A stretch of 64,000 bases of DNA from Bdellovibrionales bacterium CG10_big_fil_rev_8_21_14_0_10_45_34 (GTDB taxonomy: Bacteria; Bdellovibrionota; Bdellovibrionia; Bdellovibrionales; 1-14-0-10-45-34). The stretch is taken from the NCBI GenBank assembly GCA_002778785.1, contig PEZS01000013.1:1-64000 (forward strand), written 5' to 3'. The position numbers and the translations under genes were made by a program. How positions within the stretch are numbered: the first letter of the stretch is position 1; every line of letters starts with the position of its first letter. Below, piece by piece: positions 1 to 64,000 of the stretch. The notes beneath the pieces are model-generated. The model searched no databases. It saw only the letters and a program-made list of their open reading frames with translations, and was not told where the DNA came from.

Positions 1-66
1 TTTTTACACTTATTTCGGCCTAGCCCCTTCCTTCACCCCAGGAAAATTAGGAGAACCGCTCAGGGA

Positions 67-1347
67 TTATCGGTTCTTAACCAATGAAGTGGAATCTGCG
101 TTATTGCTGAGCCAATCTTCGGAAAAGTATTTTTCAATGATTTTGCGCGCCAAATAGGCAGACTTTACTTGCCAATATTCTTTGTTGATCGTAAGCACAG
201 AAAAACTTATGGCCCTGTCTGGGCTCTTCGCAAAACCGACGAACCAATCATATTTACCTTCTGGATCTGACCCTGTGAGCGATCCTGTCTTTCCGCCGAC
301 CACGACCGATGAAAAGCGTTTGTCTCTGTAAAAGCCCCGAAAACTCTTACGAGAAGTACCCGTATAGATCGTTTCACCCATGAGCGTCGAAAGTTGATCT
401 GCCGTATGGGCCCCTAGTACGTCCACCAAACCCGCATCAGGTAGAACTAACGCCTTGTTTTCATTCATGTCATATGCGCTTGCGATCATACGAGGGAGAC
501 GAAGCCTACCTTGATTTACTACAACAGAACCAATCGTCGCTGCGTGAATGGGGCTTAGGCTATTTTTGGTTGTAAAACCGCTAGCTGCCTCGACATACCC
601 CCAGTTTTCGCCATCATCCTTCGGAATAAATGCACTAGACGCCGCCAGAGGGAGCTCAAAAGGAAGGCTTCGATTGAAATAAAATCGATAAGCGTACTCC
701 CGCAGTGTAATCGGATCGAGATAGTTGACCGCAAGCCTTCCAAAAAAAGAATTGATCGACTTACCAAAGGCCTCTTTAAGAGAGACAAAGTTATTTGGTC
801 TAAAACGCCGGGCATCGAAGAAGACGTTTCGCTTATAAAGTGTGTGCATACGCCCGCGATATCCAATCTCGAAGTCGGGATGAATCGCAGCTGAGTCGAT
901 CGCCGCCGCAGCAGTCACAATCTTAAACACTGATGCAGCGGGAAAATTAGACCTCGCAAACAAGCGGGGAAACTCTTCACGATCCTTAGTGTTGTGTGCG
1001 TAGTCTTGAATAGCTAGCAAGTTGCCGTTCGTGGCATCCATCACAACAATCACACCAAAATCTGGCCGATGCCTCTCTAAAATCTCTTTTGCATAGCCAT
1101 GCAGCGCAGGATCTAGCGTGTATTTAATTTGAATACTTTTACCCGATTTCGAGTCGATCGAGTGCGGAAACTCAAAAAGCTCCGATCGACTAATAACATT
1201 GAACAGCTCTAAGGGTCGAGAAGACTGCCACCACATGTAGACAATTGTTGGAGCACAAAGGGCGCCAAGCAGAATGAAGGCCCAGCCATAAGTCTGCTGT
1301 CGTGGTCTCAGAATCAACTTGATGAAAAAAAATCTAAACAGACGCAT
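67..1347 (-). CDS. Penicillin-binding protein, transpeptidase domain only
   Basis: A 426-residue D,D-transpeptidase of the penicillin-binding superfamily that should cross-link peptidoglycan stem peptides in the periplasm. An N-terminal basic stretch and a membrane anchor (about residues 21-40) precede the catalytic domain. The three family motifs are present: SVFK (SxxK, residues 139-142) with the acylated serine, SIN (SxN, 197-199), and KTG (353-355) within GGKTGSLTG. There is no glycosyltransferase domain, and the region before the transpeptidase domain is short compared with FtsI or PBP2, so this is a compact class B-like enzyme. It is transcribed away from the Mrp operon. Which class B subgroup it belongs to cannot be told by eye. 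Confidence 0.88.
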   Translation of the reverse strand: MRLFRFFFIKLILRPRQQTYGWAFILLGALCAPTIVYMWWQSSRPLELFNVISRSELFEFPHSIDSKSGKSIQIKYTLDPALHGYAKEILERHRPDFGVIVVMDATNGNLLAIQDYAHNTKDREEFPRLFARSNFPAASVFKIVTAAAAIDSAAIHPDFEIGYRGRMHTLYKRNVFFDARRFRPNNFVSLKEAFGKSINSFFGRLAVNYLDPITLREYAYRFYFNRSLPFELPLAASSAFIPKDDGENWGYVEAASGFTTKNSLSPIHAATIGSVVVNQGRLRLPRMIASAYDMNENKALVLPDAGLVDVLGAHTADQLSTLMGETIYTGTSRKSFRGFYRDKRFSSVVVGGKTGSLTGSDPEGKYDWFVGFAKSPDRAISFSVLTINKEYWQVKSAYLARKIIEKYFSEDWLSNNADSTSLVKNR

Positions 1348-1446
1348 TGACTTCTACTATTGGTAATTCCTGATTCTGGGTCAACGCATTAAATCATGAA
1401 TTTAGTGCTCTCGACCTGATACAAGTGCTCGAATATAGTTATCTGA
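1348..1446. promoter_or_regulatory. Divergent intergenic region, PBP / Mrp operon
   Basis: This 99-bp gap separates the divergent PBP gene from the first Mrp gene, so promoters for both must lie in or near it. I see no convincing sigma-70 pair and no strong Shine-Dalgarno sequence before the ATG at 1447. The assignment rests on gene orientation alone. Confidence 0.35.
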
Positions 1447-3729
1447 ATGCTGACTCTTATCTGTTTGTCCTATTTGCTTGGTATCATTTGCTTTACTCAA
1501 AGGTGGAGCGGTCGCTCAATATATCTTTTGCCCGCTGCAGCGTCAGCGGTTTTGTTTTTCATCGACCTAGGGCTGGTGGAAATTCCGAAGTCGTTCCTCT
1601 CTGAGTGGCACTTCGATAGAAGCATCCAGCTAGCCATAGAACTATCTCCGCCTGTGCTAGGAAAATGGCTTTCCCTACTTGTAAACTCTATTGGCACCGC
1701 AGTTTATGTCTTCAGTTTTTTCTACCTAACCAAGAGAAAAGACTCCCACCGAATTGCCGGTTTCCTGATGATTTTTCAGGCCTCCATGCTGGGAATTCTT
1801 TTGAGCGACAACCTGTTTGGACTTTTTATTTTCTGGGAGCTAACGAGTGTTAGTTCGTACTTTTTGATTGGAACTAACAACAGAGAGTCCTCTTCACGCG
1901 CGTCGGCCCTGCAAGCTTTGCTGATTACAGGTTTGGGCGGGTTAGCAATGCTGGTAGGAATTGTCATTTTTCAGCAAGCTCATGGCATTGTTAGAATTTC
2001 AGAACTGCTGGCGATCAAAGAATTTTCTCACTTTGGCATCTTAGGGCAAACCGCTTCTTTTTTAATTTTGCTCGGAGCCATTACTAAGTCCGCACAGGTA
2101 CCTTTTCACTTTTGGCTTCCCAACGCCATGGTGGCGCCGACTCCTATTAGCGCCTTTCTTCACTCGGCGACAATGGTGAAGGCAGGTGTCTATCTCGTGG
2201 CCGTCTTATCGCCTGCCCTGCGATGGATGCCTGGTTGGCAACCTTCAATTTACGTGTTTGGAGCACTCACCTTAGTTTGCGGTACGATATTGAGCTTTGG
2301 CACTTCAGATCTCAAGCGCATTCTGGCGCACACTACAATCGCAACTCTGGGAGCCCTCTTGCTTCTTATAGCGATTGGCACTCCGGCTGCGCTAAAGGCA
2401 TTTGTTTTGCTGCTGACAGCTCATGCATTTTACAAAGCAGCGGCTTTTTTCCTTGCTGCAGACATCGAGAAAACTGCTGGCACGAGAGATTTGAAGCTCC
2501 TCAGCGGTCTCATCAAACTGGCTCCACTTTCTGCGGTTGGCGGCTTCTTAGTGATGTTTGCTTTTGCTGGGATAGGTCCTTTTCTCAGTTTCACTGCTAA
2601 AGAAACTCTACTAGCTGACTTACTCGCGATGAGAAATCCTATGGATAGCTTCAGCTTGATAGCTTTCTCCATGTATACTGCAGGCGGCGTAGCCGTGGCG
2701 TTCAACCTGGGTGCTCGAGTATATCTTGGAGCCCCTTCTGCAGCCGTTTCTGGTGCAAAAGGTGACCTAGCTAAACCGGCGATAATCAGCATGTTGGCGC
2801 TTGCGGGACTTGCGATTCCAGTACTTTATTCAACCATTTTAGAAAATATTATTTCTGGATTCACCCAGAGTTACGGTTTTCAAATCGACGCTTCCATTGT
2901 GCTTTGGATGGGGTTTCACAAAGAATTCTTTTTAAGTCTCGGACTTATTGCTTTAGGATTCGCCATCTTTATGCGTTGGCCCGAGGTCAACTCCATTCTC
3001 GAAAGGGTATTGGGATCATTTTGGAGAGCTAGCGGCGATAGACTCTATTCTGGTTTTTTAGAGAAACTTATGGCGTTGGCAAATCTTCAAACCAAAATCC
3101 AGCAACCTGGCAGCTTGAAGTTTTATTTCATGGTAGTGATCGCTACATTTTTGGGGCTTACAGCCATCCCTGCTATAGATTTGGCTCGGCGAATTGGGCT
3201 TGCGCAATTTTCTGGCTTTGACTTGGAGTGGCTCATCCTTGTAATTGCCATTTTGAGCACTTGGAAGACTCTCACAACAAACTCCCAATTTGCGGCAGTC
3301 CTATCTCTCGGTTTGGTGGGCTTTTGTGTGGCGCAATTTTTTATGATCTTTGGTGCGCCCGATCTTGCAATGACTCAAATGCTCGTTGAGCTACTGACCG
3401 TTATCCTGTTTGTCTTTGTATTTTTTCACTTACCAAACATTCACTTATTCGACTCGAAAAGAGAAAAGGGGTTCTCACTACTTGTTAGTGCATTTGTCGG
3501 GATATTATTTTTTACACTCACATACGTTTCTTTGGAGTATAAAGGCTTTCAGCCCATTTCAGAGTATTTTGCTAGAAGCTCCTACGACCTGGCCTATGGC
3601 AAAAACATTGTGAATGTAATTTTAGTCGACTTTAGAGGGCTTGATACACTCGGAGAGATTACGGTTCTTGCGATAGCCGGACTAGGTGTTTACGTGCTTT
3701 TTCAGTCACAAGCACGGAGGCCATCATGA
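1447..3729 (+). CDS. mnhA: Mrp/Mnh antiporter subunit A
   Basis: The largest subunit (760 aa) of a multisubunit Na+(K+)/H+ antiporter, a membrane protein related to the NuoL/ND5 subunit of complex I. Many hydrophobic helices are visible. The family glutamate in LFIFWELTSVSSY and the lysine-containing helix in GAITKSAQVPFHFWLPNAM are both present. The C-terminal part after about residue 600 carries the extra MrpA region, including the FMIFGAPDLAMTQMLVELLT segment and a final VDFRGLDTLGEITVLA segment. It is the first gene of a seven-gene operon in the canonical A-B-C-D-E-F-G order and overlaps mnhB by 4 bp. The transported cation cannot be told from sequence. Confidence 0.95.
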   Translation: MLTLICLSYLLGIICFTQRWSGRSIYLLPAAASAVLFFIDLGLVEIPKSFLSEWHFDRSIQLAIELSPPVLGKWLSLLVNSIGTAVYVFSFFYLTKRKDSHRIAGFLMIFQASMLGILLSDNLFGLFIFWELTSVSSYFLIGTNNRESSSRASALQALLITGLGGLAMLVGIVIFQQAHGIVRISELLAIKEFSHFGILGQTASFLILLGAITKSAQVPFHFWLPNAMVAPTPISAFLHSATMVKAGVYLVAVLSPALRWMPGWQPSIYVFGALTLVCGTILSFGTSDLKRILAHTTIATLGALLLLIAIGTPAALKAFVLLLTAHAFYKAAAFFLAADIEKTAGTRDLKLLSGLIKLAPLSAVGGFLVMFAFAGIGPFLSFTAKETLLADLLAMRNPMDSFSLIAFSMYTAGGVAVAFNLGARVYLGAPSAAVSGAKGDLAKPAIISMLALAGLAIPVLYSTILENIISGFTQSYGFQIDASIVLWMGFHKEFFLSLGLIALGFAIFMRWPEVNSILERVLGSFWRASGDRLYSGFLEKLMALANLQTKIQQPGSLKFYFMVVIATFLGLTAIPAIDLARRIGLAQFSGFDLEWLILVIAILSTWKTLTTNSQFAAVLSLGLVGFCVAQFFMIFGAPDLAMTQMLVELLTVILFVFVFFHLPNIHLFDSKREKGFSLLVSAFVGILFFTLTYVSLEYKGFQPISEYFARSSYDLAYGKNIVNVILVDFRGLDTLGEITVLAIAGLGVYVLFQSQARRPS

Positions 3730-4136
3730 GAAGTCCCATCTTAGAGACAAGTTGCCGGTTTTTGATGCCTATTTTGTTTTTGTTCTCATTTTTTCTATTA
3801 CTTCGCGGGCATAACGAACCCGGAGGTGGCTTTATCGCAGGACTTGTAGCATCTGGGGCTTACAGTTTATTTTTATTGTCTTACCAAGCACGACCACTCG
3901 CGGCTATCTCTGAAATTCATCTGCTTGGCATAGGCCTACTCGTTGCGACTGGCTCAGGGCTACTTTCGCTATTCCAAGGCAAAAACTTTATGACAGGTCA
4001 CTGGATGCACCTCGGTGGCGCAACAGACTCGGTAGCGCACTTTGGAACCCCAGTAATTTTTGATATCGGTGTTTTTCTGGTCGTTCTGGGCATGGTGAGC
4101 TTGGTCGTGCGTACATTTGTAGATTTAAAGGAATAA
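3726..4136 (+). CDS. mnhB: Mrp/Mnh antiporter subunit B
   Basis: A small integral membrane subunit (136 aa) of the Mrp antiporter with about four hydrophobic segments. The family signature LLLRGHNEPGGGFIAGLVAS is visible near residues 23-42, which is diagnostic for MnhB. The ATG overlaps the mnhA stop (ATGA), indicating translational coupling, and only one base separates its stop from the mnhC start. It works only within the A-G complex. Confidence 0.95.
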   Translation: MRSPILETSCRFLMPILFLFSFFLLLRGHNEPGGGFIAGLVASGAYSLFLLSYQARPLAAISEIHLLGIGLLVATGSGLLSLFQGKNFMTGHWMHLGGATDSVAHFGTPVIFDIGVFLVVLGMVSLVVRTFVDLKE

Positions 4137-4137
4137 A

Positions 4138-4485
4138 ATGGCTCTTGTAACAAGTGTTTTTGTAGGACTCCTTTTTTTCGGCGCAACCTACCTTATACTC
4201 GCGCGCAGCTTTATAAGGCTGATCTTGGGCTTGAGCTTACTAAGTAATGCTGTAAATCTTTTGATATTTACTGCTGGAGGATTTCAGCGATTTAGTCCGC
4301 CACTAGTTTCCGTTGGCGGCAGTAACGTAGCTATCGAACGCATTTCTGATCCACTACCGCAGGCTTTGGTGCTTACGGCCATTGTCATAAGTTTCGGAAT
4401 TCTTTCGTTTGCGTTAGCTCTCACATACCGGGTGATCAAAGTCACAAGGAGTGACAACATGAACACTCTCTCTGAGGGTTCGTGA
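4138..4485 (+). CDS. mnhC: Mrp/Mnh antiporter subunit C (NuoK-like)
   Basis: A 115-residue membrane protein homologous to NuoK/MnhC with three hydrophobic segments. The segment LILGLSLLSNAVNLLIFTAG matches the conserved middle helix, and DPLPQALVLTAIVISFG is the typical MnhC third-helix motif. It follows mnhB after one base and overlaps mnhD by 4 bp, so it is a translationally coupled member of the antiporter operon. Confidence 0.95.
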   Translation: MALVTSVFVGLLFFGATYLILARSFIRLILGLSLLSNAVNLLIFTAGGFQRFSPPLVSVGGSNVAIERISDPLPQALVLTAIVISFGILSFALALTYRVIKVTRSDNMNTLSEGS

Positions 4486-6050
4486 TGGCTATTGTCTTAC
4501 CGCTTTTGATTCCGCTTCTGTCGGCTATTTTCTCTCTGTTGTTGTGGCATAGTCCAAAGTCCCAACGTGCCTTAGCGCTTATCGGCTCCCTATCCCACTT
4601 GCTGAGCGGCATATGGCTTCTAAAGTTAGTCAATGAAACCCCTATCATTACCTATGCCATGGGTAATTGGTCGGCACCTTACGGCATTGTCTTTATTGCC
4701 GATGGAATCAGCGCTTGGTTAATTCTCCTCAGCGGCTTCATGTATTTCGTCAGTCAACTTTCGCAAGTGACCCTCAAGAAGGCAGACAAATCATTTGCTG
4801 AAGCTACATTCATTCACTTTCTGATATTTGGAGTGTCAGGCGCTTTTTTAACTGGAGATCTATTTAATCTCTACGTGTGGTTCGAAGTTCTGCTTGTATC
4901 TTCTTTTGTTCTCATGACATTGGGCGGAAAGCCCGCGCAGATACGTGCAGGGTTAAAGTACATGGCACTTAACCTCATTGGATCCACCCTTTTTCTCTCA
5001 GCTTTAGGTTTAATTTATGGCTGGCTCGGCACCCTAAATATGGCCCATATCGCGTACCGATTGTCACACGTCAATGACGGCTCTGTAGTACTTGCTATTG
5101 GCCTTTTGCTCACGGTTGCGTTTGGGCTAAAGGCAGCGATCTTTCCGTTATTTGGTTGGCTGCCAGAATCTTACCCTTCTGCGGATCCTGAAATAACAGC
5201 GTTGTTTTCAGCGCTGCTTACTAAAGTTGGTGTCTATGCATTGTTGCGCTTGTATGCATTTATGCTTCCTCCTAACAGCTTAGCAGCAGAACTACTTATC
5301 GGTCTTTCTGTAATCACAATGGTCGTAGGTGTTTTGGGTGCCGCTAGCCAGTACTCAATTCGAAAGATTCTGTCATTTCATATCGTAAGTCAGATCGGGT
5401 ATATCACCCTTGCGATTGCTATCGGCGGTGCTCAAGCCTTGTCAGCAGCAATGTTTTATTTAATTCACAATGTTCTTGCAAAGGCCAACTTATTTTTGAT
5501 CGGAGGAGAGATCGAGCGCGGCCCCGAAAAAACAGACGAGCTAAAATCACTAGGCGGCCTGTACGGAAAATCCACCTTCCTAACCGTGACTTTTCTCATT
5601 TCGGCTTTTTCTCTTGCCGGCATTCCGCCCCTCAGCGGTTTTTTTGCCAAATATTCGGTGATAGCGTCCGCCATTAAGTTGAACTATTTTTGGAGTGCTG
5701 TTGTAGCCGCCATAGTTGGAATTCTGACATTGTTTTCGATGATAAAGATTTGGAACGAAGCGTTTTGGAAGGAAAACCCGGCTGCCGGCGTTCACTCACC
5801 GCAAAAAGAAAAAATTCTTTGGGGTAATAAAGTCAGCATTACTGTTGTCTGTCTAGCAACTCTTTCGTTAACGATTTGGTATCAACCTATGAAGAGTTCA
5901 CTTGATAAGGCTGCGAACAAACTCTTAGACCGCGAAAGCTATTACGAAGCAGTTTTTTCACATGGCTTACTCAAAGCCAATTCGACCGAAATGCCGACCC
6001 CGCAACCTGCTGAAGACGGGCCCTCAGAAGAGCGAGGGAAACTACAGTGA
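4482..6050 (+). CDS. mnhD: Mrp/Mnh antiporter subunit D
   Basis: The second large NuoM/NuoN-like subunit (522 aa), proposed in this family to form one of the proton or cation channels in the membrane. Conserved features include the glutamate-containing helix LFNLYVWFEVLLVSSFVLM, the lysine helix LKAAIFPLFGWLPESYPSADPEITALFSALLTKVGVYALLR, and the C-terminal LAGIPPLSGFFAKY motif typical of MrpD. The start overlaps mnhC and the stop overlaps the GTG start of mnhE. The hydrophilic tail after about residue 480 is unremarkable. Confidence 0.95.
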   Translation: MMAIVLPLLIPLLSAIFSLLLWHSPKSQRALALIGSLSHLLSGIWLLKLVNETPIITYAMGNWSAPYGIVFIADGISAWLILLSGFMYFVSQLSQVTLKKADKSFAEATFIHFLIFGVSGAFLTGDLFNLYVWFEVLLVSSFVLMTLGGKPAQIRAGLKYMALNLIGSTLFLSALGLIYGWLGTLNMAHIAYRLSHVNDGSVVLAIGLLLTVAFGLKAAIFPLFGWLPESYPSADPEITALFSALLTKVGVYALLRLYAFMLPPNSLAAELLIGLSVITMVVGVLGAASQYSIRKILSFHIVSQIGYITLAIAIGGAQALSAAMFYLIHNVLAKANLFLIGGEIERGPEKTDELKSLGGLYGKSTFLTVTFLISAFSLAGIPPLSGFFAKYSVIASAIKLNYFWSAVVAAIVGILTLFSMIKIWNEAFWKENPAAGVHSPQKEKILWGNKVSITVVCLATLSLTIWYQPMKSSLDKAANKLLDRESYYEAVFSHGLLKANSTEMPTPQPAEDGPSEERGKLQ

Positions 6051-6538
6051 AGTTTTTGATCAACGTGATTTTTGCTTTAATCTGGGCTTCTTTTCAGGGA
6101 GACTTTAGTCGATTCCAGATAATTTTAGGCTTGGTATTGGGTTTCTTCTGCTTTGCAATTGCAGAAAAAATTGGCCTTGGAGTAGGGCCTTCCTATACTA
6201 AGCAATTGGTCGACATAGTCAGATACGCTGTCTTTTTTATCGCCGAACTCTTACGAGCCAACATTCGCGTTGCGATAGATGTTCTAAGAATCAAACCCAG
6301 AATTTCTCCTGGCATTCTGGCAATTCCGCTAGAAATCTTAGACCCTTGGCAAAAAATATTGCTGGCGAATTCTATTACTCTCACTCCCGGAACACTCTCA
6401 ATCGATTTCAGTAAGGACGAACAAACATTGTTCGTCCATTTTATGTATTTAGATAAACCTCCTGAGAAGTTGATCGCCGAGATCAAATTGGGTTTTGAAG
6501 CTAGAATCATTGAACTGAAAGAAGGGCAGAGTAAATGA
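6047..6538 (+). CDS. mnhE: Mrp/Mnh antiporter subunit E
   Basis: A 163-residue subunit with an N-terminal membrane part and a soluble C-terminal domain. The MnhE signature is visible around residues 105-121, in NSITLTPGTLSIDFSKDEQ. Translation starts at a GTG that overlaps the TGA stop of mnhD (GTGA), and the stop overlaps the mnhF ATG. Loss of this subunit in other Mrp systems disrupts assembly (family knowledge). Confidence 0.94.
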   Translation: MKFLINVIFALIWASFQGDFSRFQIILGLVLGFFCFAIAEKIGLGVGPSYTKQLVDIVRYAVFFIAELLRANIRVAIDVLRIKPRISPGILAIPLEILDPWQKILLANSITLTPGTLSIDFSKDEQTLFVHFMYLDKPPEKLIAEIKLGFEARIIELKEGQSK

Positions 6539-6810
6539 TTAGAATAGAGGTTCTCAATTTTTCCTTTTACGTAATCTGCGCGGGAATTTTGCTTGCGTTC
6601 TATAGAATGTATAAAGGCCCCTCTCTGCCGGATCGCGTTTTGGCAGCCGATGTAATCTCAACAGGCGTATCTCTACTTGCTGTCCTTTACTGTTTGTTTT
6701 CTCACACCGACTACTATCTAGACGCAGCTATAGCTATTGCTCTCATGGGATTCCTGGGCACGATAGGTTTTTCACGTTTTATGGAGAGAAAAGCTCATGT
6801 ACATGATTAA
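6535..6810 (+). CDS. mnhF: Mrp/Mnh antiporter subunit F
   Basis: A 91-residue membrane subunit with three hydrophobic helices. The segment YKGPSLPDRVLAADVIS is the characteristic MnhF motif following helix 1, and the last helix ends in GFLGTIGFSRFMER. It overlaps mnhE by 4 bp and mnhG by 14 bp. Confidence 0.94.
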   Translation: MIRIEVLNFSFYVICAGILLAFYRMYKGPSLPDRVLAADVISTGVSLLAVLYCLFSHTDYYLDAAIAIALMGFLGTIGFSRFMERKAHVHD

Positions 6811-7153
6811 GTTGGCCGGCTATTTAGGTGAGTTTTTCTTGATTTTTGGGAGCCTTTTTTTTCTCATCGCCTGTTTAGGGATTGTGAGATTCCCAGATCT
6901 TTACACCAGAGTTCACGCAGCCTCTAAAGCCGCGACTCTAGGAGTTGCTGGAATCGGCCTTTGTGCATTTATCATTTTAGATTCAACGGCAGCTTCAACA
7001 AGATCGCTTTTATTCATAGGATTTTTCTTTTTAACAGCCCCCGTTGCCTCGCACATGATTTCTCGCGCGGCCTACACACTTGGTGTGCATTTAGTTCCTA
7101 AGTCGGCGCGCGACGATTTAAAAAAATCTGGCCATTTTGCATCTGAAAAGTAA
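6797..7153 (+). CDS. mnhG: Mrp/Mnh antiporter subunit G
   Basis: The last subunit of the Mrp operon (118 aa), with three hydrophobic segments. The motif GIVRFPDLYTRVHAASKAAT is diagnostic of MnhG, and TAPVASHMISRAAY is the conserved third-helix sequence. The start may be either of two closely spaced ATGs (6797 or 6803), both inside the 3' end of mnhF. With this gene the operon is complete, which argues for a working antiporter controlling cytoplasmic pH or Na+. Confidence 0.94.
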   Translation: MYMIKLAGYLGEFFLIFGSLFFLIACLGIVRFPDLYTRVHAASKAATLGVAGIGLCAFIILDSTAASTRSLLFIGFFFLTAPVASHMISRAAYTLGVHLVPKSARDDLKKSGHFASEK

Positions 7154-7184
7154 CCTTGAAGTGACTCAAAAACAACGCAGACAC

Positions 7185-8612
7185 CTAAAGCGCATTGGTC
7201 CTAACAATTTGCTCATAGAGTAGGGCAGAGGGGCGAGGTGTACGCTCAAAGGTCTCAAAGTTAGTCTCATACAATCCCATCTTTGGATCAAACCCCCAAA
7301 TCCATTCAAAGTTATCCATCAACGTCCAGTGGCAGTAGCCTGAGATATTCATACCCTCTTGCGTAGAAAACTTTTGTAAAATAGCTAAGTGATCTACCAA
7401 AAACTTCTGTCGTTTAGAGTCTTCAGGATCATCCAAACCATTTTCTAGTACTAGGAATTCCCGTCCAGTGTACTTAGTTTTTAACTTAGAAAGCACTATC
7501 TCGAAGCCTTTCGGGTAAACTTCAAAACCCATTCCCGTGAGGTCTCCTTGAGGATGAGGAAGAAGCCGAAATGGCTCATTCGGATCCCAGTTCGTCTTTA
7601 CAAGGTCTCTTGAGTAATAGTTAAAGCCAATAAAATCTTGGGTGCCTTTGAGGCCCTCAATCGCCTCATCAATGTTTAACAAAAAAGGCATGTTCAACGA
7701 AATGCGGCCCGTCTCTGGAGCATCCAGAAAAGACCAATTAAAGTAGTCGTCCAGAAATCTGTTCGCTATCAGCCATTCATATGGCGAAAAACGATTCCAA
7801 GGCTCAAAAACTCTCAGATGCACGGCTTGCCCGACGCGAGGCTTTTTCTTTTTTGAAGTTTTGTGTGAATGGATCAACCTGTAAGCAGAAGCGTGCGACT
7901 TATAAATATTGATGACGGCTGATTTTAGACTTTTTAAAGACTCATCCCGGTGCAGTTTTAAGGTAAGAAATGGCGGAAACATGCCTCCCACATACTGAGC
8001 ATTCAAAAGTACATTTGGTTCATTAAAAGTGATCCAAGTTTTAATTTTGTTACCCCAGCGATGAATGACCTTTTCGACGAAGCGCTCAAAATAAGTCACC
8101 GAGGAGTCAGAAGCCCAGCCTCCTAAACGCATGAACCACGCAGGGTGAGTAAAGTGATGAATAGTCACCCAAGGCTCAATACCGGCGGCTAACAGGTGAT
8201 CAATCTCTTTATCGTAGTGTTCGAATGCCGCTTCATCCCAAACCCCATTTTGCGGCTCAAGCCTGGCCCACTCGAGGGAGAATCGGTACGACTGTACTCC
8301 AAGGTCTTTTAGTAGCCGAACGTCGTCATCGATACGGTTCCAGTGATCTGTAGCCACGCCCGATCGCTGAGCCCGCCGAATGAATGGTGCCACCGTACCC
8401 GCATTTTCATTGCGGGCCGAGTTTTCTGCCTCCCACCAATCGCTATGAATGTTATTGCCTTCTATCTGATAAGCGGCAGTGGCGACGCACCACTTAAATT
8501 CCTTTGGAAAGGGAGCAGAATTGGACGCAAATGCCGTAGACGTTTGGACAAAGCCCGCCCAAAAGGCATTCAAAAAAAAGGCAGATATGAAAAATCTAAT
8601 AACTCGCCCCAT
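7185..8612 (-). CDS. Exported family 1 glycoside hydrolase (beta-glucosidase type)
   Basis: A 475-residue GH1 enzyme likely to hydrolyse beta-glycosides by the retaining mechanism. The acid/base glutamate lies in TFNEPN (E198) and the nucleophile in ENG (E390). Other GH1 landmarks are AAYQIEG near residue 46, the HHFTHP segment near 152, and a C-terminal WTLMDNFEWIWGF. An N-terminal signal-peptide-like stretch (residues 1 to about 29) suggests export, which is unusual because most bacterial GH1 enzymes are cytoplasmic. It converges on the Mrp operon with a 31-bp gap. The substrate is not predictable; a beta-glucosidase or beta-galactosidase-like activity is most likely. Confidence 0.9.
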   Translation of the reverse strand: MGRVIRFFISAFFLNAFWAGFVQTSTAFASNSAPFPKEFKWCVATAAYQIEGNNIHSDWWEAENSARNENAGTVAPFIRRAQRSGVATDHWNRIDDDVRLLKDLGVQSYRFSLEWARLEPQNGVWDEAAFEHYDKEIDHLLAAGIEPWVTIHHFTHPAWFMRLGGWASDSSVTYFERFVEKVIHRWGNKIKTWITFNEPNVLLNAQYVGGMFPPFLTLKLHRDESLKSLKSAVINIYKSHASAYRLIHSHKTSKKKKPRVGQAVHLRVFEPWNRFSPYEWLIANRFLDDYFNWSFLDAPETGRISLNMPFLLNIDEAIEGLKGTQDFIGFNYYSRDLVKTNWDPNEPFRLLPHPQGDLTGMGFEVYPKGFEIVLSKLKTKYTGREFLVLENGLDDPEDSKRQKFLVDHLAILQKFSTQEGMNISGYCHWTLMDNFEWIWGFDPKMGLYETNFETFERTPRPSALLYEQIVRTNAL

Positions 8613-8820
8613 CGGTTCAACTTTACGGTTCAGTTTTGGAACCAGTTTGATAATTCCTCATCCATCCATTAATCAAGAGAAATCAGCCAGCGGGCTAAAA
8701 GTTCCAGTATTCACATACTTCCGTGCTTTGATTCGCGCCTTTCCTTCCTAATTCGCTAAAGAATCCCGTAAATTCCAGCAACTCTCACTTTTTGGATACC
8801 AGTACTTTAAAAAGGATTCT

Positions 8821-8900
8821 TAGGGCGTGTCCTCATTTGGTCGAACTACTGCAAAAGCCAAAGCGACCTCAGCGTTGCTCGTCGGCGCCGACACGCCTTA
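8821..8900. repeat. Palindrome-ended repeat element, REP/MITE-like
   Basis: An intergenic element of about 80 bp beginning TAGGGCGTGTCCTCATTTGG and ending GCCGACACGCCTTA. GGCGTGTC on the left and GACACGCC on the right form an 8-bp inverted repeat at the two ends, with a shorter inner CGAC/GTCG pair. The left-end sequence recurs at 15442, 25772 and 31747. It ends just beyond the nitroreductase stop codon and could fold into a long hairpin. It may be a REP-type element, a MITE, or a terminator. Confidence 0.55.
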
Positions 8901-8901
8901 C

Positions 8902-9444
8902 TTACTTGAAAAAAGGCTCTTCCCACTCACCATTCCAAACGTACTCTGTTGCATTGCGTCTTTTCCTGTCGCCAGGCCCTTCTTTCAATGCTTTTTCCGT
9001 TGCGTAGCCTAGTACGAACATCGCCATAGGATCAAAGCCCGTTGGTGCCAAGGTTCGGGCTTTCTGATTGTCAAAGCCGGCCATCATTCTAGCATTGATG
9101 CCGAGTGTCCAGGCGGTGAGAGTGAGTATTTGGTTAGCTGCGCCCAAATCGTGCTGAGCTGATCTATTGGGTACATCGTTGTGAGAAAAAGCATCCTTTG
9201 CGAAGGCGACACCGAGAATATCAGCCTCAAACGCATAATGGTTACCCGCCGATAGCAGTTCTTCTAGACTCTTTCTTTTCGGACTTCCTTTGCGAGCAAT
9301 GAGATAACGCCAAGGTTGTTCGTTGAAGCTAGATTGAGCCCACCTGACAGATTCGAAAATAGTTTTAAGGTCATTATCGTTAATAGTTTTAGCGGAATAC
9401 TCTCGCGGACTCCATCGACTCAGTATTGTGTCAGTAAACATCAT
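8902..9444 (-). CDS. Nitroreductase family protein
   Basis: An FMN-dependent nitroreductase-fold protein of about 180 residues that would reduce nitro compounds, quinones or similar electrophiles with NAD(P)H. The N-terminal SRWSPREYSAKTI and the following RWAQSSFNEQPWRYLIARKG segment match the FMN-binding part of the family; a later AWTLGINARMMAGFD and GFDPMAMFVLGYA are typical of the C-terminal half. The start at 9444 is preferred because AAGGAGG sits six bases upstream; a longer reading frame extends to 9474 without such a site. The gene is monocistronic. The substrate is unknown. Confidence 0.85.
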   Translation of the reverse strand: MMFTDTILSRWSPREYSAKTINDNDLKTIFESVRWAQSSFNEQPWRYLIARKGSPKRKSLEELLSAGNHYAFEADILGVAFAKDAFSHNDVPNRSAQHDLGAANQILTLTAWTLGINARMMAGFDNQKARTLAPTGFDPMAMFVLGYATEKALKEGPGDRKRRNATEYVWNGEWEEPFFK

Positions 9445-9538
9445 TTTCGGCCTCCTTGACAGCAGTCTAGGCAATTTCTAGAGTATTCCATCGTAAATAT
9501 GACAATCTTTCAACCTTCTATCTTCTTAGGGAGTTTTC

Positions 9539-10276
9539 GTGAGTGATTTATCAAAAAAAGAAGTTCGTGCTCCAGATTCCTTTCGTGCACTTTTAATGAA
9601 AGTTTTTAAATCTCTGTTGGGCAATAAAGCAGCCAACTTAGTTGTGTTAGGAGTATTTATTGTGGGCGGTGTTGCCTACTCGGCATACAACCATTACAAA
9701 CAGAGCCAAGAAGAAAAAGCACAGGCGGAACTTTTCGAAGTAGAGCAATTACTGAAAAAAGATCAGCCGGACGCCAATCCAGAAGCGGTGCCTGAGCCAC
9801 TTAAAGCCGAGCAAATTCCAGACGAAGCAATTTCAATGTTAGATTCGGTCACTCAGAAGTATTCAGGAACAAATGCTAGCTCGCTAGCTGCGCTTAGAGC
9901 GAGTGAACTTTTAGAGATCAAGGGCGACTTGCAAAGAGCTGGGCAATTTGCGAAGTCAGGCGTAGAGAATTCACGAAGCGAGCTTATCAAGGGTTTAGCT
10001 CGTTTGAGATTTGCGACTCTACAGATCAATCAAAGCAAGTACTCAGAAGCAACTGCTGAGATTCAAAAAGTGTTGGATAACGACTCTCTAAAATCGCTGC
10101 ACGCAGAGGCACAACTGAGACTAGCAGTTTCGTATGAGCTTCAGAGCGATTTAGAAAAAGCAAGAGAGCTATACTCAAAAATCGTTGCTTCCAATGGGGC
10201 CGACCCTGTTGGTCGAACTGCAAAGAGATATCTGCATTCCCTAGGAAAAGATGCTCAGATAAAGGCGAAAGAGTGA
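9539..10276 (+). CDS. YfgM-like membrane-anchored TPR protein
   Basis: A 245-residue protein with one transmembrane segment (about residues 35-52) and a periplasmic helical region resembling tetratricopeptide repeats, for example NQSKYSEATAEIQKVLDN and YELQSDLEKARELYSKIV. This layout, together with bamB starting inside its 3' end, matches YfgM, which in E. coli lies beside bamB and associates with the SecYEG translocon and periplasmic chaperones. Translation starts at GTG with an AGGGAG site upstream. The similarity is mainly architectural, so orthology is inferred from context. Confidence 0.75.
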   Translation: MSDLSKKEVRAPDSFRALLMKVFKSLLGNKAANLVVLGVFIVGGVAYSAYNHYKQSQEEKAQAELFEVEQLLKKDQPDANPEAVPEPLKAEQIPDEAISMLDSVTQKYSGTNASSLAALRASELLEIKGDLQRAGQFAKSGVENSRSELIKGLARLRFATLQINQSKYSEATAEIQKVLDNDSLKSLHAEAQLRLAVSYELQSDLEKARELYSKIVASNGADPVGRTAKRYLHSLGKDAQIKAKE

Positions 10277-11427
10277 AACCCATTTTACAAGTTTGTTCCT
10301 TGTGGTTTGTGTTTCTTAGTGGGTGCGCCGTTTTTCAAACGGAGCCCCCTAAAACTTTTCAGCTCCAAGCAAACTGGAGTCGCTCATCACTTTCAGTGAG
10401 AAACTATCTAGGGTCCAGAAGTGGTCATGTTGGTGGTACTGCCCTTGGTAACAAGACTGTCATTGTCGGAAATGCCATTGATTCACTCAAAGCTTTTGAT
10501 CTAGAGGACGGAAATGAGATTTGGAGCCGCCAAATTGAAGCTGGAGTCCCCACGGGGGTTACTATTTTAGATGGAATCGTATACGCCGGAGGCGGCGACG
10601 GATCGATGTATGCGCTCAATATCAAAGACGGATCTTTAACATGGAAGTATCCGTCGCGAGCAGAAATCATTGCACCAGCCACATTGGACGATAAGGTACT
10701 TTATTTTCAAAATGCGCAGGGCTTTGTTTACGCGCTCGATAAGAAAAACGGCGACAAGATCTGGATGTTCACGCGACCTCTCGGCGCAGGGAGCTCCATT
10801 CGAGGAGGGCCATCGCCGGTCATGACCAAAAACCTAGTTATTGTGGGCTTTCCCGACGGTCAGTTGGTTGCTTTGAACAAGATCGACGGGTCTGTAAAAT
10901 GGGAACGCAATCTTTTAATCAAACGAAGGTTCTCTGACATTCAAGGCTTGGTCGTGCACGAAGAAAAACTAATCGCAACGGTATTTGACGGACCAATTCA
11001 CGTGTTTGACGCGCAAACGGGCAGTGATTATTGGCAAAAGGATTGGTCCATCGACTCTAATGTAACAATTGTTGGCGGCGTAGGTTACCTGAGTACAAGT
11101 GACTCGCAGATTAAAGCGTTTAAACTAGGTGATGGCGAGGTTATTTGGAGCTATGACCAAGTTCGTGGGCACGGAACAAAACCTGTAGTAGAGGCGGGCA
11201 TTCTGTTCGTCGGAGAAACGGAGCAAGGACTCTTGGCGCTAGATGCTTCGACGGGGCGATTTCTTGCACGGTTTACGCCCGCTAGGGGGGTCATGGCAAC
11301 TCCCTCGGTTGATAAAGATAAAAATCTTGTGTTTTTTCACACAATTGATTCAGTTGTTTGGTCGCTTAAATGGTTAAGAGGCAATCCCCTTGAAAAGTTT
11401 GAATTTCAACGCCCAATTATTCATTAA
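10273..11427 (+). CDS. bamB: Outer membrane assembly lipoprotein BamB
   Basis: A 384-residue PQQ-type beta-propeller lipoprotein, the BamB scaffold of the BAM complex that inserts beta-barrel proteins into the outer membrane. The lipobox LSGC places the lipidated Cys at about residue 18. Repeated blade motifs are visible, such as LKAFDLEDGNEIWSRQ, MYALNIKDGSLTWKY and VALNKIDGSVKWERN. The ATG/GTG-region start overlaps the yfgM-like stop by 4 bp. A small lipoprotein gene starts inside the last 38 bp. In many proteobacteria bamB is followed by der, which is absent here. Confidence 0.9.
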   Translation: MKPILQVCSLWFVFLSGCAVFQTEPPKTFQLQANWSRSSLSVRNYLGSRSGHVGGTALGNKTVIVGNAIDSLKAFDLEDGNEIWSRQIEAGVPTGVTILDGIVYAGGGDGSMYALNIKDGSLTWKYPSRAEIIAPATLDDKVLYFQNAQGFVYALDKKNGDKIWMFTRPLGAGSSIRGGPSPVMTKNLVIVGFPDGQLVALNKIDGSVKWERNLLIKRRFSDIQGLVVHEEKLIATVFDGPIHVFDAQTGSDYWQKDWSIDSNVTIVGGVGYLSTSDSQIKAFKLGDGEVIWSYDQVRGHGTKPVVEAGILFVGETEQGLLALDASTGRFLARFTPARGVMATPSVDKDKNLVFFHTIDSVVWSLKWLRGNPLEKFEFQRPIIH

Positions 11428-11752
11428 ACTCTCGGGCTGGCTATGGATGTTTGCTATTTTTGGCTGCACCTCTAAGCCATGTCATGAAATACCGGACCCC
11501 AATAAGACCATCTTTATTTACAAGTACGATGGAAGTCTGCAATGCGGCGAGGGTAAACCAGTGTCTCCCCAAAAAATGGTTAAAGACCTTGAAGGTGTTG
11601 AAGTGAAATCCATGACTTCCAAGCACGACGGTTTAATGAGACTTCAGGTTTGCGGAGCTCCGACGGGGCAGGCGAATGTTTATGAGATTAAACCTGAGGA
11701 CCTCGAGAAGGCCGAAAAGAGAGGCTTTAGAGAGTGGCAATTCAATAATTGA
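11390..11752 (+). CDS. Small lipoprotein of unknown function
   Basis: A 120-residue predicted lipoprotein starting at a TTG inside the 3' end of bamB. A hydrophobic leader of about 25 residues ends in the lipobox IFGC, followed by a mature part with a DPNKTIFIYKYDGSLQCGEG segment and a central KMVKDLEGVEVKSM region. The TTG start is chosen because the next Met lies inside the hydrophobic core and would leave no signal peptide. The overlap with bamB implies coupling, so a role at the outer membrane is plausible. I do not recognise the family. Confidence 0.7.
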   Translation: MKSLNFNAQLFIKLSGWLWMFAIFGCTSKPCHEIPDPNKTIFIYKYDGSLQCGEGKPVSPQKMVKDLEGVEVKSMTSKHDGLMRLQVCGAPTGQANVYEIKPEDLEKAEKRGFREWQFNN

Positions 11753-11899
11753 AACAACGAGCTCCTCTCGTTTGACTATCATCTTATGCCGAATCTGATA
11801 GACGTCATTGACAAGTTGATAGGTTCTTAGCACTATGCTGGCACCTAACGCCTGCGGCCCACATAAATCTAGCCGCTACTATTAGAGGTTTTGAGTTCT

Positions 11900-12124
11900 A
11901 TGAAAAATCTGAGTAAGTTTGTTAAAGGCGGTCACTATCGAGTGGATACCCTTGATGGACCCAAGGAACTTTGCCAACGTCTTCTTGAGTTGGGGTTTAA
12001 GCCCGGCCAAACGTTTCATATTGTTCAAAAAACTCCCTTTGGCGATCCGATCGTGATCGAAGTCGACGAAACCACTGTAGCTCTGAGGCAAGAAGAGCTG
12101 AGATGTCTCAGGGTAACAAGTTAA
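11900..12124 (+). CDS. feoA: FeoA, ferrous iron transport accessory protein
   Basis: A small SH3-like protein of about 74 residues that assists FeoB-dependent Fe2+ uptake. The pattern LGFKPGQTFHIVQKTPFGDPIVIEV followed by ALRQEELRCLRV is characteristic of FeoA. An in-frame TTG at 11891 is possible, but the ATG at 11900 has better spacing from the AGAGG upstream. feoB starts one base after the stop, giving the classical feoAB operon. Confidence 0.92.
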   Translation: MKNLSKFVKGGHYRVDTLDGPKELCQRLLELGFKPGQTFHIVQKTPFGDPIVIEVDETTVALRQEELRCLRVTS

Positions 12125-12125
12125 T

Positions 12126-13988
12126 ATGCTGGATATTGCACTGGTCGGAAGCCCCAATAGCGGCAAGACAACTCTGTTCAATTGGATGACCGGTTCGCGC
12201 TATCACACATCGAACTTTCCAGGCACAACAGTCGAATACTTTTCAGGCAATATTCTAGGCGTCTACTCACAAACTGATATCAGCATAACTGACACACCTG
12301 GCATTTATAGCCTTAGTCCAAAGTCCGAAGAAGAAAAAGTCACATATGACCTTTTGAAGAGCGATAGAGAATTCAAAGGTTTGGTATTTGTTCTCGATAT
12401 CTCGCAAGTTCGTCGTCAACTCCCACTTCTTGAAAATGTCATGACCCTCGGATATCCCATTGTTTTGGCGCTAACCATGAATGACATCGTAGACGACGAC
12501 AAGCGTTCAAAGTTGGAGGACGTCCAACTCTGGAAAGTGCTAACAGGTCTTGATGCCGTTCTTATTAACGGAAGACTGGGCGGCGGCGTAAAGGAACTTA
12601 TTGCGAAGGCAGAAGCAGTCATAAGCAGCTCTCCGCTGCATCATGAAGAGCATAGGAGTTCTCGTCAGCAATTTGTACCCCAAGTGGATAGCCTTCAAAC
12701 TCGATTCGAACAAACCTTCGGCCAAGAAGGTTTTATACGAAAGTCGTTAACAAAAAACAGACAGCGAGATGCTTTTCTCTTACATCCCCTATGGGGTATC
12801 GCCAGTTTTTCGGCGATCATGGGCGGCCTGTTTTACGCGTTGTTTTTCTTAGCCGCCCCGTTCATGGACTTCATTGATGGTGGTTTTACATCTTTAGCTG
12901 AATCAGTTAATGCAGCACTTCCGCCGGGGTTACTTTCTGAGTTTCTTTCGCAAGGAATGGTCGCCAGCTTTGGCGCCGTGGCAGTCTTTGTACCTCAAAT
13001 ATTTATTTTATTTTTCCTGTTAACTCTTTTAGAAGATACAGGATATTTGGCGCGTGTTGCTGCAGTTTTTGACCGCCCTCTTAGAAAAATGGGCCTTAAC
13101 GGGCGCTCCGTTGTGTCTATTTTATCGGGTTATGCATGCGCCATCCCGGCGATGATGTCAGCGCGTACAATTCCGTCTACGAGGGAGCGGTTAACGACGA
13201 TATTCATGTTGCCTCTTATGTCTTGTAGTGCGCGGCTACCTGTCTTTGCCTTGTTGCTTGGCTTATTGTTCTGGCAGAAGCCCGCTTGGATGCCCGCTGC
13301 CACCTTGACACTGATTTATTTACTTTCGTTGGTCTTCGGAATACTCGCAGCTGTTGTTTTTTCTCGCCTCATACCGGCAGGTCGAAAAACAACTGCGTCA
13401 GCAGGCTTTTTTGCTTTGGAACTACCAATCTATCGTAGACCGCGAACTGCCTTTGCGCTCAGACGTGGATTAGATAAAACCAAAACGTTTCTTTTAAGAG
13501 CTGGACCCGTTATTTTTGTCGTCAGCGTAATCATTTGGCTTCTCTCCACCTTTCCAAATTTTGGGGCGGCCGATGCAGAGAGATTCAATACTTCTTTTTT
13601 GGCGAGCATTGGCCGATACTTAGAGCCCCTCTTTTTACAGATGGGAGTTTCTTGGCAGGTTGGCGTCGCCTTAGTGGCTTCCTTTGCGGCACGCGAAGTT
13701 TTTGTTTCTAGCTTGGTGTCAGTATTTGCCTTGTCGCAAGATGAAGACAATCTATCTAGTCTCATTGGCTTTCTTTCAGAGCAGACTCTTCCTAATGGAA
13801 CGCCTGTATTTACAATAGCTTCGATTATTAGCTTAATCTTGTTTTTTATGATTTCACTTCAGTGCTTTTCAACGGTCGCAGTAGCACAACGCGAGACGAA
13901 ATCCTGGACGTTTGCCCTTAGCCAATTCTCAGTGTTTACAATTGCGGGATACCTAATTGCTGTTGCTGCCTATAAACTTCTTACATGA
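12126..13988 (+). CDS. feoB: FeoB, ferrous iron transporter with GTPase domain
   Basis: A 620-residue inner-membrane Fe2+ transporter with an N-terminal G-domain. GTPase motifs are visible: G1 in GSPNSGKTT (residues 8-16), the NFPGTTVEY switch region, G3 DTPG, and a G4-position TMND. The membrane part contains the two Gate motifs, with Cys-containing LSGYACAIPAMMSARTI and MLPLMSCSARLPVFALL, the latter thought to line the iron path. The protein is on the short side for FeoB (E. coli about 770), mainly because the spacer between the G-domain and membrane domain is brief. It overlaps the downstream kinase gene by 4 bp. Confidence 0.95.
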   Translation: MLDIALVGSPNSGKTTLFNWMTGSRYHTSNFPGTTVEYFSGNILGVYSQTDISITDTPGIYSLSPKSEEEKVTYDLLKSDREFKGLVFVLDISQVRRQLPLLENVMTLGYPIVLALTMNDIVDDDKRSKLEDVQLWKVLTGLDAVLINGRLGGGVKELIAKAEAVISSSPLHHEEHRSSRQQFVPQVDSLQTRFEQTFGQEGFIRKSLTKNRQRDAFLLHPLWGIASFSAIMGGLFYALFFLAAPFMDFIDGGFTSLAESVNAALPPGLLSEFLSQGMVASFGAVAVFVPQIFILFFLLTLLEDTGYLARVAAVFDRPLRKMGLNGRSVVSILSGYACAIPAMMSARTIPSTRERLTTIFMLPLMSCSARLPVFALLLGLLFWQKPAWMPAATLTLIYLLSLVFGILAAVVFSRLIPAGRKTTASAGFFALELPIYRRPRTAFALRRGLDKTKTFLLRAGPVIFVVSVIIWLLSTFPNFGAADAERFNTSFLASIGRYLEPLFLQMGVSWQVGVALVASFAAREVFVSSLVSVFALSQDEDNLSSLIGFLSEQTLPNGTPVFTIASIISLILFFMISLQCFSTVAVAQRETKSWTFALSQFSVFTIAGYLIAVAAYKLLT

Positions 13989-15358
13989 AGAAAAAAACCG
14001 AGCTGGATAAAATTCAAACGGGTCAAATTGCCAGAGGGCTTAAGCTCTCAAGGTTCTACGTCAGCAGCTCAACGAGTTTAGCCAAAAGTGCCATCAGGAA
14101 ACTCTTTCTAAAAGAAGAACAGAAAGGCTCTTACTGGAGCAAACTTCTATCTGAACAGACCCAGATCTTATCTAAAGAGTTCGGGGAGTTAAAAGGCAGC
14201 TTTATGAAAGTCGGGCAGATGCTTTCGATATATGGTGAGCACTTTTTACCTCCCGAAGCTAATCAATTTCTTAAGCAACTGCAAATGGACTCACCACCTT
14301 TAAAATGGGAACGAATGAGACCGCTCTTGGAAGCTTCGCTTGGTGATGATTACAAGAGTCTGAAAGTTAACCCAGGCCACTTAGCGGCGGCGTCTCTTGC
14401 TCAAGTTTACGAGGCTGAAATTTTAGAGTCGAGTGAGAGAATAGTTCTTAAGATTCGCTACCCAGGAGTGGACACGGCTATAGACTCTGATCTTGCGCAA
14501 ATGAAAAGAATTTTGACTCTTCTAAAGCTCGCTCCCAAATCTACTCACTATGACGCTGTTTTTTCAGAAGTTCGCACAATGCTAAAGCAAGAAGTGGACT
14601 ACGAGTGGGAACTCGAACAGCTCAAATCAATAGCGCAGCTCTTAAAAGATGATGACAGATTTGTATTACCCAGGGCCGCAGAAAAGTATTGTCGCAGCAA
14701 TCTAATAGCGATGTCTTTTGAAGAAGGATCGGCAGTCGACAGCATTGAGGTCGCTAACCTTTCGCAAAGCCGTAGAAATCAACTAGGGCTTGCAGCAGTT
14801 GAACTTTTCTTCAGAGAACTTTTTAGATGGGGCAAAGTTCAAACGGATCCTCATTTTGGTAACTACCGAATCCGCATTGATCAGGGCGCCGGGCACGATC
14901 AGTGGGTACTATTCGATTTTGGCGCTACCCGAATTTACGATCCTTCTTTTTTAGATAAATATCACGCGATGTTACGGGGAACATTTGAAGGGAATGCCAG
15001 AGCGACAATTGAGGCCGCCAAGAAACTAGGCTTTATAACAGTGGATGATTCTCATTCAAGTCAGAAGGTATTTTTTGATGTGTGTAGACTTTTTTTAGAG
15101 CCCTTTCATGATGTTAAAGATAACCCTAGTCTTAAAACACCCTTTCATGATCTCGAAGGCCAGTATGATTTTGCAGCCAGCGACCTACCCACTCGCGTCG
15201 CCAAAAAGGGCAGTGAACTCGTTTGGAGCACCAAACTCCGCGCACCGCCACCAGAGATTGTGTTTTTAGATCGAAAAATGGCCGGGCTCTATATTTTGTT
15301 GAAAGTACTGAGAGTTAAGTTAAACCTGCGCCCCCTTCTGGAGCAGTATTTGCCATAG
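13985..15358 (+). CDS. UbiB/AarF-family atypical kinase
   Basis: A 457-residue ABC1/ADCK/UbiB-family protein kinase-like ATPase. The KxGQ motif of the family is in KGSFMKVGQMLS (about residue 75), the A-rich loop is AAASLAQVYEAEI, the catalytic-lysine strand is IVLKIRYPGV, the catalytic Asp is in QTDPHFGNYRI, and the metal-binding DFG is in WVLFDFGATR. The C-terminal transmembrane helices of UbiB are not obvious, so it resembles the soluble bacterial/archaeal branch. It is co-transcribed with feoAB (ATGA overlap), an unusual pairing that hints at a link between iron supply and quinone or lipid metabolism. That link is inference. Confidence 0.88.
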   Translation: MKKKTELDKIQTGQIARGLKLSRFYVSSSTSLAKSAIRKLFLKEEQKGSYWSKLLSEQTQILSKEFGELKGSFMKVGQMLSIYGEHFLPPEANQFLKQLQMDSPPLKWERMRPLLEASLGDDYKSLKVNPGHLAAASLAQVYEAEILESSERIVLKIRYPGVDTAIDSDLAQMKRILTLLKLAPKSTHYDAVFSEVRTMLKQEVDYEWELEQLKSIAQLLKDDDRFVLPRAAEKYCRSNLIAMSFEEGSAVDSIEVANLSQSRRNQLGLAAVELFFRELFRWGKVQTDPHFGNYRIRIDQGAGHDQWVLFDFGATRIYDPSFLDKYHAMLRGTFEGNARATIEAAKKLGFITVDDSHSSQKVFFDVCRLFLEPFHDVKDNPSLKTPFHDLEGQYDFAASDLPTRVAKKGSELVWSTKLRAPPPEIVFLDRKMAGLYILLKVLRVKLNLRPLLEQYLP

Positions 15359-15441
15359 CTCGAGTTCGTAAATATATAATAAAAACTGTTTATATGTACT
15401 AGTTATGAAATGCGTTTACGGGCCTTTAATCTAGGTTAGTT

Positions 15442-15555
15442 GGGGCGTGCCTTCATTTTGGCGAAAGTCAAATCGAGTCTTGAACTCTCTCAGTTAAAAG
15501 TTCGACGACTGATCTTAAGGAGTCGTATAGCAAAGCTACGCATTGTAAGGTCTTT
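15442..15555. repeat. Second copy of the GGGCGTG element, divergent
   Basis: A GGGGCGTGCCTTCATTTTGGCGA stretch lies about 85 bp downstream of the UbiB-family gene and matches the left part of the element at 8821. Downstream are two short stems, CGACGACT/AGTCGT and TAGC/GCTA. The 206-bp gap between the UbiB-family and M14 genes otherwise holds no ORF. The right boundary is approximate. Confidence 0.45.
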
Positions 15556-15564
15556 TGGCATTAC

Positions 15565-16626
15565 CTAACTCGCATTCCTTCGGAAAATCTTAGAATGGTT
15601 CGCACCAGCTTTTAAAAAGAAGTCCAGTAAGGGCATATGCCTCCTTAGAATTCGCTTTTTTCTGTGAGGCAGAATCGGGTCAAATATTCCGCTGGCATTA
15701 AACAGCTGGCGTGGGTTCTTTCTAATCCACATCCATGACCCCATCTCTAATGTCCATGGCAAAAACAGGCCTGTCGGGTTTTCTTTAGAGTAGAGTTCGT
15801 AGAGGTAATCCCATAGATCGCCGTGGGTTGTGTAAGACTTTGACTGAGGCTCGATCAAATAGACATGGTTCTTAAATGCTCCCTCAAAGGCACTCATCAA
15901 ATGGAGAGCTTCTTTCGTCTTTTCAAACGCCTTAGTGGTCTTCGCATGTGGATACCAAAGCCGATCTCGCGCACCGAAACCTGAGTGAACATCAAGGGCA
16001 ATCACAAAACGGGATTTTTTGATATGTTCGAAAACAAAATCTACTAAAGCTTGTGATTCCGCCTCCATAGGAGCACCTAACTTGCCTCGATAGTAGGGCA
16101 GGCGAGGGCTTGTTCGGTGACCGGCGATGGGGAATATACTGGCTTCATCAGAGTCAACCGGAGCATTCCTCATGAGATCAACTCCGTTTCCGTTGGAGCG
16201 AGTCAAACTGTGTATTCCCACCGGATTAAGAATTGGGATGGAAAGAAACTTCACTTTATTGAAGCTCGAGATCAATTCATCATCCCATCCCATCCGATTA
16301 AACAAACTCTCTATGTAGCTGAGAACCACTTGGCTGCCAATTCTCTCAAGGCCATGCACGCCGCCAATCAAAACAAACACAGGGTCACTCTCATCGTGAG
16401 TAGATTGATCACCTATGATTTCAAAACCCTTCACTTGGTACTCGGGTATACCATCTGATCGATTATCAATTTGTGAAACTCGAGATAGTGTTGAGAGAAA
16501 GCTCGACCGCACTCCATCTACGAGGCCTTTACGGTTTTCTTTTACAACCGCTAACGTGCGACATTTGACGAAATCACTGTAGTCGTCGACGAGACGCTCT
16601 TGCCAATCATATTCAAAGAAGCTCAT
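15565..16626 (-). CDS. M14-family zinc carboxypeptidase-like protein
   Basis: A 353-residue protein with the M14 metallopeptidase fold. The zinc ligand motif HxxE is in GGVHGLERIGSQ (about residues 89-98), the ILNPVGIHSLTRSNGNGVDLMRN stretch is typical of the family, the third ligand His is in ALDVHSGFG, and a glutamate in LPWTLEMGSW fits the catalytic base. No signal peptide is seen, so it should act in the cytoplasm. M14 also includes amidohydrolases acting on acylated amino acids (AstE/AspA branch). It overlaps the OlsA-like gene by 4 bp and is the last gene of the Ols operon. Confidence 0.78.
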   Translation of the reverse strand: MSFFEYDWQERLVDDYSDFVKCRTLAVVKENRKGLVDGVRSSFLSTLSRVSQIDNRSDGIPEYQVKGFEIIGDQSTHDESDPVFVLIGGVHGLERIGSQVVLSYIESLFNRMGWDDELISSFNKVKFLSIPILNPVGIHSLTRSNGNGVDLMRNAPVDSDEASIFPIAGHRTSPRLPYYRGKLGAPMEAESQALVDFVFEHIKKSRFVIALDVHSGFGARDRLWYPHAKTTKAFEKTKEALHLMSAFEGAFKNHVYLIEPQSKSYTTHGDLWDYLYELYSKENPTGLFLPWTLEMGSWMWIRKNPRQLFNASGIFDPILPHRKKRILRRHMPLLDFFLKAGANHSKIFRRNAS

Positions 16627-17450
16627 TCATCTATTTTACGATGGCCTATGAATTTTGATACAACTTGTTCTCGAATGTGCTCAGCTTTAGACTTAAGATC
16701 GTCTGATGGAAGGATTTTAATAGGCTGTCCAACAATGACTTCCACATCTACTGTTTTCACTGCTGTCAAAAATTTAAGAAGGTGAGGAGCAAAACTCATC
16801 TCACCGTACCAAGCAATTAGATCGCAATTTTGAAGGCCAAAAGGGGATTCATTTATCTTATGGTAATTGATAGTCACCGGAAACACTCTGGAGCTCGTCT
16901 TTTGCGCGGCCGCCAGCAGGGGGGATTTAAATCTCAATACCTCGGAGCCATTTGTACTTGTTCCTTCAAGGAATAGCACAACACGCCTTTGGTCTTTTAG
17001 CGCCTGCTCCAACTGACTTATATCTTGATCAACCCGGGAGCGATCATTTCGTTCTATAAAAAGACTTCCGCCCATACGCGCAAGATCGCCAAGAAAAGGC
17101 GTCTTCTCAATATCTGTAGAAGAGACAAAGGTGCCCTCAATCAAAGCAGAAATAACCAGAACGTCCCAATAGCTGAGATGGTTGGGGCACAGCAGAGAGC
17201 CATTTAAATCTTCCATCGCGATCCCCTCGGGAAGTCTCAATTGGTAGCTAAAGTCTAGCTCCTTCATCGCTTTTTTTGAGTACTCATGTGTTAGCCGGCT
17301 TCCATCTTGAAATTCTTCGTTGAGAATTCGCGACCGCAAAGCTTGTCCAGCACCTAAAGTTCCAAATTCAATAAGCGAGCCCAAGAACTTGGTCTTACGC
17401 CAAATTTCGCTGATGGCATTAGGAGATAACTTAAAAACTGTTGTGTTCAT
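16623..17450 (-). CDS. PlsC-like acyltransferase, probable OlsA
   Basis: A 1-acylglycerol-3-phosphate acyltransferase-family enzyme of about 275 residues. The catalytic HxxxxD motif is NHLSYWD in LLCPNHLSYWDVLVIS, and the second acyltransferase motif is FLEGTSTNGSEVL. Because the upstream gene encodes an OlsB-like N-acyltransferase, the most likely role is OlsA: O-acylation of lyso-ornithine lipid to ornithine lipid at the inner membrane. A general PlsC role in phosphatidic acid synthesis is the alternative. The start is uncertain: an in-frame TTG at 17471 would add seven residues. Confidence 0.72.
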   Translation of the reverse strand: MNTTVFKLSPNAISEIWRKTKFLGSLIEFGTLGAGQALRSRILNEEFQDGSRLTHEYSKKAMKELDFSYQLRLPEGIAMEDLNGSLLCPNHLSYWDVLVISALIEGTFVSSTDIEKTPFLGDLARMGGSLFIERNDRSRVDQDISQLEQALKDQRRVVLFLEGTSTNGSEVLRFKSPLLAAAQKTSSRVFPVTINYHKINESPFGLQNCDLIAWYGEMSFAPHLLKFLTAVKTVDVEVIVGQPIKILPSDDLKSKAEHIREQVVSKFIGHRKIDE

Positions 17451-17584
17451 TGGGTATGATTTTTTCTGCAAGCCCTCGATTTGTGCAACCTGCAGCGCAT
17501 TCTAAACTGACAGTACGAAATGCACACTCTATCACACTGGGGATCTTACCTGGTACCCTGCAATGCTGTGGCATCCCGCAGGTT

Positions 17585-18496
17585 TTAGCGGATGCCCAAA
17601 AATCTTCGGCCAAAAGCCCTGTCTAACTTTGTTAGATCAAGGATAGTTAAAAAGTCCACACAACCAAAGCTTTTATCAAACGCTGCAGGGCCAGCCACTT
17701 TTGCTCCCATACGAAGGTAGCTTTGAAGAAGCGGCGGCACTTCTATGTTTTTCCATAAGCCATCAGTTTGCGAAGCGTATTCGAAGTTTGCTGGCGGTTT
17801 TGTGCGATGCTCTGCGGGCACTTCATCGGGTATCACATCTGCCGTAGATTTATTAAGAAACTTCCCGATAGGCATTACACGAAACCGCGAACTACGATGG
17901 TTGGCGAGTAAGTAACTTTGAATAATTAAAACTGCTTGCGGATCTAAAGTGGCAAGTGAGGCACACCCAAACAGGTATCGCGGCTTTGTATTTTTAATAT
18001 ATTCTGCAACACCCCGCCAGAGTAGGCCAATGCCCACGCCATTTCTAAGACGGGGAGCCACACAAGCACGGCCTAGTTCCAACTTGCTTCCATCTGAAAA
18101 TTTAAAACTATCTAAGTTAAACTCAGACTCAGAGTAAAACATTAAAGAAAAGTCTGAACTAATAAGCCGGTAGGTTCCCAATGTTTCATGAGTTACAAGA
18201 TCCTCAATAATTAGGTGGTCAGCTATCAAATCATATTTATCCGCATCGAGATCCAGGACTTTACTCGTGGCAGCACTTCCAAAGAATATTTCATGACGAA
18301 ATTTAACTAACTTTTTTATATCTTCATAATCGTTCGCAGTTCTGATGCGAAAGTCCCCACAAACCACATCTATCTTTATTTTTGGCTCAAACTGCCTGAG
18401 ACCTTTGGACCAAAGAAAAATTTCTTCAGCGACGGTTTCAAATAGCCCATTTCTAGGCATCCACTCGGCGCTAAATGATCGAAGCGCACTAAACAT
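17585..18496 (-). CDS. GNAT acyltransferase, probable OlsB (lyso-ornithine lipid synthase)
   Basis: A protein of about 303 residues of the OlsB/hemolysin-like GNAT branch that transfers a 3-hydroxyacyl group from ACP to the alpha-amine of ornithine. Diagnostic stretches are VKFRHEIFFG, LIADHLIIEDLVTHETLGTYRLIS, LELGRACVAPRLRNGVGIGLLWRGVAEY and YLFGCASLATLDPQAV. The ATG at 18496 follows a G-rich AGGGGGG site; an upstream in-frame TTG is less likely. The start overlaps the M20 peptidase stop. The PlsC-like gene 134 bp downstream completes an olsBA pair. Ornithine as substrate is inferred from the family. Confidence 0.72.
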   Translation of the reverse strand: MFSALRSFSAEWMPRNGLFETVAEEIFLWSKGLRQFEPKIKIDVVCGDFRIRTANDYEDIKKLVKFRHEIFFGSAATSKVLDLDADKYDLIADHLIIEDLVTHETLGTYRLISSDFSLMFYSESEFNLDSFKFSDGSKLELGRACVAPRLRNGVGIGLLWRGVAEYIKNTKPRYLFGCASLATLDPQAVLIIQSYLLANHRSSRFRVMPIGKFLNKSTADVIPDEVPAEHRTKPPANFEYASQTDGLWKNIEVPPLLQSYLRMGAKVAGPAAFDKSFGCVDFLTILDLTKLDRAFGRRFLGIR

Positions 18497-19682
18497 AAAC
18501 ACCCCCCTCAAGACTCTTAAGCAAATTTACAACACCGATCGCTCTCGTCTCCAACGACGGCATAAATACCTTTTCATCGAGTGAATGCATTCCCTCCCCA
18601 ACCGGCCCCAAACCATCGATAGAAGGTCTTCCTGCTTGGGAGAAGTAACTCAAGTCGCTAGATCCACCGGAAACTCCAGCCTGAACTGTAGTTCCTTCTA
18701 TTTCGCCGAGTAATCTCGAGTAATGATTCGCAACGCTCATACTGAGCACACCGGAAACCATAGGCGGACAGTCATCATCGACTTTCCAACAAAAATCAGT
18801 GGAATGGAAGCCGCATTTCGATTGATGTTTTGATTTCGCGATGGAGTTCTCTAAGCTTACATGAAAGTCTTCAAGTGACTTAGGAATAAAGTATCTAACA
18901 TCTAAAAATACCTTCGCATAATCGCTAATTACGTTGTAGAGCCCATCGCCGGAACGGATATCTCCTACGTTGACCGACAGATCCTCAATAAACTCGGGAG
19001 CTTTTAGGATTTCGCCCATGAGAGAAATCATAGAATGGGCAGCACTAAGTCTCATCGACTCCATTCGTCCGGCGTGCTCTCTAAGCCCTGTACTTTCAAT
19101 ATGATACCAGCGGTTCCCGCGTCTACGTGTTATAATGGAGCCATCCTTAAGGGCTGGTTCAAACCCCAAATTCAGCATCGAACCTTCAGAGAGAGTCTTA
19201 TAGTAACTGTGAAAGCCCACCGACCCAAGCTCCTCACCCGGCGAAACCACACAGCGAAGCGAATAAGGATAGTCGGGGTTTTGACTCAAAAGTCTTTGCA
19301 GAGCGGATAACATTATCACGAGGCCGCCCTTGGCATCTTGAACTCCAGATCCGCGAACCCACTGACCTTCGTCTTTTAAAGGAACACTTTCAATACTAAA
19401 TACTGTGTCAACGTGACCAACCAGATTTATAGAAGTTTCGGATGAACCCCTCCGCTCTGCGACCAATAGCGGGGTGTGCGAGCGATTTACCGCATTTACA
19501 ATCCATCGACACTCAAATCCCAAAACAGAAAGCTTAGAAGCACACCATCTTAGTGCTTCCGCCGTGCCGTCGTAATTGTTACTTTGACTTGATATTCCGC
19601 AGAGTGAAAAGAGAAGTTCTCTCGTAGATTCGATTTGTAAAGGAAGCTGGCGTTCATAGCGTTTCAGTACTCTTAATTCCAC
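18489..19682 (-). CDS. M20-family zinc amidohydrolase (carboxypeptidase G2 / ArgE-like)
   Basis: A 397-residue M20 metallopeptidase. Metal-site motifs are visible: NLVGHVDTVF, the bridging Asp in DAKGGLVIMLSAL, the catalytic-base region GEELGSVGFHSYY, and a C-terminal SGGSSDLSYF and MHSLDE region. No signal peptide is seen. The family includes N-acetylornithine deacetylase (ArgE), carboxypeptidase G2 and N-acyl-amino-acid hydrolases or synthases. It starts at GTG and its stop overlaps the olsB-like start, so it is coupled to the ornithine-lipid genes. Either ornithine supply or lipid N-acyl turnover would make sense. Confidence 0.8.
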   Translation of the reverse strand: MELRVLKRYERQLPLQIESTRELLFSLCGISSQSNNYDGTAEALRWCASKLSVLGFECRWIVNAVNRSHTPLLVAERRGSSETSINLVGHVDTVFSIESVPLKDEGQWVRGSGVQDAKGGLVIMLSALQRLLSQNPDYPYSLRCVVSPGEELGSVGFHSYYKTLSEGSMLNLGFEPALKDGSIITRRRGNRWYHIESTGLREHAGRMESMRLSAAHSMISLMGEILKAPEFIEDLSVNVGDIRSGDGLYNVISDYAKVFLDVRYFIPKSLEDFHVSLENSIAKSKHQSKCGFHSTDFCWKVDDDCPPMVSGVLSMSVANHYSRLLGEIEGTTVQAGVSGGSSDLSYFSQAGRPSIDGLGPVGEGMHSLDEKVFMPSLETRAIGVVNLLKSLEGGVYV

Positions 19683-20148
19683 ACCAAAAGCGTATTAGAA
19701 AATCATAAGATATCACTTTAGGTTTTTGTTAGATCTTGGTTTTAAAGCAGCTTTGAGGACACGATCACAGCTGGCAACACGCACAGGAGGTCCAATCGCC
19801 CAATAGCAAATACAAGGATGAACGACACAAGGAAAGCTTTCCCCCACGGGAACTTAGTATAAAGTGATATCTTTAAAAACGACCAAAAACGCCTGATATT
19901 TCTACGCTTTTCACGGCACTATTAATCGGTGATAATGTATATTATGTTACATATTGTGTATAGGAAAGTTTAAGCATTGCGGCTCTCCTTGTCTTAGCCC
20001 ACTTTTTGGGCGGCTTTGTTGATAAGCATAATGTTCGTTTCAATGGTAAAGACATTTCCGACAGTTTAAAGATAGAAACTCGCTCCTCAGGCTGCCACAA
20101 AACTGCGCAATAAGTGGTGTTTCAAAAAGGCTATCTTATTCGGCGCAA
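19683..20148. other. 466-bp intergenic region, no convincing gene
   Basis: The gap lies upstream of the M20-OlsB-OlsA-M14 operon and downstream of the M48 gene, so it should carry the operon promoter. It holds an AT-rich dyad, ATGTA..TACAT, near 19937-19954, and a GCCCA/TGGGC stem near 20000. An open stretch from about 19960 to 20112 ends in a hydrophilic peptide, but it has no ATG, GTG or well-placed TTG start, so I do not call it. Confidence 0.4.
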
Positions 20149-21150
20149 TTAGCTCGCTGGGTGACTGGCCATTAACCGTTTCTTTAGGCGATCGAATTCA
20201 TTCGAAGACACTTCGCCGGAATTGGCTCGAGTGCTTGCCGTCATCTCATTCATCTGCTGCACACGCTCCGCACTGGGGGGGTGAGTGCTCATGGCATCGG
20301 TAACACTTTTGAGCAAAGGATTCTGATTTCTTCTCGCCTTTTGCTCCATCGCATAAAGCTTAGAGTAAAAACGTCCAACATGATCTTTAGAGTAACCGGC
20401 CGCCACAGACGTGCGAAAACCAATTCGGTCGGCCTCCATCTCATCTTCTCTTGAGTGCGCCATAAACGCGTATTTCTGGATCAAAAGACCGCCACCCACA
20501 CCCGCAGCAGCTCCGTACATCGCCGCTCGCTTCAGACATTCGTTATCTTGAGGCGGACACATGAGCTTGCCTAAACCAAAACCCAACGCCCCCCCAAGCA
20601 AGCCTCCGCCCACACCATAAAGCCAGCTCTTACCCTTTTCCTTCTCCATTTTATCGATTCTCTCGGCTGTGTGTCTTGCTTTTATATGACCGATCTCGTG
20701 ACCAATCACGCCGGCCAACTCCGCTTCTGAGTCTGCCATAGAAATCAACGGAGCTGTCACAAAGATCGTTCCGGCGGGCAAGGCAAACGCGTTGACCATC
20801 TTCACATCAACGACGGTAAAGTTGTAATTGTAAGGATTCCCCTCTGCCCCGCTCCGAGAGGCAATCCTACGGCCTAGCCCAGAAATATACCCTTGGGCTT
20901 CATTATCCTTCAGAGCAGGATAGTCTTTTTTCATCTGCGGCATGACTTCCGCCGTCATTTTTCTCTCGCCTTCAACCGTAATTTGCGTCTCTTGCCCAGT
21001 GTTGTCCCCTTCTCTCGTACGATGCTTTTCAGGAGTTGCGCACGAGGCCAATAAAAAAGGAAGTGACGACAAAAATGCACGTCTTCCCATAGGAGATGAA
21101 CACAGTTCTTCAAGCGTACTTTCTAGGTTTTTTAGGGCATTTTGACTCAT
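20149..21150 (-). CDS. M48-family metalloprotease, Tat-type lipoprotein
   Basis: A 333-residue zinc metalloprotease of the M48 (Ste24/BepA-like) family. The HEIGH motif is at residues 151-155 and the third ligand Glu is in EDEMEADRIGF. An unusual N-terminus combines a twin-arginine GRRAFLSSL (from about residue 22) with a lipobox LASC (Cys 37), suggesting export by Tat followed by lipidation. A Gly-rich hydrophobic insertion, LYGVGGGLLGGALGFGLGKL, interrupts the region after HEIGH. A role in outer-membrane protein quality control like BepA/LoiP is plausible. It diverges from the phosphodiesterase-like gene. Confidence 0.88.
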   Translation of the reverse strand: MSQNALKNLESTLEELCSSPMGRRAFLSSLPFLLASCATPEKHRTREGDNTGQETQITVEGERKMTAEVMPQMKKDYPALKDNEAQGYISGLGRRIASRSGAEGNPYNYNFTVVDVKMVNAFALPAGTIFVTAPLISMADSEAELAGVIGHEIGHIKARHTAERIDKMEKEKGKSWLYGVGGGLLGGALGFGLGKLMCPPQDNECLKRAAMYGAAAGVGGGLLIQKYAFMAHSREDEMEADRIGFRTSVAAGYSKDHVGRFYSKLYAMEQKARRNQNPLLKSVTDAMSTHPPSAERVQQMNEMTASTRANSGEVSSNEFDRLKKRLMASHPAS

Positions 21151-21276
21151 CAGTCGGTGACTCCATTTAACAGGAAGCGGCGAAAAGCATTTAAAGGTTA
21201 CAAAATAATAGTCAATAAATTCGCCCTAGCAAAAGAAAATTCATTTTTCTACGACTATTATGTTACAGATTTAAAA

Positions 21277-22662
21277 ATGAACTCTGTACGCGTTTGCCTT
21301 ATAACGGTTGTGATTTCACTTTCGATGAGTTGCTCAGTGACCAAAGATAAAAAGAACTTTGTCAGGGTCGAGAAAATAGTTATCGGGCTAGACGGCGTTT
21401 CTTACTCCACCTTTTTAGATCTTCAGAGAGATGGGTACTTTGCGGATTTTCAACCGGTTGCGCCTATGGTGGCCACGTTTCCTAGTATTTCTGACCCCAA
21501 CTGGAACCGATTAACCGGCTCAGAGATGGAAGAAAGCTACACGAAAGAATATTTTGACATGAGCATCGAGAATAAAAATGGACTCGGCGTGCACAGTGGT
21601 AGCCTTCTTAAGCATTTGATAACATCCGCCAATTACCAACGGGCTTTCAATGTATTGCCAAAAACTTTTTTTCAACACGTTCTCAATACAGCCTGGTTTG
21701 AAACAAGCGCCTACTATTGGTTGGATGTTTTCGCAGATGAAATTCTCAATTCCGACCCAAAAAGTGAGACACTCTCAGCACTCATAGTGAACACCGATTT
21801 TATTGCTCACACTCAAGGCGAAGACAGCCTCAAGGAATACCTCAAAGAAGTGAGTGTACGCCTAACCGATCTTATCAAAAAATCAACTCAGAGGTTCCAG
21901 CAAATGCCGGAGTTTGTGCTAGTGAGTGACCACGGAAACGACTTCGTGACCCCCCAACCTATACGCATCGAAAACTCTCTGGAGAAGCTGGGATGGAACA
22001 AGCAAAATCATTTGCGTAGTGCGAGTGACTACGCTTATGTGTCGCCTGAAATCCTCACTTTTGCGGCCTTTTATAGTCTGCCCAAAAACGAAAGAACCCT
22101 TGCTCTAGCGATTGGGAAGACTCCCGGAGTTGAATTTTCAATATACAAATCTGCTGACGGATTTGTTCATATTCTTGGAGATGGAAACGAGTCGGAGTTT
22201 AAAACCAGGCTTGCAGGCAGTAAGATTTATTACAAAAAAATTAAGGGTAAAGATTTACTGGGACTGTCTGAAATCTTTAAGAAAACCGACACTGTTGATA
22301 AAGCAGATTTTTTCAACAAAACTTTGCACTCTCCCTACCCCTACTCGCTCGTGCGAATATGGGAGGCCTTCTATGAAAACTCCAAGCAACATGCATCGGT
22401 TATTGCCACTTCCGAGCGGGGTTTCGCGTTTTTTAATCCCACGTTAGAAGCCTTCACAAAAATCAAGGGTCTGCGTTCACAGCACGGATCCTTAAGAAGT
22501 GCCGAAAGCTTGGGTATAGTCGTCTCAAACCGCCAGCTTTTACCCAGCTTAACTCCGGAGCAGTTCGCCGAGCGTTATCCGATCAAAAAAGTTTTGCACA
22601 CGCACGCACGCGGACCCACCAGGGAAACTCAAATACTCGAGATGGAGAGCTTAAAGAAATAG
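21277..22662 (+). CDS. Alkaline-phosphatase-superfamily lipoprotein (phosphodiesterase-like)
   Basis: A protein of about 461 residues of the nucleotide pyrophosphatase/phosphodiesterase type. The nucleophile region GLDGVSYSTF, the substrate-site VNTDFIAHTQG and the metal site LVSDHGNDF are visible. From the Met at 21277 the N-terminus VRVCLITVVISLSMSCSV is a lipoprotein signal with lipobox SMSC. A longer frame begins at 21142 but would bury this signal, so I prefer the internal ATG. The protein should act in the periplasm or on a membrane surface. The substrate is unknown. Confidence 0.78.
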   Translation: MNSVRVCLITVVISLSMSCSVTKDKKNFVRVEKIVIGLDGVSYSTFLDLQRDGYFADFQPVAPMVATFPSISDPNWNRLTGSEMEESYTKEYFDMSIENKNGLGVHSGSLLKHLITSANYQRAFNVLPKTFFQHVLNTAWFETSAYYWLDVFADEILNSDPKSETLSALIVNTDFIAHTQGEDSLKEYLKEVSVRLTDLIKKSTQRFQQMPEFVLVSDHGNDFVTPQPIRIENSLEKLGWNKQNHLRSASDYAYVSPEILTFAAFYSLPKNERTLALAIGKTPGVEFSIYKSADGFVHILGDGNESEFKTRLAGSKIYYKKIKGKDLLGLSEIFKKTDTVDKADFFNKTLHSPYPYSLVRIWEAFYENSKQHASVIATSERGFAFFNPTLEAFTKIKGLRSQHGSLRSAESLGIVVSNRQLLPSLTPEQFAERYPIKKVLHTHARGPTRETQILEMESLKK

Positions 22663-22741
22663 AGGCGGCGCGGTCGACTTTGCTTCATCCCACTACGGAA
22701 GAGTTTATTAGCAACCCCAAATTTTAGAACTATTTCGCCGG

Positions 22742-23242
22742 CTATTTCTTTTGCCCAGCAAGTTTCTTTCGCTCTAGACGCAACATTCTTCGCTGTTGTG
22801 CTCTATCATGTCTTCGAATTTGATCTGGAGTCTCAGGTATCAAAGGCCTTACATTTACAGGCTTTTGATCATCCCCGAGAGCTACAAATGTTAAATAAGC
22901 TGATACGGTATGAACTCTCAGTCCTTTTAGTGGGTTTTCGGCCTCTACTCGCACTCCCACTTCCATAGAAGTTTTTGATACATAATTGACGCTTGCAAGT
23001 AGGTTTACAACCCACCCAACATGAATAGGTGCAAAAAAATGGAGATCATCTACGCTCGCAGTAACAACTGGCCTAGCACTATGTCGTTGTGCTGCAATCG
23101 CTGCCGCAATATCTATCCACGACATGATCGCACCACCAAAAACACTACCTAATGAATTGGTATGAATCGGTAAGATGAGCTCGGTCATGTGGACCGTTGA
23201 CTCATCTACCGTCTTACCATTCTGAGTAGAGTTATTACCCAT
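22742..23242 (-). CDS. Acyl-CoA thioesterase, hotdog fold (YciA-like)
   Basis: A 166-residue hotdog-fold thioesterase that hydrolyses acyl-CoA to free acid and CoA. The signature HTNSLGSVFGGAIMSWIDIAAAIAAQRHS includes the conserved GG(A)xMxxxD element, followed by VVTASVDDLHFFAPIHVGWVV. The C-terminal 25 residues are highly basic. It is monocistronic. Chain-length preference cannot be told from sequence. Confidence 0.88.
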   Translation of the reverse strand: MGNNSTQNGKTVDESTVHMTELILPIHTNSLGSVFGGAIMSWIDIAAAIAAQRHSARPVVTASVDDLHFFAPIHVGWVVNLLASVNYVSKTSMEVGVRVEAENPLKGLRVHTVSAYLTFVALGDDQKPVNVRPLIPETPDQIRRHDRAQQRRMLRLERKKLAGQKK

Positions 23243-23284
23243 TGGTGCGCTCGTTCAGACTAACGTCTAGTATTGGAAAGTATT

Positions 23285-23674
23285 TTAGAAGCCTGAATTG
23301 CCACCAGTATTCTGACCGCCACCAAAACCGCCAAAGCGATTCCCTGCGCCAGGTAATATAGTTGGCTCGTTCTGAGCAATTACCGCATTACCAGCTGGGA
23401 TTGCGTTGTTGATCGGAGCCGCAGTAGCTTCTGGCTTTCGGATTTCTGACTCTGATTCCTGGAATGACATGTGAGGCATGCACCAAACTATAAGTTGTGA
23501 CCGTGACTTCACATTCATCTTTTTATAAATATTCGTCAGATGAAATTTGACAGTCTTTTCAGTTACAAAAAGTTGGTTGGCCACTTCCTTGTTAGACAAG
23601 CCTTTAGTCACCAATTCTGCGACTTCAGCTTCTCGATTCGATAAACCCTTTTGGGTAAGTACGTCTCTGAGCAT
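23285..23674 (-). CDS. LuxR-type HTH protein with Gly/Asn-rich tail
   Basis: A 129-residue stand-alone GerE/LuxR DNA-binding domain. The family pattern is clear at residues 9-66: LSNREAEVAELVTKGLSNKEVANQLFVTEKTVKFHLTNIYKKMNVKSRSQLIVW. There is no receiver or autoinducer domain, so activity must be regulated by expression or by a partner. The last 55 or so residues are low-complexity, ending in NRFGGFGGGQNTGGNSGF. It diverges from a CheY-like gene 175 bp away, and the pair could form a split two-component output, which is inference. Confidence 0.85.
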   Translation of the reverse strand: MLRDVLTQKGLSNREAEVAELVTKGLSNKEVANQLFVTEKTVKFHLTNIYKKMNVKSRSQLIVWCMPHMSFQESESEIRKPEATAAPINNAIPAGNAVIAQNEPTILPGAGNRFGGFGGGQNTGGNSGF

Positions 23675-23849
23675 CCTTGCTCCCCCCCTTATTTAGTTAG
23701 TATGTCCAAAACCGACCACGGACTACCTATAAAAAAGTCTGACATCCTTTAGGATAGGGCGCAAGAATTTCCTACAGACCACCTAAAACTGGACCGAAGA
23801 GAATTTGTAAGAAGTGAAGTGAGCAATTTCTGACGTCGCAGGGGGCCTG

Positions 23850-24263
23850 ATGTTCTCGCAAAATACAAAATTTTTGATCGTCGATGACTTCGCAACTATG
23901 CGAAAGATCATAAAGAAAGTTTTAACCGAACTCGGCTATAATGATGTCACTGAGGCAGATGATGGCAAAACGGCACTGCCACTTCTCGAGCAATCCGTTA
24001 AAGAGGGTCGACCTTTTGAATTCGTCATTAGCGACTGGAATATGCCTGGTATGACCGGTATCGACCTCTTAAGAAGTTGCAAGTCTCATCCTGAACTGCA
24101 AAATGTTCCCTTTATGCTAGTTACAGCCGAAAGCGAGCAAAAGAACGTAGTGGAAGCCGTGAGAGCTGGAGTTTCTGACTACGTAGTGAAACCATTTAAC
24201 GCAGTTACCTTGAAAGCTAAGCTCGAAAACGTTTACAAAAAAACTCAACAAAACGCTGCCTAG
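23850..24263 (+). CDS. CheY-like single-domain response regulator
   Basis: A 137-residue receiver domain without an output domain. It contains the acidic pair in FLIVDDFATMRK, the phospho-acceptor Asp in FVISDWNMPGMTG, the switch Thr in MLVTAES and the conserved Lys in YVVKPFN. The DWNMPG sequence and overall length resemble chemotaxis CheY, which binds the flagellar switch. No other chemotaxis gene lies nearby. The neighbouring LuxR-type protein is a possible but unproven partner. Confidence 0.92.
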   Translation: MFSQNTKFLIVDDFATMRKIIKKVLTELGYNDVTEADDGKTALPLLEQSVKEGRPFEFVISDWNMPGMTGIDLLRSCKSHPELQNVPFMLVTAESEQKNVVEAVRAGVSDYVVKPFNAVTLKAKLENVYKKTQQNAA

Positions 24264-24599
24264 TATCGACATCGAGTCTAAGTTTGCTCGAAAGATGGGG
24301 TCTTGCTCTTCTACATCCGCAATAACTCTATGTGGGTGCAAGTCTCACGCTGTCAACGCCCTTTAGCGGTGAGTTTCCCCGCAGCTTTTTAGTAGATGGG
24401 GAATCCAATCCAACGATCCAAGCACATAACCCAAGCACATAACAGATACGTGCCCCCTCCCCGCTCATTTGAGGGCGTTTCTCACTTGGCAAAATGAGTG
24501 TTCTCCCCAGGGGGGTTGCATTGTCGCAACTGTGATCTATCATGTGACGTATTATTGGCTCGCACCGAAAGGCCAACAGAAAGGCCATGAGAGCATTTG
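24264..24599. other. 336-bp intergenic region with small repeats
   Basis: No gene is supported. The gap holds a direct repeat of CCAAGCACATAAC near 24418-24442, and an inverted repeat with arms CTCATTT and AAATGAG around 24465-24500. The latter could be a terminator or operator for the downstream exported protein. Confidence 0.4.
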
Positions 24600-25412
24600 A
24601 TGACCCACAGAGCAAGAATCCTACTTTTGTTATTTTTTTGCCAACCCCTTTTTGCTGATGAGGTGGCCCTCATAATCGGTTTTTACGATCAAAGGGTTAT
24701 TAAGGTGGGTGACTCTGAGGTTTATCGTAGCGCCATCAACTCCATATACCCTGACATGAGAGTTGAAATCATAGAAGTTCCCGAAACATTTGCCAGTGAG
24801 TTGGAATTGTACCATCAAGTTTACGACCGTATATCGAGCGAAGATCGTCTCTCAATCATTGTTTTTCGTGGCCATAGGTACGAAGGAATGAATACTAACT
24901 TTGAGAACCTTGGCGGAATCTCGATTGGTGGTCGGTATGGTCTACATTTTTCTCCGGCCTTGACTGACCCCGTCTCAGTACCGCCAGCACTACGCCCGTT
25001 AATAGGAATGTCTTCCCCCACTTTAAATGTGGTTTTCGAAACTTGCAGCTTGCTTTGCGACCCTAGAAAGCAGAGGCAACGGCTCCTAACTCTGGCTAAG
25101 TTTTCAAAATCCCTAGGTGCAGAAAATGCTTATATCTTTGCATCGACACAGGATGTCTCTATGATTGATGCTCTTGAGAGATTAGATTCATTGCAAGAAC
25201 GAATGAATCAGTACGACTTTTGGTTAACAAGAGGGTTGATTAAAGTTTTGGATCACGTAAAGAAAAAAGTCCTCTTGGGTAACAACAATGGTCTTATTAT
25301 ATCCATTCAGAATGGAAAAACCGTTGGACAATCGGAGTTTCAATTGACTCCCCAAAGCTTGTCGTCGGCACTGAGTTCCCGCTTCTGTGCCAACTTATTT
25401 ACACAGAAATAA
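24600..25412 (+). CDS. Exported protein with a caspase-like His/Cys pattern
   Basis: A protein of about 270 residues with a signal peptide (residues 1 to about 19, cleavage near LFA-DEV). I do not recognise the family. Two hydrophobic strands each end in a candidate catalytic residue: LSIIVFRGH (His92) and LNVVFETC (Cys149), spaced 57 residues apart. This matches the strand-GH and strand-(D/E)xC layout of clan CD (caspase-like) cysteine peptidases, though GHG is replaced by GHR. A GAGAG ribosome-binding site precedes the ATG at 24600. The gene stands alone beside the repeat island. Peptidase function is an inference from motif layout only. Confidence 0.6.
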   Translation: MTHRARILLLLFFCQPLFADEVALIIGFYDQRVIKVGDSEVYRSAINSIYPDMRVEIIEVPETFASELELYHQVYDRISSEDRLSIIVFRGHRYEGMNTNFENLGGISIGGRYGLHFSPALTDPVSVPPALRPLIGMSSPTLNVVFETCSLLCDPRKQRQRLLTLAKFSKSLGAENAYIFASTQDVSMIDALERLDSLQERMNQYDFWLTRGLIKVLDHVKKKVLLGNNNGLIISIQNGKTVGQSEFQLTPQSLSSALSSRFCANLFTQK

Positions 25413-25438
25413 CTCGTGCTTGTTGTTTACAAAGCACT

Positions 25439-25550
25439 GCCCTCTCATCGAACTATACAAAGCTGAGGTAACTCGCCCTCTCATCGAACTATACAAAGCT
25501 GAATGTTGGCTCACCCTCTGGACGAACTATACAAAGCTGAGTGGTAACTC
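25439..25550. repeat. Tandem repeat, three 36-38 bp units
   Basis: Three head-to-tail copies of a 36-38 bp unit, each containing CGAACTATACAAAGCTGA (at 25449, 25485 and 25523). The copies abut directly, with no spacer, so this is not a CRISPR array. It begins 27 bp downstream of the caspase-like gene stop. The unit has no evident coding or hairpin role. Confidence 0.75.
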
Positions 25551-25669
25551 GCCTGTCTATTTAGAAGATTCTCTCTTCTTGGATGATCTCATCGACTTTA
25601 GTCCTTGTTAGAAGTGAAGTCGCGCCTCAAAACTTTTTTACGTTTGCTCTCCGACTAGTTGCAATATAT

Positions 25670-25850
25670 CAGCTTGTGTTACTAAAGCTCTGCGTCTGCC
25701 CCTCCATGCCTAATCTGTGTTTGCAATACTCTGTGTCTGCTCGGCTTATCCTGCATTTTGGAAGGTATAATAAGGCCGTGTCCTCATTTTGGCGAGATCT
25801 ATCAGCCTGTATTTGTAAAGCTTTGCGTCTGCCACTCCCGCAAGAATCGG
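25670..25850. repeat. Repeats of the transposase 3' end plus a GGCCGTGTCC motif
   Basis: A sequence close to ATCAGCTTGTGTTACTAAAG..CTGCGTCTGCC at about 25670 recurs at about 25800 inside the 3' end of the Y1 transposase gene, and a weaker copy lies near 25725. Between them, at 25772-25795, is AAGGCCGTGTCCTCATTTTG, the third occurrence of the recurring element motif. The layout suggests duplicated or deleted element ends next to their transposase. Confidence 0.5.
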
Positions 25851-26473
25851 CTAAGCCTATGATTTCTCGGTACGTAGGCGACAAACCCTGCGGCTTCGTT
25901 GCGGTTTTTTTCAAAGTAGCTTTGGATGTTTGCAAGAGTTCTTCGGCCCCATCCGACAAGGCGAGTGAAGGGGCGCTCAATCCAGAACTGCTTAGACTTT
26001 CTTAAGCCGAGCCGTTTATGAATTTCTTCATACTTACGAGCCATTTGGGCTGCAAAAAACCTGAGAAATCTAAGAAATTCCCTTCGGGCTTCATTGTAAG
26101 GTTTGGACCGATTGGGATCGATGAGAAGGTGAATGTGGTCTTTGTTAATCGCTTTATCTTTGATTTTGAGTTGATACCTTTTGGCAGCAGATTCTAAAAG
26201 CCGGGTGATTGATACTTGGCTTTTGGTGAACCAGATGTTTTTACCAAGCCTTGCCTTAAAAACGGTGTGAATAAGTTTAGTAGTGTCGAAGGGTCGTTTC
26301 ACTTTTCTGTAGTCAAGCGACCCACCATATTGGTGCTGAGTTTCAATCCACCATAGCTTCGTGTCTCGTCGTGGTTCTGTGATCAGAGACAGTTGTTCCT
26401 TGCGAGAGTTGCTACCTTGCTTGGTAGTCGACTGCTTGCTAATCGACTGCTTGTTAGTCAGTTGCGTCTTCAT
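25802..26473 (-). CDS. Y1 (HUH) transposase, REP-associated type
   Basis: A 223-residue single-strand transposase of the Y1/IS200-like superfamily. The HUH motif is HIH at residues 113-115 in NKDHIHLLIDP, and the catalytic tyrosine is probably Y186 in ANIQSYFEKN. The N-terminal 27 residues are Ser/Lys/Gln-rich and encoded by a degenerate 15-bp repeat. No partner tnpB and no full IS ends are visible, so it resembles REP-associated tyrosine transposases (RAYT), which are domesticated or act on short palindromes. The nearby GGCGTGTCC motif copies would be candidate substrates. Confidence 0.78.
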   Translation of the reverse strand: MKTQLTNKQSISKQSTTKQGSNSRKEQLSLITEPRRDTKLWWIETQHQYGGSLDYRKVKRPFDTTKLIHTVFKARLGKNIWFTKSQVSITRLLESAAKRYQLKIKDKAINKDHIHLLIDPNRSKPYNEARREFLRFLRFFAAQMARKYEEIHKRLGLRKSKQFWIERPFTRLVGWGRRTLANIQSYFEKNRNEAAGFVAYVPRNHRLSRFLREWQTQSFTNTG

Positions 26474-26616
26474 TTAAGTGCCCTCTTTCATTTTTGTCCG
26501 CTCCTTCGTAAAATTATCGATTTGTCCGTTCAGTCAGGCTGTTCTAGTGCGTACTGAGCCACCTATTCTCAAACACTCTTTCGTTTACTTAATTGCTTGC
26601 CCAATCACCTACCCCT

Positions 26617-26742
<126 letters not shown>

Positions 26743-27089
26743 TTGGCCTATTTATCTGGTGATCTCACCACTTCCTTTTGCAGCCTGTGTTGCTACTCTG
26801 TAGCCCTTTAATCACGCCAGAGATTTTATCGGACATTCTTTTTCTCACAAAACTAAGATCTCAAGATACCGTCGAAAATTTGTCCGACATTAACCGCATT
26901 CACCCAAACAAGCAATCTATGATTTCACAAAATGCTTTGTGTTATTAAATACTTATGATACCGCTACCTTTTTTCTCAGAGAGATAGTCTCTGAAAAGTA
27001 AGAACCTAGTGTTTTATTTCAGTTGCGACATGCTGAAAAAGCAGATCCCTGCAAAAGAAGAAGAGAGACGCTATCGGTGACAAAGAAGA

Positions 27090-27137
27090 GATTGTTGAGA
27101 GTTAAGATTGTTGAGAGTTAAGATTGTTGAGAGTTAA
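27090..27137. repeat. Three perfect 16-bp tandem repeats
   Basis: The unit GATTGTTGAGAGTTAA occurs three times in perfect head-to-tail order at 27090, 27106 and 27122. No coding frame is associated with it. Confidence 0.9.
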
Positions 27138-27310
27138 GAGACTTCTAGCTATCGTGCCTTTTCGAAACTGCTCTATAGCTCGTATTCGGTTCCTCTGCTG
27201 ACTATTCAAAACAATCTCTGCTTGCTCTTCCTCCGGTCCCCCGCTTGTTGTTTTTTGAGTTCCCTGGAATTCTTAAACACCAATTGTTAACGAGACATAG
27301 TGGGTGAAAA

Positions 27311-27353
27311 GAAAGAGAGGGAGAAAGAGAGAGGGAGAAAGAGAGAGGGAGAG
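27311..27353. repeat. Purine-only repeat tract
   Basis: A 43-bp stretch of A and G only, built mainly from a 14-bp unit GGGAGAAAGAGAGA repeated about two and a half times. Such a tract could form triplex DNA or slip. It is non-coding. Confidence 0.8.
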
Positions 27354-27562
27354 TCGGTAAACAATAACGGTCGTTGAAACTTAAAGGAGAGACATAATCG
27401 CTGAAAAATATTATCCGAACTTAGTCAATGACCTTTTGCTCGCAGATGGTGTGGAATGCCTTTGCCCGAATTGACAACGAAACAAGTTGAAACGACTCAT
27501 GAATCCTCCTGTCAGAAGGACATTCCATAGGGTCCTAAAAGTTATGCTACCTGTCACCATTT

Positions 27563-27691
27563 TCAATTCGTGAGGTAGTCGTTGGCCAAAAAAATGAATC
27601 TGTACCAACTTCGAATGATCTTGAGTCTATCAAGAAGTTGCAAACGCTCACCTTCGTAAGCGCGCCATTTGGCCTTATTGAAGCGGCGTAT
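27563..27691 (-). pseudogene. Possible degraded coding remnant
   Basis: A minus-strand open stretch of about 42 codons, bounded by stops, reads like a real protein interior: FNKAKWRAYEGERLQLLDRL and then IIRSWYRFIFLANDYLTN. There is no start codon in a sensible position and no continuation upstream. It may be a fragment of an old gene or element. I cannot name the family. Confidence 0.3.
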
Positions 27692-27783
27692 TTAGGGTGC
27701 TAAAAGAAGTTCGGTGAGTTTTTCATAGTCTCCGATCGCGTTTCATCCCAAGCGCCTAGTGTGCGGATCAATATTGTTTTCTA

Positions 27784-27821
27784 GAGCGAGCATTGAATCA
27801 GTCTTATTCAACTGCTCGCTC
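27784..27821. terminator. Strong hairpin at the mutS 3' end
   Basis: Arms GAGCGAGCATTGAAT and ATTCAACTGCTCGCTC pair over 15 bases with a single bulged C and a 7-base loop. The hairpin reaches into the mutS stop codon. No long T-run follows on either strand, so it may act as a 3' mRNA stabiliser or a weak terminator. Confidence 0.55.
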
Positions 27822-30800
27822 ATTCAAAAAACGGAAGTTTCGCTTGGTAAGGTTCGCTAGACGCTGACTTTCTTGATGCTTCACTGTGAGAACCACCCTC
27901 GGTGGAAGTGCTACCTTTTCTCTGCAAACTCTCCATTAACTCGTGCATTCTTTCAGAGCATCGGCCGCCATTCACAATTTCGTTGAGTTGTATCTTCGCT
28001 TGAAGATCAGCAACCTCGGTCGCAACTGCTAAAGGGCTTAGATTATTCACGTCAATTTGCGAAAGCTGTAGAATAGTTTCTACAATTTCACGCATAATTG
28101 ACATGTCGGAAGCCCCTAACATAGCCGTCACCGGAAGACCTTGCCCACGAAATTTTCGAGCATCATCCTTCTCATTGACTTGTTTCGATCTAATTTCGGC
28201 AAACTTACTTAGACCGCTTGCTTTTTGCGCCTCATAGGCTTCTTCAGAGTTCAATTTACGAGAACCCAGGTATTCACCATGGCGATCGAGCCCGCCTTCA
28301 AAAGTTTTTTCAACATCCGCCGCACTCACACTCAAACTTCCGAGTTCGCCCTCAGTTGAGCCTCCCAACTGAGACAGAATTTGAAACGCCCTCGACACCA
28401 CAGAGTTTTTCACTCCCGCAAGCTTAGCCACTTCAATTCCGTAGCTTTTACCGGCAGCTCCACTTTTTAGTCGATATGTGAACTCTATCCCATGTGAACT
28501 TTCACTCACCGACATATGAAAATCATGCACATTCTCAAAATGGCTCATCATCTCCGTTAACTCATGGTAGTGAGTGGCAAAGAGCACCTGACATTTTACA
28601 TTTTGCGTGAGCTCTTCAAATATAGCCGACGCCAAACTGAGACCATCATAAGTACTGGTGCCTCTTCCGATCTCATCAAGAAGAACAAGAGAACTTGCAG
28701 TAGACTCTTTAAGTACATTCGCCGTCTCGACCATTTCTACCATGAAGGTTGAAAGCCCATCAGTGAGTGAGTCGCTCGCGCCGATCCGGGTAAATATCGA
28801 ATCAAATACCGGCAGCTTTGCCTCACTAGCTGGCACGTCCGAACCCACTTGATGAAGGAGTGCGCAAAGAGCTACTGCTTTCATCTGTGTGCTCTTACCG
28901 GCCATATTCGGACCTGTCAGCAAAACCGAGTGCTCCGATTTTAAAGAAAAGTCGTTGGCGACGAACCTTGTGGATATCATTCTTTCAAGCACCGGATGCC
29001 TCAATGAAAGAATTCTTATGTTACGAAGTGGGTCGACTTGTGGCGTACAAAAACTTCTTTCCAGAGAGTTCCAAGCAAAACTCGAAACAACATCGAGATG
29101 AGCGATCTTATCAGCAATGTGATTGACGATATTTTGAAGCGCCAATAACTCGGCTCGCAAGTTGTAAAATAGGCTGGATTCAAGCTCTACCCTGCGGGTT
29201 CGGCTCGAAAGAACTCTTCGCTCTAGCTCATTGAGTTCATCGGTTGTGAACCTCTCGGCATTAACAAGTGTTTGTTTGCGCAAGTACCTCTCGTTTGGAA
29301 CTTTGTCTTTGTGAGAGTTAGTGATCTCAATGTAATAGCCAAAAACTTGATTGTACCGAATCTTCAAAGACGAAATCCCTGTCAAACTTCGCTCTGCCTC
29401 TTCCATTTTTGCAATTGCAGTGCGACTGTCTTCTGAAAGTTCGATCCATTCATCTAACTTCGGGTCAACCCCTCGTTTAAAGATTCCGCCGTCCGAAAGG
29501 TTTGCCGGCAACTCTTCTTTAAACTCACGCTGAATCTGAGAGATCCACTCCTTCAAAAGCGACAACTCTTTGCCAGCAAATTCTTCAGTGCGGCTGCGCA
29601 CTGCCATTGATTCATTCATGTGCGACGTTGCCGACTGATTTTCTAACAGTGCAGACGAACGACTTCTTGGCGGTGTGTTCGATTTACTTTTGAAGAGTGT
29701 CGCAAGTTGATCTCCTGTCGCCGCCTTCGATTGATCCTCTGTGTCCCATCCAAAAACCTTGCTAGAGAGTTCATTGTTTCGCTCGAGAAGCCCAATACTC
29801 AGCTCCAGTGAATGGGCTATGCTAGCAATATCATTTGGAGCTACTGAGTTTGTTGAGATCTTGCCAAACTTTCGCGGAAGATCTCCGATCTGCGCGAGCA
29901 CCTCTCGTGTTTGCTTGAGTTCTTCAAAACGGCTTTTGTGCCATGCGACTTTTTGCTGCCTTTTCTTTATTTCTTGCTGATCTTTGAGGGGAAAGGTCAA
30001 CCAACTCCTCAGCAGTCTTGCGCCCATAGAAGTCTTAGTAGTGTTAATGGCCCAAAACAGACTTCCATCAGTTTTCGCCCTTTGGGTTTGAAAAATTTCG
30101 AGATGTCTGCGAACTTCCTCCGAAACATAGGCAAAGTGACTCAGTGGACGGTACTCAGGAGGTCGCAAAGTTTTGGCTATTAGGCCGCCTTGCGAATTGA
30201 TAAGATACTTTGCCAGAAGCCGCCATGCCGCGGGAGACTTCTCAAAATTGAAAGCCGTGTTGGGATGACTCACTTCGCCTCTGTCATTTTCTGCCAAATC
30301 CTGCAAATTTTCTGAAACACGCAGTAACTGCAAATAGCTCAAAGTTTTCGCATCTTGCGAAGTTTCCGAAACCTGCAAAGACTTCAAACCCTGCACATCT
30401 ACTCTAGCTTCCGCACCTTGTGAGTGATCCCCCGCTTGCACTGCCTGTACCGGGTGTGACATGCACAGTTCATTGGTAAAGGCGTCTTTCATTTGCTGCA
30501 AAAAGCCCGGTGACAACGAGTCATTGATCAAAAACTCTACGGGCTGAAAGAGCTTCACTGTCTTAATGGCTTCTGATTGTGATGAGGCACTACACCAAAA
30601 GCTCTCCCCCGTCGTAGACTCGATAAAGGCAATCTCGTACCTATCTTGTGCACTTGGACCGATGCTCGACGAACCTTGTGCACTTGGACCAATGCTAGAC
30701 GAACCTTGTGCACTTGGACCAATGCTAGACGAACCTTGTGCACTTGGACCAATGCTAGACGAACCTTGTGCGCTTGGACCAATGCTAGACGAACCTTGTG

Positions 30801-31401
30801 CACTTGGACCAATGCTAGACGAACCTTGTGCACTTGAGCCTATGCTTGGTGAACTCTTAAGGTGTAGATTTTTATCAGGCCTACTCCCTTCAATTGCTAC
30901 CTTCTGTTCGACTTCAGCCGCATGAGCGTGTCTGTTGACGTGTTGGTGGTTACCCGAATCAATAGATGAAGCGGTCTTAGCGCAAGAGGAAGCTCCGGCT
31001 CCGGCATCAGTGATGGTCGCGATAAAACTTTGTTTGCTTGGCTCAAGGGTCTCAGGATCTAGAACCATTCCTGGCGAAAGAACTCTTGTAACTCCCCTTT
31101 TAACGATGCGCTTTGCTTCAGAGGGATTTTCTAATTGATCACAGAGAGCGATACGAAATCCATGCTCCAAGAGTTTATTTATGGGTTTAGCGACACTATG
31201 GTGAGGTACTCCGCACATAGGTGTTTCATCACCTGATTTTTTGTTGCGGTAGGTTAGAGTGACGCCCATTACTGGCGCAGCAACGATGGCATCTTCGAAG
31301 AAAAGCTCGAAGAAATCTCCCATCCGAAAAAAGAGCAGTACGCCCGGATACTGGTCTCGAATTTCTTGATACTGTTTCATCAACGGTGTTGTTTTTTTCA
31401 T
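27820..31401 (-). CDS. mutS: DNA mismatch repair protein MutS, enlarged with tandem repeats
   Basis: MutS recognises mismatches and small loops and recruits MutL. The mismatch-reading F-x-E is F30-E32 in RMGDFFELF. Walker A is GPNMAGKST (about residue 830) and Walker B is LVLLDEIGRGTS. At 1193 residues it is far longer than usual (about 850). Most of the excess is a low-complexity insertion at about residues 132-252 between the mismatch-binding and connector domains. It contains six near-identical 10-residue repeats GSSSIGPSAQ (193-252) preceded by one degenerate copy. A smaller Ser-rich insertion, near ALLENQSATSHMNES, lies in the core region, and the C-terminus is also extended. The catalytic parts look intact, so it is probably functional. 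Confidence 0.95.
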   Translation of the reverse strand: MKKTTPLMKQYQEIRDQYPGVLLFFRMGDFFELFFEDAIVAAPVMGVTLTYRNKKSGDETPMCGVPHHSVAKPINKLLEHGFRIALCDQLENPSEAKRIVKRGVTRVLSPGMVLDPETLEPSKQSFIATITDAGAGASSCAKTASSIDSGNHQHVNRHAHAAEVEQKVAIEGSRPDKNLHLKSSPSIGSSAQGSSSIGPSAQGSSSIGPSAQGSSSIGPSAQGSSSIGPSAQGSSSIGPSAQGSSSIGPSAQDRYEIAFIESTTGESFWCSASSQSEAIKTVKLFQPVEFLINDSLSPGFLQQMKDAFTNELCMSHPVQAVQAGDHSQGAEARVDVQGLKSLQVSETSQDAKTLSYLQLLRVSENLQDLAENDRGEVSHPNTAFNFEKSPAAWRLLAKYLINSQGGLIAKTLRPPEYRPLSHFAYVSEEVRRHLEIFQTQRAKTDGSLFWAINTTKTSMGARLLRSWLTFPLKDQQEIKKRQQKVAWHKSRFEELKQTREVLAQIGDLPRKFGKISTNSVAPNDIASIAHSLELSIGLLERNNELSSKVFGWDTEDQSKAATGDQLATLFKSKSNTPPRSRSSALLENQSATSHMNESMAVRSRTEEFAGKELSLLKEWISQIQREFKEELPANLSDGGIFKRGVDPKLDEWIELSEDSRTAIAKMEEAERSLTGISSLKIRYNQVFGYYIEITNSHKDKVPNERYLRKQTLVNAERFTTDELNELERRVLSSRTRRVELESSLFYNLRAELLALQNIVNHIADKIAHLDVVSSFAWNSLERSFCTPQVDPLRNIRILSLRHPVLERMISTRFVANDFSLKSEHSVLLTGPNMAGKSTQMKAVALCALLHQVGSDVPASEAKLPVFDSIFTRIGASDSLTDGLSTFMVEMVETANVLKESTASSLVLLDEIGRGTSTYDGLSLASAIFEELTQNVKCQVLFATHYHELTEMMSHFENVHDFHMSVSESSHGIEFTYRLKSGAAGKSYGIEVAKLAGVKNSVVSRAFQILSQLGGSTEGELGSLSVSAADVEKTFEGGLDRHGEYLGSRKLNSEEAYEAQKASGLSKFAEIRSKQVNEKDDARKFRGQGLPVTAMLGASDMSIMREIVETILQLSQIDVNNLSPLAVATEVADLQAKIQLNEIVNGGRCSERMHELMESLQRKGSTSTEGGSHSEASRKSASSEPYQAKLPFFE
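30646..30855 (-). repeat. In-frame 30-bp tandem repeat within mutS
   Basis: Six near-identical 30-bp units (30646-30825) plus one diverged unit (30826-30855), encoding GSSSIGPSAQ repeats. Only a few base differences separate the six copies. The unit is a multiple of three, so copy-number change alters MutS length without breaking the frame. Confidence 0.95.
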
Positions 31402-31745
31402 AGGGAATTTCGTATTTCATCCCTCATTGAGGCACCAGCTTCTTTTGATAAGTCTTACTGCGTCAAGCGGTGATAGTTACTGGAATCATCTGTTTTCCCA
31501 TATTGAACACACCCACTCACACCCAACGTAGCCAACCCCGCAGCGTTTGATTAAAGCTTGTGCTGAAGCACTTCGTCTTAAAAACGACTTTTAACAAAAA
31601 AAGAACAAAAAATCGAAGAAAGGCGGCTTGTCGGTGTTGTATCGCTGAGAATGTTGGTTACTGCTCCAGCCAAAACTCCGCTAAAGGAAAGAAAGGAAAG
31701 AAAGGAAAGAAAGTAAGTAAGTAAGAAAGAAAGAAATGCGAAATC
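31402..31745. other. 344-bp intergenic region upstream of mutS
   Basis: This gap between the MFS gene 3' end and the mutS start contains no gene. It must carry the mutS promoter. Its left flank next to the MFS stop holds a simple-sequence tract (31683-31737). I see no confident -35/-10 pair. Confidence 0.45.
31683..31737. repeat. A/G-rich microsatellite
   Basis: A tract made of three copies of GGAAAGAAA, then three GTAA units, then three GAAA units. It is almost entirely purine on the plus strand and lies a few bases from the MFS stop codon and the recurring GGGCGTGTCCTC motif. Confidence 0.85.
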
Positions 31746-33032
31746 CTAGGGCGTGTCCTCTTTTGCGGCGTTTTCTGCGAGAACTTGTTCAATGGTTTTC
31801 ATTTTAGATCCGAGATAAATCGCGACCACACTTCCGGCAAGCGCACAGTAACCGACATAATTGTAGTGAATAAGCTGCCCCTCAGCGTTCTCCTGCACAA
31901 TCATTCCTCCGATCAAGGCGGCAATTCCGGCAGTCACTTGCTGGAGTGAAGAGACGACGCTCATAAAGCTTCCACGATTCTGAGGCCTGGCTGACGATGT
32001 GAGCATGCTCATTGCTGGAACCATCCGCCCACTTGAAAAAACAAAAAACATCGCCGTTACAATCAAAGCCTGCCAAACAGGTACGGGCGGCATGTGAGTC
32101 AGCAAAAGAATCGGAAGCAACGTGGCAAAGGCCATGATCGAATAAACGCGGGGCTTACCTACCCTGTCTGCCCACCTTCCGATCCACGGAGAAGTAAAAA
32201 TGGTCAAAGCACCACCGACCATATACACATAGGTAAGTTCTAAATCTTTGAAGCCAACTGTTTTCACAAGGTAAGGGCTAATGAACGGGATCACCGTGAA
32301 GTGACCAATCATCATAAAAAATATAAAGAACAAAGCGTGTACCTGGTGGGGCTGCGAAACAATTCGATGAACAACGACCTTTGGCGATGGGCGATCCCCG
32401 GCCTTCATGTGTTGGATCAGCCGAGGAACAAACTTCAGAATTAAGATCCAAAATACAGTTGCAATACCAGCCATAAACCAGAAGGGAGCATGCCACGTAG
32501 TTATCGACGCAATAAATAGTCCAAACGGAACACCAAAAACGGAAGCGGCAGAAAATGCCGCCGTGAGCACACCCATCGCTGTGGCCCGCCGCTCCTCCGG
32601 AATTGTGTCGCCAATAATAGCATAAACAATGGCTGTTTGAACTCCCCCGAATGCGCCCGAAATCAATCGTGCCGCCAAAAGCAATTCGTAGCTGGGAGCC
32701 AAGGCACAGGCGATCGTGCCAACTACAAATCCACCAAACATAATTAACAAAGCGAGTTTTCGATCAAAGCGATCAATAACAAATGCTACAATAAAACCGC
32801 TGACACCCGCAGCAACCGTGTAAGCCGAAACTAACCATCCAAATTCGGTAGGACCAATTGAAAACATACGCATGAGCTGTGGCCCAAGCGGCATGAGAAT
32901 CATAAAATCCATAATGTGGCAGAACTGTACCGTTGCCAGCAGAAACAAAACTATCTTTTCAAGTTTAGGCTCAAAAAGAAAAGTCTCTACTGCGGAACCA
33001 TTGCTACCTGCAGGCGTCACCAACGTTTTCAA
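31746..33032 (-). CDS. MFS transporter, drug:H+ antiporter-1 type
   Basis: A 428-residue major facilitator with about 12 hydrophobic helices. The DRFDRK sequence after helix 2 and the RLISGAFGGVQTAIVYAIIGDTIPEERRATAMG stretch match the DHA1/AraJ-like branch. It is not AmpG-like in sequence, so it is not an obvious muropeptide permease despite following mpl. The last four sense codons and stop (E-D-T-P) lie within a copy of the TAGGGCGTGTCCTC motif, so the C-terminus may have been altered by the element. The substrate is unknown. Confidence 0.85.
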   Translation of the reverse strand: MKTLVTPAGSNGSAVETFLFEPKLEKIVLFLLATVQFCHIMDFMILMPLGPQLMRMFSIGPTEFGWLVSAYTVAAGVSGFIVAFVIDRFDRKLALLIMFGGFVVGTIACALAPSYELLLAARLISGAFGGVQTAIVYAIIGDTIPEERRATAMGVLTAAFSAASVFGVPFGLFIASITTWHAPFWFMAGIATVFWILILKFVPRLIQHMKAGDRPSPKVVVHRIVSQPHQVHALFFIFFMMIGHFTVIPFISPYLVKTVGFKDLELTYVYMVGGALTIFTSPWIGRWADRVGKPRVYSIMAFATLLPILLLTHMPPVPVWQALIVTAMFFVFSSGRMVPAMSMLTSSARPQNRGSFMSVVSSLQQVTAGIAALIGGMIVQENAEGQLIHYNYVGYCALAGSVVAIYLGSKMKTIEQVLAENAAKEDTP

Positions 33033-33139
33033 TTCTAGAAGCTCCTGTTTTACTCACTTGAAATGCATCTAAAGATCTTTGGCCGCATAAACCTCGATAG
33101 AGGTACCAAATACTTGCGAACCGCCAAAGCCGCCCGGCA

Positions 33140-34579
33140 CTAACCCATGCCCAACGCAGACAACAACTTGTTGTATATCCCACCGAACGCTCCATTACTC
33201 ATTATCACGACAATATCTCCGCTACTTGCCTCGGTGTTTATTGTTGAAATTATTTTTTCGACGTTATCAAAACCCCGCGCTCGCAGGCCTTTTGCATTCA
33301 TGGCAGTTACAAGTTCCGTCACCGACAAGGCGTCCTCACCCAACTTGTTTTTATCAAAGGGTTCAGAAATAATAACTTCGTCGGCCTGGCTAAACGCCTG
33401 CTGATACTCATTTTGAAAAACTTTTCGCCGCGAGGTTGCAGACCTTGGCTCAAAAACTGCCCATATCTTCCTGTTCAAAAAGCGCTGCCGCACAGCCTGC
33501 AGTGTAAAATCGACGGCTGTCGGATGGTGAGCAAAATCCTCGATGACCAAAACACCGCGCGGCTCCCCGAGAATCTCTTGTCGTCTCTTTACGCCTTTAA
33601 AAGAACGGATCGCTTGCGCAACTTGCACAAGATCCCAGCCCCGCAAGTGAGCCATAGTAACAACGCTTAACGTATTAAGCACATTCATGTTGCCAAAAAG
33701 AGTCGATGAAATTTCGACAAGCACCTTCTCACCAAATACCACACTGTAGTGAAAGCCCTCTTCATCAAATCTTATGTTACGCGCTTCGTAGTCAGGCTTC
33801 TCATCTGACAGTGCTTCGATTCCGTAGCTCACTGCTTTTGCGCGGCAGTATGACAAAATGCCATCAATATTCTTGTCTCCCTTTTTGTAAATCAAAGCGC
33901 CATCACTTGGTATTCTTTCAACCAATCCTCTAAAAGCCTGGGCAACAGAGGACAAATCTTTGTAAATATCTACGTGATCAAACTCGATACTCGTGAGAAT
34001 GACAAACCTGGGCTTGTAGTGGTTGAATTTAGGAACCTTATCAAAAAAGGCAGTGTCGTACTCATCACCTTCGATAACGAAAGTTTTGCCAATTGGTTCT
34101 TGAAATGATCTTGAAAAGTTAAGTGGTATTCCGCCGACAAGAAAACCAGGGTTCATACCGAGTTGCTCTTGAACCCAAGCCATAATCGATGTCGTCGTGG
34201 TCTTGCCGTGTGTGCCGGCAATAACATAACTATCACGGTCGGCTATAGCGATAGCACCGAGGGTTTCAGCTAAGCTAGAGTAGGCAATGCCGGACGTTAA
34301 ACATTCTTGTGCCTCCGGATTCGCTCGCGTAATGACGTTACCAATGATGACAGCATCGGGTCGCGGCTGGAGATTTTCAGCCCTGTAGCCTTCCAAAATC
34401 TGGATGCCAAGTTCCTGCAGCTGTGTCGACATCGGAGGGTAAACATTTTGGTCGCTTCCGGTCACACGGTATCCCATCTTTTGTAAGATGCCTGCTAAAG
34501 ACGCCATTGCTACTCCGCATATTCCCATCATGTGGATATGCGCACCCGGCTCCAGTTTGTTCCAGTTTATATTTGTCAT
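33140..34579 (-). CDS. mpl: UDP-MurNAc:L-Ala-gamma-D-Glu-meso-DAP ligase
   Basis: A Mur-ligase-family enzyme of about 479 residues that reattaches recycled tripeptide to UDP-MurNAc in murein recycling. The N-terminus HIHMMGICGVAMASLAGILQ and the ATP site AGTHGKTTTTSIMAWV are those of Mpl, as are EGDEYDTAFFDKVPKF and IEDFAHHPTAVDFTLQA. A longer frame from a TTG at 34606 overlaps the upstream gene; the ATG at 34579 better matches the family N-terminus. It sits downstream of ldcA and a beta-lactamase-fold gene in a murein-related group. Confidence 0.92.
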   Translation of the reverse strand: MTNINWNKLEPGAHIHMMGICGVAMASLAGILQKMGYRVTGSDQNVYPPMSTQLQELGIQILEGYRAENLQPRPDAVIIGNVITRANPEAQECLTSGIAYSSLAETLGAIAIADRDSYVIAGTHGKTTTTSIMAWVQEQLGMNPGFLVGGIPLNFSRSFQEPIGKTFVIEGDEYDTAFFDKVPKFNHYKPRFVILTSIEFDHVDIYKDLSSVAQAFRGLVERIPSDGALIYKKGDKNIDGILSYCRAKAVSYGIEALSDEKPDYEARNIRFDEEGFHYSVVFGEKVLVEISSTLFGNMNVLNTLSVVTMAHLRGWDLVQVAQAIRSFKGVKRRQEILGEPRGVLVIEDFAHHPTAVDFTLQAVRQRFLNRKIWAVFEPRSATSRRKVFQNEYQQAFSQADEVIISEPFDKNKLGEDALSVTELVTAMNAKGLRARGFDNVEKIISTINTEASSGDIVVIMSNGAFGGIYNKLLSALGMG

Positions 34580-34592
34580 AACTATATCAACC

Positions 34593-35639
34593 TCAGCTCG
34601 ACTCAATCGTGTCGCTTATCCAATTATGAATGCGAGGTCGCAACTCAACAAACTTTTTATTATCTCTTGTTGGGAAAACCCGATTGCTTAATATACATAT
34701 CAACAAATCTTTTTTGGGATCCAACCAGATCGATGTACCCGTAAAGCCCGTGTGCCCAAAAGACTCCGCAGAAAACCGATCCCCGCAAGACGCTTTACCT
34801 GGTGTAGGCATCATAAACCCAAGGGCCCAGTCTCCTTTATCAACAGAAATACTCCGACGAGTGAACAAAGCCACCGTTTCGTGTTCAAAGCCACTTGCAC
34901 TGTCATTAAAATAAGCACTTCGAATGAGTAGACCCCATTTGGCAAGATCGTCAATCGTACCAAAGAGTCCGGCGTGCGCGGACACACCACCCAGAGCCCA
35001 AGTGTTTTCATCGTGGACTTCGCCCTGTAAAACTCTGCCTCGCCAGGCGCAGCTCTCTGTAGGAGCATAAAGTTTCGGATCAAAGCTCGGCACATTATTC
35101 AGATTAAAGTGAACACTCTCTAGCTCGAGTTCAGAATTCAACCTTTGCCAGATATCTATCAAACTCGTCTGATAAATGGATTCGAGCAATCTACCTAAAA
35201 CGAGAAAATCCAAGTCTGAGTAAACGCTTTTTTCATTGGGCGTGGGTTCAGGCTCCTGATAAATCATCTCCAATACCTGCTTGAAACGTTCGCTTGGCGG
35301 TAGGCTCAGATCAATATGCTCATAAAATGCTTGCCACCACTGAAAGCCAGCCGAGTGTGTGAGAAGGTGATTTGCGCAAACCGTCTCGAACGGAAAGTCA
35401 CTTACGTAGGTGTTTACTTTTTCAAAAGGGTCAAACATCCTCGATTCGAAGGCTTTCATAAGTGCAGAAACAGAAAACACAACCTTCGTTAAAGACGCCC
35501 AGTCGTAATAGCGGTACGTCTCACCCACTTCGGCCTCATAGACCTTTGCTCCTTTACTAAAGGCTTGCACTTTTAATCCAGGGGTGACCCCTCGAATTTC
35601 TTGATCGAGTTTTTTTGTGAGCGAATCAAATCCGGTCAC
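34593..35639 (-). CDS. Beta-lactamase-fold serine hydrolase (class C / PBP4*-like)
   Basis: A 348-residue serine hydrolase of the beta-lactamase superfamily. The SxxK motif is SLTK in DWASLTKVVFSVSAL, a YSD at the YxN position is in SVYSDLDFLVLGRL, and FGHTGFTGTSIW supplies the HTG equivalent of KTG. No signal peptide is evident, suggesting a cytoplasmic enzyme. It overlaps ldcA by 4 bp and precedes mpl, so a role as a murein-peptide hydrolase in recycling is more likely than antibiotic resistance. Confidence 0.85.
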   Translation of the reverse strand: MTGFDSLTKKLDQEIRGVTPGLKVQAFSKGAKVYEAEVGETYRYYDWASLTKVVFSVSALMKAFESRMFDPFEKVNTYVSDFPFETVCANHLLTHSAGFQWWQAFYEHIDLSLPPSERFKQVLEMIYQEPEPTPNEKSVYSDLDFLVLGRLLESIYQTSLIDIWQRLNSELELESVHFNLNNVPSFDPKLYAPTESCAWRGRVLQGEVHDENTWALGGVSAHAGLFGTIDDLAKWGLLIRSAYFNDSASGFEHETVALFTRRSISVDKGDWALGFMMPTPGKASCGDRFSAESFGHTGFTGTSIWLDPKKDLLICILSNRVFPTRDNKKFVELRPRIHNWISDTIESS

Positions 35640-36577
35640 AAAAAAGGGCTTTCAACAGACAAGCTGATTTTCGGAGTGCGGCTATCAAACGTTGCGTCCA
35701 AAACTGCGTCTGTTCCGAACGGCACAGGCCGCTGAATTTCGCCATGCCCGGAGGGAATTCCTGTATAGACGGGAATCTTCACGCGGCTTGAGAAATCTTT
35801 AATCACATAATCGATCCAATTTTTTCCGTCAGGCTCATCGCCCCCTACAATGTCGCCAAAAAAAATGGCCTTTGCTCCAGAAAAACATCCATTTTGTAAC
35901 AACATCTCAAGATAGCGATCAACACGATACCCCCGCTCTTGAACGTCTTCCAAAAAAACAAAGGAACCTTTAGATTTAAGCTGGTATTTCGTGCCTACAA
36001 GTGAAGCAAGAGTGGTGAGGTTACCACCCCAGACTTTTCCGACCATGCGGCTTTGTTTACCAGCGAGTTTATTCTTAGGGACCAACCCTTCAAACACAAC
36101 TGTTTGACTGCGTCCGAAGATAAGGTTGAGGATCTCAAGATTTTCGGGCTGAATTCCGCGAGCCATTCGTGTCAGTACCGGCGCATGGAGAGTCTTAAGG
36201 CCAAGACTTTTCGCTATCATATGCAAAACTGTGATATCGCTAAGGCCGACAAGTACTTTCGGCGAAGTCGGATTTTTTAAAAGTTTCAATTCAGGAATGA
36301 GCTTGAGCGCACCGTATCCGCCCCGTAAACACCAGATAAGTCGACTTTGCCTTTCACTGAGTGCGGCCTTAAAATCTTTCACTCTTTGCTTAAGCTTATC
36401 TGAATAACAAAACTCGGCTTGATCAATCAAATCGGCTCGATAAAGCGGTTCTAACCCGACACTTCTTAACCACTCGATGCTTTGTACAAACTCCTTTTGC
36501 GAACATGCCGAGGATGGTGCAATAATGCGAACTTTGCCTTTTTGTTGAAGTGCTGGGCACTTATTTGATTTTGCCAT
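35636..36577 (-). CDS. ldcA: L,D-carboxypeptidase, S66 family
   Basis: A 313-residue cytoplasmic serine peptidase that removes the terminal D-Ala from tetrapeptides during murein recycling, making the tripeptide used by Mpl. The catalytic Ser113 is in VLVGLSDITVLHM, the Glu is in FVFLEDVQERGYR (about 218), and the His is in PSGHGEIQRPVPFG (about 282). LRGGYGALKLIPEL is a family hallmark. A GAAGGG site precedes the ATG by nine bases. It follows purF after 6 bp, so it is probably co-transcribed with the purine genes. Confidence 0.9.
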   Translation of the reverse strand: MAKSNKCPALQQKGKVRIIAPSSACSQKEFVQSIEWLRSVGLEPLYRADLIDQAEFCYSDKLKQRVKDFKAALSERQSRLIWCLRGGYGALKLIPELKLLKNPTSPKVLVGLSDITVLHMIAKSLGLKTLHAPVLTRMARGIQPENLEILNLIFGRSQTVVFEGLVPKNKLAGKQSRMVGKVWGGNLTTLASLVGTKYQLKSKGSFVFLEDVQERGYRVDRYLEMLLQNGCFSGAKAIFFGDIVGGDEPDGKNWIDYVIKDFSSRVKIPVYTGIPSGHGEIQRPVPFGTDAVLDATFDSRTPKISLSVESPFL

Positions 36578-36583
36578 TCGTTT

Positions 36584-37972
36584 TTACCCTTCAATGGGAG
36601 TTGGGTAATCTCCGTCGAAACAAGCTGCACAATAGGTTTGTTTGCTTCCGCCCACCGCAGATAGCATCCCTTCAATAGAGAGATAAGCTAGGCTGTCGGC
36701 TCCAATGTACTTTGCAATTTCGTCAGAGCTTTTTTTCGATGCTATCAGTTCTTGTCTGGAAGGTGTATCAACTCCGTAATAGCAAGGTCCAGTTGTTGGC
36801 GGCGACGAAATTCTTAAATGCACTTCTTTTGCTCCCGCACTTTTAACTAGCTGAACAACTTTCTGCGAAGTCGTACCCCGCACGATGGAATCATCGAGCA
36901 AGATAACCCTCTTTCCTTTGAGCACTGACTCTTGAGGATTTAATTTAACACGTACACCAAAACTTCTAAGTGTCTGATATGGCTGAATAAAGGTTCGTCC
37001 AACGTAATGGTTTCGAATAATTCCCATTTCAAACTGCAGACCGCTCTCTATCGAGTAACCAATCGCAGCTGCGACCCCACTATCTGGAACCGGCACAACG
37101 ACATCTGCTTCTACCGGCGCCTCTTTAGCCAGCATGGCACCCATTCTCTTTCGAGCTTCATAAACACTTTGGCCAAACACACGGCTATCTGGCCGCGAAA
37201 AATAAATCAACTCGAAAACGCATTGCTTCGAACCAGAGCTCTCACTCCACCGCTCCCGCTTAATTCCACTTTCTGAAATCTCAACGAGCTCCCCTGGTTC
37301 AACTTCAAACTCAATTTTTGCTTCGATTAAATCAAATGCACAAGTCTCACTCGCAAAAACATAATGAGTCTTTCCATCGGCTTTGATGGATCCACACCAT
37401 AAGGGCCGAAATCCCAAAGGGTCTCTGACAGCAATGATTCCGTCGCTACCCACAATGAGCAGACTGAATGCACCCTGTACCTGTTTAAGCGCTGTTATAA
37501 GAGCGCTTTTTAGGTCTGGCTTCGCACTTCGTGCCATCAAGTGTAAGAAAACTTCTGTGTCAGAGGTGCCTTGAAAAATGGCTCCCGATTTGAGCAATTC
37601 TGATCTCAAAGACTTTGCGTTGGTTAAATTTCCGTTGTGGCAAAGAGACATATCGCCAGTGGGTATTCGAGCCATCAACGGTTGTGCATTCGACAAGTTA
37701 GCATCTCCGGTTGTCGAGTACCTGACATGCCCGATGACCGCCATACCGCCAAGCTCATCGAGTTTTTTTTCTGTAAACACGTCGGCGACAAGGCCCAGGC
37801 CTTTTCGCAGCTTTAACTTGCCTCCTGGCTTATCTAACGAAACCATTCCTGCCGCCTCTTGCCCTCGATGTTGAAGAGCATAGAGTCCGAGATATCCCAG
37901 CCGTGAAGAGTCCTTTGGTCCCCAAACCCCAAACACTCCACATTCTTCTTTTAACTTATCAAGCTCAAACAT
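36584..37972 (-). CDS. purF: Amidophosphoribosyltransferase
   Basis: PurF catalyses the first step of de novo purine synthesis, PRPP plus glutamine to phosphoribosylamine. From the preferred ATG (37972, overlapping the purL stop by 8 bp) the protein has about 462 residues. The class II glutaminase nucleophile Cys is in KLKEECGVFG, which implies removal of a short propeptide. LQHRGQEAAG and the PRPP site VILLDDSIVRGTTS are present. It is the last purine gene of the run and continues into ldcA. Confidence 0.95.
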   Translation of the reverse strand: MFELDKLKEECGVFGVWGPKDSSRLGYLGLYALQHRGQEAAGMVSLDKPGGKLKLRKGLGLVADVFTEKKLDELGGMAVIGHVRYSTTGDANLSNAQPLMARIPTGDMSLCHNGNLTNAKSLRSELLKSGAIFQGTSDTEVFLHLMARSAKPDLKSALITALKQVQGAFSLLIVGSDGIIAVRDPLGFRPLWCGSIKADGKTHYVFASETCAFDLIEAKIEFEVEPGELVEISESGIKRERWSESSGSKQCVFELIYFSRPDSRVFGQSVYEARKRMGAMLAKEAPVEADVVVPVPDSGVAAAIGYSIESGLQFEMGIIRNHYVGRTFIQPYQTLRSFGVRVKLNPQESVLKGKRVILLDDSIVRGTTSQKVVQLVKSAGAKEVHLRISSPPTTGPCYYGVDTPSRQELIASKKSSDEIAKYIGADSLAYLSIEGMLSAVGGSKQTYCAACFDGDYPTPIEG

Positions 37973-40163
37973 TTTGATTACCAATCGCCTTTTCGCTGCC
38001 TCCAAAAACGGCTGCCCCAAGATCGTATTCTTCGCTAAATAGCGGAAACTTTCGACTCCGTACTTCTAGCACCTGCCTACAGTTGAGATATTGCCCTCTC
38101 ACTTTGTAAATACCGCGAGTCGTGCGCCCAATTTTATCTATTTGAACGCCAAATGGCTTTATAGCTTTCGAAAAGATGTCTGCCTCACCCTTAAAAGTGA
38201 AAACTATCTGATAGGCTACATACTTTCGAGTCAGCTCAGTTTCCGATGTCCATTCGAACCCGACTTCTGAGCCTATCATTGATTCAAGTGTTGTTTCTAA
38301 ACCGCTAGACCCTACTACCCTAGCCGTTTCAAACTCTCCACCAAGAGACATATCTCTTAACAAATTAATTGCTTCACCAAGCTGAGAAAGTGACATACCA
38401 AGATCAAAAACCTCTTGCCCAAAAAGCTCTCTAAAAGGAAGAGTCAGAAGCCAAGCTTCTTTTTGCGGATGAACAAACCTATCGCTAGGTATATTAGAGG
38501 CATCTACAATTCGCCGAACCCCAACTAGTCCTGTTGCCGGAGTCGGCGGAATGCTCTTCAACTTCGTTTCGTTGTAAAAACTGACGTTACCGCTAATGAT
38601 TGGAATATCTAATGACCGACATACCTCATTCATCCCATCTAGAGAGTGAACAAACTGGGTCATAACGGTTTCTCTTTCGGGGTTGCCAAAATTCAAGCAA
38701 TCCGTGAGCCCCACTACTTCAAAACCTTGTAAAGACATTTTGAGCGTCGGCTCAAGAACTGCGTCCATACCTCCTGTGAAAGCATGAGCTAACACCCAGT
38801 TTGGTCGACCTCCTAAGCTCACAGCAAGCGAACGCTTTGAGGGAAGCTTCAAGACTCCAACGGTAGAACTGCAATCTTGTTCTGTGCTACCTCCGACTCT
38901 TTGATCATACTGCCTATAAATCCATGACTTGTCAGACTCTCTAGCTGCCCGAACGCTCGGGCTCACCTGTTCAATCTCTGCGGCATTCCATTCAAACTTC
39001 TTCGCCAAAATTTTTGGAATCTCAGAGACAAAAGGCCTCTCGTACATCGGGGCCCTTTCGACAACGATATGCGGATCAATCTCCAATACTGCTTCACCAT
39101 GCCACTTAAGAAGTAGCTTTGTTCCGGTCACAACTTTCCCAATTTCAGACGCTTCCAAATCCCACTTTTTTGCGATCTCTTGAATACGCAGCGTATTCTC
39201 GGGCTCACACACTAAAAGCATCCGCTCTTGACTTTCTGACAACAAAATTTCCTCGGGAGTCATAGAAGAATCTCTTAAAGGCACAAGCCCAAGATCCATT
39301 TCAAAACCAAAACCAGAAGACGAAGCCATCTCAAAAGTAGAGCTTGTCAATCCTGCAGCTCCCATATCTTGCATCGAGACAACTATCCCCTCGCGAATCA
39401 TCTCAAGGGTGGCCTCAATTAAAAGTTTCTCAAAAAAAGGATCGCCGATCTGAATTGTCGGAAGCTTCTTTTGACTCGAACCTTCGAAAGATTCACTCGC
39501 CATGCTTGCGCCGTGAATGCCGTCTCTACCGGTACGGGCCCCGAGATAGACAATAACACAACCTGGTTTCGCTCCCCGCGCTGACATAATAGGATCGTCC
39601 GCACAAAAAAGGCCGACTGCCAGTGCATTCACTAATATGTTCTCATCATATCCAGTATCGAACAAAGTTTGTCCAGTCAGCATCGGAACACCTACGCAGT
39701 TACCGTATCCAGATATTCCGCCAACTACACCATCTAGAAGTCGCTTCATAAATGCCGAACTAGGATCTCCGAAGGCGAGGTAATTTGCGAGAGCGACAGG
39801 ACGTGCGCCCATAGTAAAAATGTCACGCAAAATTCCGCCCACTCCAGTTGCCGCGCCTTGAAAAGGCTCGATAAAACTGGGATGATTGTGGCTCTCCATT
39901 TTAAAAGCCACTTTCTCGCCCTCACCCAAATCGACAACTCCGGCATTCTCTCCCATCGACTGAAGAACATGTCGACTTTTGTTATAAAGCTTTTTCAAGT
40001 GAATCTTTGAACTCTTGTAACTGCAGTGCTCGCTCCAAAGAGCCGAAAAAACAGCCCATTCAAGCCCATCAGGTCCTCTACCAAGTAAATCGGTTATAAG
40101 TTCGTACTCGCTCTTAGAGAGTCGAAATTTTTTTAGCTGTTCTTCTAGATTCAAATCAATCAC
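37965..40163 (-). CDS. purL: FGAM synthase subunit PurL (small type)
   Basis: A 732-residue PurL of the three-component PurLQS enzyme, which converts FGAR to FGAM with ATP and glutamine. The start region EYELITDLLGRGPDGLEWAVFSALWSEHCSYKSSK is diagnostic, with GENAGVVDLG and HNHPSFIEPFQGAATGVGG as ATP-site motifs. Its size matches the small bacterial type rather than the fused large PurL of E. coli, consistent with separate purS and purQ genes upstream. Confidence 0.96.
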   Translation of the reverse strand: MIDLNLEEQLKKFRLSKSEYELITDLLGRGPDGLEWAVFSALWSEHCSYKSSKIHLKKLYNKSRHVLQSMGENAGVVDLGEGEKVAFKMESHNHPSFIEPFQGAATGVGGILRDIFTMGARPVALANYLAFGDPSSAFMKRLLDGVVGGISGYGNCVGVPMLTGQTLFDTGYDENILVNALAVGLFCADDPIMSARGAKPGCVIVYLGARTGRDGIHGASMASESFEGSSQKKLPTIQIGDPFFEKLLIEATLEMIREGIVVSMQDMGAAGLTSSTFEMASSSGFGFEMDLGLVPLRDSSMTPEEILLSESQERMLLVCEPENTLRIQEIAKKWDLEASEIGKVVTGTKLLLKWHGEAVLEIDPHIVVERAPMYERPFVSEIPKILAKKFEWNAAEIEQVSPSVRAARESDKSWIYRQYDQRVGGSTEQDCSSTVGVLKLPSKRSLAVSLGGRPNWVLAHAFTGGMDAVLEPTLKMSLQGFEVVGLTDCLNFGNPERETVMTQFVHSLDGMNEVCRSLDIPIISGNVSFYNETKLKSIPPTPATGLVGVRRIVDASNIPSDRFVHPQKEAWLLTLPFRELFGQEVFDLGMSLSQLGEAINLLRDMSLGGEFETARVVGSSGLETTLESMIGSEVGFEWTSETELTRKYVAYQIVFTFKGEADIFSKAIKPFGVQIDKIGRTTRGIYKVRGQYLNCRQVLEVRSRKFPLFSEEYDLGAAVFGGSEKAIGNQNV

Positions 40164-40169
40164 CTCTGG

Positions 40170-40814
40170 TTAGGACAACCATTCAAAAAAATGCTTACCA
40201 GTTTCTGAACCCATCCAGCTTGTCACAGCACGCTCCGGGTGCGGCATCAAGCCCAGGGTTTTTTTGTCAATAGATAGGATTCCCGCTATTGATGCCACGG
40301 ATCCGTTAACATCACTCTGGTAAGTAAATGCGACCTGGCCTTGTTCGAAAAGTTTTTTTGACGTTTCATCATCAACGTAAAAACAACCTTCTCCGTGAGC
40401 CACCGGAAGCGAAAGTGTTTCAGGCACTGTTTTTGTCCAGACAGAGTCGGAAGCAACCCGCTTTAAAGAAGTCCAACCATCTACAAATCGACGATGCCGG
40501 TTTTTAAGAAGCACACCAGGAAGCAGACCTGCTTCGCAGAGTATCTGAAAGCCATTACAAATGCCCAAAACAGGCACGCCTTTCTTTTGTCGATCTAGAA
40601 CTTCAGACATAACTGGCGACTTCGCCGCAAGGGCGCCACATCTGAGATAATCTCCGTAAGAAAAACCACCAGGTATCACTATCGCGCTCACTTTTTCGGC
40701 TGCGGGCTTGTCTTTATGCCACCAAAACACTGGGCGTCCACCCGCCATTTCAATGGCTTGAAACACATCTCTATCGCAGTTTGTACCTGGAAACTGAACC
40801 ACGGCAACTGTCAT
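40170..40814 (-). CDS. purQ: FGAM synthase glutaminase subunit PurQ
   Basis: A 214-residue class I glutamine amidotransferase supplying ammonia to PurL. The nucleophile Cys is in VLGICNGFQIL, the oxyanion region is IPGGFSYGDYLRCGA, and the His/Glu of the triad are in LMPHPERAV. It overlaps purS by 4 bp and is followed by purL after 6 bp. Confidence 0.96.
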   Translation of the reverse strand: MTVAVVQFPGTNCDRDVFQAIEMAGGRPVFWWHKDKPAAEKVSAIVIPGGFSYGDYLRCGALAAKSPVMSEVLDRQKKGVPVLGICNGFQILCEAGLLPGVLLKNRHRRFVDGWTSLKRVASDSVWTKTVPETLSLPVAHGEGCFYVDDETSKKLFEQGQVAFTYQSDVNGSVASIAGILSIDKKTLGLMPHPERAVTSWMGSETGKHFFEWLS

Positions 40815-41050
40815 GGTAAACTTTCAATTTCTAAAGTTTCTATGAGCGGATTGAAAAGAACGTACTCGCTCATTTTTCGTAACTTCTCTTCCGCCGCTTC
40901 GCGATTTGTTTCTGATAAATCCACCTCTATGAGTTTCCCGACTCGGCAGGACTTAAGCTCAAAACCCGAAAGCTTAAGAACGTTCTCAACGGCGCGTCCT
41001 TGAGTGTCTAACACTTCTTTTCGCGGCATCACCTTTGCGTATAGTTTCAT
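40811..41050 (-). CDS. purS: FGAM synthase subunit PurS
   Basis: A small 79-residue subunit bridging PurQ and PurL. The sequence VMPRKEVLDTQGRAVENVL is the family signature. Its stop overlaps the purQ start (ATGA). The protein is the usual length. Confidence 0.95.
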   Translation of the reverse strand: MKLYAKVMPRKEVLDTQGRAVENVLKLSGFELKSCRVGKLIEVDLSETNREAAEEKLRKMSEYVLFNPLIETLEIESLP

Positions 41051-41093
41051 TTTTGTACCTCTCAGATTTGCTCACGGCCCAAACTTGTATTCA

Positions 41094-41810
41094 TCACGCA
41101 GACGTCAGCACTTTTTTAAGTCGTTTTAACACTTCGGAGTAAGCCACCAAAACGTCGCCCAAATCTTCTCGAAAGACGTCTTTATCAAGCACTTGCTTCG
41201 TTGAAATATCCCACAGGCGACAGGTATCTGGGCTAATCTCATCTCCCAAATAAATATCTGAACCCTGCTTCCCAAACTCCAGTTTGAAATCCACAAGGTC
41301 AATACCTGCAGCCAAGAAAAGCTTCTGAAGAATTTCGTTTATTTTGAAACTCACGTTGGTGAGTCTTTTTATCTCTTCCGCATTTGACCAGCCAAAGCAT
41401 ATTGCTTGCTCCGTACTGACGAAGGGATCACCCAATCGATCCGCCTTGTAATACATTTCAAACAAAGGGTTTTCTAGCCGGCCGCCTTTTAAAAGATCAA
41501 ACCTTTTGCTGAGCGATCCTGCAACCGTGTTTCTGATCACAACTTCGAGCGGAATCATTTTCAGTTTTTTAATGGTCATGCGATTAGGCGCTTCAAACTT
41601 CACGAAGTGATTTTTTACTCCCTTGTCAGTTAAATACTGAAATAGAAGCGACGATATCTCACAGTTAATGGCCCCCTTGCCGTTTACTTCGGCATACTTC
41701 TTACCGTTGAAAGCAGTCAATGAATCCTTAAAGACTTGAATAACTTCAGCTTCGCTGGCGCCCCTAATCACTTGTTTGGCTTTGCCTTCGTATATTAGTT
41801 TGCCGCTCAC
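41094..41810 (-). CDS. purC: SAICAR synthetase
   Basis: A 238-residue phosphoribosylaminoimidazole-succinocarboxamide synthase that joins aspartate to CAIR. The N-terminal LIYEGKAKQV, the PLEVVIRNTVAGSLSKR segment and LVDFKLEFG are characteristic, as is LGDEISPDTCRLWD. Translation begins at a GTG overlapping the purB stop by 4 bp. Confidence 0.96.
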   Translation of the reverse strand: MSGKLIYEGKAKQVIRGASEAEVIQVFKDSLTAFNGKKYAEVNGKGAINCEISSLLFQYLTDKGVKNHFVKFEAPNRMTIKKLKMIPLEVVIRNTVAGSLSKRFDLLKGGRLENPLFEMYYKADRLGDPFVSTEQAICFGWSNAEEIKRLTNVSFKINEILQKLFLAAGIDLVDFKLEFGKQGSDIYLGDEISPDTCRLWDISTKQVLDKDVFREDLGDVLVAYSEVLKRLKKVLTSA

Positions 41811-43138
41811 TTGTTACCTCGACGATGAGATCTCGAAATTTCATCGAACTTTTTACAAACAAACTGAATCTTTTCTTTGACTGTAGCGCTTGCCTTTGAC
41901 GGGGCAAAAATCTTTGCAAGCTCCTGCCGAGAAAAGAGTTCTCGCATTACAGGATCTTCAAGACAGGCGTCACTAAGACTTTGATCACGACCCAGATTAT
42001 GACTCAGCGACTGAACGTGTTCGTAAGCTTCTTCCCGAGTTAAACCTTTCGAGACCATCTCAACTAAGAGTCGCGAACTCATCAACATACCGCGCGAAAG
42101 GCTCATATTCTCTGCCATTTTTGAATCATTAATCTTCAGACTTTCTAATAGCTCTCTTAACCTTGCTGTCGCGTAGTGCACGAGTATCATGCCATCTGGT
42201 AAAATCACTCTCTCAACACTTGAGTGAGATATATCTCTTTCGTGCCAAAGAGCCTGATTTTCAAGCGCGCTGAGTGCGTATCCTCTCAAAAGCCTAGATA
42301 TTCCTGTAAGGTTTTCTGCAGAAATTGGATTTTTTTTATGAGGCATGGCACTGCTGCCTTTTTGCCCTTTGCTGAATCCCTCAGTGACTTCTTGCAACTC
42401 GCTTCTTTGTAGGTGCCTAAGTTCCACGCTCAATCTTTCAATAAACCCGCCGTAAACGGCAAGGGCTGAAAACAATTGGGCGTGTCTGTCCCGGGGGATT
42501 ACCTGCGTCGCAATCCACTCCGGCTTAAGACCAAGTTCTTTACAAACTTTTGTCTCTAATTCTGCTGGTAAATTCGAATAACAACCAACGGCCCCACTGA
42601 GCTTGCCAGTGCTAGCTTCTTCAAACGCGACTTCAAGCCTCGTATATTGACGAATCCATTCACTCAAATACCCCGCCAGCTTAAAACCAAATGTTGTTGG
42701 CTCCGCATGCATCCCGTGGGTACGCCCTGCGCAAGCAACATCTTTGTACTTTTTGCTCATCGAGCTCAACTGACGACCTAGTTTTAGCAGCTCTGCTGAA
42801 AAGATACTCCATGACCTTTTAATTTGAAGACTCATCGCTGTATCGAGCACGTCACTAGATGTTAAACCAAAGTGCACATATCTCCCGGCATCTTGCGCCT
42901 TATCGGCAACTTCTTGAACAAATGCGATCACGTCATGCTTAGTGATCTGCTCTCGTTTCTTAATGTTAGCCGAACTTAATTTATTAACTGCTTGAATTTT
43001 CGCAGAAGCCTTTTGCGGGATAATTCGCATACGAGCCTGCACGCGTGCAACTGCCTTTTCTACTTCAAGAAGCGATGCCCATCTGGACTCGTCTGACCAA
43101 ACATTTGCCATCTCAGCTCGGGTGTAACGCTCTATCAC
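41807..43138 (-). CDS. purB: Adenylosuccinate lyase
   Basis: A 443-residue lyase cleaving SAICAR and adenylosuccinate with release of fumarate. The N-terminal MIERYTRAEMANVWS matches the short PurB type and supports the GTG start at 43138. The signature GSSAMPHKKNPISAENLTG carries the catalytic Ser loop, and AGRTHGMHAEPTTFG and HFGLTSSDVLDTA are other active-site regions. The start lies 26 bp inside the 3' end of the preceding unknown gene. Confidence 0.96.
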   Translation of the reverse strand: MIERYTRAEMANVWSDESRWASLLEVEKAVARVQARMRIIPQKASAKIQAVNKLSSANIKKREQITKHDVIAFVQEVADKAQDAGRYVHFGLTSSDVLDTAMSLQIKRSWSIFSAELLKLGRQLSSMSKKYKDVACAGRTHGMHAEPTTFGFKLAGYLSEWIRQYTRLEVAFEEASTGKLSGAVGCYSNLPAELETKVCKELGLKPEWIATQVIPRDRHAQLFSALAVYGGFIERLSVELRHLQRSELQEVTEGFSKGQKGSSAMPHKKNPISAENLTGISRLLRGYALSALENQALWHERDISHSSVERVILPDGMILVHYATARLRELLESLKINDSKMAENMSLSRGMLMSSRLLVEMVSKGLTREEAYEHVQSLSHNLGRDQSLSDACLEDPVMRELFSRQELAKIFAPSKASATVKEKIQFVCKKFDEISRSHRRGNK

Positions 43139-44417
43139 TGAGGTGTTCTCCTCTCTTTTGTTGTTCTGTTCTCCACCATTTGGTCAGATTATCCAAAATA
43201 CTCTTGTCCTTCTTTAGGGATCCGAGCCAGGAAATTTGACTCCAAACCTCGGGTTGAGAAAGATAGAGATTTCGAATCTGGGTTCGCGGATCACGCGATA
43301 TGTCCGCTTCAGAGTAATGCACAAAAAGAGACGGTCCTAATTCTGATAAATCTTTTCTCGATTCCATAGGCATTTCAATAACACTCACTTCAGAGGCCGG
43401 GATGCGGCTCTCTAAATTACGAACAATCATCTCCGCCATGCGTTCGTGATAGCCTCTTTGCACTCTCTGTGAGCAAGGAAGCCTAACCCAAACGTCATAG
43501 TCCTCTGCCCTATCGGAAGATTCGACGATCATAAAGTTCTCGCGGGTAAAGTCTTGAGCCTCGTCGTTAACAATCCAAATATACGACGGTAAATCTCGAT
43601 GACATTCTCCTTTATCAAAGCGAACTCTAAATCGTGTCCATACCCACTTGGGCTCAATGAAACTTGTATAGACCGATCGAACGCCTTTACTCAAGATGAA
43701 GTCGAGCTCCCAGCTGCTTAAGCAAAGTACGAAATTCTTCCCTAAAACAACACCCGATCGGTCTGCCTGTATTTCAACACCGTCTAAAAACCTACCGTGG
43801 AGTGATAAGTCTAACAATTTGTTAGAAACAATAACGTTAACATCTTCTTTTCTGAGGTTCTCTTGCACTTGATTCACAAAGTCTTTAGAGGAGTGGCGGT
43901 GCTGAATGCTCGCCGCCAAAGGAAGACATGCCATCGGCTCCAACATATCTTTGAACTCCCTGACACTAATGGCATCCGCTGTGAGCAAAAACCTAAACAC
44001 CCAATTGTCTTCGATGGGCCGACTCACTAGATTTTTCCAAACGCCCTTTTCAAGGACGGAATGATCGTTCAATTTTTTAAGGTGATCTAGATCGCCTGCC
44101 AACCCGAACCGCGAAGTCCACTGATGCTGGGCAACTGCGCCGCGCAATTCCAACGGTGCCGAAGCAGTCCAAACCGATAGACCCTGGGAAACATCCTCAT
44201 ACTGAGAGTTATCACTAAAGTAATCGGCCGCGTCCTCTAGAGCGTAGCTCGGCTTAAAAAAGGCGAAAGGCCCGACCCAATCTTCCGATGAACAACTTCC
44301 GAGGCAACTTGTCAGATCTATCCATGACACTTGCATGCCCGTTTTTCTAAGACGCTTCGCTAGCCAAGCGCCTCGCCCAAAAATGGAAACTATAACTACA
44401 TCTGCTCTGGTATCCAA
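43113..44417 (-). CDS. Unknown protein with dinucleotide-binding-like N-terminus, inside the purine operon
   Basis: A 434-residue protein I do not recognise. The N-terminus has a hydrophobic strand followed by GRGAW and a helix (DVVIVSIFGRGAWLAKRLRK), suggesting a Rossmann-type FAD/NAD-binding fold of the amine-oxidase kind, though the glycine spacing is not fully canonical. The rest shows no clear catalytic motif. It starts at TTG, overlapping purN by 22 bp, and its end overlaps purB by 26 bp. This tight packing inside a purine run implies co-regulation and possibly a related function. Confidence 0.65.
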   Translation of the reverse strand: MDTRADVVIVSIFGRGAWLAKRLRKTGMQVSWIDLTSCLGSCSSEDWVGPFAFFKPSYALEDAADYFSDNSQYEDVSQGLSVWTASAPLELRGAVAQHQWTSRFGLAGDLDHLKKLNDHSVLEKGVWKNLVSRPIEDNWVFRFLLTADAISVREFKDMLEPMACLPLAASIQHRHSSKDFVNQVQENLRKEDVNVIVSNKLLDLSLHGRFLDGVEIQADRSGVVLGKNFVLCLSSWELDFILSKGVRSVYTSFIEPKWVWTRFRVRFDKGECHRDLPSYIWIVNDEAQDFTRENFMIVESSDRAEDYDVWVRLPCSQRVQRGYHERMAEMIVRNLESRIPASEVSVIEMPMESRKDLSELGPSLFVHYSEADISRDPRTQIRNLYLSQPEVWSQISWLGSLKKDKSILDNLTKWWRTEQQKRGEHLSDRALHPS

Positions 44418-44935
44418 GCTTCCACCACTTTCTGAACAAGTTGATGCTCTTTAAGATGCACTAATCTTTCGGCCTCTTCTATCTTTTCTGACTTTCTGAC
44501 TTGCCTTTGGATCAACACTTTGCCCCCATCCACAATTTCATTTACTTCGTGAATGGTAACTCCCATTGCAAACTCTGATTCAAAGGATCTCTGAATCGAA
44601 CTCACTCCAGGAAAAAGCGGAAGCAAGCTAGGATGCACGTTAATAATACGCCTATTCCACTTGCTCACAAAATCAGCTGGCAGAATCTTCATAAACCCCG
44701 CCAAGAAAATGGCATTAACTCCGCGCTCGTTAAGGTAGGCATCTAGTTGATTCCAAGTTTTGTCTTTGTCAAAGTGCCACACCGGCACTCCAGCTCTTCT
44801 TGCTCTCTTGACGCCGTAGGCAAGTTTTCGCTGCGTTACTAAAAGTCGAACATTCAGTGCACGATGCATATCCAATATGGCCCTTAAATTCGACCCACTC
44901 CCAGATACGAACACAGCCCAGTTTAAAGCAGCCAA
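44396..44935 (-). CDS. purN: GAR transformylase
   Basis: A 179-residue phosphoribosylglycinamide formyltransferase using 10-formyl-THF. The N-terminal VFVSGSGSNLRAILD is the phosphate-binding loop, and the active-site INVHPSLLPLFPG and TIHEVNEIVDGGKVLIQ include the catalytic Asn-His-Asp set in their usual places. It is slightly short for the family. The start is a TTG with GAGAG upstream; purM ends 10 bp before it. Confidence 0.94.
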   Translation of the reverse strand: MAALNWAVFVSGSGSNLRAILDMHRALNVRLLVTQRKLAYGVKRARRAGVPVWHFDKDKTWNQLDAYLNERGVNAIFLAGFMKILPADFVSKWNRRIINVHPSLLPLFPGVSSIQRSFESEFAMGVTIHEVNEIVDGGKVLIQRQVRKSEKIEEAERLVHLKEHQLVQKVVEAWIPEQM

Positions 44936-44945
44936 TGCTCTCGCC

Positions 44946-45971
44946 TCATCGTTGCTCTTCCTTTAACCAAGAGAAGCCAGACATATCTAGCCTGTCTTCT
45001 GTTTGGGCAGAGGCCTCGATCACTTCGCCAATCAAATACGAAGCCCAACCCAGTCTTGCAATTTTTTCTTCAACGGCAACACGCACTTCTTGGGCTACTA
45101 CTAAAACAATTCCCACCCCGCAGTTCCAGGTGCGAAGCATTTTGTTGTTATCAATAGAAGCCCTCTTTTGACACTCGCTATAGATTTTTGTCAGAGGCCA
45201 ACCATTTATTCTTGCGGCAAGTCCGTCCTTGAACGCTCGGGGTACATTGAGTATGCCTCCTCCGGTAATGTGACTGGCAGACTTAATAAGTTCCTGATCG
45301 TAAAGATCTAATAAAAGGCTAACGTAGAGACGAGTTGGCTCCATAAGATCGGCCTCATATTTAGCCAAATCTTTCTCAAAAATTTTTCGCAGTAAAGAGT
45401 ACCCATTGCTATGAAAACCACTACTGGCGACGCCAATCAGCAAATCGCCGGCCTTGACGGACTCCCGTAAACTTAATCTTTCTTTTTCGATGAGACCCAC
45501 TAAGAAACCTGCTAAATCAAAGTCGCCCGGCTGATAGAGCCCAGGAAGTTCCGCCGTCTCACCGCCGACCACTGCAGTATCGATATTTTCGCAGGCGACA
45601 AAAATACTCTCTAAAATTTCTTGAGCCGTTTGTAGACTCAAGGAGGAGGTGGCAAAGTAGTCTAAAAACAAACAAGGCCGAGCGCCTGAGACGGCCATAT
45701 CATTCGCACACATAGCAACAAGATCTTGCCCAATGCCCGAAAAATTCTCGAAATGGTTGGCCAATTTTACCTTTGTACCCACTCCGTCGGTGCAAGTGAC
45801 TAGAATGGGCTTTTTGTAATCAGAAAACGGTAGCTCCGAAAATGCGGCAAAGCCGCCCACGCCTGAGAGAGTGCCCTTTTTATGAATGGGATGGTTTTTG
45901 AGTCGAGCAGATATCCACTCGACCAGCTGGTCTGCCTTACCAATGTCAACCCCTGCACTTTTGTAATCCAT
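44946..45971 (-). CDS. purM: AIR synthetase
   Basis: A 341-residue phosphoribosylformylglycinamidine cyclo-ligase that closes the imidazole ring. DYKSAGVDIGKADQLVEWI is the diagnostic N-terminus, followed by FSGIGQDLVAMCANDMAVSGA and VVGGETAELPGLYQPGDFDLAG. It is the first gene of the minus-strand purine run, so its promoter should lie in 45972-46123, shared with the divergent glycosyltransferase gene. Confidence 0.96.
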   Translation of the reverse strand: MDYKSAGVDIGKADQLVEWISARLKNHPIHKKGTLSGVGGFAAFSELPFSDYKKPILVTCTDGVGTKVKLANHFENFSGIGQDLVAMCANDMAVSGARPCLFLDYFATSSLSLQTAQEILESIFVACENIDTAVVGGETAELPGLYQPGDFDLAGFLVGLIEKERLSLRESVKAGDLLIGVASSGFHSNGYSLLRKIFEKDLAKYEADLMEPTRLYVSLLLDLYDQELIKSASHITGGGILNVPRAFKDGLAARINGWPLTKIYSECQKRASIDNNKMLRTWNCGVGIVLVVAQEVRVAVEEKIARLGWASYLIGEVIEASAQTEDRLDMSGFSWLKEEQR

Positions 45972-46123
45972 GAATGCTCAAGGTTTATCAGCTTCGGAGA
46001 AAGCTTACAATGAGCTGGCACGATAACACCGGACGGCAAGAGCTCGAGTAGTGCTTTGTTTTTGCTCAATCAATGGCTTACGAATTAAACTTCCTCTAAA
46101 AAGGACTCAAGACTCTGAAAACA
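45972..46123. promoter_or_regulatory. Divergent promoter region, purM / glycosyltransferase
   Basis: A 152-bp gap between the divergently transcribed purM and a GT9 gene. It should contain the promoter for the purine run and that for the LPS genes. I see no clear PurR-type box or riboswitch; the claim rests on gene orientation. Confidence 0.4.
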
Positions 46124-47164
46124 GTGAAAAAAGCTTTAATTGTAAGATTCTCTAGTTTTGGCGACATCCTTCAGTGTCTTTGGGCTGCCAAGTTTCTCAA
46201 GGAAAGAGGCTACGAGATTACCTGGCTAGTGCGATCCGATTTTAAAGAAATCGTGAGCCTGTCGCCTTATATAGATCAAGTCGTGTCTCTCGATCGCCGA
46301 CTGGGCTTTAAAGGACTGCAAAAAGTCATCAAACAGCTTTCTATATTAGATTTTGATTTGGTTTATGATGCCCATAACAATCTTCGCAGTTTTTTTGTTC
46401 GACTTCGCCTTAAAGCCCCTCAAGTAATTGTGCGGCCGAAGTCACGAATACGGCGCTGGCTTCTCTTTCGTTTTCAAAAGAATCTGTTTGACCCCGAAGA
46501 GTTTCATGGCGCCATGACGTATCTTATTCCGTTCTTGCGCTCAAACTTTGAAACGTGTGCCGTATACCTTGATCAACCGAAGGCGTTCTTTGATCCGCTT
46601 TTTGAAACCCCCGCAATCATGGTACCAAGCGAAACTAAGCTTAAACTGACCCAAATGGTCCCATGGATTCATCATGCTGTTGCCATTGTTCCGGTCGCTG
46701 CTTGGCCACTAAAGCGCTGGCCACAAGAGTACTGGAAATCATTGATTTTAGAGTCTTCGCACAAATATTGGATCGTGCTGGGAGGCGGCAGTGATCAACA
46801 TTGCCACGAACTCGCGGCGGATTGCAGCTCTTTAGAAAACGACATTCATATCATTTCGCTTGCAGGAAAGTTAACTCTTACAGAGAGTCTTGCGGCCACA
46901 TCACTTACTAAATTGGCGGTTAGCAATGATACAGGACTTTTACACGCCCAAGATGCTCTTTCTAAGCCAAGTATTGGCCTAATTGGACCTTCTGCTTTTG
47001 GAGAAACAAGTTTTAAAGACTCCGTCAATCTAAAGGCTTCTCTTTGGTGTCGACCCTGCAGCAAAGATGGCAGATCAAGATGTAAAAACCCAGAGACTCA
47101 GAAGTGTTTAAAAAGTATCAAGCCTACTGAGGTTCAAAATGAGCTCACGAGGTACCTTCGTTGA
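46124..47164 (+). CDS. Glycosyltransferase family 9 (heptosyltransferase-like)
   Basis: A 346-residue GT9 enzyme resembling WaaF/WaaC, which adds heptose to the LPS inner core from ADP-heptose. VRFSSFGDILQCLWAAKFL and the C-terminal VSNDTGLLHAQDALSKPSIGLIGPS carry the GT-B donor-site features. The start is a GTG. It overlaps the Kdo-transferase-like gene by 4 bp, which supports an LPS role. Its acceptor and donor are inferred. Confidence 0.87.
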   Translation: MKKALIVRFSSFGDILQCLWAAKFLKERGYEITWLVRSDFKEIVSLSPYIDQVVSLDRRLGFKGLQKVIKQLSILDFDLVYDAHNNLRSFFVRLRLKAPQVIVRPKSRIRRWLLFRFQKNLFDPEEFHGAMTYLIPFLRSNFETCAVYLDQPKAFFDPLFETPAIMVPSETKLKLTQMVPWIHHAVAIVPVAAWPLKRWPQEYWKSLILESSHKYWIVLGGGSDQHCHELAADCSSLENDIHIISLAGKLTLTESLAATSLTKLAVSNDTGLLHAQDALSKPSIGLIGPSAFGETSFKDSVNLKASLWCRPCSKDGRSRCKNPETQKCLKSIKPTEVQNELTRYLR

Positions 47165-48516
47165 GTTTCCTCGTTTACGCCACCCTCAATTTTCTGAGTC
47201 GTTTTTCGAGTTTAATACTCAGATTGTCGCCAAAAAAACTTCAGAATGCTCTTGCTGCTAACCGGACACAGTTGAAACCGCTTTCACGGCCTCTATCCCA
47301 CAAAAACGCCTATTGGTTTCACAGTGCATCCGGCGAATTTGAATATGCTGTTGGCGTCATTCGAGAGCTCAAGGTTCTTCAGCCGAATAGTTTTATTTTT
47401 GTCAGCTTCACCTCTTCAAGCTACGCCAAAGTGATTCAAAGCTCTCCGTTAGTTGATGCTTGCGAAGCTATGAACCCTGTTGATCAAAAGAGAATGCGAC
47501 AAATATTCGAAACTCTAAGACCAAAGTTTTTGTTGTTTGCTCGCACAGATATTTGGCCCCAAATGATTTTTGAAGCAAAACGACAGAACGTACCAACGAT
47601 TCTCTTTGCCTGCTCCTGGCCTAGAATGAATCTTTGGCGCTCGTGGCTATATTCACAGCTCGACAATGTATATTGGGCCCACAAAGTGCCCCAGGGTCTT
47701 CACGCTGGGAAAGGCACTCAAGCAGTACAAAATATTTTAGGCGACCCTCGCGTCGATCAAGCACTGTTGAAACTCAGCGAGTCCACTATTCATCCCCTAC
47801 CGACTAATGAGTCTCAGTTGATTAGTTCTGCGAATGAAACCTGCTTAATTCTTGGCTCAACGTGGCCCGAAGACGAAGCTATTTGGCTAAATGCAATTAA
47901 AGAATTTACGCATACCTTAAAGATAATTTGGGTCGCCCACGAGCCTTCAACCATCGGAACGTCTAAGCTCCGAGATAAGCTCAAATCACTCGGGAGATCC
48001 CCTGTTATTGCCAGCGAAATACTGGCCTTGGTGCATCAGCAAGATACATCGACATCAACGAAAGGAACTGCGCCTCAAATAGCTGTTTTAGCGAGCGCAT
48101 TCAATAAGGCTTCAGACCTTATTGTCGATGAAAAAGGTTATCTCTTTTCGCTTTATCAAATCGCTGATCTCGCTTTTGTCGGAGGCTCCTTTTCAAGACA
48201 TGTCCACAGTGTACTTGAAGCGACTGCCGCAGGATGTCTCGTCGCGATTGGTCCCAAACATGAAAAGAATTCGGAGTCACAGTGGCTGAAACAGACTTAT
48301 CTCAAAGATCTGGAAGTCCCAGCCGTCACCATTGTGAATGACGAAAAAGAAATCTCCGATTGGGTCAATGCCTACTGCCAAAAAGTGCCACCTTTGGCTA
48401 AAAACCGGCGCGAAACCCTTAGATTTGAGCTACACGATCTCATATTGCATAAAAGAGGTGCCTCTCAGCAAATAGCCCGCAGGCTGGTTGACATGTTGGA
48501 CTCGATTTTGCTCTAA
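47161..48516 (+). CDS. waaA: 3-deoxy-D-manno-octulosonic acid transferase-like protein
   Basis: A 451-residue GT30-type enzyme that attaches Kdo to lipid A. An N-terminal hydrophobic anchor precedes WFHSASGEFEYAVGVIRELK, matching the acceptor-binding VGE region of WaaA, and FVGGSFSRHVHSVLEATAAGCLVAIGP is the donor-binding region. The usual HGGxNxLEP is altered to RHVHSVLEA, so it is a divergent member. A TTG start overlaps the upstream gene. Confidence 0.82.
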   Translation: MSFLVYATLNFLSRFSSLILRLSPKKLQNALAANRTQLKPLSRPLSHKNAYWFHSASGEFEYAVGVIRELKVLQPNSFIFVSFTSSSYAKVIQSSPLVDACEAMNPVDQKRMRQIFETLRPKFLLFARTDIWPQMIFEAKRQNVPTILFACSWPRMNLWRSWLYSQLDNVYWAHKVPQGLHAGKGTQAVQNILGDPRVDQALLKLSESTIHPLPTNESQLISSANETCLILGSTWPEDEAIWLNAIKEFTHTLKIIWVAHEPSTIGTSKLRDKLKSLGRSPVIASEILALVHQQDTSTSTKGTAPQIAVLASAFNKASDLIVDEKGYLFSLYQIADLAFVGGSFSRHVHSVLEATAAGCLVAIGPKHEKNSESQWLKQTYLKDLEVPAVTIVNDEKEISDWVNAYCQKVPPLAKNRRETLRFELHDLILHKRGASQQIARRLVDMLDSILL

Positions 48517-48525
48517 CCTTGCATC

Positions 48526-49104
48526 ATGACTACTCAAACTCAAAATTTTGTCGGGCTTGGTTTATTAATATGCACACTTTGGCTAGGCGGGTGCGCTCCT
48601 CAAACCGAGGAGGCAAAGAAGAGCAACAAGCCCGATCTGATTATACTTAATGGTAATTCCGATTTGGGTGATGTGACCAGCATCACGGCCCAACCCCTAG
48701 GCCCGGTATCTTCAAGAAAAACCATTGGTGTTGAGTTCTCACTGCAAGATGCTGGATCCGTTCAGCTTTGCCTCTATTGTGATAGGGGGCTAAGCAAAGG
48801 CTACTCGCTCACCTTCAACCGAGTACAAAATGAGCTGCATGCAAATCTATTAAGCCCGTCGGGCGTGGAACACTCAATCTCGAGCGCATTTTCTCTTGTT
48901 AATGCATCCACAAAAGTTTCCTTGCAAATCGACTTCGACAATCAAGGCGTCACGTCACGACTTATCGTGAGCGACTCTTCGGGCACAAACATGATTCAAC
49001 TTTACGATTCTGAAAATGGCGGCGACACAAGCGTTTTGGCCACAGGAAACTATCTTGGTATCAAGCAAATTAAAGCCCGGCTCGAAAGTTTGTATTTCCA
49101 CTAA
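48526..49104 (+). CDS. Lipoprotein of unknown function
   Basis: A 192-residue predicted lipoprotein with leader ending in lipobox LGGC (Cys about 23). The mature part is rich in Ser and beta-strand-like segments, for example TIGVEFSLQDAGSVQLCLYCDRG, with a CLYC pair. It resembles a jelly-roll domain but I do not recognise the family. It follows waaA after 9 bp. Its stop codon lies in the first copy of a 28-bp tandem duplication. Confidence 0.75.
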   Translation: MTTQTQNFVGLGLLICTLWLGGCAPQTEEAKKSNKPDLIILNGNSDLGDVTSITAQPLGPVSSRKTIGVEFSLQDAGSVQLCLYCDRGLSKGYSLTFNRVQNELHANLLSPSGVEHSISSAFSLVNASTKVSLQIDFDNQGVTSRLIVSDSSGTNMIQLYDSENGGDTSVLATGNYLGIKQIKARLESLYFH

Positions 49105-49153
49105 TTTATTTCAGCTAATTCGCTTCCACTAATTTAATTCAGCTAGTTCAATC
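49098..49153. repeat. Two-copy 28-bp tandem duplication over a stop codon
   Basis: CCACTAATTTATTTCAGCTA.. at 49098-49125 is followed directly by a near-identical copy at 49126-49153. The first copy contains the CAC-TAA end of the lipoprotein gene. It is a recent-looking slippage product. Confidence 0.85.
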
Positions 49154-49168
49154 AACCGACACAAATGT

Positions 49169-51154
49169 TTAAAGAAGCCCATCACATGCATTCTGCCCCG
49201 AGGCAGCTCGATGACCACTTGTAGTACCTGGTGGAATAACCGGTAACGGTGAGCCGCCTTCGCGTGGGGCTGCTGCACTTAGCCCCTCAAGTCGTATATT
49301 ATTAGCCAATATCGACATTGCTTCCACAACCTCGGCTTCGGAGGATTCCACATCCAGTTTGGCTTGCGCCCTTCCCATTTCGCGATCTTCGATGGAGCCC
49401 ACATGGACTCCAAAAGACTGCGCAAAAGAAATGATTTCTTGTTCTTGGATATCTGAAGGCGGGAACAAACCCGAGGTGATTGCATTAAGACTCGCTCTTA
49501 CATGCGAAGGTGCATCTTTCATCATATTCGCAAGACGACGATTAACACCCCAAGTGTAAAGTTGTAGGCGAGCCACCAACACGTTCCAGCTTTGTTTAAT
49601 TACCAGAGTCTCAGGAGCATCCCTTATTTTCATTTTCGAATAGATTGAGAAAGCTGTGACCCCAATCGCAAACATAGCCATCTTTGCGAGGTCAGAGCTG
49701 GTTAAACCCTGCCCACTTATACTTGGATCACCAGAGTGCAAGTAGGCCATAGATAATAATATATGACACAAAAGGGAGTTCATGAGCATCATAGTTCGAA
49801 CTATCCTACCCACCGCAATTCGAGATACCTTGCCCTCATTCATCAGGCGGTCCTCGAAGGCTGGCGTAATATTGTCTATAGGCGACTGAACGAGCGTATT
49901 TTGTGCGGCTGCTGCCACTAACGTGTATGTGAAAAGCACCCCAAAAGCATTCGAGAAAACATTTGTTATAACTTCAGGAGGAGTCTCAAAACCCCCAAGG
50001 CCCCGCAACACTTGCAAAGATAGAAGCACCAACACAAACGGCACTTCAATGGCGAAAAAGCGCCCGAGACCTTCGCCAATGTCAAGACCAAGCGACGTCG
50101 ACCCACGAATCAATTGATACACGGGCTCTGCGCTAATCCGCTCTGCACTGATCTCATTTGAATTGCTCGACTCACCCACTTGAGTCTGACTAGGTAATCC
50201 TCTTATGCCATAATAAGCTTTATCGAGTTGGCGGATGAACCAATCCCTAAAATCCCGGACACGTAAAAGCTGATTGAAAAAACCAGGGAACATCTGAATA
50301 AGCGCTGAAGCCCCCGCCCCGCCAAAGCCTAGCATGGCGGGATTCGATGTAATAAAGGCCAAAGGAGTAGTTGCCAGATTACCTACGACAGCAGCAATGC
50401 CTCCTGGATACTTGCTGCAAGAAAAAATAAAGAAGTTTCCGAAGAATCTTAAAGCAACAAAGGCACTATTCTCTACTATGCCTACATTCGGCTGTAAAGA
50501 TGAGGGCATAAGCTCTTCGAGTGTTTTTTCACTCAAAGTAGAAAGGCGCTGACGAAGTTCACCAAAGTGGCGGGGCCATCGACCCGAAACACCTTTAAGA
50601 ACATTTTTCATTTTGGCGGCTCTATGCTGAGCGCGGGAGCTCTGCCCGCGAGTAGAAAGCTCAGAATCCCCTGCTTCTCTATCTGCCTGCAATTGACCGG
50701 CATTGCTTTCATAGGGGGAGTCTGACCCCGTGTACATCACGGTTATTCCCGCTGCACCAAAAGAGGAAGTGCCTTCATCAGTTCCAAATTCTCTCAGCGC
50801 TGCCACGCGATCTAAGAAGCTCCGCGCTCGCTCCTGAGGTTTTGAAAACACGATATCGATGTCAGCGGCTAGGCTTTGATCGTTGTTTTTAGGTTTTTCT
50901 GACCAAAACTGGATTCTCTGAGCGACCTTGTCGACAATGGTGCCGGGGGTTTGTGCGTTGGGATTTACCCCAGTACGCTCAGTTGCTCCTGCTGATCTGG
51001 GGTTCGTTGGCCTTACAATCGGATTCGCTTCAGTATCAGAGTAGGCTTTCGGGTGATAGCCGAGGGTAAGCACAGTGATAATCGCCATCAGAATGAGATG
51101 AGAAAACGCCTGGGCCACATCTGTTTTTAAAGATTTGGTCCATTTCTTACTCAT
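49169..51154 (-). CDS. Large polytopic membrane protein of unknown function
   Basis: A protein of about 661 residues with an N-terminal signal or anchor (SHLILMAIITVLTLGY) and several further hydrophobic segments in the middle, for example VALRFFGNFFIFSCSKYPGG, FFAIEVPFVLVLLSLQVL, FGVLFTYTLVAAAA and MAMFAIGVTAFSIYS. The start at 51154 has GAAGGG seven bases upstream; a longer frame begins at 51283. Both ends are low-complexity and hydrophilic. I do not recognise the family. It is monocistronic and its role is unknown. Confidence 0.72.
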   Translation of the reverse strand: MSKKWTKSLKTDVAQAFSHLILMAIITVLTLGYHPKAYSDTEANPIVRPTNPRSAGATERTGVNPNAQTPGTIVDKVAQRIQFWSEKPKNNDQSLAADIDIVFSKPQERARSFLDRVAALREFGTDEGTSSFGAAGITVMYTGSDSPYESNAGQLQADREAGDSELSTRGQSSRAQHRAAKMKNVLKGVSGRWPRHFGELRQRLSTLSEKTLEELMPSSLQPNVGIVENSAFVALRFFGNFFIFSCSKYPGGIAAVVGNLATTPLAFITSNPAMLGFGGAGASALIQMFPGFFNQLLRVRDFRDWFIRQLDKAYYGIRGLPSQTQVGESSNSNEISAERISAEPVYQLIRGSTSLGLDIGEGLGRFFAIEVPFVLVLLSLQVLRGLGGFETPPEVITNVFSNAFGVLFTYTLVAAAAQNTLVQSPIDNITPAFEDRLMNEGKVSRIAVGRIVRTMMLMNSLLCHILLSMAYLHSGDPSISGQGLTSSDLAKMAMFAIGVTAFSIYSKMKIRDAPETLVIKQSWNVLVARLQLYTWGVNRRLANMMKDAPSHVRASLNAITSGLFPPSDIQEQEIISFAQSFGVHVGSIEDREMGRAQAKLDVESSEAEVVEAMSILANNIRLEGLSAAAPREGGSPLPVIPPGTTSGHRAASGQNACDGLL

Positions 51155-51459
51155 CCACTTACCCTTCGCGTTTTGTCGCCATTTGCTCGATTTAGAAGGA
51201 AATTCCGTTCTATAGAAATTTATATGCAAGGCTTGATCCCCCTGACGAGGGCTTAAACTAGTACGGTGCCATACTGGTATCAACGAAACGACAATTTACA
51301 TAGTCACTGTCTGAAATATTTTCACAAAACAATAAAACTGGTTTTTTTAGTAATTTTAATGGCTTGCAGCTGAACTTGTAGGGACTTCCTCGCTTTTTTA
51401 GATGTTGCACATATGCCTTCCGCAAAAACTGATAGTGACTCCACCCATATAGTCAGCTC

Positions 51460-51535
51460 AATGGGCCCCTCCCAGAGTTCACCCGCAGGAGAGTGCTATC
51501 TCCCACAACGGTGAAAGCCGGGGGTTTAAAATACG
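51460..51535 (+). ncRNA. Candidate structured RNA upstream of rpsN
   Basis: In the 508-bp gap between the membrane protein and rpsN, three nested helices can be drawn: CCCCT with GGGGG at the outside, CAC(C)CG with CGGTG in the middle, and GGAGA with TCTCC around the loop GTGCTA. The order and loop sizes suggest a folded leader about 130 nt before rpsN. I cannot match it to a known riboswitch class. Confidence 0.3.
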
Positions 51536-51662
51536 TTTGTAATGGGTGGGCAAACTCCTAACGGCACAAGTCTCACTGGCGTTCTATTTTTTCTTGATTT
51601 GCTTTCGTGAACGTGTGACAAGTTACTGGTTTAACTGCTCATTTAATTGGGGAAGGATACTA

Positions 51663-51968
51663 ATGGCTAAGCTATCAAAAGTTGTTCATACGAAAAGGCG
51701 TGAAGACTATGTCAATCGCTATCGCGCTCGCCGATTGGAATTGAGAGATATGACAAAAGACATGAAGCTTTCTGAAGACGACAGACAAGAGGCTCGTCGA
51801 AAGCTCAACAATCTTCCCCGCTTATCTATAGAAACTCGTCTCAAACAACGATGCCTCATCAGCGGGCGACCTCGTGGTTATCTTCGAAAATTCCAAATGT
51901 CTCGTATCGCCTTTAGAGAGCTTGCTTTGGATGCTAAACTTCCGGGCGTGACTAAGGCCAGCTGGTAG
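51663..51968 (+). CDS. rpsN: 30S ribosomal protein S14, zinc-free form
   Basis: A 101-residue S14 that sits in the head of the small subunit. AKLSKVVHTKRREDYVNRY, RCLISGRPRGYLRKFQMSRI and FRELALDAKLPGVTKASW are typical. It has no CxxC zinc-ribbon cysteines, so it is the C-minus type. It lies alone, outside a ribosomal protein operon, which in some bacteria marks a zinc-starvation paralogue. The start at 51663 has GGAAGG upstream; a longer in-frame extension is not S14-like. Confidence 0.95.
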   Translation: MAKLSKVVHTKRREDYVNRYRARRLELRDMTKDMKLSEDDRQEARRKLNNLPRLSIETRLKQRCLISGRPRGYLRKFQMSRIAFRELALDAKLPGVTKASW

Positions 51969-52162
51969 CCCGCAGGTCGGAGCCGTTTTACGCCTATTTG
52001 TCTACGTCATGGACGTCTATTAACCGCCAAATTTGAGCGACTTCAGGCTCTTAAAACATAGCTGAGCGTCTGATTGTTGCTGGTCACACCTTATATTGGA
52101 TTTGAAATGCCCAGCGAGTTTGGCCGAACAATTGCTCCTACGAAAGTTTGTAGGAGGATCTT

Positions 52163-52588
52163 ATGCGGATTCAACTTTTATTTGTTTTGTTGGCTCTTGG
52201 AATGATCGGGTGCGCTCGCGGTAATCAAAACCAGGGAGTTGGTGCAACTCCAGATACAACCTGTTTTCAGTATGGGACCTGCAATAACCACGGACAGTTT
52301 GGACCAGGATTTGGGGGCGGCATGGGCCCAATGCCTAATGGTGGTTGGGGTGGCGGTATGGGCGGTATGGGCCAGATGCCTAACGGTGGTTGGGGCGGCC
52401 GTATGGGCCCAATGCCTAACGGTGGTTGGGGTGGTCAAGTATCAGGAAGCTGCTTTCCGGCTAACGGCGGAGCTAACTTTCAACAGTGTGGCGGCGGAAT
52501 CTGCGTCCCCATGGGCGGTGCTGGAATGGGTGGATACGGGTTTTGCCAAACTATGGGACGCGGCGGCTGGGGCGGCGGATACTGGTAA
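52163..52588 (+). CDS. Gly/Trp-rich repeat lipoprotein
   Basis: A 141-residue predicted lipoprotein with lipobox MIGC (Cys 17). The mature part is dominated by Gly, Met, Asn and Trp, with repeats of PMPNGGWGG (three copies around residues 55-84), then a Cys-containing domain (CFPANGG, QQCGGGICVPMGG, GFCQTMG). The sequence ends in WGGGYW. An AGGAGG ribosome-binding site supports the start. The low complexity suggests a surface or matrix-binding role. I do not recognise the family. Confidence 0.8.
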   Translation: MRIQLLFVLLALGMIGCARGNQNQGVGATPDTTCFQYGTCNNHGQFGPGFGGGMGPMPNGGWGGGMGGMGQMPNGGWGGRMGPMPNGGWGGQVSGSCFPANGGANFQQCGGGICVPMGGAGMGGYGFCQTMGRGGWGGGYW

Positions 52589-52635
52589 CAGCCGCACTCG
52601 AGCCTGGGTACTTGAAAAAATAAAGCTTCTTATAA

Positions 52636-52654
52636 TGGGTCGGTTCTCGACCCA
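52636..52654 (+). terminator. Probable hairpin terminator
   Basis: TGGGTCG and CGACCCA form a 7-bp stem with the loop GTTCT, about 50 bp after the Gly/Trp-rich lipoprotein stop. A short TTTT follows nine bases after the stem. Its position between two plus-strand genes fits a terminator. Confidence 0.45.
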
Positions 52655-52683
52655 GAGTGTTTTGCGGGTATAAGCTTAGGGTT

Positions 52684-53523
52684 ATGGATTCTTTAGCGCC
52701 CGCAAGTTTTGTACTCAAAGCACTTCATCTATCGACCCGCTTAGCACTTAAGCAAGTTGCCACATACATACCTATTTCTGCTGCAAATTCTTCGGGCTCG
52801 GAACTGGAGTATCAACTCGGCGAGCGAAGCTTTGTGTTTATTTACAACTTCGGCGCAATCGCGTTTTTTAATGTCGCGGAGGAGGAGCAGCAGACCTATA
52901 TCAAAGCCATATCGAATGTCTCACCTGTAAACCCCCAAGTTACGTCTGAAGACTTCAAGATTGTTGAGGTTAACGAAGCAGATCCTGTTAGCCAAAAGCA
53001 TGATCTCACTTTTGATTCCATTCGAATTCGCGAGCTGACTTTAAAGAAGATCAAACTAGTTGCCGATATCATTGCCGAAAGTACGGCCATTGAGTATTTC
53101 GAGCAGATCGTCGAAAGAGATTTACTAACAGAATCTCGCAGTATCTCAAGAAGCTTAAGGAGTTCCGGCAAAACCTCTTTATCAATGAAAGATATGGCAA
53201 GGTTCGTCGGGACGTGCCTTGCCACAAAGCAGGACATCATATCTGAACTTTATGTCGTGGATTCGCCAGAAGAAACTTGGGAAGATCAAAATTTTGCAAA
53301 ACTCTATTTTGATCTCAAGCAGCACTTTGAAATCGAAACCCGCTATCGAGTGTTAGAGTACAAGCTGAAGCTTATTCAAGAAACAGTTGATGTCATAGTT
53401 GAGATGTTGCGTTTTAAGAGGCATCAGTTTCTTGAAGTTGTGATAGTAGCTCTCATCGCGGTAGAAGTTGTTTGGCCGCTGTTGCGAATGATGGTAAGCG
53501 GGCTCCCGCAGTTGGGGTTTTAG
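52684..53523 (+). CDS. RMD1/YagE-family (DUF155) protein
   Basis: A protein of about 279 residues resembling the DUF155/RMD1 family. An N-terminal domain contains GERSFVFIYNFGAIAFFNVAEEEQQ, with the F-x-F-G-x-x-F-F signature, followed by a helical region with coiled-coil-like character and a C-terminal hydrophobic helix pair (LEVVIVALIAVEVVWPLLRMM). Eukaryotic members act at mitochondrial inner membranes; the bacterial role is unknown. The start at 52684 (ATG) is preferred over a GTG at 52657. Confidence 0.75.
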   Translation: MDSLAPASFVLKALHLSTRLALKQVATYIPISAANSSGSELEYQLGERSFVFIYNFGAIAFFNVAEEEQQTYIKAISNVSPVNPQVTSEDFKIVEVNEADPVSQKHDLTFDSIRIRELTLKKIKLVADIIAESTAIEYFEQIVERDLLTESRSISRSLRSSGKTSLSMKDMARFVGTCLATKQDIISELYVVDSPEETWEDQNFAKLYFDLKQHFEIETRYRVLEYKLKLIQETVDVIVEMLRFKRHQFLEVVIVALIAVEVVWPLLRMMVSGLPQLGF

Positions 53524-53613
53524 GTTACTTTAGAGGCACTTCCTTGAAATAAAATGGGTTATTAGGACTTTCCTTCAAGTTCATGTTGATGCAATTTTGT
53601 AGTGATGATCCTG

Positions 53614-53642
53614 TTGAGTGTGAAGAACAATTCAACTACACT
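53614..53642 (+). promoter_or_regulatory. Probable promoter of tRNA-Pro
   Basis: TTGAGT at 53614-53619 and TACACT at 53637-53642 are separated by 17 bp, close to the sigma-70 consensus. Seven bases further, a GC-rich segment just before the tRNA resembles the discriminator of stable-RNA promoters. Confidence 0.6.
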
Positions 53643-53656
53643 GATCGGGCTTTGAA

Positions 53657-53733
53657 CGGCACGTGGCGCAGTCTGGTAGCGCACTTGCTTGGGGTGCAAG
53701 AGGTCGCTGGTTCGAATCCAGTCGTGCCGACCA
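53657..53733 (+). tRNA. tRNA-Pro (anticodon GGG)
   Basis: A 77-nt cloverleaf with acceptor arms CGGCACG and CGTGCCG and an encoded ACCA end. The anticodon stem CTTGC/GCAAG encloses the loop TTGGGGT, giving anticodon GGG. The T arm TTCGAATCC is standard. It is a single tRNA gene between two protein genes. Confidence 0.97.
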
Positions 53734-53784
53734 ATTTTTCCTAGAATTCGGATAGAACTGTGACGATGTGAATAGGGGGTTATT

Positions 53785-54588
53785 ATGCGTAAATTTTTAT
53801 TCTGTAGTGCCATTCTGATAGCCGGGTATTCGAGCGTCCAACAAACGGCGGAAGTAAATAGGACAATCGCACAGGTAGCCTCACCGCCCCGAGCTATCAC
53901 TGCAGATGCCTGTCTGTTAGAGGTGCAGAAGGACCTCAATTTTGTAGCCGCAGTTGCTGAGCGAACTGATCAAGGCGGACTAGCCGAGCGCCTCATTGTT
54001 GCAGTCAAGGTAGCCGTCAAAAATGGCCGGGTTTCTGATGCAAATAGACCTCGCGATTTAGCCGAAGTATTAGAAGAGCTGGGGCGAGAAATCTATGGTG
54101 TAGATAAATTCTGCGAAAGAATAGAAAATACTGCGATTGATGGCATGACAATCGTCACCTGTACTAGCCCGCTTTCGATTGACCCCGCAATCACAGACAA
54201 CAATGCAGGCTTTGGGCAGAGTCAACAAATCTTCAAAACGTTTTTTCGTAACGAAGATTTTTTCTATGTTAAAGCCGAAAAGTACTTTACCACCGGCGGC
54301 GAGGGCGACCACCCAAGAGTTTTAGGTTTTTCAATAGAAAGCGAGTACCATGTTCTCGATGGAGAATTATCTAAGCGTGACCGAGAAGCAGAACGAGACC
54401 CACACATCCGTCAGTTCGAACTTAAAGATGTTCTCGGCAGTGGCTTTTCGAGCTTTGGCTTTTCCCCATCGCGGTGGACAGCTAAGGATAAATCAACACT
54501 CGCTAATCGTCTCAGAAGTGGGAGTGTATTGAGAAAAATGCAGGAAATGGGCGAACTAAGAGTCTGTAAAAAAGGCAAATTTCAATAG
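53785..54588 (+). CDS. Exported protein of unknown function
   Basis: A 267-residue protein with a short signal peptide (MRKFLFCSAILIAGYSS). The mature part is hydrophilic, with a mid-region CERIENTAIDGMTIVTCTSPLS containing two cysteines and a C-terminal helical tail. A strong GGGGG site precedes the ATG. No family is recognised. It lies just after the tRNA gene, a position often used by integrated elements, although no integrase is present. Confidence 0.7.
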   Translation: MRKFLFCSAILIAGYSSVQQTAEVNRTIAQVASPPRAITADACLLEVQKDLNFVAAVAERTDQGGLAERLIVAVKVAVKNGRVSDANRPRDLAEVLEELGREIYGVDKFCERIENTAIDGMTIVTCTSPLSIDPAITDNNAGFGQSQQIFKTFFRNEDFFYVKAEKYFTTGGEGDHPRVLGFSIESEYHVLDGELSKRDREAERDPHIRQFELKDVLGSGFSSFGFSPSRWTAKDKSTLANRLRSGSVLRKMQEMGELRVCKKGKFQ

Positions 54589-54646
54589 TTGTGGCAAAAA
54601 ACATTTAGCTTCCGTTGGCACCGCCAAGGTGAATCCTTTTGAACCC

Positions 54647-54784
54647 TCACTCATAAAACCCGAGAAGTACTTCGACATTACGATTCAATCTTCCTTGCAC
54701 TCCATAACATACTCCACCCATGGCCCAAGCATCGAAACTTATAGTCAATGCAAAACCGGCCAAAACTAACTTCGCAAACGTCAT
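54647..54784 (-). CDS. Small exported peptide, 45 residues
   Basis: A short gene with a good ribosome-binding site (GGAGG four bases before the ATG at 54784). It begins MTFAKLVLAGFALTISFDAW, a clear signal peptide, followed by only about 25 mature residues with one Cys. I do not recognise it. It may be a remnant or a true small secreted peptide; nothing else occupies this strand here. Confidence 0.5.
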   Translation of the reverse strand: MTFAKLVLAGFALTISFDAWAMGGVCYGVQGRLNRNVEVLLGFYE

Positions 54785-54828
54785 ATAACCTCCGTTTGTA
54801 TTAGGCAGATCATATCCATGCAATATTA

Positions 54829-55200
54829 ATGAAGGGCACCCGAGGACGTCATGCCACACCGGGAGAAACTCGTAAAAGCCAGAATTGGATTGGTTTTCCT
54901 GGCTGCACCCTCCGCGAGGCAATGTACGTCCCTCCTCCTAAGGAAATGGAAAAATGTCTCACAGATCTAGAAAAGTATGTGCATTCTGCTCCGAAAAAAC
55001 CTGTTCTTATTCAATGTGCATACATTCACTACCAGTTTGAAGCGATTCATCCTTTTTTAGACGGCAACGGCCGCTTAGGAAGACTTTTGATAATTTTTCT
55101 GACGATCGAGCGGGGGTTGCTGCCCCAGCCGATTCTCTATCTTTCAAGCTACTTTCACCGGTATCGAGGCGAGTACTATACACGGCTCTTTGAGGTCAGT
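54829..55200 (+). pseudogene. Truncated Fic-family protein
   Basis: A fragment of a Fic (AMP-transferase) protein. The catalytic motif HPFLDGNGRLGR is intact, preceded by RKSQNWIGFPG and VPPPKEMEKCLTDLEKY typical of the central Fic domain. The first hundred or so residues are missing, and homology stops near YTRLFEV at about 55195. After that point the frame continues in unrelated sequence to 55326. No start site is convincing, so it is a pseudogene. It meets a trmO fragment tail-to-tail. Confidence 0.8.
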
Positions 55201-55459
55201 TGGTATTGTTTCGCGGACGACGCGCATCTCTGGCTATTTTTTCAGGTTCAACTTTATCCAAAAAAAATAAAATTTCAGCGTGCGAGAAATCAGAGAGCCC
55301 GAGCAAGGAGTCCGGCGAGAACCTAAAGGAATCAAGTTCTACTACTGCCGTTTCTGAACCCCAACTGTCGTCTAACATTTCTGACCTTGAAGAACGCACT
55401 CGACCAATAAGTTTCATAACAATATCATCGCTCGAACTTCTATTCAATGTAGCATCCAA
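55196..55459 (-). pseudogene. Truncated TrmO/TsaA-family protein
   Basis: An N-terminal fragment of a TsaA/TrmO (UPF0066) tRNA m6t6A37 methyltransferase. KLIGRVRSSRSEMLDD, TAVVELDS and GLSDFSHAEILFFLDKVEP are the family's N-terminal half, ending at RRPRNN. The family continues with a segment like PRVGIFAQR, but here two codons and a stop follow. The usual start would be near the ATG at 55417. The end coincides with the fic fragment junction. Confidence 0.7.
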
Positions 55460-55524
55460 TAAGTACCAAGTCCCTTTCTGAGGATGGGACTTTATTGGGT
55501 TCTGAAAAAGGGACTTTATTGGGA
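55456..55524. repeat. 24-bp direct repeat with an inverted partner
   Basis: TCTGAGGATGGGACTTTATT.. (55477-55500) and TCTGAAAAAGGGACTTTATT.. (55501-55524) are consecutive near-copies. CCAATAAGTACCAAGTCCCT at 55456-55475 is an imperfect inverted match to the same core. The whole unit could fold and sits between the trmO fragment and the next lipoprotein stop. Confidence 0.7.
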
Positions 55525-56172
55525 GTGATAAGGGACCGTCTTATCCAAAGACGATGGACGCTCTTCAGGAGGTATTGCCCCCTTTGATTGTGTTCCCAAA
55601 TAAAGTAGGCCCGCCTCCACTCTATAGACATTCGATACATGTCGAGGCACCGTAGCACCATAACACATTAGATCGCCAGCCTGCGCGCGCACATCACGCA
55701 TCTGATCAATAGTCCAATCAGAAATGCCGCAGAGGCTAATTGCATTTGCCGCAGTGGCTCCTGCAACTGTAGCAGCCCCAGCCTTAAGCGCCAAAAAATC
55801 CATTTCAATGTTTTGGCCACCATCTGTCGTAACGCTGTCTTTATCTATTTTAATGGTACCAGACTCTTCAAAGTTAAATACTGCCTCCCCGGTGCAATCT
55901 GACGTGCCGAAGAGACGAGTTTGTCGATTCACGTTCGCACCTTCAAAGCGGTATGTTACCTGTTGCGACTTAATTGACGACTTTCCGAGAGTCATTACCC
56001 CTGTCAATAACGCGTCTATTGGCTTAGCCATACACTGAGAACCAAAGGTCTTTCCTTGTAAGTCGGTATCTTTTGCTGCCTCAACTACATTAGCAACAGG
56101 ATTGTTGTTTTGATCTTTTTGACAACCCACAATTAGCGTTGACACAAATAACATAGCAAATGCGCTTTTCAC
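55516..56172 (-). CDS. Lipoprotein of unknown function
   Basis: A 218-residue predicted lipoprotein with lipobox IVGC (Cys 17). It starts at a GTG preceded by AGGAGG with five-base spacing, an excellent site. The mature region has Cys residues in QCMAKP, SDCTGEAVFNF, SLCGISDW and LMCYG, suggesting disulphides, and a central beta-rich region. It is monocistronic. I do not recognise the family. Confidence 0.78.
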   Translation of the reverse strand: MKSAFAMLFVSTLIVGCQKDQNNNPVANVVEAAKDTDLQGKTFGSQCMAKPIDALLTGVMTLGKSSIKSQQVTYRFEGANVNRQTRLFGTSDCTGEAVFNFEESGTIKIDKDSVTTDGGQNIEMDFLALKAGAATVAGATAANAISLCGISDWTIDQMRDVRAQAGDLMCYGATVPRHVSNVYRVEAGLLYLGTQSKGAIPPEERPSSLDKTVPYHSQ

Positions 56173-56501
56173 TTTGGCCTCCTAGGACGTTTTTGTTCTT
56201 CTAAGTTTTTGTTCTTCTAAATTGTTGCGCATCTTCAGCTGTATTTGACTTTGGTACTCATGCGATCACAATGCAAAAAGCAGCCCATCTACAAAATGGC
56301 GCGTATTCGATTTGAGTGACTTGGCTCGGGGCCTTTTGGGACAACTGGTACAAAAAACACCAAATTTATTTTTAGCAAGTCTCTTCTTGAAAAGTATTTT
56401 GGAACACAGGAATTCGATACCTTCGCCCGTTGCCCTAGTTGATCCCCAACAGAAAATCTGTTTTCAAACCATCATAGAGTCTGCACTTTTTATGAAAAAT
56501 A
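56173..56501. other. 329-bp intergenic region
   Basis: No gene supported. A plus-strand open frame from a TTG at 56312 runs into the Ada-type gene on the other strand but has no ribosome-binding site and no recognisable sequence. The region should carry the promoter for the lipoprotein at its left side. Confidence 0.4.
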
Positions 56502-57350
56502 TTATTCCTGAGTTGAACGTAGCTCTTGAGTTGACTCATTTCTTACTTGTTCCCAGATTAAGACAGCGCGTTTCCGATTTGTTCCCCATCTATATTCACC
56601 GAAGGCACCGGTTTCTCTAATCACGCGGTGACAAGGGATGAGATAAGAAATTGCGTTTTGCCCTACGGCTGATCCGACGGCCCTCGATGCTCCCTTAGCA
56701 CCTGCGAGCTTTGCCAAATGTGAATAAGAAACCACCGAACCTTCTGGGATACGCAGAAGAGCCTCCCAGACTTTGATTTGAAAAGGCGTGCCCCGTACAA
56801 AAAGTGATAGTTTGCCAGCACTAGATTTTTTAAACATTTGGCGAATCACTTTGGCTGTTTCAGCTTTTGCGGATTTAAATGAGGCGTTTGGCCAAGATTC
56901 TTTCATTTGTGAAACTGCATCCGCCAAGCCTAAATCTACAAACGTCAAATGACAGACTCCCCGCTTTGTTACTCCTAAGAGACATTTACCAAACGGAGTC
57001 TCGTGAAATCCGTAGCGAATTTCAACACCAGAACCTTTTGCTTTGAATTCTCCGGGAGTAACGGCTTCAATAGAAACAATTAGATCGTGAAGACGGCTTG
57101 GGCCCGACAAACCTGAATCTAAAGATGTCGACAGAATGTCGCGTGACTCCGAAAGCAACTGCTTTGCGTGCCTCGCAGTCAAGTACTGAACGAAAGATTT
57201 GGGAGTAGCACCAGTCCATCGGCAAAAAAGCCGCTGAAAGTGGAACTCACTAAGCCCTGCTACATTAGACAATTCATGCAGTGAAGGTTGCGCCTTGTAA
57301 TTTGAATCGAGAAATCTGATTACTTTTTCAATTCGCTCGTAGTCTGTCAT
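56502..57350 (-). CDS. Ada-type bifunctional regulator / O6-methylguanine methyltransferase
   Basis: A 282-residue fusion of an AraC-type HTH domain (residues 4-75, ERIEKVIRFLDSNYKAQPSL and LSEFHFQRLFCRWTGATPKSF) with a C-terminal alkylguanine methyltransferase domain. The acceptor Cys is in IPCHRVIRETGAFG. It lacks the N-terminal zinc-binding Ada domain that senses methylphosphotriesters, so its regulation must differ from E. coli Ada. It would repair O6-alkylguanine and possibly regulate its own or other genes. Confidence 0.9.
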   Translation of the reverse strand: MTDYERIEKVIRFLDSNYKAQPSLHELSNVAGLSEFHFQRLFCRWTGATPKSFVQYLTARHAKQLLSESRDILSTSLDSGLSGPSRLHDLIVSIEAVTPGEFKAKGSGVEIRYGFHETPFGKCLLGVTKRGVCHLTFVDLGLADAVSQMKESWPNASFKSAKAETAKVIRQMFKKSSAGKLSLFVRGTPFQIKVWEALLRIPEGSVVSYSHLAKLAGAKGASRAVGSAVGQNAISYLIPCHRVIRETGAFGEYRWGTNRKRAVLIWEQVRNESTQELRSTQE

Positions 57351-57544
57351 AAAAGTATCCTACAAAGTATGCGAAGCCTCAGACACCCGATTGTTGCGAT
57401 TCTAACTATTTGATTTAGCAAGACAAATTGCGAGTTAGACTTCGTGCCTGTTCCATTTCCCATTCAAGACCGGGCCCCACCCAAATGTTATTAGCAAATT
57501 CGTCCAATCTTGTCTCTAAGGTTCTGGGCCCACTGGCATGAGAC

Positions 57545-57955
57545 TTAAACGTAAAACTCCATATCGTCGTAGGGTTCTTTTTTTGTTGCTACTATTCTTT
57601 GCTTCCAATCAGATGTGTGAATTTCGAGTTTGTGCCCATCTGGATCAAGAAAGTAAACTGATTCTCCTTCGCTGGTGTTCTTCTTCCAAATTTTTGCGCC
57701 GTCGGAATGGATCTGGTCAGACAACTTTTCAAAATCCGCCTTTGCTACAGTAAAGGCTATGTGTGTGTATTCTTCGAGTGGCAGCTTCCGAGTTTGAGCA
57801 TCAAGTGTTAGACATAGCCAATTGTCGCCGGCAAGGAGATACGCCCCGCTCTTCCATTTAGCCAAAGGCTTGCAGCCAAGCGTCGTCATATAAAAGTTAA
57901 ACGATCGATCTAAGTCACCTACCGATAAAGTTACGTGATTGATGCCTTCAATCAT
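57545..57955 (-). CDS. FosA-like fosfomycin resistance / glyoxalase-fold thiol transferase
   Basis: A 136-residue VOC-fold metalloenzyme very close in pattern to FosA, which opens fosfomycin with glutathione. The metal ligands are His in GINHVTLSV, His in YTHIAF and Glu in KLEIHT. The K+-loop SEGESVYFLDPDGHKLE matches FosA, as does the C-terminal PYDDMEFY. An ideal GGAGG with seven-base spacing fixes the start at 57955; a longer frame exists to 58036. Chromosomal homologues can be intrinsic resistance genes or other thiol-dependent enzymes. Confidence 0.85.
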   Translation of the reverse strand: MIEGINHVTLSVGDLDRSFNFYMTTLGCKPLAKWKSGAYLLAGDNWLCLTLDAQTRKLPLEEYTHIAFTVAKADFEKLSDQIHSDGAKIWKKNTSEGESVYFLDPDGHKLEIHTSDWKQRIVATKKEPYDDMEFYV

Positions 57956-58184
57956 TTTTTTGCCTCCGTGTTCAAAGCTCTCAAATTTGGAACTTAGTTT
58001 CCGCTTAGATGCGTGAAGCTTCTTGCAACTCGCCAAGTCAGAGAAGTCCCCTCGCTGCCGCTACTAAGACCCAGAAAAACGAACTGGACTAGACAATATT
58101 GGCTCTCTCGCGAAAACCTTATAGTATATGCCTCTACATCTCGCAACTGAGTCCGCAGTTCGCTCTCTATGCGGGCACTTAACA

Positions 58185-59072
58185 TCACGAATCGTTCAAC
58201 GTTGCTACAAAAAAGTCGTACGCATTTTTATAAAGAGAATCGGAGATTTCAAGGTAGCGACTCTGAATGATATCTGTGTCAAAGACCTGGTCGTTCCAAC
58301 TGCCCATACTACCGAATAGATCGCTCAGTACGGCAAATGCAATCACTCGCCTTGCGACCTCGAAATCAAAAGAAAGGCCCACAAACTCATCTAGCAGGCG
58401 GTGATATTCTTGAGATATCTGAACTCCCAGTTCTGAGAAGCCAAGTTGCTTAAGACCTTCATCCATTTGTTGTTGAGAGTTTCTCAGATGATGAAGATCC
58501 GGGTTTTGAAGAAAAAAAAGTGCTAAGGCAAAGGCCTCTGTAAAAGGGGTGTTCATTTCTTCAGAAAAACTACGCGCACGAATCACAACCTGCACGAGGT
58601 CGTTTTCAACAAGCTCAACTTCTTTGAGCGGTTTGACATTTTGGCTCGTTACCTCTTCAGAAATCCAAATATTGCTCCAGTTTATGAGATCAGAAACCTG
58701 ATCCGTAAGATCAAGTTCAACCTCAGTACTAAATGCCCTGGCCCCGTCTTTTGTTTTCAGAACTAACACCAGACGTGACGTTCCTAAGAACGCTCCGGAG
58801 ATTTGTTCTGGCATTTCATTGTCTGAGTAATCATATATACCGACTACAAAATCTTCGATTTGCGATTTACGCAGCAGCTTCACACCTTCTATGAACGAAC
58901 GATCCGTATTATCTTTAAAACGAAATCCTACCGAGTATCGACTTGGGACAGATATTTCTTCGAGCTCAAAACCACGATGTTTTTTGCACTTATTAAAAAA
59001 GTTATCCATTTCTTCGGGGCGAGCTCGAATGGCCGCAACGGTCAGCGCAAAGGCCCAGTCTTCCATTTTCAT
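58185..59072 (-). CDS. Protein of unknown function
   Basis: A soluble protein of about 295 residues without a signal peptide. It is acidic and largely helical in the second half, for example EAFALALFFLQNPDLHHLRN and EVARRVIAFAVLSDLFG. A β-rich first half includes RFKDNTDRSFIEGVKLLRK. I do not recognise the family and see no catalytic motif. The start is uncertain: an in-frame TTG at 59099 would add nine residues. It is monocistronic. Confidence 0.6.
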   Translation of the reverse strand: MKMEDWAFALTVAAIRARPEEMDNFFNKCKKHRGFELEEISVPSRYSVGFRFKDNTDRSFIEGVKLLRKSQIEDFVVGIYDYSDNEMPEQISGAFLGTSRLVLVLKTKDGARAFSTEVELDLTDQVSDLINWSNIWISEEVTSQNVKPLKEVELVENDLVQVVIRARSFSEEMNTPFTEAFALALFFLQNPDLHHLRNSQQQMDEGLKQLGFSELGVQISQEYHRLLDEFVGLSFDFEVARRVIAFAVLSDLFGSMGSWNDQVFDTDIIQSRYLEISDSLYKNAYDFFVATLNDS

Positions 59073-59226
59073 ATTTAAAGAGTAAGTTAAAAGCCTCAAA
59101 ACACCAAGAGCTAGATTGGTGCCTACAGTTTCTAAGCCTGATCATGTCCAGATGAAAGTCATATTATTCTTTTTTCTTGGCTCGTAGATCAATGCCTAAG
59201 ATTTGAAATAGAATACCTTGGTGCCA

Positions 59227-59610
59227 TTAATCAGCACTTTCATCGAAGGTCTCTCTAGCCAGGTTGGTAAAGACGACGGTCACGAGTGCTGCCATAAAAC
59301 TTAAGAAAAACGAGACTCCAAAAATAATTAAAAATGCTCCTACCCAGCGCCCACCAGTCGTAGTTGGAACTATGTCGCCATACCCAACAGTTGATACTGT
59401 GCAAATAGCCCACCAGAGGGCATCGCCATAGCCTGTTACGGTCGCATTGGATAGATGCTCGAATTGAAAAAACAAGTAAGCCGCCACAACCATTATAAAG
59501 TTGCCAGCAAGTGCCAGGTAAATGAGTAATGGCGTCTTTACGGCGTCGAGCAAAACAACCGAGTACTTGGGTACATGGTGCTGAACAGAAAAACCAACCT
59601 TCTTTTTCAA
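59227..59610 (-). CDS. Two-helix potassium channel (Ion_trans_2)
   Basis: A 127-residue K+-channel pore module. The selectivity filter TVGYGD is in WAICTVSTVGYGDIVPTT, flanked by a hydrophobic helix at about residues 31-50 and another after TGGRWVGAFLIIFGVSFF. There is no cytoplasmic RCK domain, so the channel is a minimal KcsA-like type. A basic N-terminus (MKKKVGFS) precedes it. The start is a TTG. It would form a tetramer in the inner membrane. Confidence 0.9.
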   Translation of the reverse strand: MKKKVGFSVQHHVPKYSVVLLDAVKTPLLIYLALAGNFIMVVAAYLFFQFEHLSNATVTGYGDALWWAICTVSTVGYGDIVPTTTGGRWVGAFLIIFGVSFFLSFMAALVTVVFTNLARETFDESAD

Positions 59611-59776
59611 GACCTCACCCCTTTGTTGCTAGCTTCCCTCCATCATCACTGAGGCAGCAGTCTTTTGCAATTTTTTCGGGCTTTTGGTTGGCCCGGATGC
59701 TCAACATTGATGAGCCCAGACATAAGGAGTAACGTGAGGCAGCTCCCGGTGGCAGGAAGAATCAAAGGAAGGCCCC

Positions 59777-60241
59777 ATGAATAAAAAATCTCTTGTTGAA
59801 CGTAGTTTGTTTTTTCGTAGGATTTTTAGGTTTGTACCTTTACTTTTTCTTAGCCTGTCTCCTTCGTTTCCTGAGTCGGCCTTTAGCTCCTCACAAGCCC
59901 ATCCCGGCACATCCTCTGCGGAGTGCCAAATAAGGATCATCGAAAGCAGTCAACAGTTGGCTAAGCTTGCTTTGAGTAACGTTTGGCAAATCCCTAATAT
60001 GGATGCCTTAAAACCATCAGAGTTGTTCGACCTAGTGGCGTTCAAAAGCCAAACTCCGGGAACGTACAATCAAATCTTTAAACTAACGTTATCTTCAAGT
60101 CGTCCGAATATGAAGGGCGTGAAGGCTGTCTTCCGCTATAGCGTGCAGGATGCCAGCCAAGTCATGGACGGCGACAGCTGCGAAGATTTTGTACTTACCG
60201 ACTTTAACACCTTTTATCCGTCCAGGCCGAAGCTTCGATAG
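59777..60241 (+). CDS. Exported protein of unknown function
   Basis: A 154-residue protein with an N-terminal signal peptide (FRFVPLLFLSLSPSF), starting at an ATG with AAGGAAGG four bases upstream. The mature part contains two Cys residues (SSAECQIRI and GDSCEDFVL) that could pair, as in small periplasmic domains, and a VFRYSVQDASQVMDG stretch. The family is not recognised. It is on its own between the K+ channel and photolyase genes. Confidence 0.7.
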   Translation: MNKKSLVERSLFFRRIFRFVPLLFLSLSPSFPESAFSSSQAHPGTSSAECQIRIIESSQQLAKLALSNVWQIPNMDALKPSELFDLVAFKSQTPGTYNQIFKLTLSSSRPNMKGVKAVFRYSVQDASQVMDGDSCEDFVLTDFNTFYPSRPKLR

Positions 60242-60262
60242 TAGTTTTCTAGATAAAACCAC

Positions 60263-61693
60263 TCAGATCTTTTTAAAAAGTGCGATCGATTTGAGGCGCT
60301 GAGTTTTATGATCCACTATCGGATAAGGATAGTTCTTCCCCAGGTCAACTCCTGCCTTCGTCAGCGAATCAGCCTTTGCTAGCCAAGGTGCGTGGATATC
60401 CTTTTCAGACAGCCGTGAGAGTTCCGGAACATGGGCTTTTATATACTCCCCTTTCGGATCGAATTTTTCAGACTGAGTGACCGGATTGAAGATTCTGAAA
60501 TAGGGCTGAGCATCTGCACCCGTTGAGGCAGACCACTGCCAACCACCGTTGTTCGCCGCTAAGTCGAAGTCGAGCAAGTGCCGAGCAAAATACTCCTCGC
60601 CCCACCGCCAGTCACAAAGTAAATCTTTGGTTAAAAACATAGCCACAATCATTCTTAGCCTATTGTGCATCCATCCCGTAGCATTGAAGTTTCTCATGGC
60701 GGCGTCTACAAGTGGGTATCCCGTTACCCCTTCGCACCATCTTTGAAAGTCTTCGCGCGCTCCCGGCCAATCTATTGCTGCGCACTCGGGCTTAAAAGCT
60801 GTGCGTACAACCTCAGGAAAGTTAAAAAGTATCATTTGGTAAAAATCTCGCCATATCAGTTCAGAGAGCCAGGTTTGTGAACCCGCACTCCGAGAGCTTT
60901 TTGCCACCCGAACACATTCCCTGATCGAAACCGTTCCGAATCGTAAATGAACCGAGAGACCTGAAGTTGCCGCTTCTGCTGGAAAGTCTCGCTTCTTACT
61001 GTAATCGGAAATCACATCCGTAAAGGCCTTAAGGCGCTCAAGACCGGCCTTCTCACCAGCCTCTACCCAAAGGTTTGCTTTTTTAAAACCCAGCTCATTA
61101 ATATCCACGAAACTCCGCAGGGACTTCGGAATTTGTGCCTGCGCCAAAGGCCCTTTTTTCACTATTCGGTGCTGAACTTCAGCGGCCTTAAACTCCTTTA
61201 ACCATGCATTTTTATAAGCGCTAAAAACGCGAAATGGTGTTTTTTGTTGCGAAAGCACCTCGCGCTCCTCAAAGATCACATGATCCTTGAAGCTGCGAAA
61301 CTCAACTCCGACTTCCTTCAGGTTTTCTTGAACTTTCTGATCGCGCGACAACGCGTAGGGTTCATAATCCCGGTTCGTGCAGACGCATTTAACATTTAAC
61401 TCTCTAGCAATCTTTGGTATTTCCTGGCAAGCTACGCCCCTTAGCATGAGCAGATCTGTCCCCGCCTTTTGAAGCCTATTTTGAATCTGAATAAGACTTT
61501 CGACAATGAATGTGATCCGTCTGTCTGCCTTGTCTTGAAGGTTTTTGAGGATCTCTGAGTCAAAGAGGAAGGCAACATATACCCGCTCAAAATTGTGAGT
61601 CGCAAAACTAAGAGCCGAATGGTCCTGCAGCCGAAGATCTCTACGAATCCAAACTAGCGCTGAAGTCGCAGCTGTGGTGGCATTTGAGCTCAC
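60263..61693 (-). CDS. phrB: Deoxyribodipyrimidine photolyase
   Basis: A 476-residue FAD-dependent photolyase that repairs cyclobutane pyrimidine dimers with light. The N-terminal domain LVWIRRDLRLQDHSAL is the antenna-binding part, and the C-terminal FAD domain has the classical WLSELIWRDFYQMI, MHNRLRMIVAMFLTKDLL and GWQWSASTGADAQPYFRIFNP motifs. It starts at GTG. Photolyase suggests exposure to sunlight in surface habitats. Confidence 0.96.
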   Translation of the reverse strand: MSSNATTAATSALVWIRRDLRLQDHSALSFATHNFERVYVAFLFDSEILKNLQDKADRRITFIVESLIQIQNRLQKAGTDLLMLRGVACQEIPKIARELNVKCVCTNRDYEPYALSRDQKVQENLKEVGVEFRSFKDHVIFEEREVLSQQKTPFRVFSAYKNAWLKEFKAAEVQHRIVKKGPLAQAQIPKSLRSFVDINELGFKKANLWVEAGEKAGLERLKAFTDVISDYSKKRDFPAEAATSGLSVHLRFGTVSIRECVRVAKSSRSAGSQTWLSELIWRDFYQMILFNFPEVVRTAFKPECAAIDWPGAREDFQRWCEGVTGYPLVDAAMRNFNATGWMHNRLRMIVAMFLTKDLLCDWRWGEEYFARHLLDFDLAANNGGWQWSASTGADAQPYFRIFNPVTQSEKFDPKGEYIKAHVPELSRLSEKDIHAPWLAKADSLTKAGVDLGKNYPYPIVDHKTQRLKSIALFKKI

Positions 61694-61789
61694 AGTGGTC
61701 CGCCTATGTAGAAAATACTTTGATTTCTAAAAACACGACAAACTCGAAAACTTTTTTCGAAGAGGTTGCCGTGATCACTCATTACAATT

Positions 61790-62797
61790 ATGTTCAGATT
61801 TGCTATGGACCAAAAACCCTTCATCAATGTTGAGCAGCTTTCAAAGTCGTTCAAGGTTCCTACTAAATCGCCAGGCATTGTTGGCTCGATTAAGGGCCTC
61901 TTTGCCAGAGAATACGTCACAAAAGCAGCAGTTCAAGAAGTTTCCTTTAAAATTCATGCCGGAGAGATCGTCGGTCTCATCGGCGCTAACGGCGCCGGCA
62001 AGACAACCATCGTAAAGTGCCTAGCTGGAATCATTAAACCCGACACCGGCTTACAAGAAGTACTTGGTTACAATCCGTGGGATCACGATCCCCATTATTT
62101 AAAGCAGATTGCTCTTGTGATGGGTCAAAAAGCGCAACTTTGGTGGGATCTCCCGGCAGCTGACTGCTTTTTATTACTTAAAGAGATTTATCAACTTTCG
62201 GATGCAGACTATAAGTCTCAACTGGAACTTTTGGTTGAAAGTTTAGGGGTGGCCGATCAACTTCGAGTTCAAGTTCGAAGACTCAGTTTGGGTGAGAGAA
62301 TGAAGATGGAGCTTATTGCGGCATTGCTTCATAGGCCTAAAGTTCTTTTTCTTGATGAGCCGACGATTGGCCTTGATCTCAATGCCCAAAACGCCATTCG
62401 CCGGTTTTTGATGGATTACAAGGCCAACAATCAAGTGGCTATGATTTTAACCTCGCATTACATGGAAGACATTGAACGGCTGTGTAAGCGGATTTTGCTG
62501 ATACGTGAAGGTCACATTATTTACGACGGCCCTCTTCAAGATGTTTTGGGTAAATGGGGATTTCAGAAAACGTTGAGGGTGCAGGCCGAAGGCATTCACT
62601 TGTGGAGTGAGGGCTCAAAATACGGAAAGTTAGAATCTCCGGTTGCCAACGAAATATCTTTGCAGCTTCCTCGTCAAGAAATTGCAGCCGCCACCTCTGA
62701 AATCATCGCGAGGTTTGATGTGAAAGACTTGTCAATTGTGGAGCAAGACATTGCAGAGGTCATCGCTACTATCATGAAAGACGGGATAGCTACTTAG
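61790..62797 (+). CDS. ABC transporter ATP-binding protein, NatA/COG4586 type
   Basis: A 335-residue ABC ATPase. Walker A is GANGAGKTT, the signature is LSLGERMKMEL, and Walker B is VLFLDEPTIGLD. The C-terminal 100 residues form an extra regulatory-type region following LREGHIIYDGPLQDVLG. It is followed by at least two ABC-2 permease genes, the layout of the COG4586/4587/3694 group of uncharacterised export systems. The cargo is not predictable. The start could alternatively be the Met at 61805. Confidence 0.9.
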   Translation: MFRFAMDQKPFINVEQLSKSFKVPTKSPGIVGSIKGLFAREYVTKAAVQEVSFKIHAGEIVGLIGANGAGKTTIVKCLAGIIKPDTGLQEVLGYNPWDHDPHYLKQIALVMGQKAQLWWDLPAADCFLLLKEIYQLSDADYKSQLELLVESLGVADQLRVQVRRLSLGERMKMELIAALLHRPKVLFLDEPTIGLDLNAQNAIRRFLMDYKANNQVAMILTSHYMEDIERLCKRILLIREGHIIYDGPLQDVLGKWGFQKTLRVQAEGIHLWSEGSKYGKLESPVANEISLQLPRQEIAAATSEIIARFDVKDLSIVEQDIAEVIATIMKDGIAT

Positions 62798-62846
62798 AAG
62801 AGACTAAATGTTTGAGGAAATGTAAATCAAGGTAATTTAAGGAATT

Positions 62847-63719
62847 GTGACTATCTGGCTTAATTCGCTGCGACTCCGAAGGATGGCCTACAAAGTTGAG
62901 CAATATTGTGTGAGTAACATGAGTAAGTACTGGGCAGCGATTATACAGCAATTGAAAAGGGCGACCGCCTACAGGGTGGACTTTTGGCTTCGCATGTTCT
63001 CAAGTACACTGCTACAGGTAGGGATCGCCTATGCCCTGTGGAGTTCCATCTTTGAGGCGAGCGGACGAACGACCATCGAAGGATTTACCCTTAGCGGAAT
63101 GGTCACGTATTACATTCTAGCCGCCGGCTTTGATCGCATCGCCAGAGGCAACGAAGATCATGAGCTATCTCAAGAGATCTACGAAGGGGCTCTTACAAGA
63201 TACCTACTTTTCCCGGTAAGGTTCTTTCGCTACAAGTTTGCTTTCCGCATCGCTGACACTTTCATTCACACGCTGCAATCGTTAATTGTGTTATTACCTC
63301 TTTATTTTTTCGTATCAGCAAGTGAGTTCTCTGTCTCGCTATCACAGGTCAGCCTTGCAGTTCTTTTTATCTTACTCGCAGTTCTTAACGAATATTTGAT
63401 TGCCTCGTGCCTACAGCTTGTCGCCTTTTGGGCAGACAACGTTTGGAGCCTTATGGTTATTCACAGATTCTTTATTAGTTTTCTCGGAGGAACATTTATT
63501 CCGCTCAGCTTGTTCCCTGCGTGGGCACAGCAAGCAATCGAGTACTTACCATTTTGGACATTTGTGTCGGCTCCCGTAAAAATTCTTATGGGAGATGTCA
63601 GCGAAGGCCTGATTATTAAGGCATTGTTCGTATCGCTTTGCTGGCTGGCCGTGAACTCATTTATTTTAAACTTAGTTTGGCGCCGCGGTCGACTTATCTA
63701 TACCGGAGTAGGGATTTGA
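62847..63719 (+). CDS. ABC-2 permease (COG4587-like)
   Basis: A 290-residue membrane protein with about six helices. An early IIQQLKRATAYRVDFWLRM and later GALTRYLLFPVRFFRYKF are typical of the ABC-2 family permeases of this group. The GTG at 62847 has AAGGA upstream; the Met at 62919 (SKYWAAIIQQ) resembles family starts more closely, so the first 24 residues may be extra. Its stop overlaps a 49-codon TTG frame that leads to the next permease. Confidence 0.88.
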   Translation: MTIWLNSLRLRRMAYKVEQYCVSNMSKYWAAIIQQLKRATAYRVDFWLRMFSSTLLQVGIAYALWSSIFEASGRTTIEGFTLSGMVTYYILAAGFDRIARGNEDHELSQEIYEGALTRYLLFPVRFFRYKFAFRIADTFIHTLQSLIVLLPLYFFVSASEFSVSLSQVSLAVLFILLAVLNEYLIASCLQLVAFWADNVWSLMVIHRFFISFLGGTFIPLSLFPAWAQQAIEYLPFWTFVSAPVKILMGDVSEGLIIKALFVSLCWLAVNSFILNLVWRRGRLIYTGVGI

Positions 63720-63865
63720 CGACACATCTACCTATTGAAATCAGAAGAACTCTGCCTATTGGAATTAGCAAATTTCTACATTCTGACACAGTTCGAAGCC
63801 TTGCCCCCCAGACAAAAGAGAGCGTTCCGTGGGCGGCTGGCGCCCTAAGAGAAAAATCGTCATGA
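63716..63865 (+). CDS. Possible 49-residue small protein between permeases
   Basis: A short frame from TTG (63716), overlapping the stop of the permease by 4 bp (TTGA), and ending at a TGA overlapping the next permease ATG at 63862. Both junctions have the spacing of translational coupling. The peptide is basic and without membrane segments. It could be a true small subunit or just a frame that bridges ribosome movement. Confidence 0.4.
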   Translation: MTTHLPIEIRRTLPIGISKFLHSDTVRSLAPQTKESVPWAAGALREKSS

Positions 63866-64000
63866 AAAGATATCTTAGGCTTTACGCTTATTTCTTACAG
63901 TTCTCTTTTTCAAAGGCGATGGAGTTTCGAGTTGATTTCACTTTTCGAATCGTAATGGATTCGATCTATTACCTGATTCAGATCGCTTTGTTTAAAGTGA
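63862..64000 (+). CDS. Second ABC-2 permease, 5' part (cut by window end)
   Basis: The start of a further permease, MKRYLRLYAYFLQFSFSKAM, continuing with a FRVDFTFRIVMDSIYYL segment typical of the COG3694-like partner in this ABC-2 group. Only 46 codons lie within the window. It continues the operon begun at 61790. Confidence 0.8.
   Translation, partial: MKRYLRLYAYFLQFSFSKAMEFRVDFTFRIVMDSIYYLIQIALFKV

Follow-up and report, generated by a model that had tools for sequence, protein, structure and literature searches.

A 30-bp coding minisatellite in a predicted disordered connector loop of an unusually long MutS

Is a coding minisatellite neutral when it lies in a mutation-avoidance gene, or does its copy number bear on what the gene does? 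The mutS gene of Bdellovibrionales bacterium CG10_big_fil_rev_8_21_14_0_10_45_34 provides a clean case for this question. The gene lies in a window of 64,000 nucleotides (contig PEZS01000013.1, assembly GCA_002778785.1, positions 1 to 64,000), to which all coordinates refer unless a locus handle precedes them. An initial annotation, made from the sequence alone, had proposed that the array belongs to the class of repeats whose slippage MutS limits, and that its length could tune the mutation rate or report on it. Our analysis instead points to an in-frame coding minisatellite that probably arose through a genome-wide expansion unpoliced by mismatch repair and is tolerated in a MutS loop predicted to be disordered. 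The kind of element is ordinary; its place is unusual.

The gene and two of its domains are located as follows.

27820-31401, minus strand: mutS, a single unbroken open frame of 1193 aa (1198 in the domain-I search)
31057-31389, minus strand: mismatch-binding domain I (PF01624), residues 5-115, with the Phe-X-Glu motif F30/E32
28366-28923, minus strand: ATPase domain V (PF00488), residues 827-1012, with intact Walker motifs

The product matches the NCBIfam models PRK05399.1 (806 bits, cut-off 480) and TIGR01070 (717 bits, cut-off 642), and Pfam finds MutS_I, III, IV and V; these domains and a full-length match above the curated cut-offs identify it as MutS1. F30 and E32 are invariant across 33 sequences, as are the ATPase motifs TGPNM.GKS, D909/E910 and H944. 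Connector domain II gives no Pfam MutS_II match; AlphaFold builds its strands and helices around the insertions, and they align with those of relatives. Domains I, III, IV and V, the catalytic motifs and the fold are shared with canonical bacterial MutS1 (PDB 1e3m, 1w7a), as connector domain II probably is too. This protein differs in its length: insertions predicted to be disordered, together with a C-terminal tail, add about 345 residues.

The repeat itself occupies a short part of the gene.

30643-30852, minus strand: 30-bp tandem array of seven in-frame units, residues 184-253, consensus SSSIGPSAQG
30673-30822, minus strand: units 2-6 (residues 194-243), pairwise identity 96.7% or more, the sole change silent

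TRF reports one array in mutS (30645-30836; period 30, 6.4 copies, 97% matches, score 363), and the best score among 500 dinucleotide shuffles of the gene was 54, so the repeat that the initial annotation had described is real. Counting in coding phase gives seven 10-codon units inside one open frame: a coding minisatellite, with tandem units of multiple-of-three length that preserve the frame as had been claimed. Units 2-6 differ at no more than one base, unit 1 is diverged (6 nt off consensus) and unit 7 carries 3 changes. Diverged edge copies around a uniform middle are usual for arrays that grow or homogenise from the inside, and the near-identity of the inner copies supports recent expansion, as the initial annotation had it, or homogenisation. 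Codon changes between units comprise 6 silent and 3 replacement changes (P ~0.016, from nine changes only); this silent excess is a hint of selection to maintain the repeat peptide, which may be weak. A strong drop in complexity is limited to the repeat, residues 184-253, and is absent from the other insertions, which contradicts the earlier picture of a larger low-complexity insertion. DNA and peptide searches found no copy of the repeat elsewhere in the organism's own genome. Three array units fold into DNA hairpins better than shuffles do (z -3.8, -3.1) and one unit does not; the gain could stem from pairing between repeated palindromes and is only a hint.

The array is part of a larger departure from the MutS of relatives, which we mapped by alignment and by structure prediction.

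30658-31011, minus strand: main insertion, residues 131-248, 118 aa, from the alignment with 36 MutS homologues
31006-31026, minus strand: connector strand 1, residues 126-132, on the upstream side of the main insertion (E. coli ~132-138 by alignment)
30619-30639, minus strand: connector strand 2, residues 255-261, directly past the array
30370-30462, minus strand: second insertion, residues 314-344, connector domain, pLDDT below 50 over 311-341
29605-29781, minus strand: third insertion region, residues 541-568 and 578-599, domain III, pLDDT below 50 over 551-608
28243-28335, minus strand: linker insertion, residues 1023-1053, after domain V
27823-27969, minus strand: C-terminal tail, residues 1145-1193, ending YQAKLPFFE

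The main insertion consists of most of the array and about 53 non-repeat residues. It parts the strands FIATI and YEIAFIE, between which relatives have only a few residues, and in the alignment to E. coli MutS it falls at the turn around residues 139-142. This turn belongs to the connector domain, which spans residues 128-266 according to PMC4521584 and 116-266 according to PMC3848065. The repeat had been placed between the mismatch-binding and connector domains; it lies instead within the connector, at the turn that joins strands 1 and 2. The earlier figure of about 340 added residues holds for the protein (~345), but the 118-aa insertion supplies only about one third of them; the other extra stretches are residues 314-344, 541-609, parts of 1023-1100 and the 49-aa C-terminal tail. 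An AlphaFold model built with 33 sequences matches the E. coli MutS structures in the PDB and has strands at 126-132 and 255-261, with pLDDT below 50 over residues 139-250. The main insertion is accordingly predicted to be disordered between two well-formed strands, and residues 314-344, 541-609, 1023-1100 and the C-terminus also come out disordered. If the model is right, a natural MutS can accommodate over 100 disordered residues in its first connector turn. Past domain V, the linker is without the QMSLL/QLSLL/QMDLF-like motif, of the sliding-clamp-binding type, that relatives carry; QAKLPFF at the C-terminus (27826-27846, residues 1186-1192) is possibly this motif, relocated.

Alignment to other bacterial MutS, which the initial annotation had suggested, indicates that the insertion is lineage-specific: it is absent from all 36 homologues, of which 28 belong to the same order, and from ten further MutS with long open frames. 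Elsewhere in the order, MutS open frames run from 769 to 978 aa (domain-I search, 141 genomes), which makes this MutS a clear outlier, and the phylum sample contains one further frame above 1000 aa among the matches listed, mostly upstream open frame. The extra length of other long MutS in the order and phylum was examined and set aside, being a run of N in one case (G104) and mostly upstream frame in others (G160, G017, G022 and more). The collection contained one genome for the species and none other from the same genus or family, and a genome-contig scan returned 9 distant MutS, 0 of the same lineage. Proteome-wide lengthening is rejected as the cause: the median length ratio in 107 orthologue pairs is 1.006, and the neighbouring pur and mpl proteins are of normal length. 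Long internal insertions number 6 here and 5 in relatives among these pairs, with MutS the most extreme.

That MutS is such an outlier in its own genome means that something may favour insertions in MutS particularly, and the silent-change excess keeps a functional reading of the repeat alive. The insertion might have a fixed job, binding a partner or spacing the connector, with the repeats as a multivalent or length-setting linker under selection; the joint extension of several MutS loops and the C-terminus would fit such a role, as would the extreme length among the 107 proteins. The changes between units are very few, however, no relative shares the insertion, so that conservation is not visible, and nothing similar to its sequence was found elsewhere in the genome. 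We regard a fixed job as unlikely, although it is the alternative that we take most seriously.

Tandem arrays are abundant outside mutS. We counted 58 in 0.80 Mb sampled from this genome (7.3 per 100 kb), whereas 0.78 Mb from relatives had 14 (1.8 per 100 kb; binomial P ~2e-7), and strong arrays (score at least 150) numbered 15 in the same 0.80 Mb against 0 and 0 in relatives (1.18 Mb together). The periods range from 5 to 105 bp, which is beyond the range of mismatch repair. Almost all in-gene arrays have periods divisible by three and code for low-complexity peptides, among them (AP)n, (TN)n, (PPVVVE)n and QTQEG; by score, the mutS array would place second in the sampled 0.86 Mb. With so many long arrays in the genome, the one in mutS appears to be a single case of a genome-wide process. 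Against this view, the enrichment in total arrays is smaller when the comparison is with other, non-Bdellovibrio families (7.3 vs 4.0 per 100 kb; 16 arrays in 0.40 Mb). Short tracts are ordinary: homopolymers of at least 8 occur at ~114 per Mb, vs 128 and 180 in relatives, di- and trinucleotide tracts are not raised relative to relatives, and G+C is alike. A genome with many long arrays yet ordinary short tracts separates two kinds of repeat instability.

The top score in the sample belongs to a 105-bp array (2.5 copies of a 35-aa repeat) near the N-terminus of a GspK-like type II secretion pseudopilin gene (L086:9028-10629, G000 contig 13). Long 7-8-bp arrays, which are rare in bacteria, occur at L100:16545-16699 (AGTTAAG x 22), L092:408-504 (GTTTCTG x 14) and L090:3209-3302 (CAAGTCTT x 12), and the sampled relatives have none of this type. 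A mutY-like gene (L051:15055-17334, G000 contig 11; TIGR01084 261 bits, just below the cut-off of 286) carries an in-frame repeat of the (TN)n type in its C-terminal part, and its frame, 760 aa from stop to stop, continues without a stop into an apparent lipoprotein (LLMGCQ). This gene would be the second with a role in mutation avoidance to contain a repeat, possibly by coincidence.

Work on other repeats indicates why size matters. In E. coli tolA, whose 15-18-bp repeats are likewise in-frame, minisatellite-sized and changeable in copy number without frameshift, knocking out mutS did not significantly change contraction, and the authors explained this by mismatch repair being limited to 1-4 bp; contraction was down to 15% in a recA mutant and hence is RecA-dependent (PMC3477136). 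The same paper cites a like absence of mutS effect for 28 VNTRs with units above 5 bp. MutS recognises mismatches and loops of about 1-4 nt, for which a 30-nt loop is too large. With repeats of 15-18 bp already insensitive to mutS in E. coli, the 30-bp array falls outside the class that MutS polices, and the earlier assignment to that class does not stand. The tolA repeats differ from the mutS array in coding for a structural domain; they are variable between strains, and the effects have been measured (PMC3477136).

On the reading we favour, tandem duplication, active across the genome and not policed by mismatch repair, would have expanded a 30-bp segment of mutS. The expansion would have fallen in a lineage-specific, predicted disordered loop at the turn between connector strands 1 and 2, where extra length could be absorbed with the fold undisturbed. 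MutS would most likely still function, and copy number may drift with, within wide limits, little expected effect on mismatch repair; we infer that the array changes by recombination or long slippage, not by small-loop slippage.

A close known counterpart in a mismatch-repair gene is the 6-bp (GCTGGC/CTGGCG) switch in mutL of Salmonella and E. coli, likewise an in-frame repeat with potentially changeable copy number (PMC2955026). Its three units lie in the ATP-binding pocket (PMC3477136, PMC2955026), and gain or loss of one unit breaks MutL (PMC2955026). The mutS array differs from a switch of this type in having 30-bp in-frame units, a size at which mutS loss would not matter (PMC3477136), and in lying in a predicted disordered loop remote from the active sites. 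With the loop disordered at a hairpin turn, as predicted, adding or removing 10 residues would not be expected to inactivate MutS, unlike a change in the mutL repeat. Mono- and trinucleotide repeats are also known in mutS and mutL of more than 100 species, but these are short tracts, and PMC2955026 describes no 30-bp minisatellite in an inserted loop.

The proposal that the repeat tunes the mutation rate would have copy number set loop length, and loop length the coupling of MutS to MutL, so that mutation rates differ within a population. It draws on the position of the array in the connector, one of two MutL interfaces in the MutS sliding clamp (PMC4521584), on the possibility of in-frame copy-number change and on the precedent of repeat-length switches in mutL (PMC2955026). 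The contacts mapped in E. coli lie elsewhere in the connector, however, at Q211, Q212 and D246 (PMC4521584), and the predicted disorder at the hairpin turn, an array size outside MutS control and the abundance of such arrays outside mutS all weigh against tuning, which we consider very unlikely. As the connector touches MutL, a small effect of loop length is possible. One could picture the connector loop as an entropic spacer of variable length, in which the number of repeats determines how well the sliding clamp recruits MutL. Such a spacer, slightly less probable still, would let RecA-dependent changes, unsuppressed by mismatch repair, give heritable, reversible shades of mutation rate.

We give little credence to the idea that the insertions impair MutS, that the lineage is a mutator and that the repeat-rich genome is the consequence. 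The unusual length, the moved or lost clamp-binding motif and the wealth of tandem arrays would agree with it, but all motif residues are conserved, the genome's MutL is intact and of normal length (648 aa), and neither homopolymers nor di- and trinucleotide tracts, which mismatch repair protects, are enriched, with G+C like that of relatives. Indirectly, this absence of enrichment in mono- to trinucleotide tracts suggests that mismatch repair by MutS probably works, as the conserved sequence also leads us to expect. An error in the array or its copy number is scarcely credible: the assembly is a draft of 16 contigs and repeats are often mis-sized in assemblies, but the units carry distinct silent changes, diverged edges and a preserved frame, and the array spans just ~200 bp within a 203-kb contig.

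Several features of the surrounding DNA complete the description of the locus. A 434-aa protein (43113-44417) lies within the pur cluster, between the purB/purC/purL/purF side and the purM side; it has no NCBIfam match and matches TIR below threshold only. An imperfect TTTC/TTAC tract (31687-31736) directly follows the end of an MFS transporter gene in the region upstream of mutS, whose start is ~290 bp away; no promoter match was found near the tract. Downstream of mutS, the intergenic stretch 24400-27350 is dense in tandem arrays, with units of 38 bp (3.1 copies, at 25439), 8 bp (CTACTTAC, 13 copies, at 26637), 16 bp (3.2 perfect copies, at 27089) and 14 bp (2.8 copies, at 27314). These arrays adjoin an IS200-like (Y1) transposase gene at 25802-26473.
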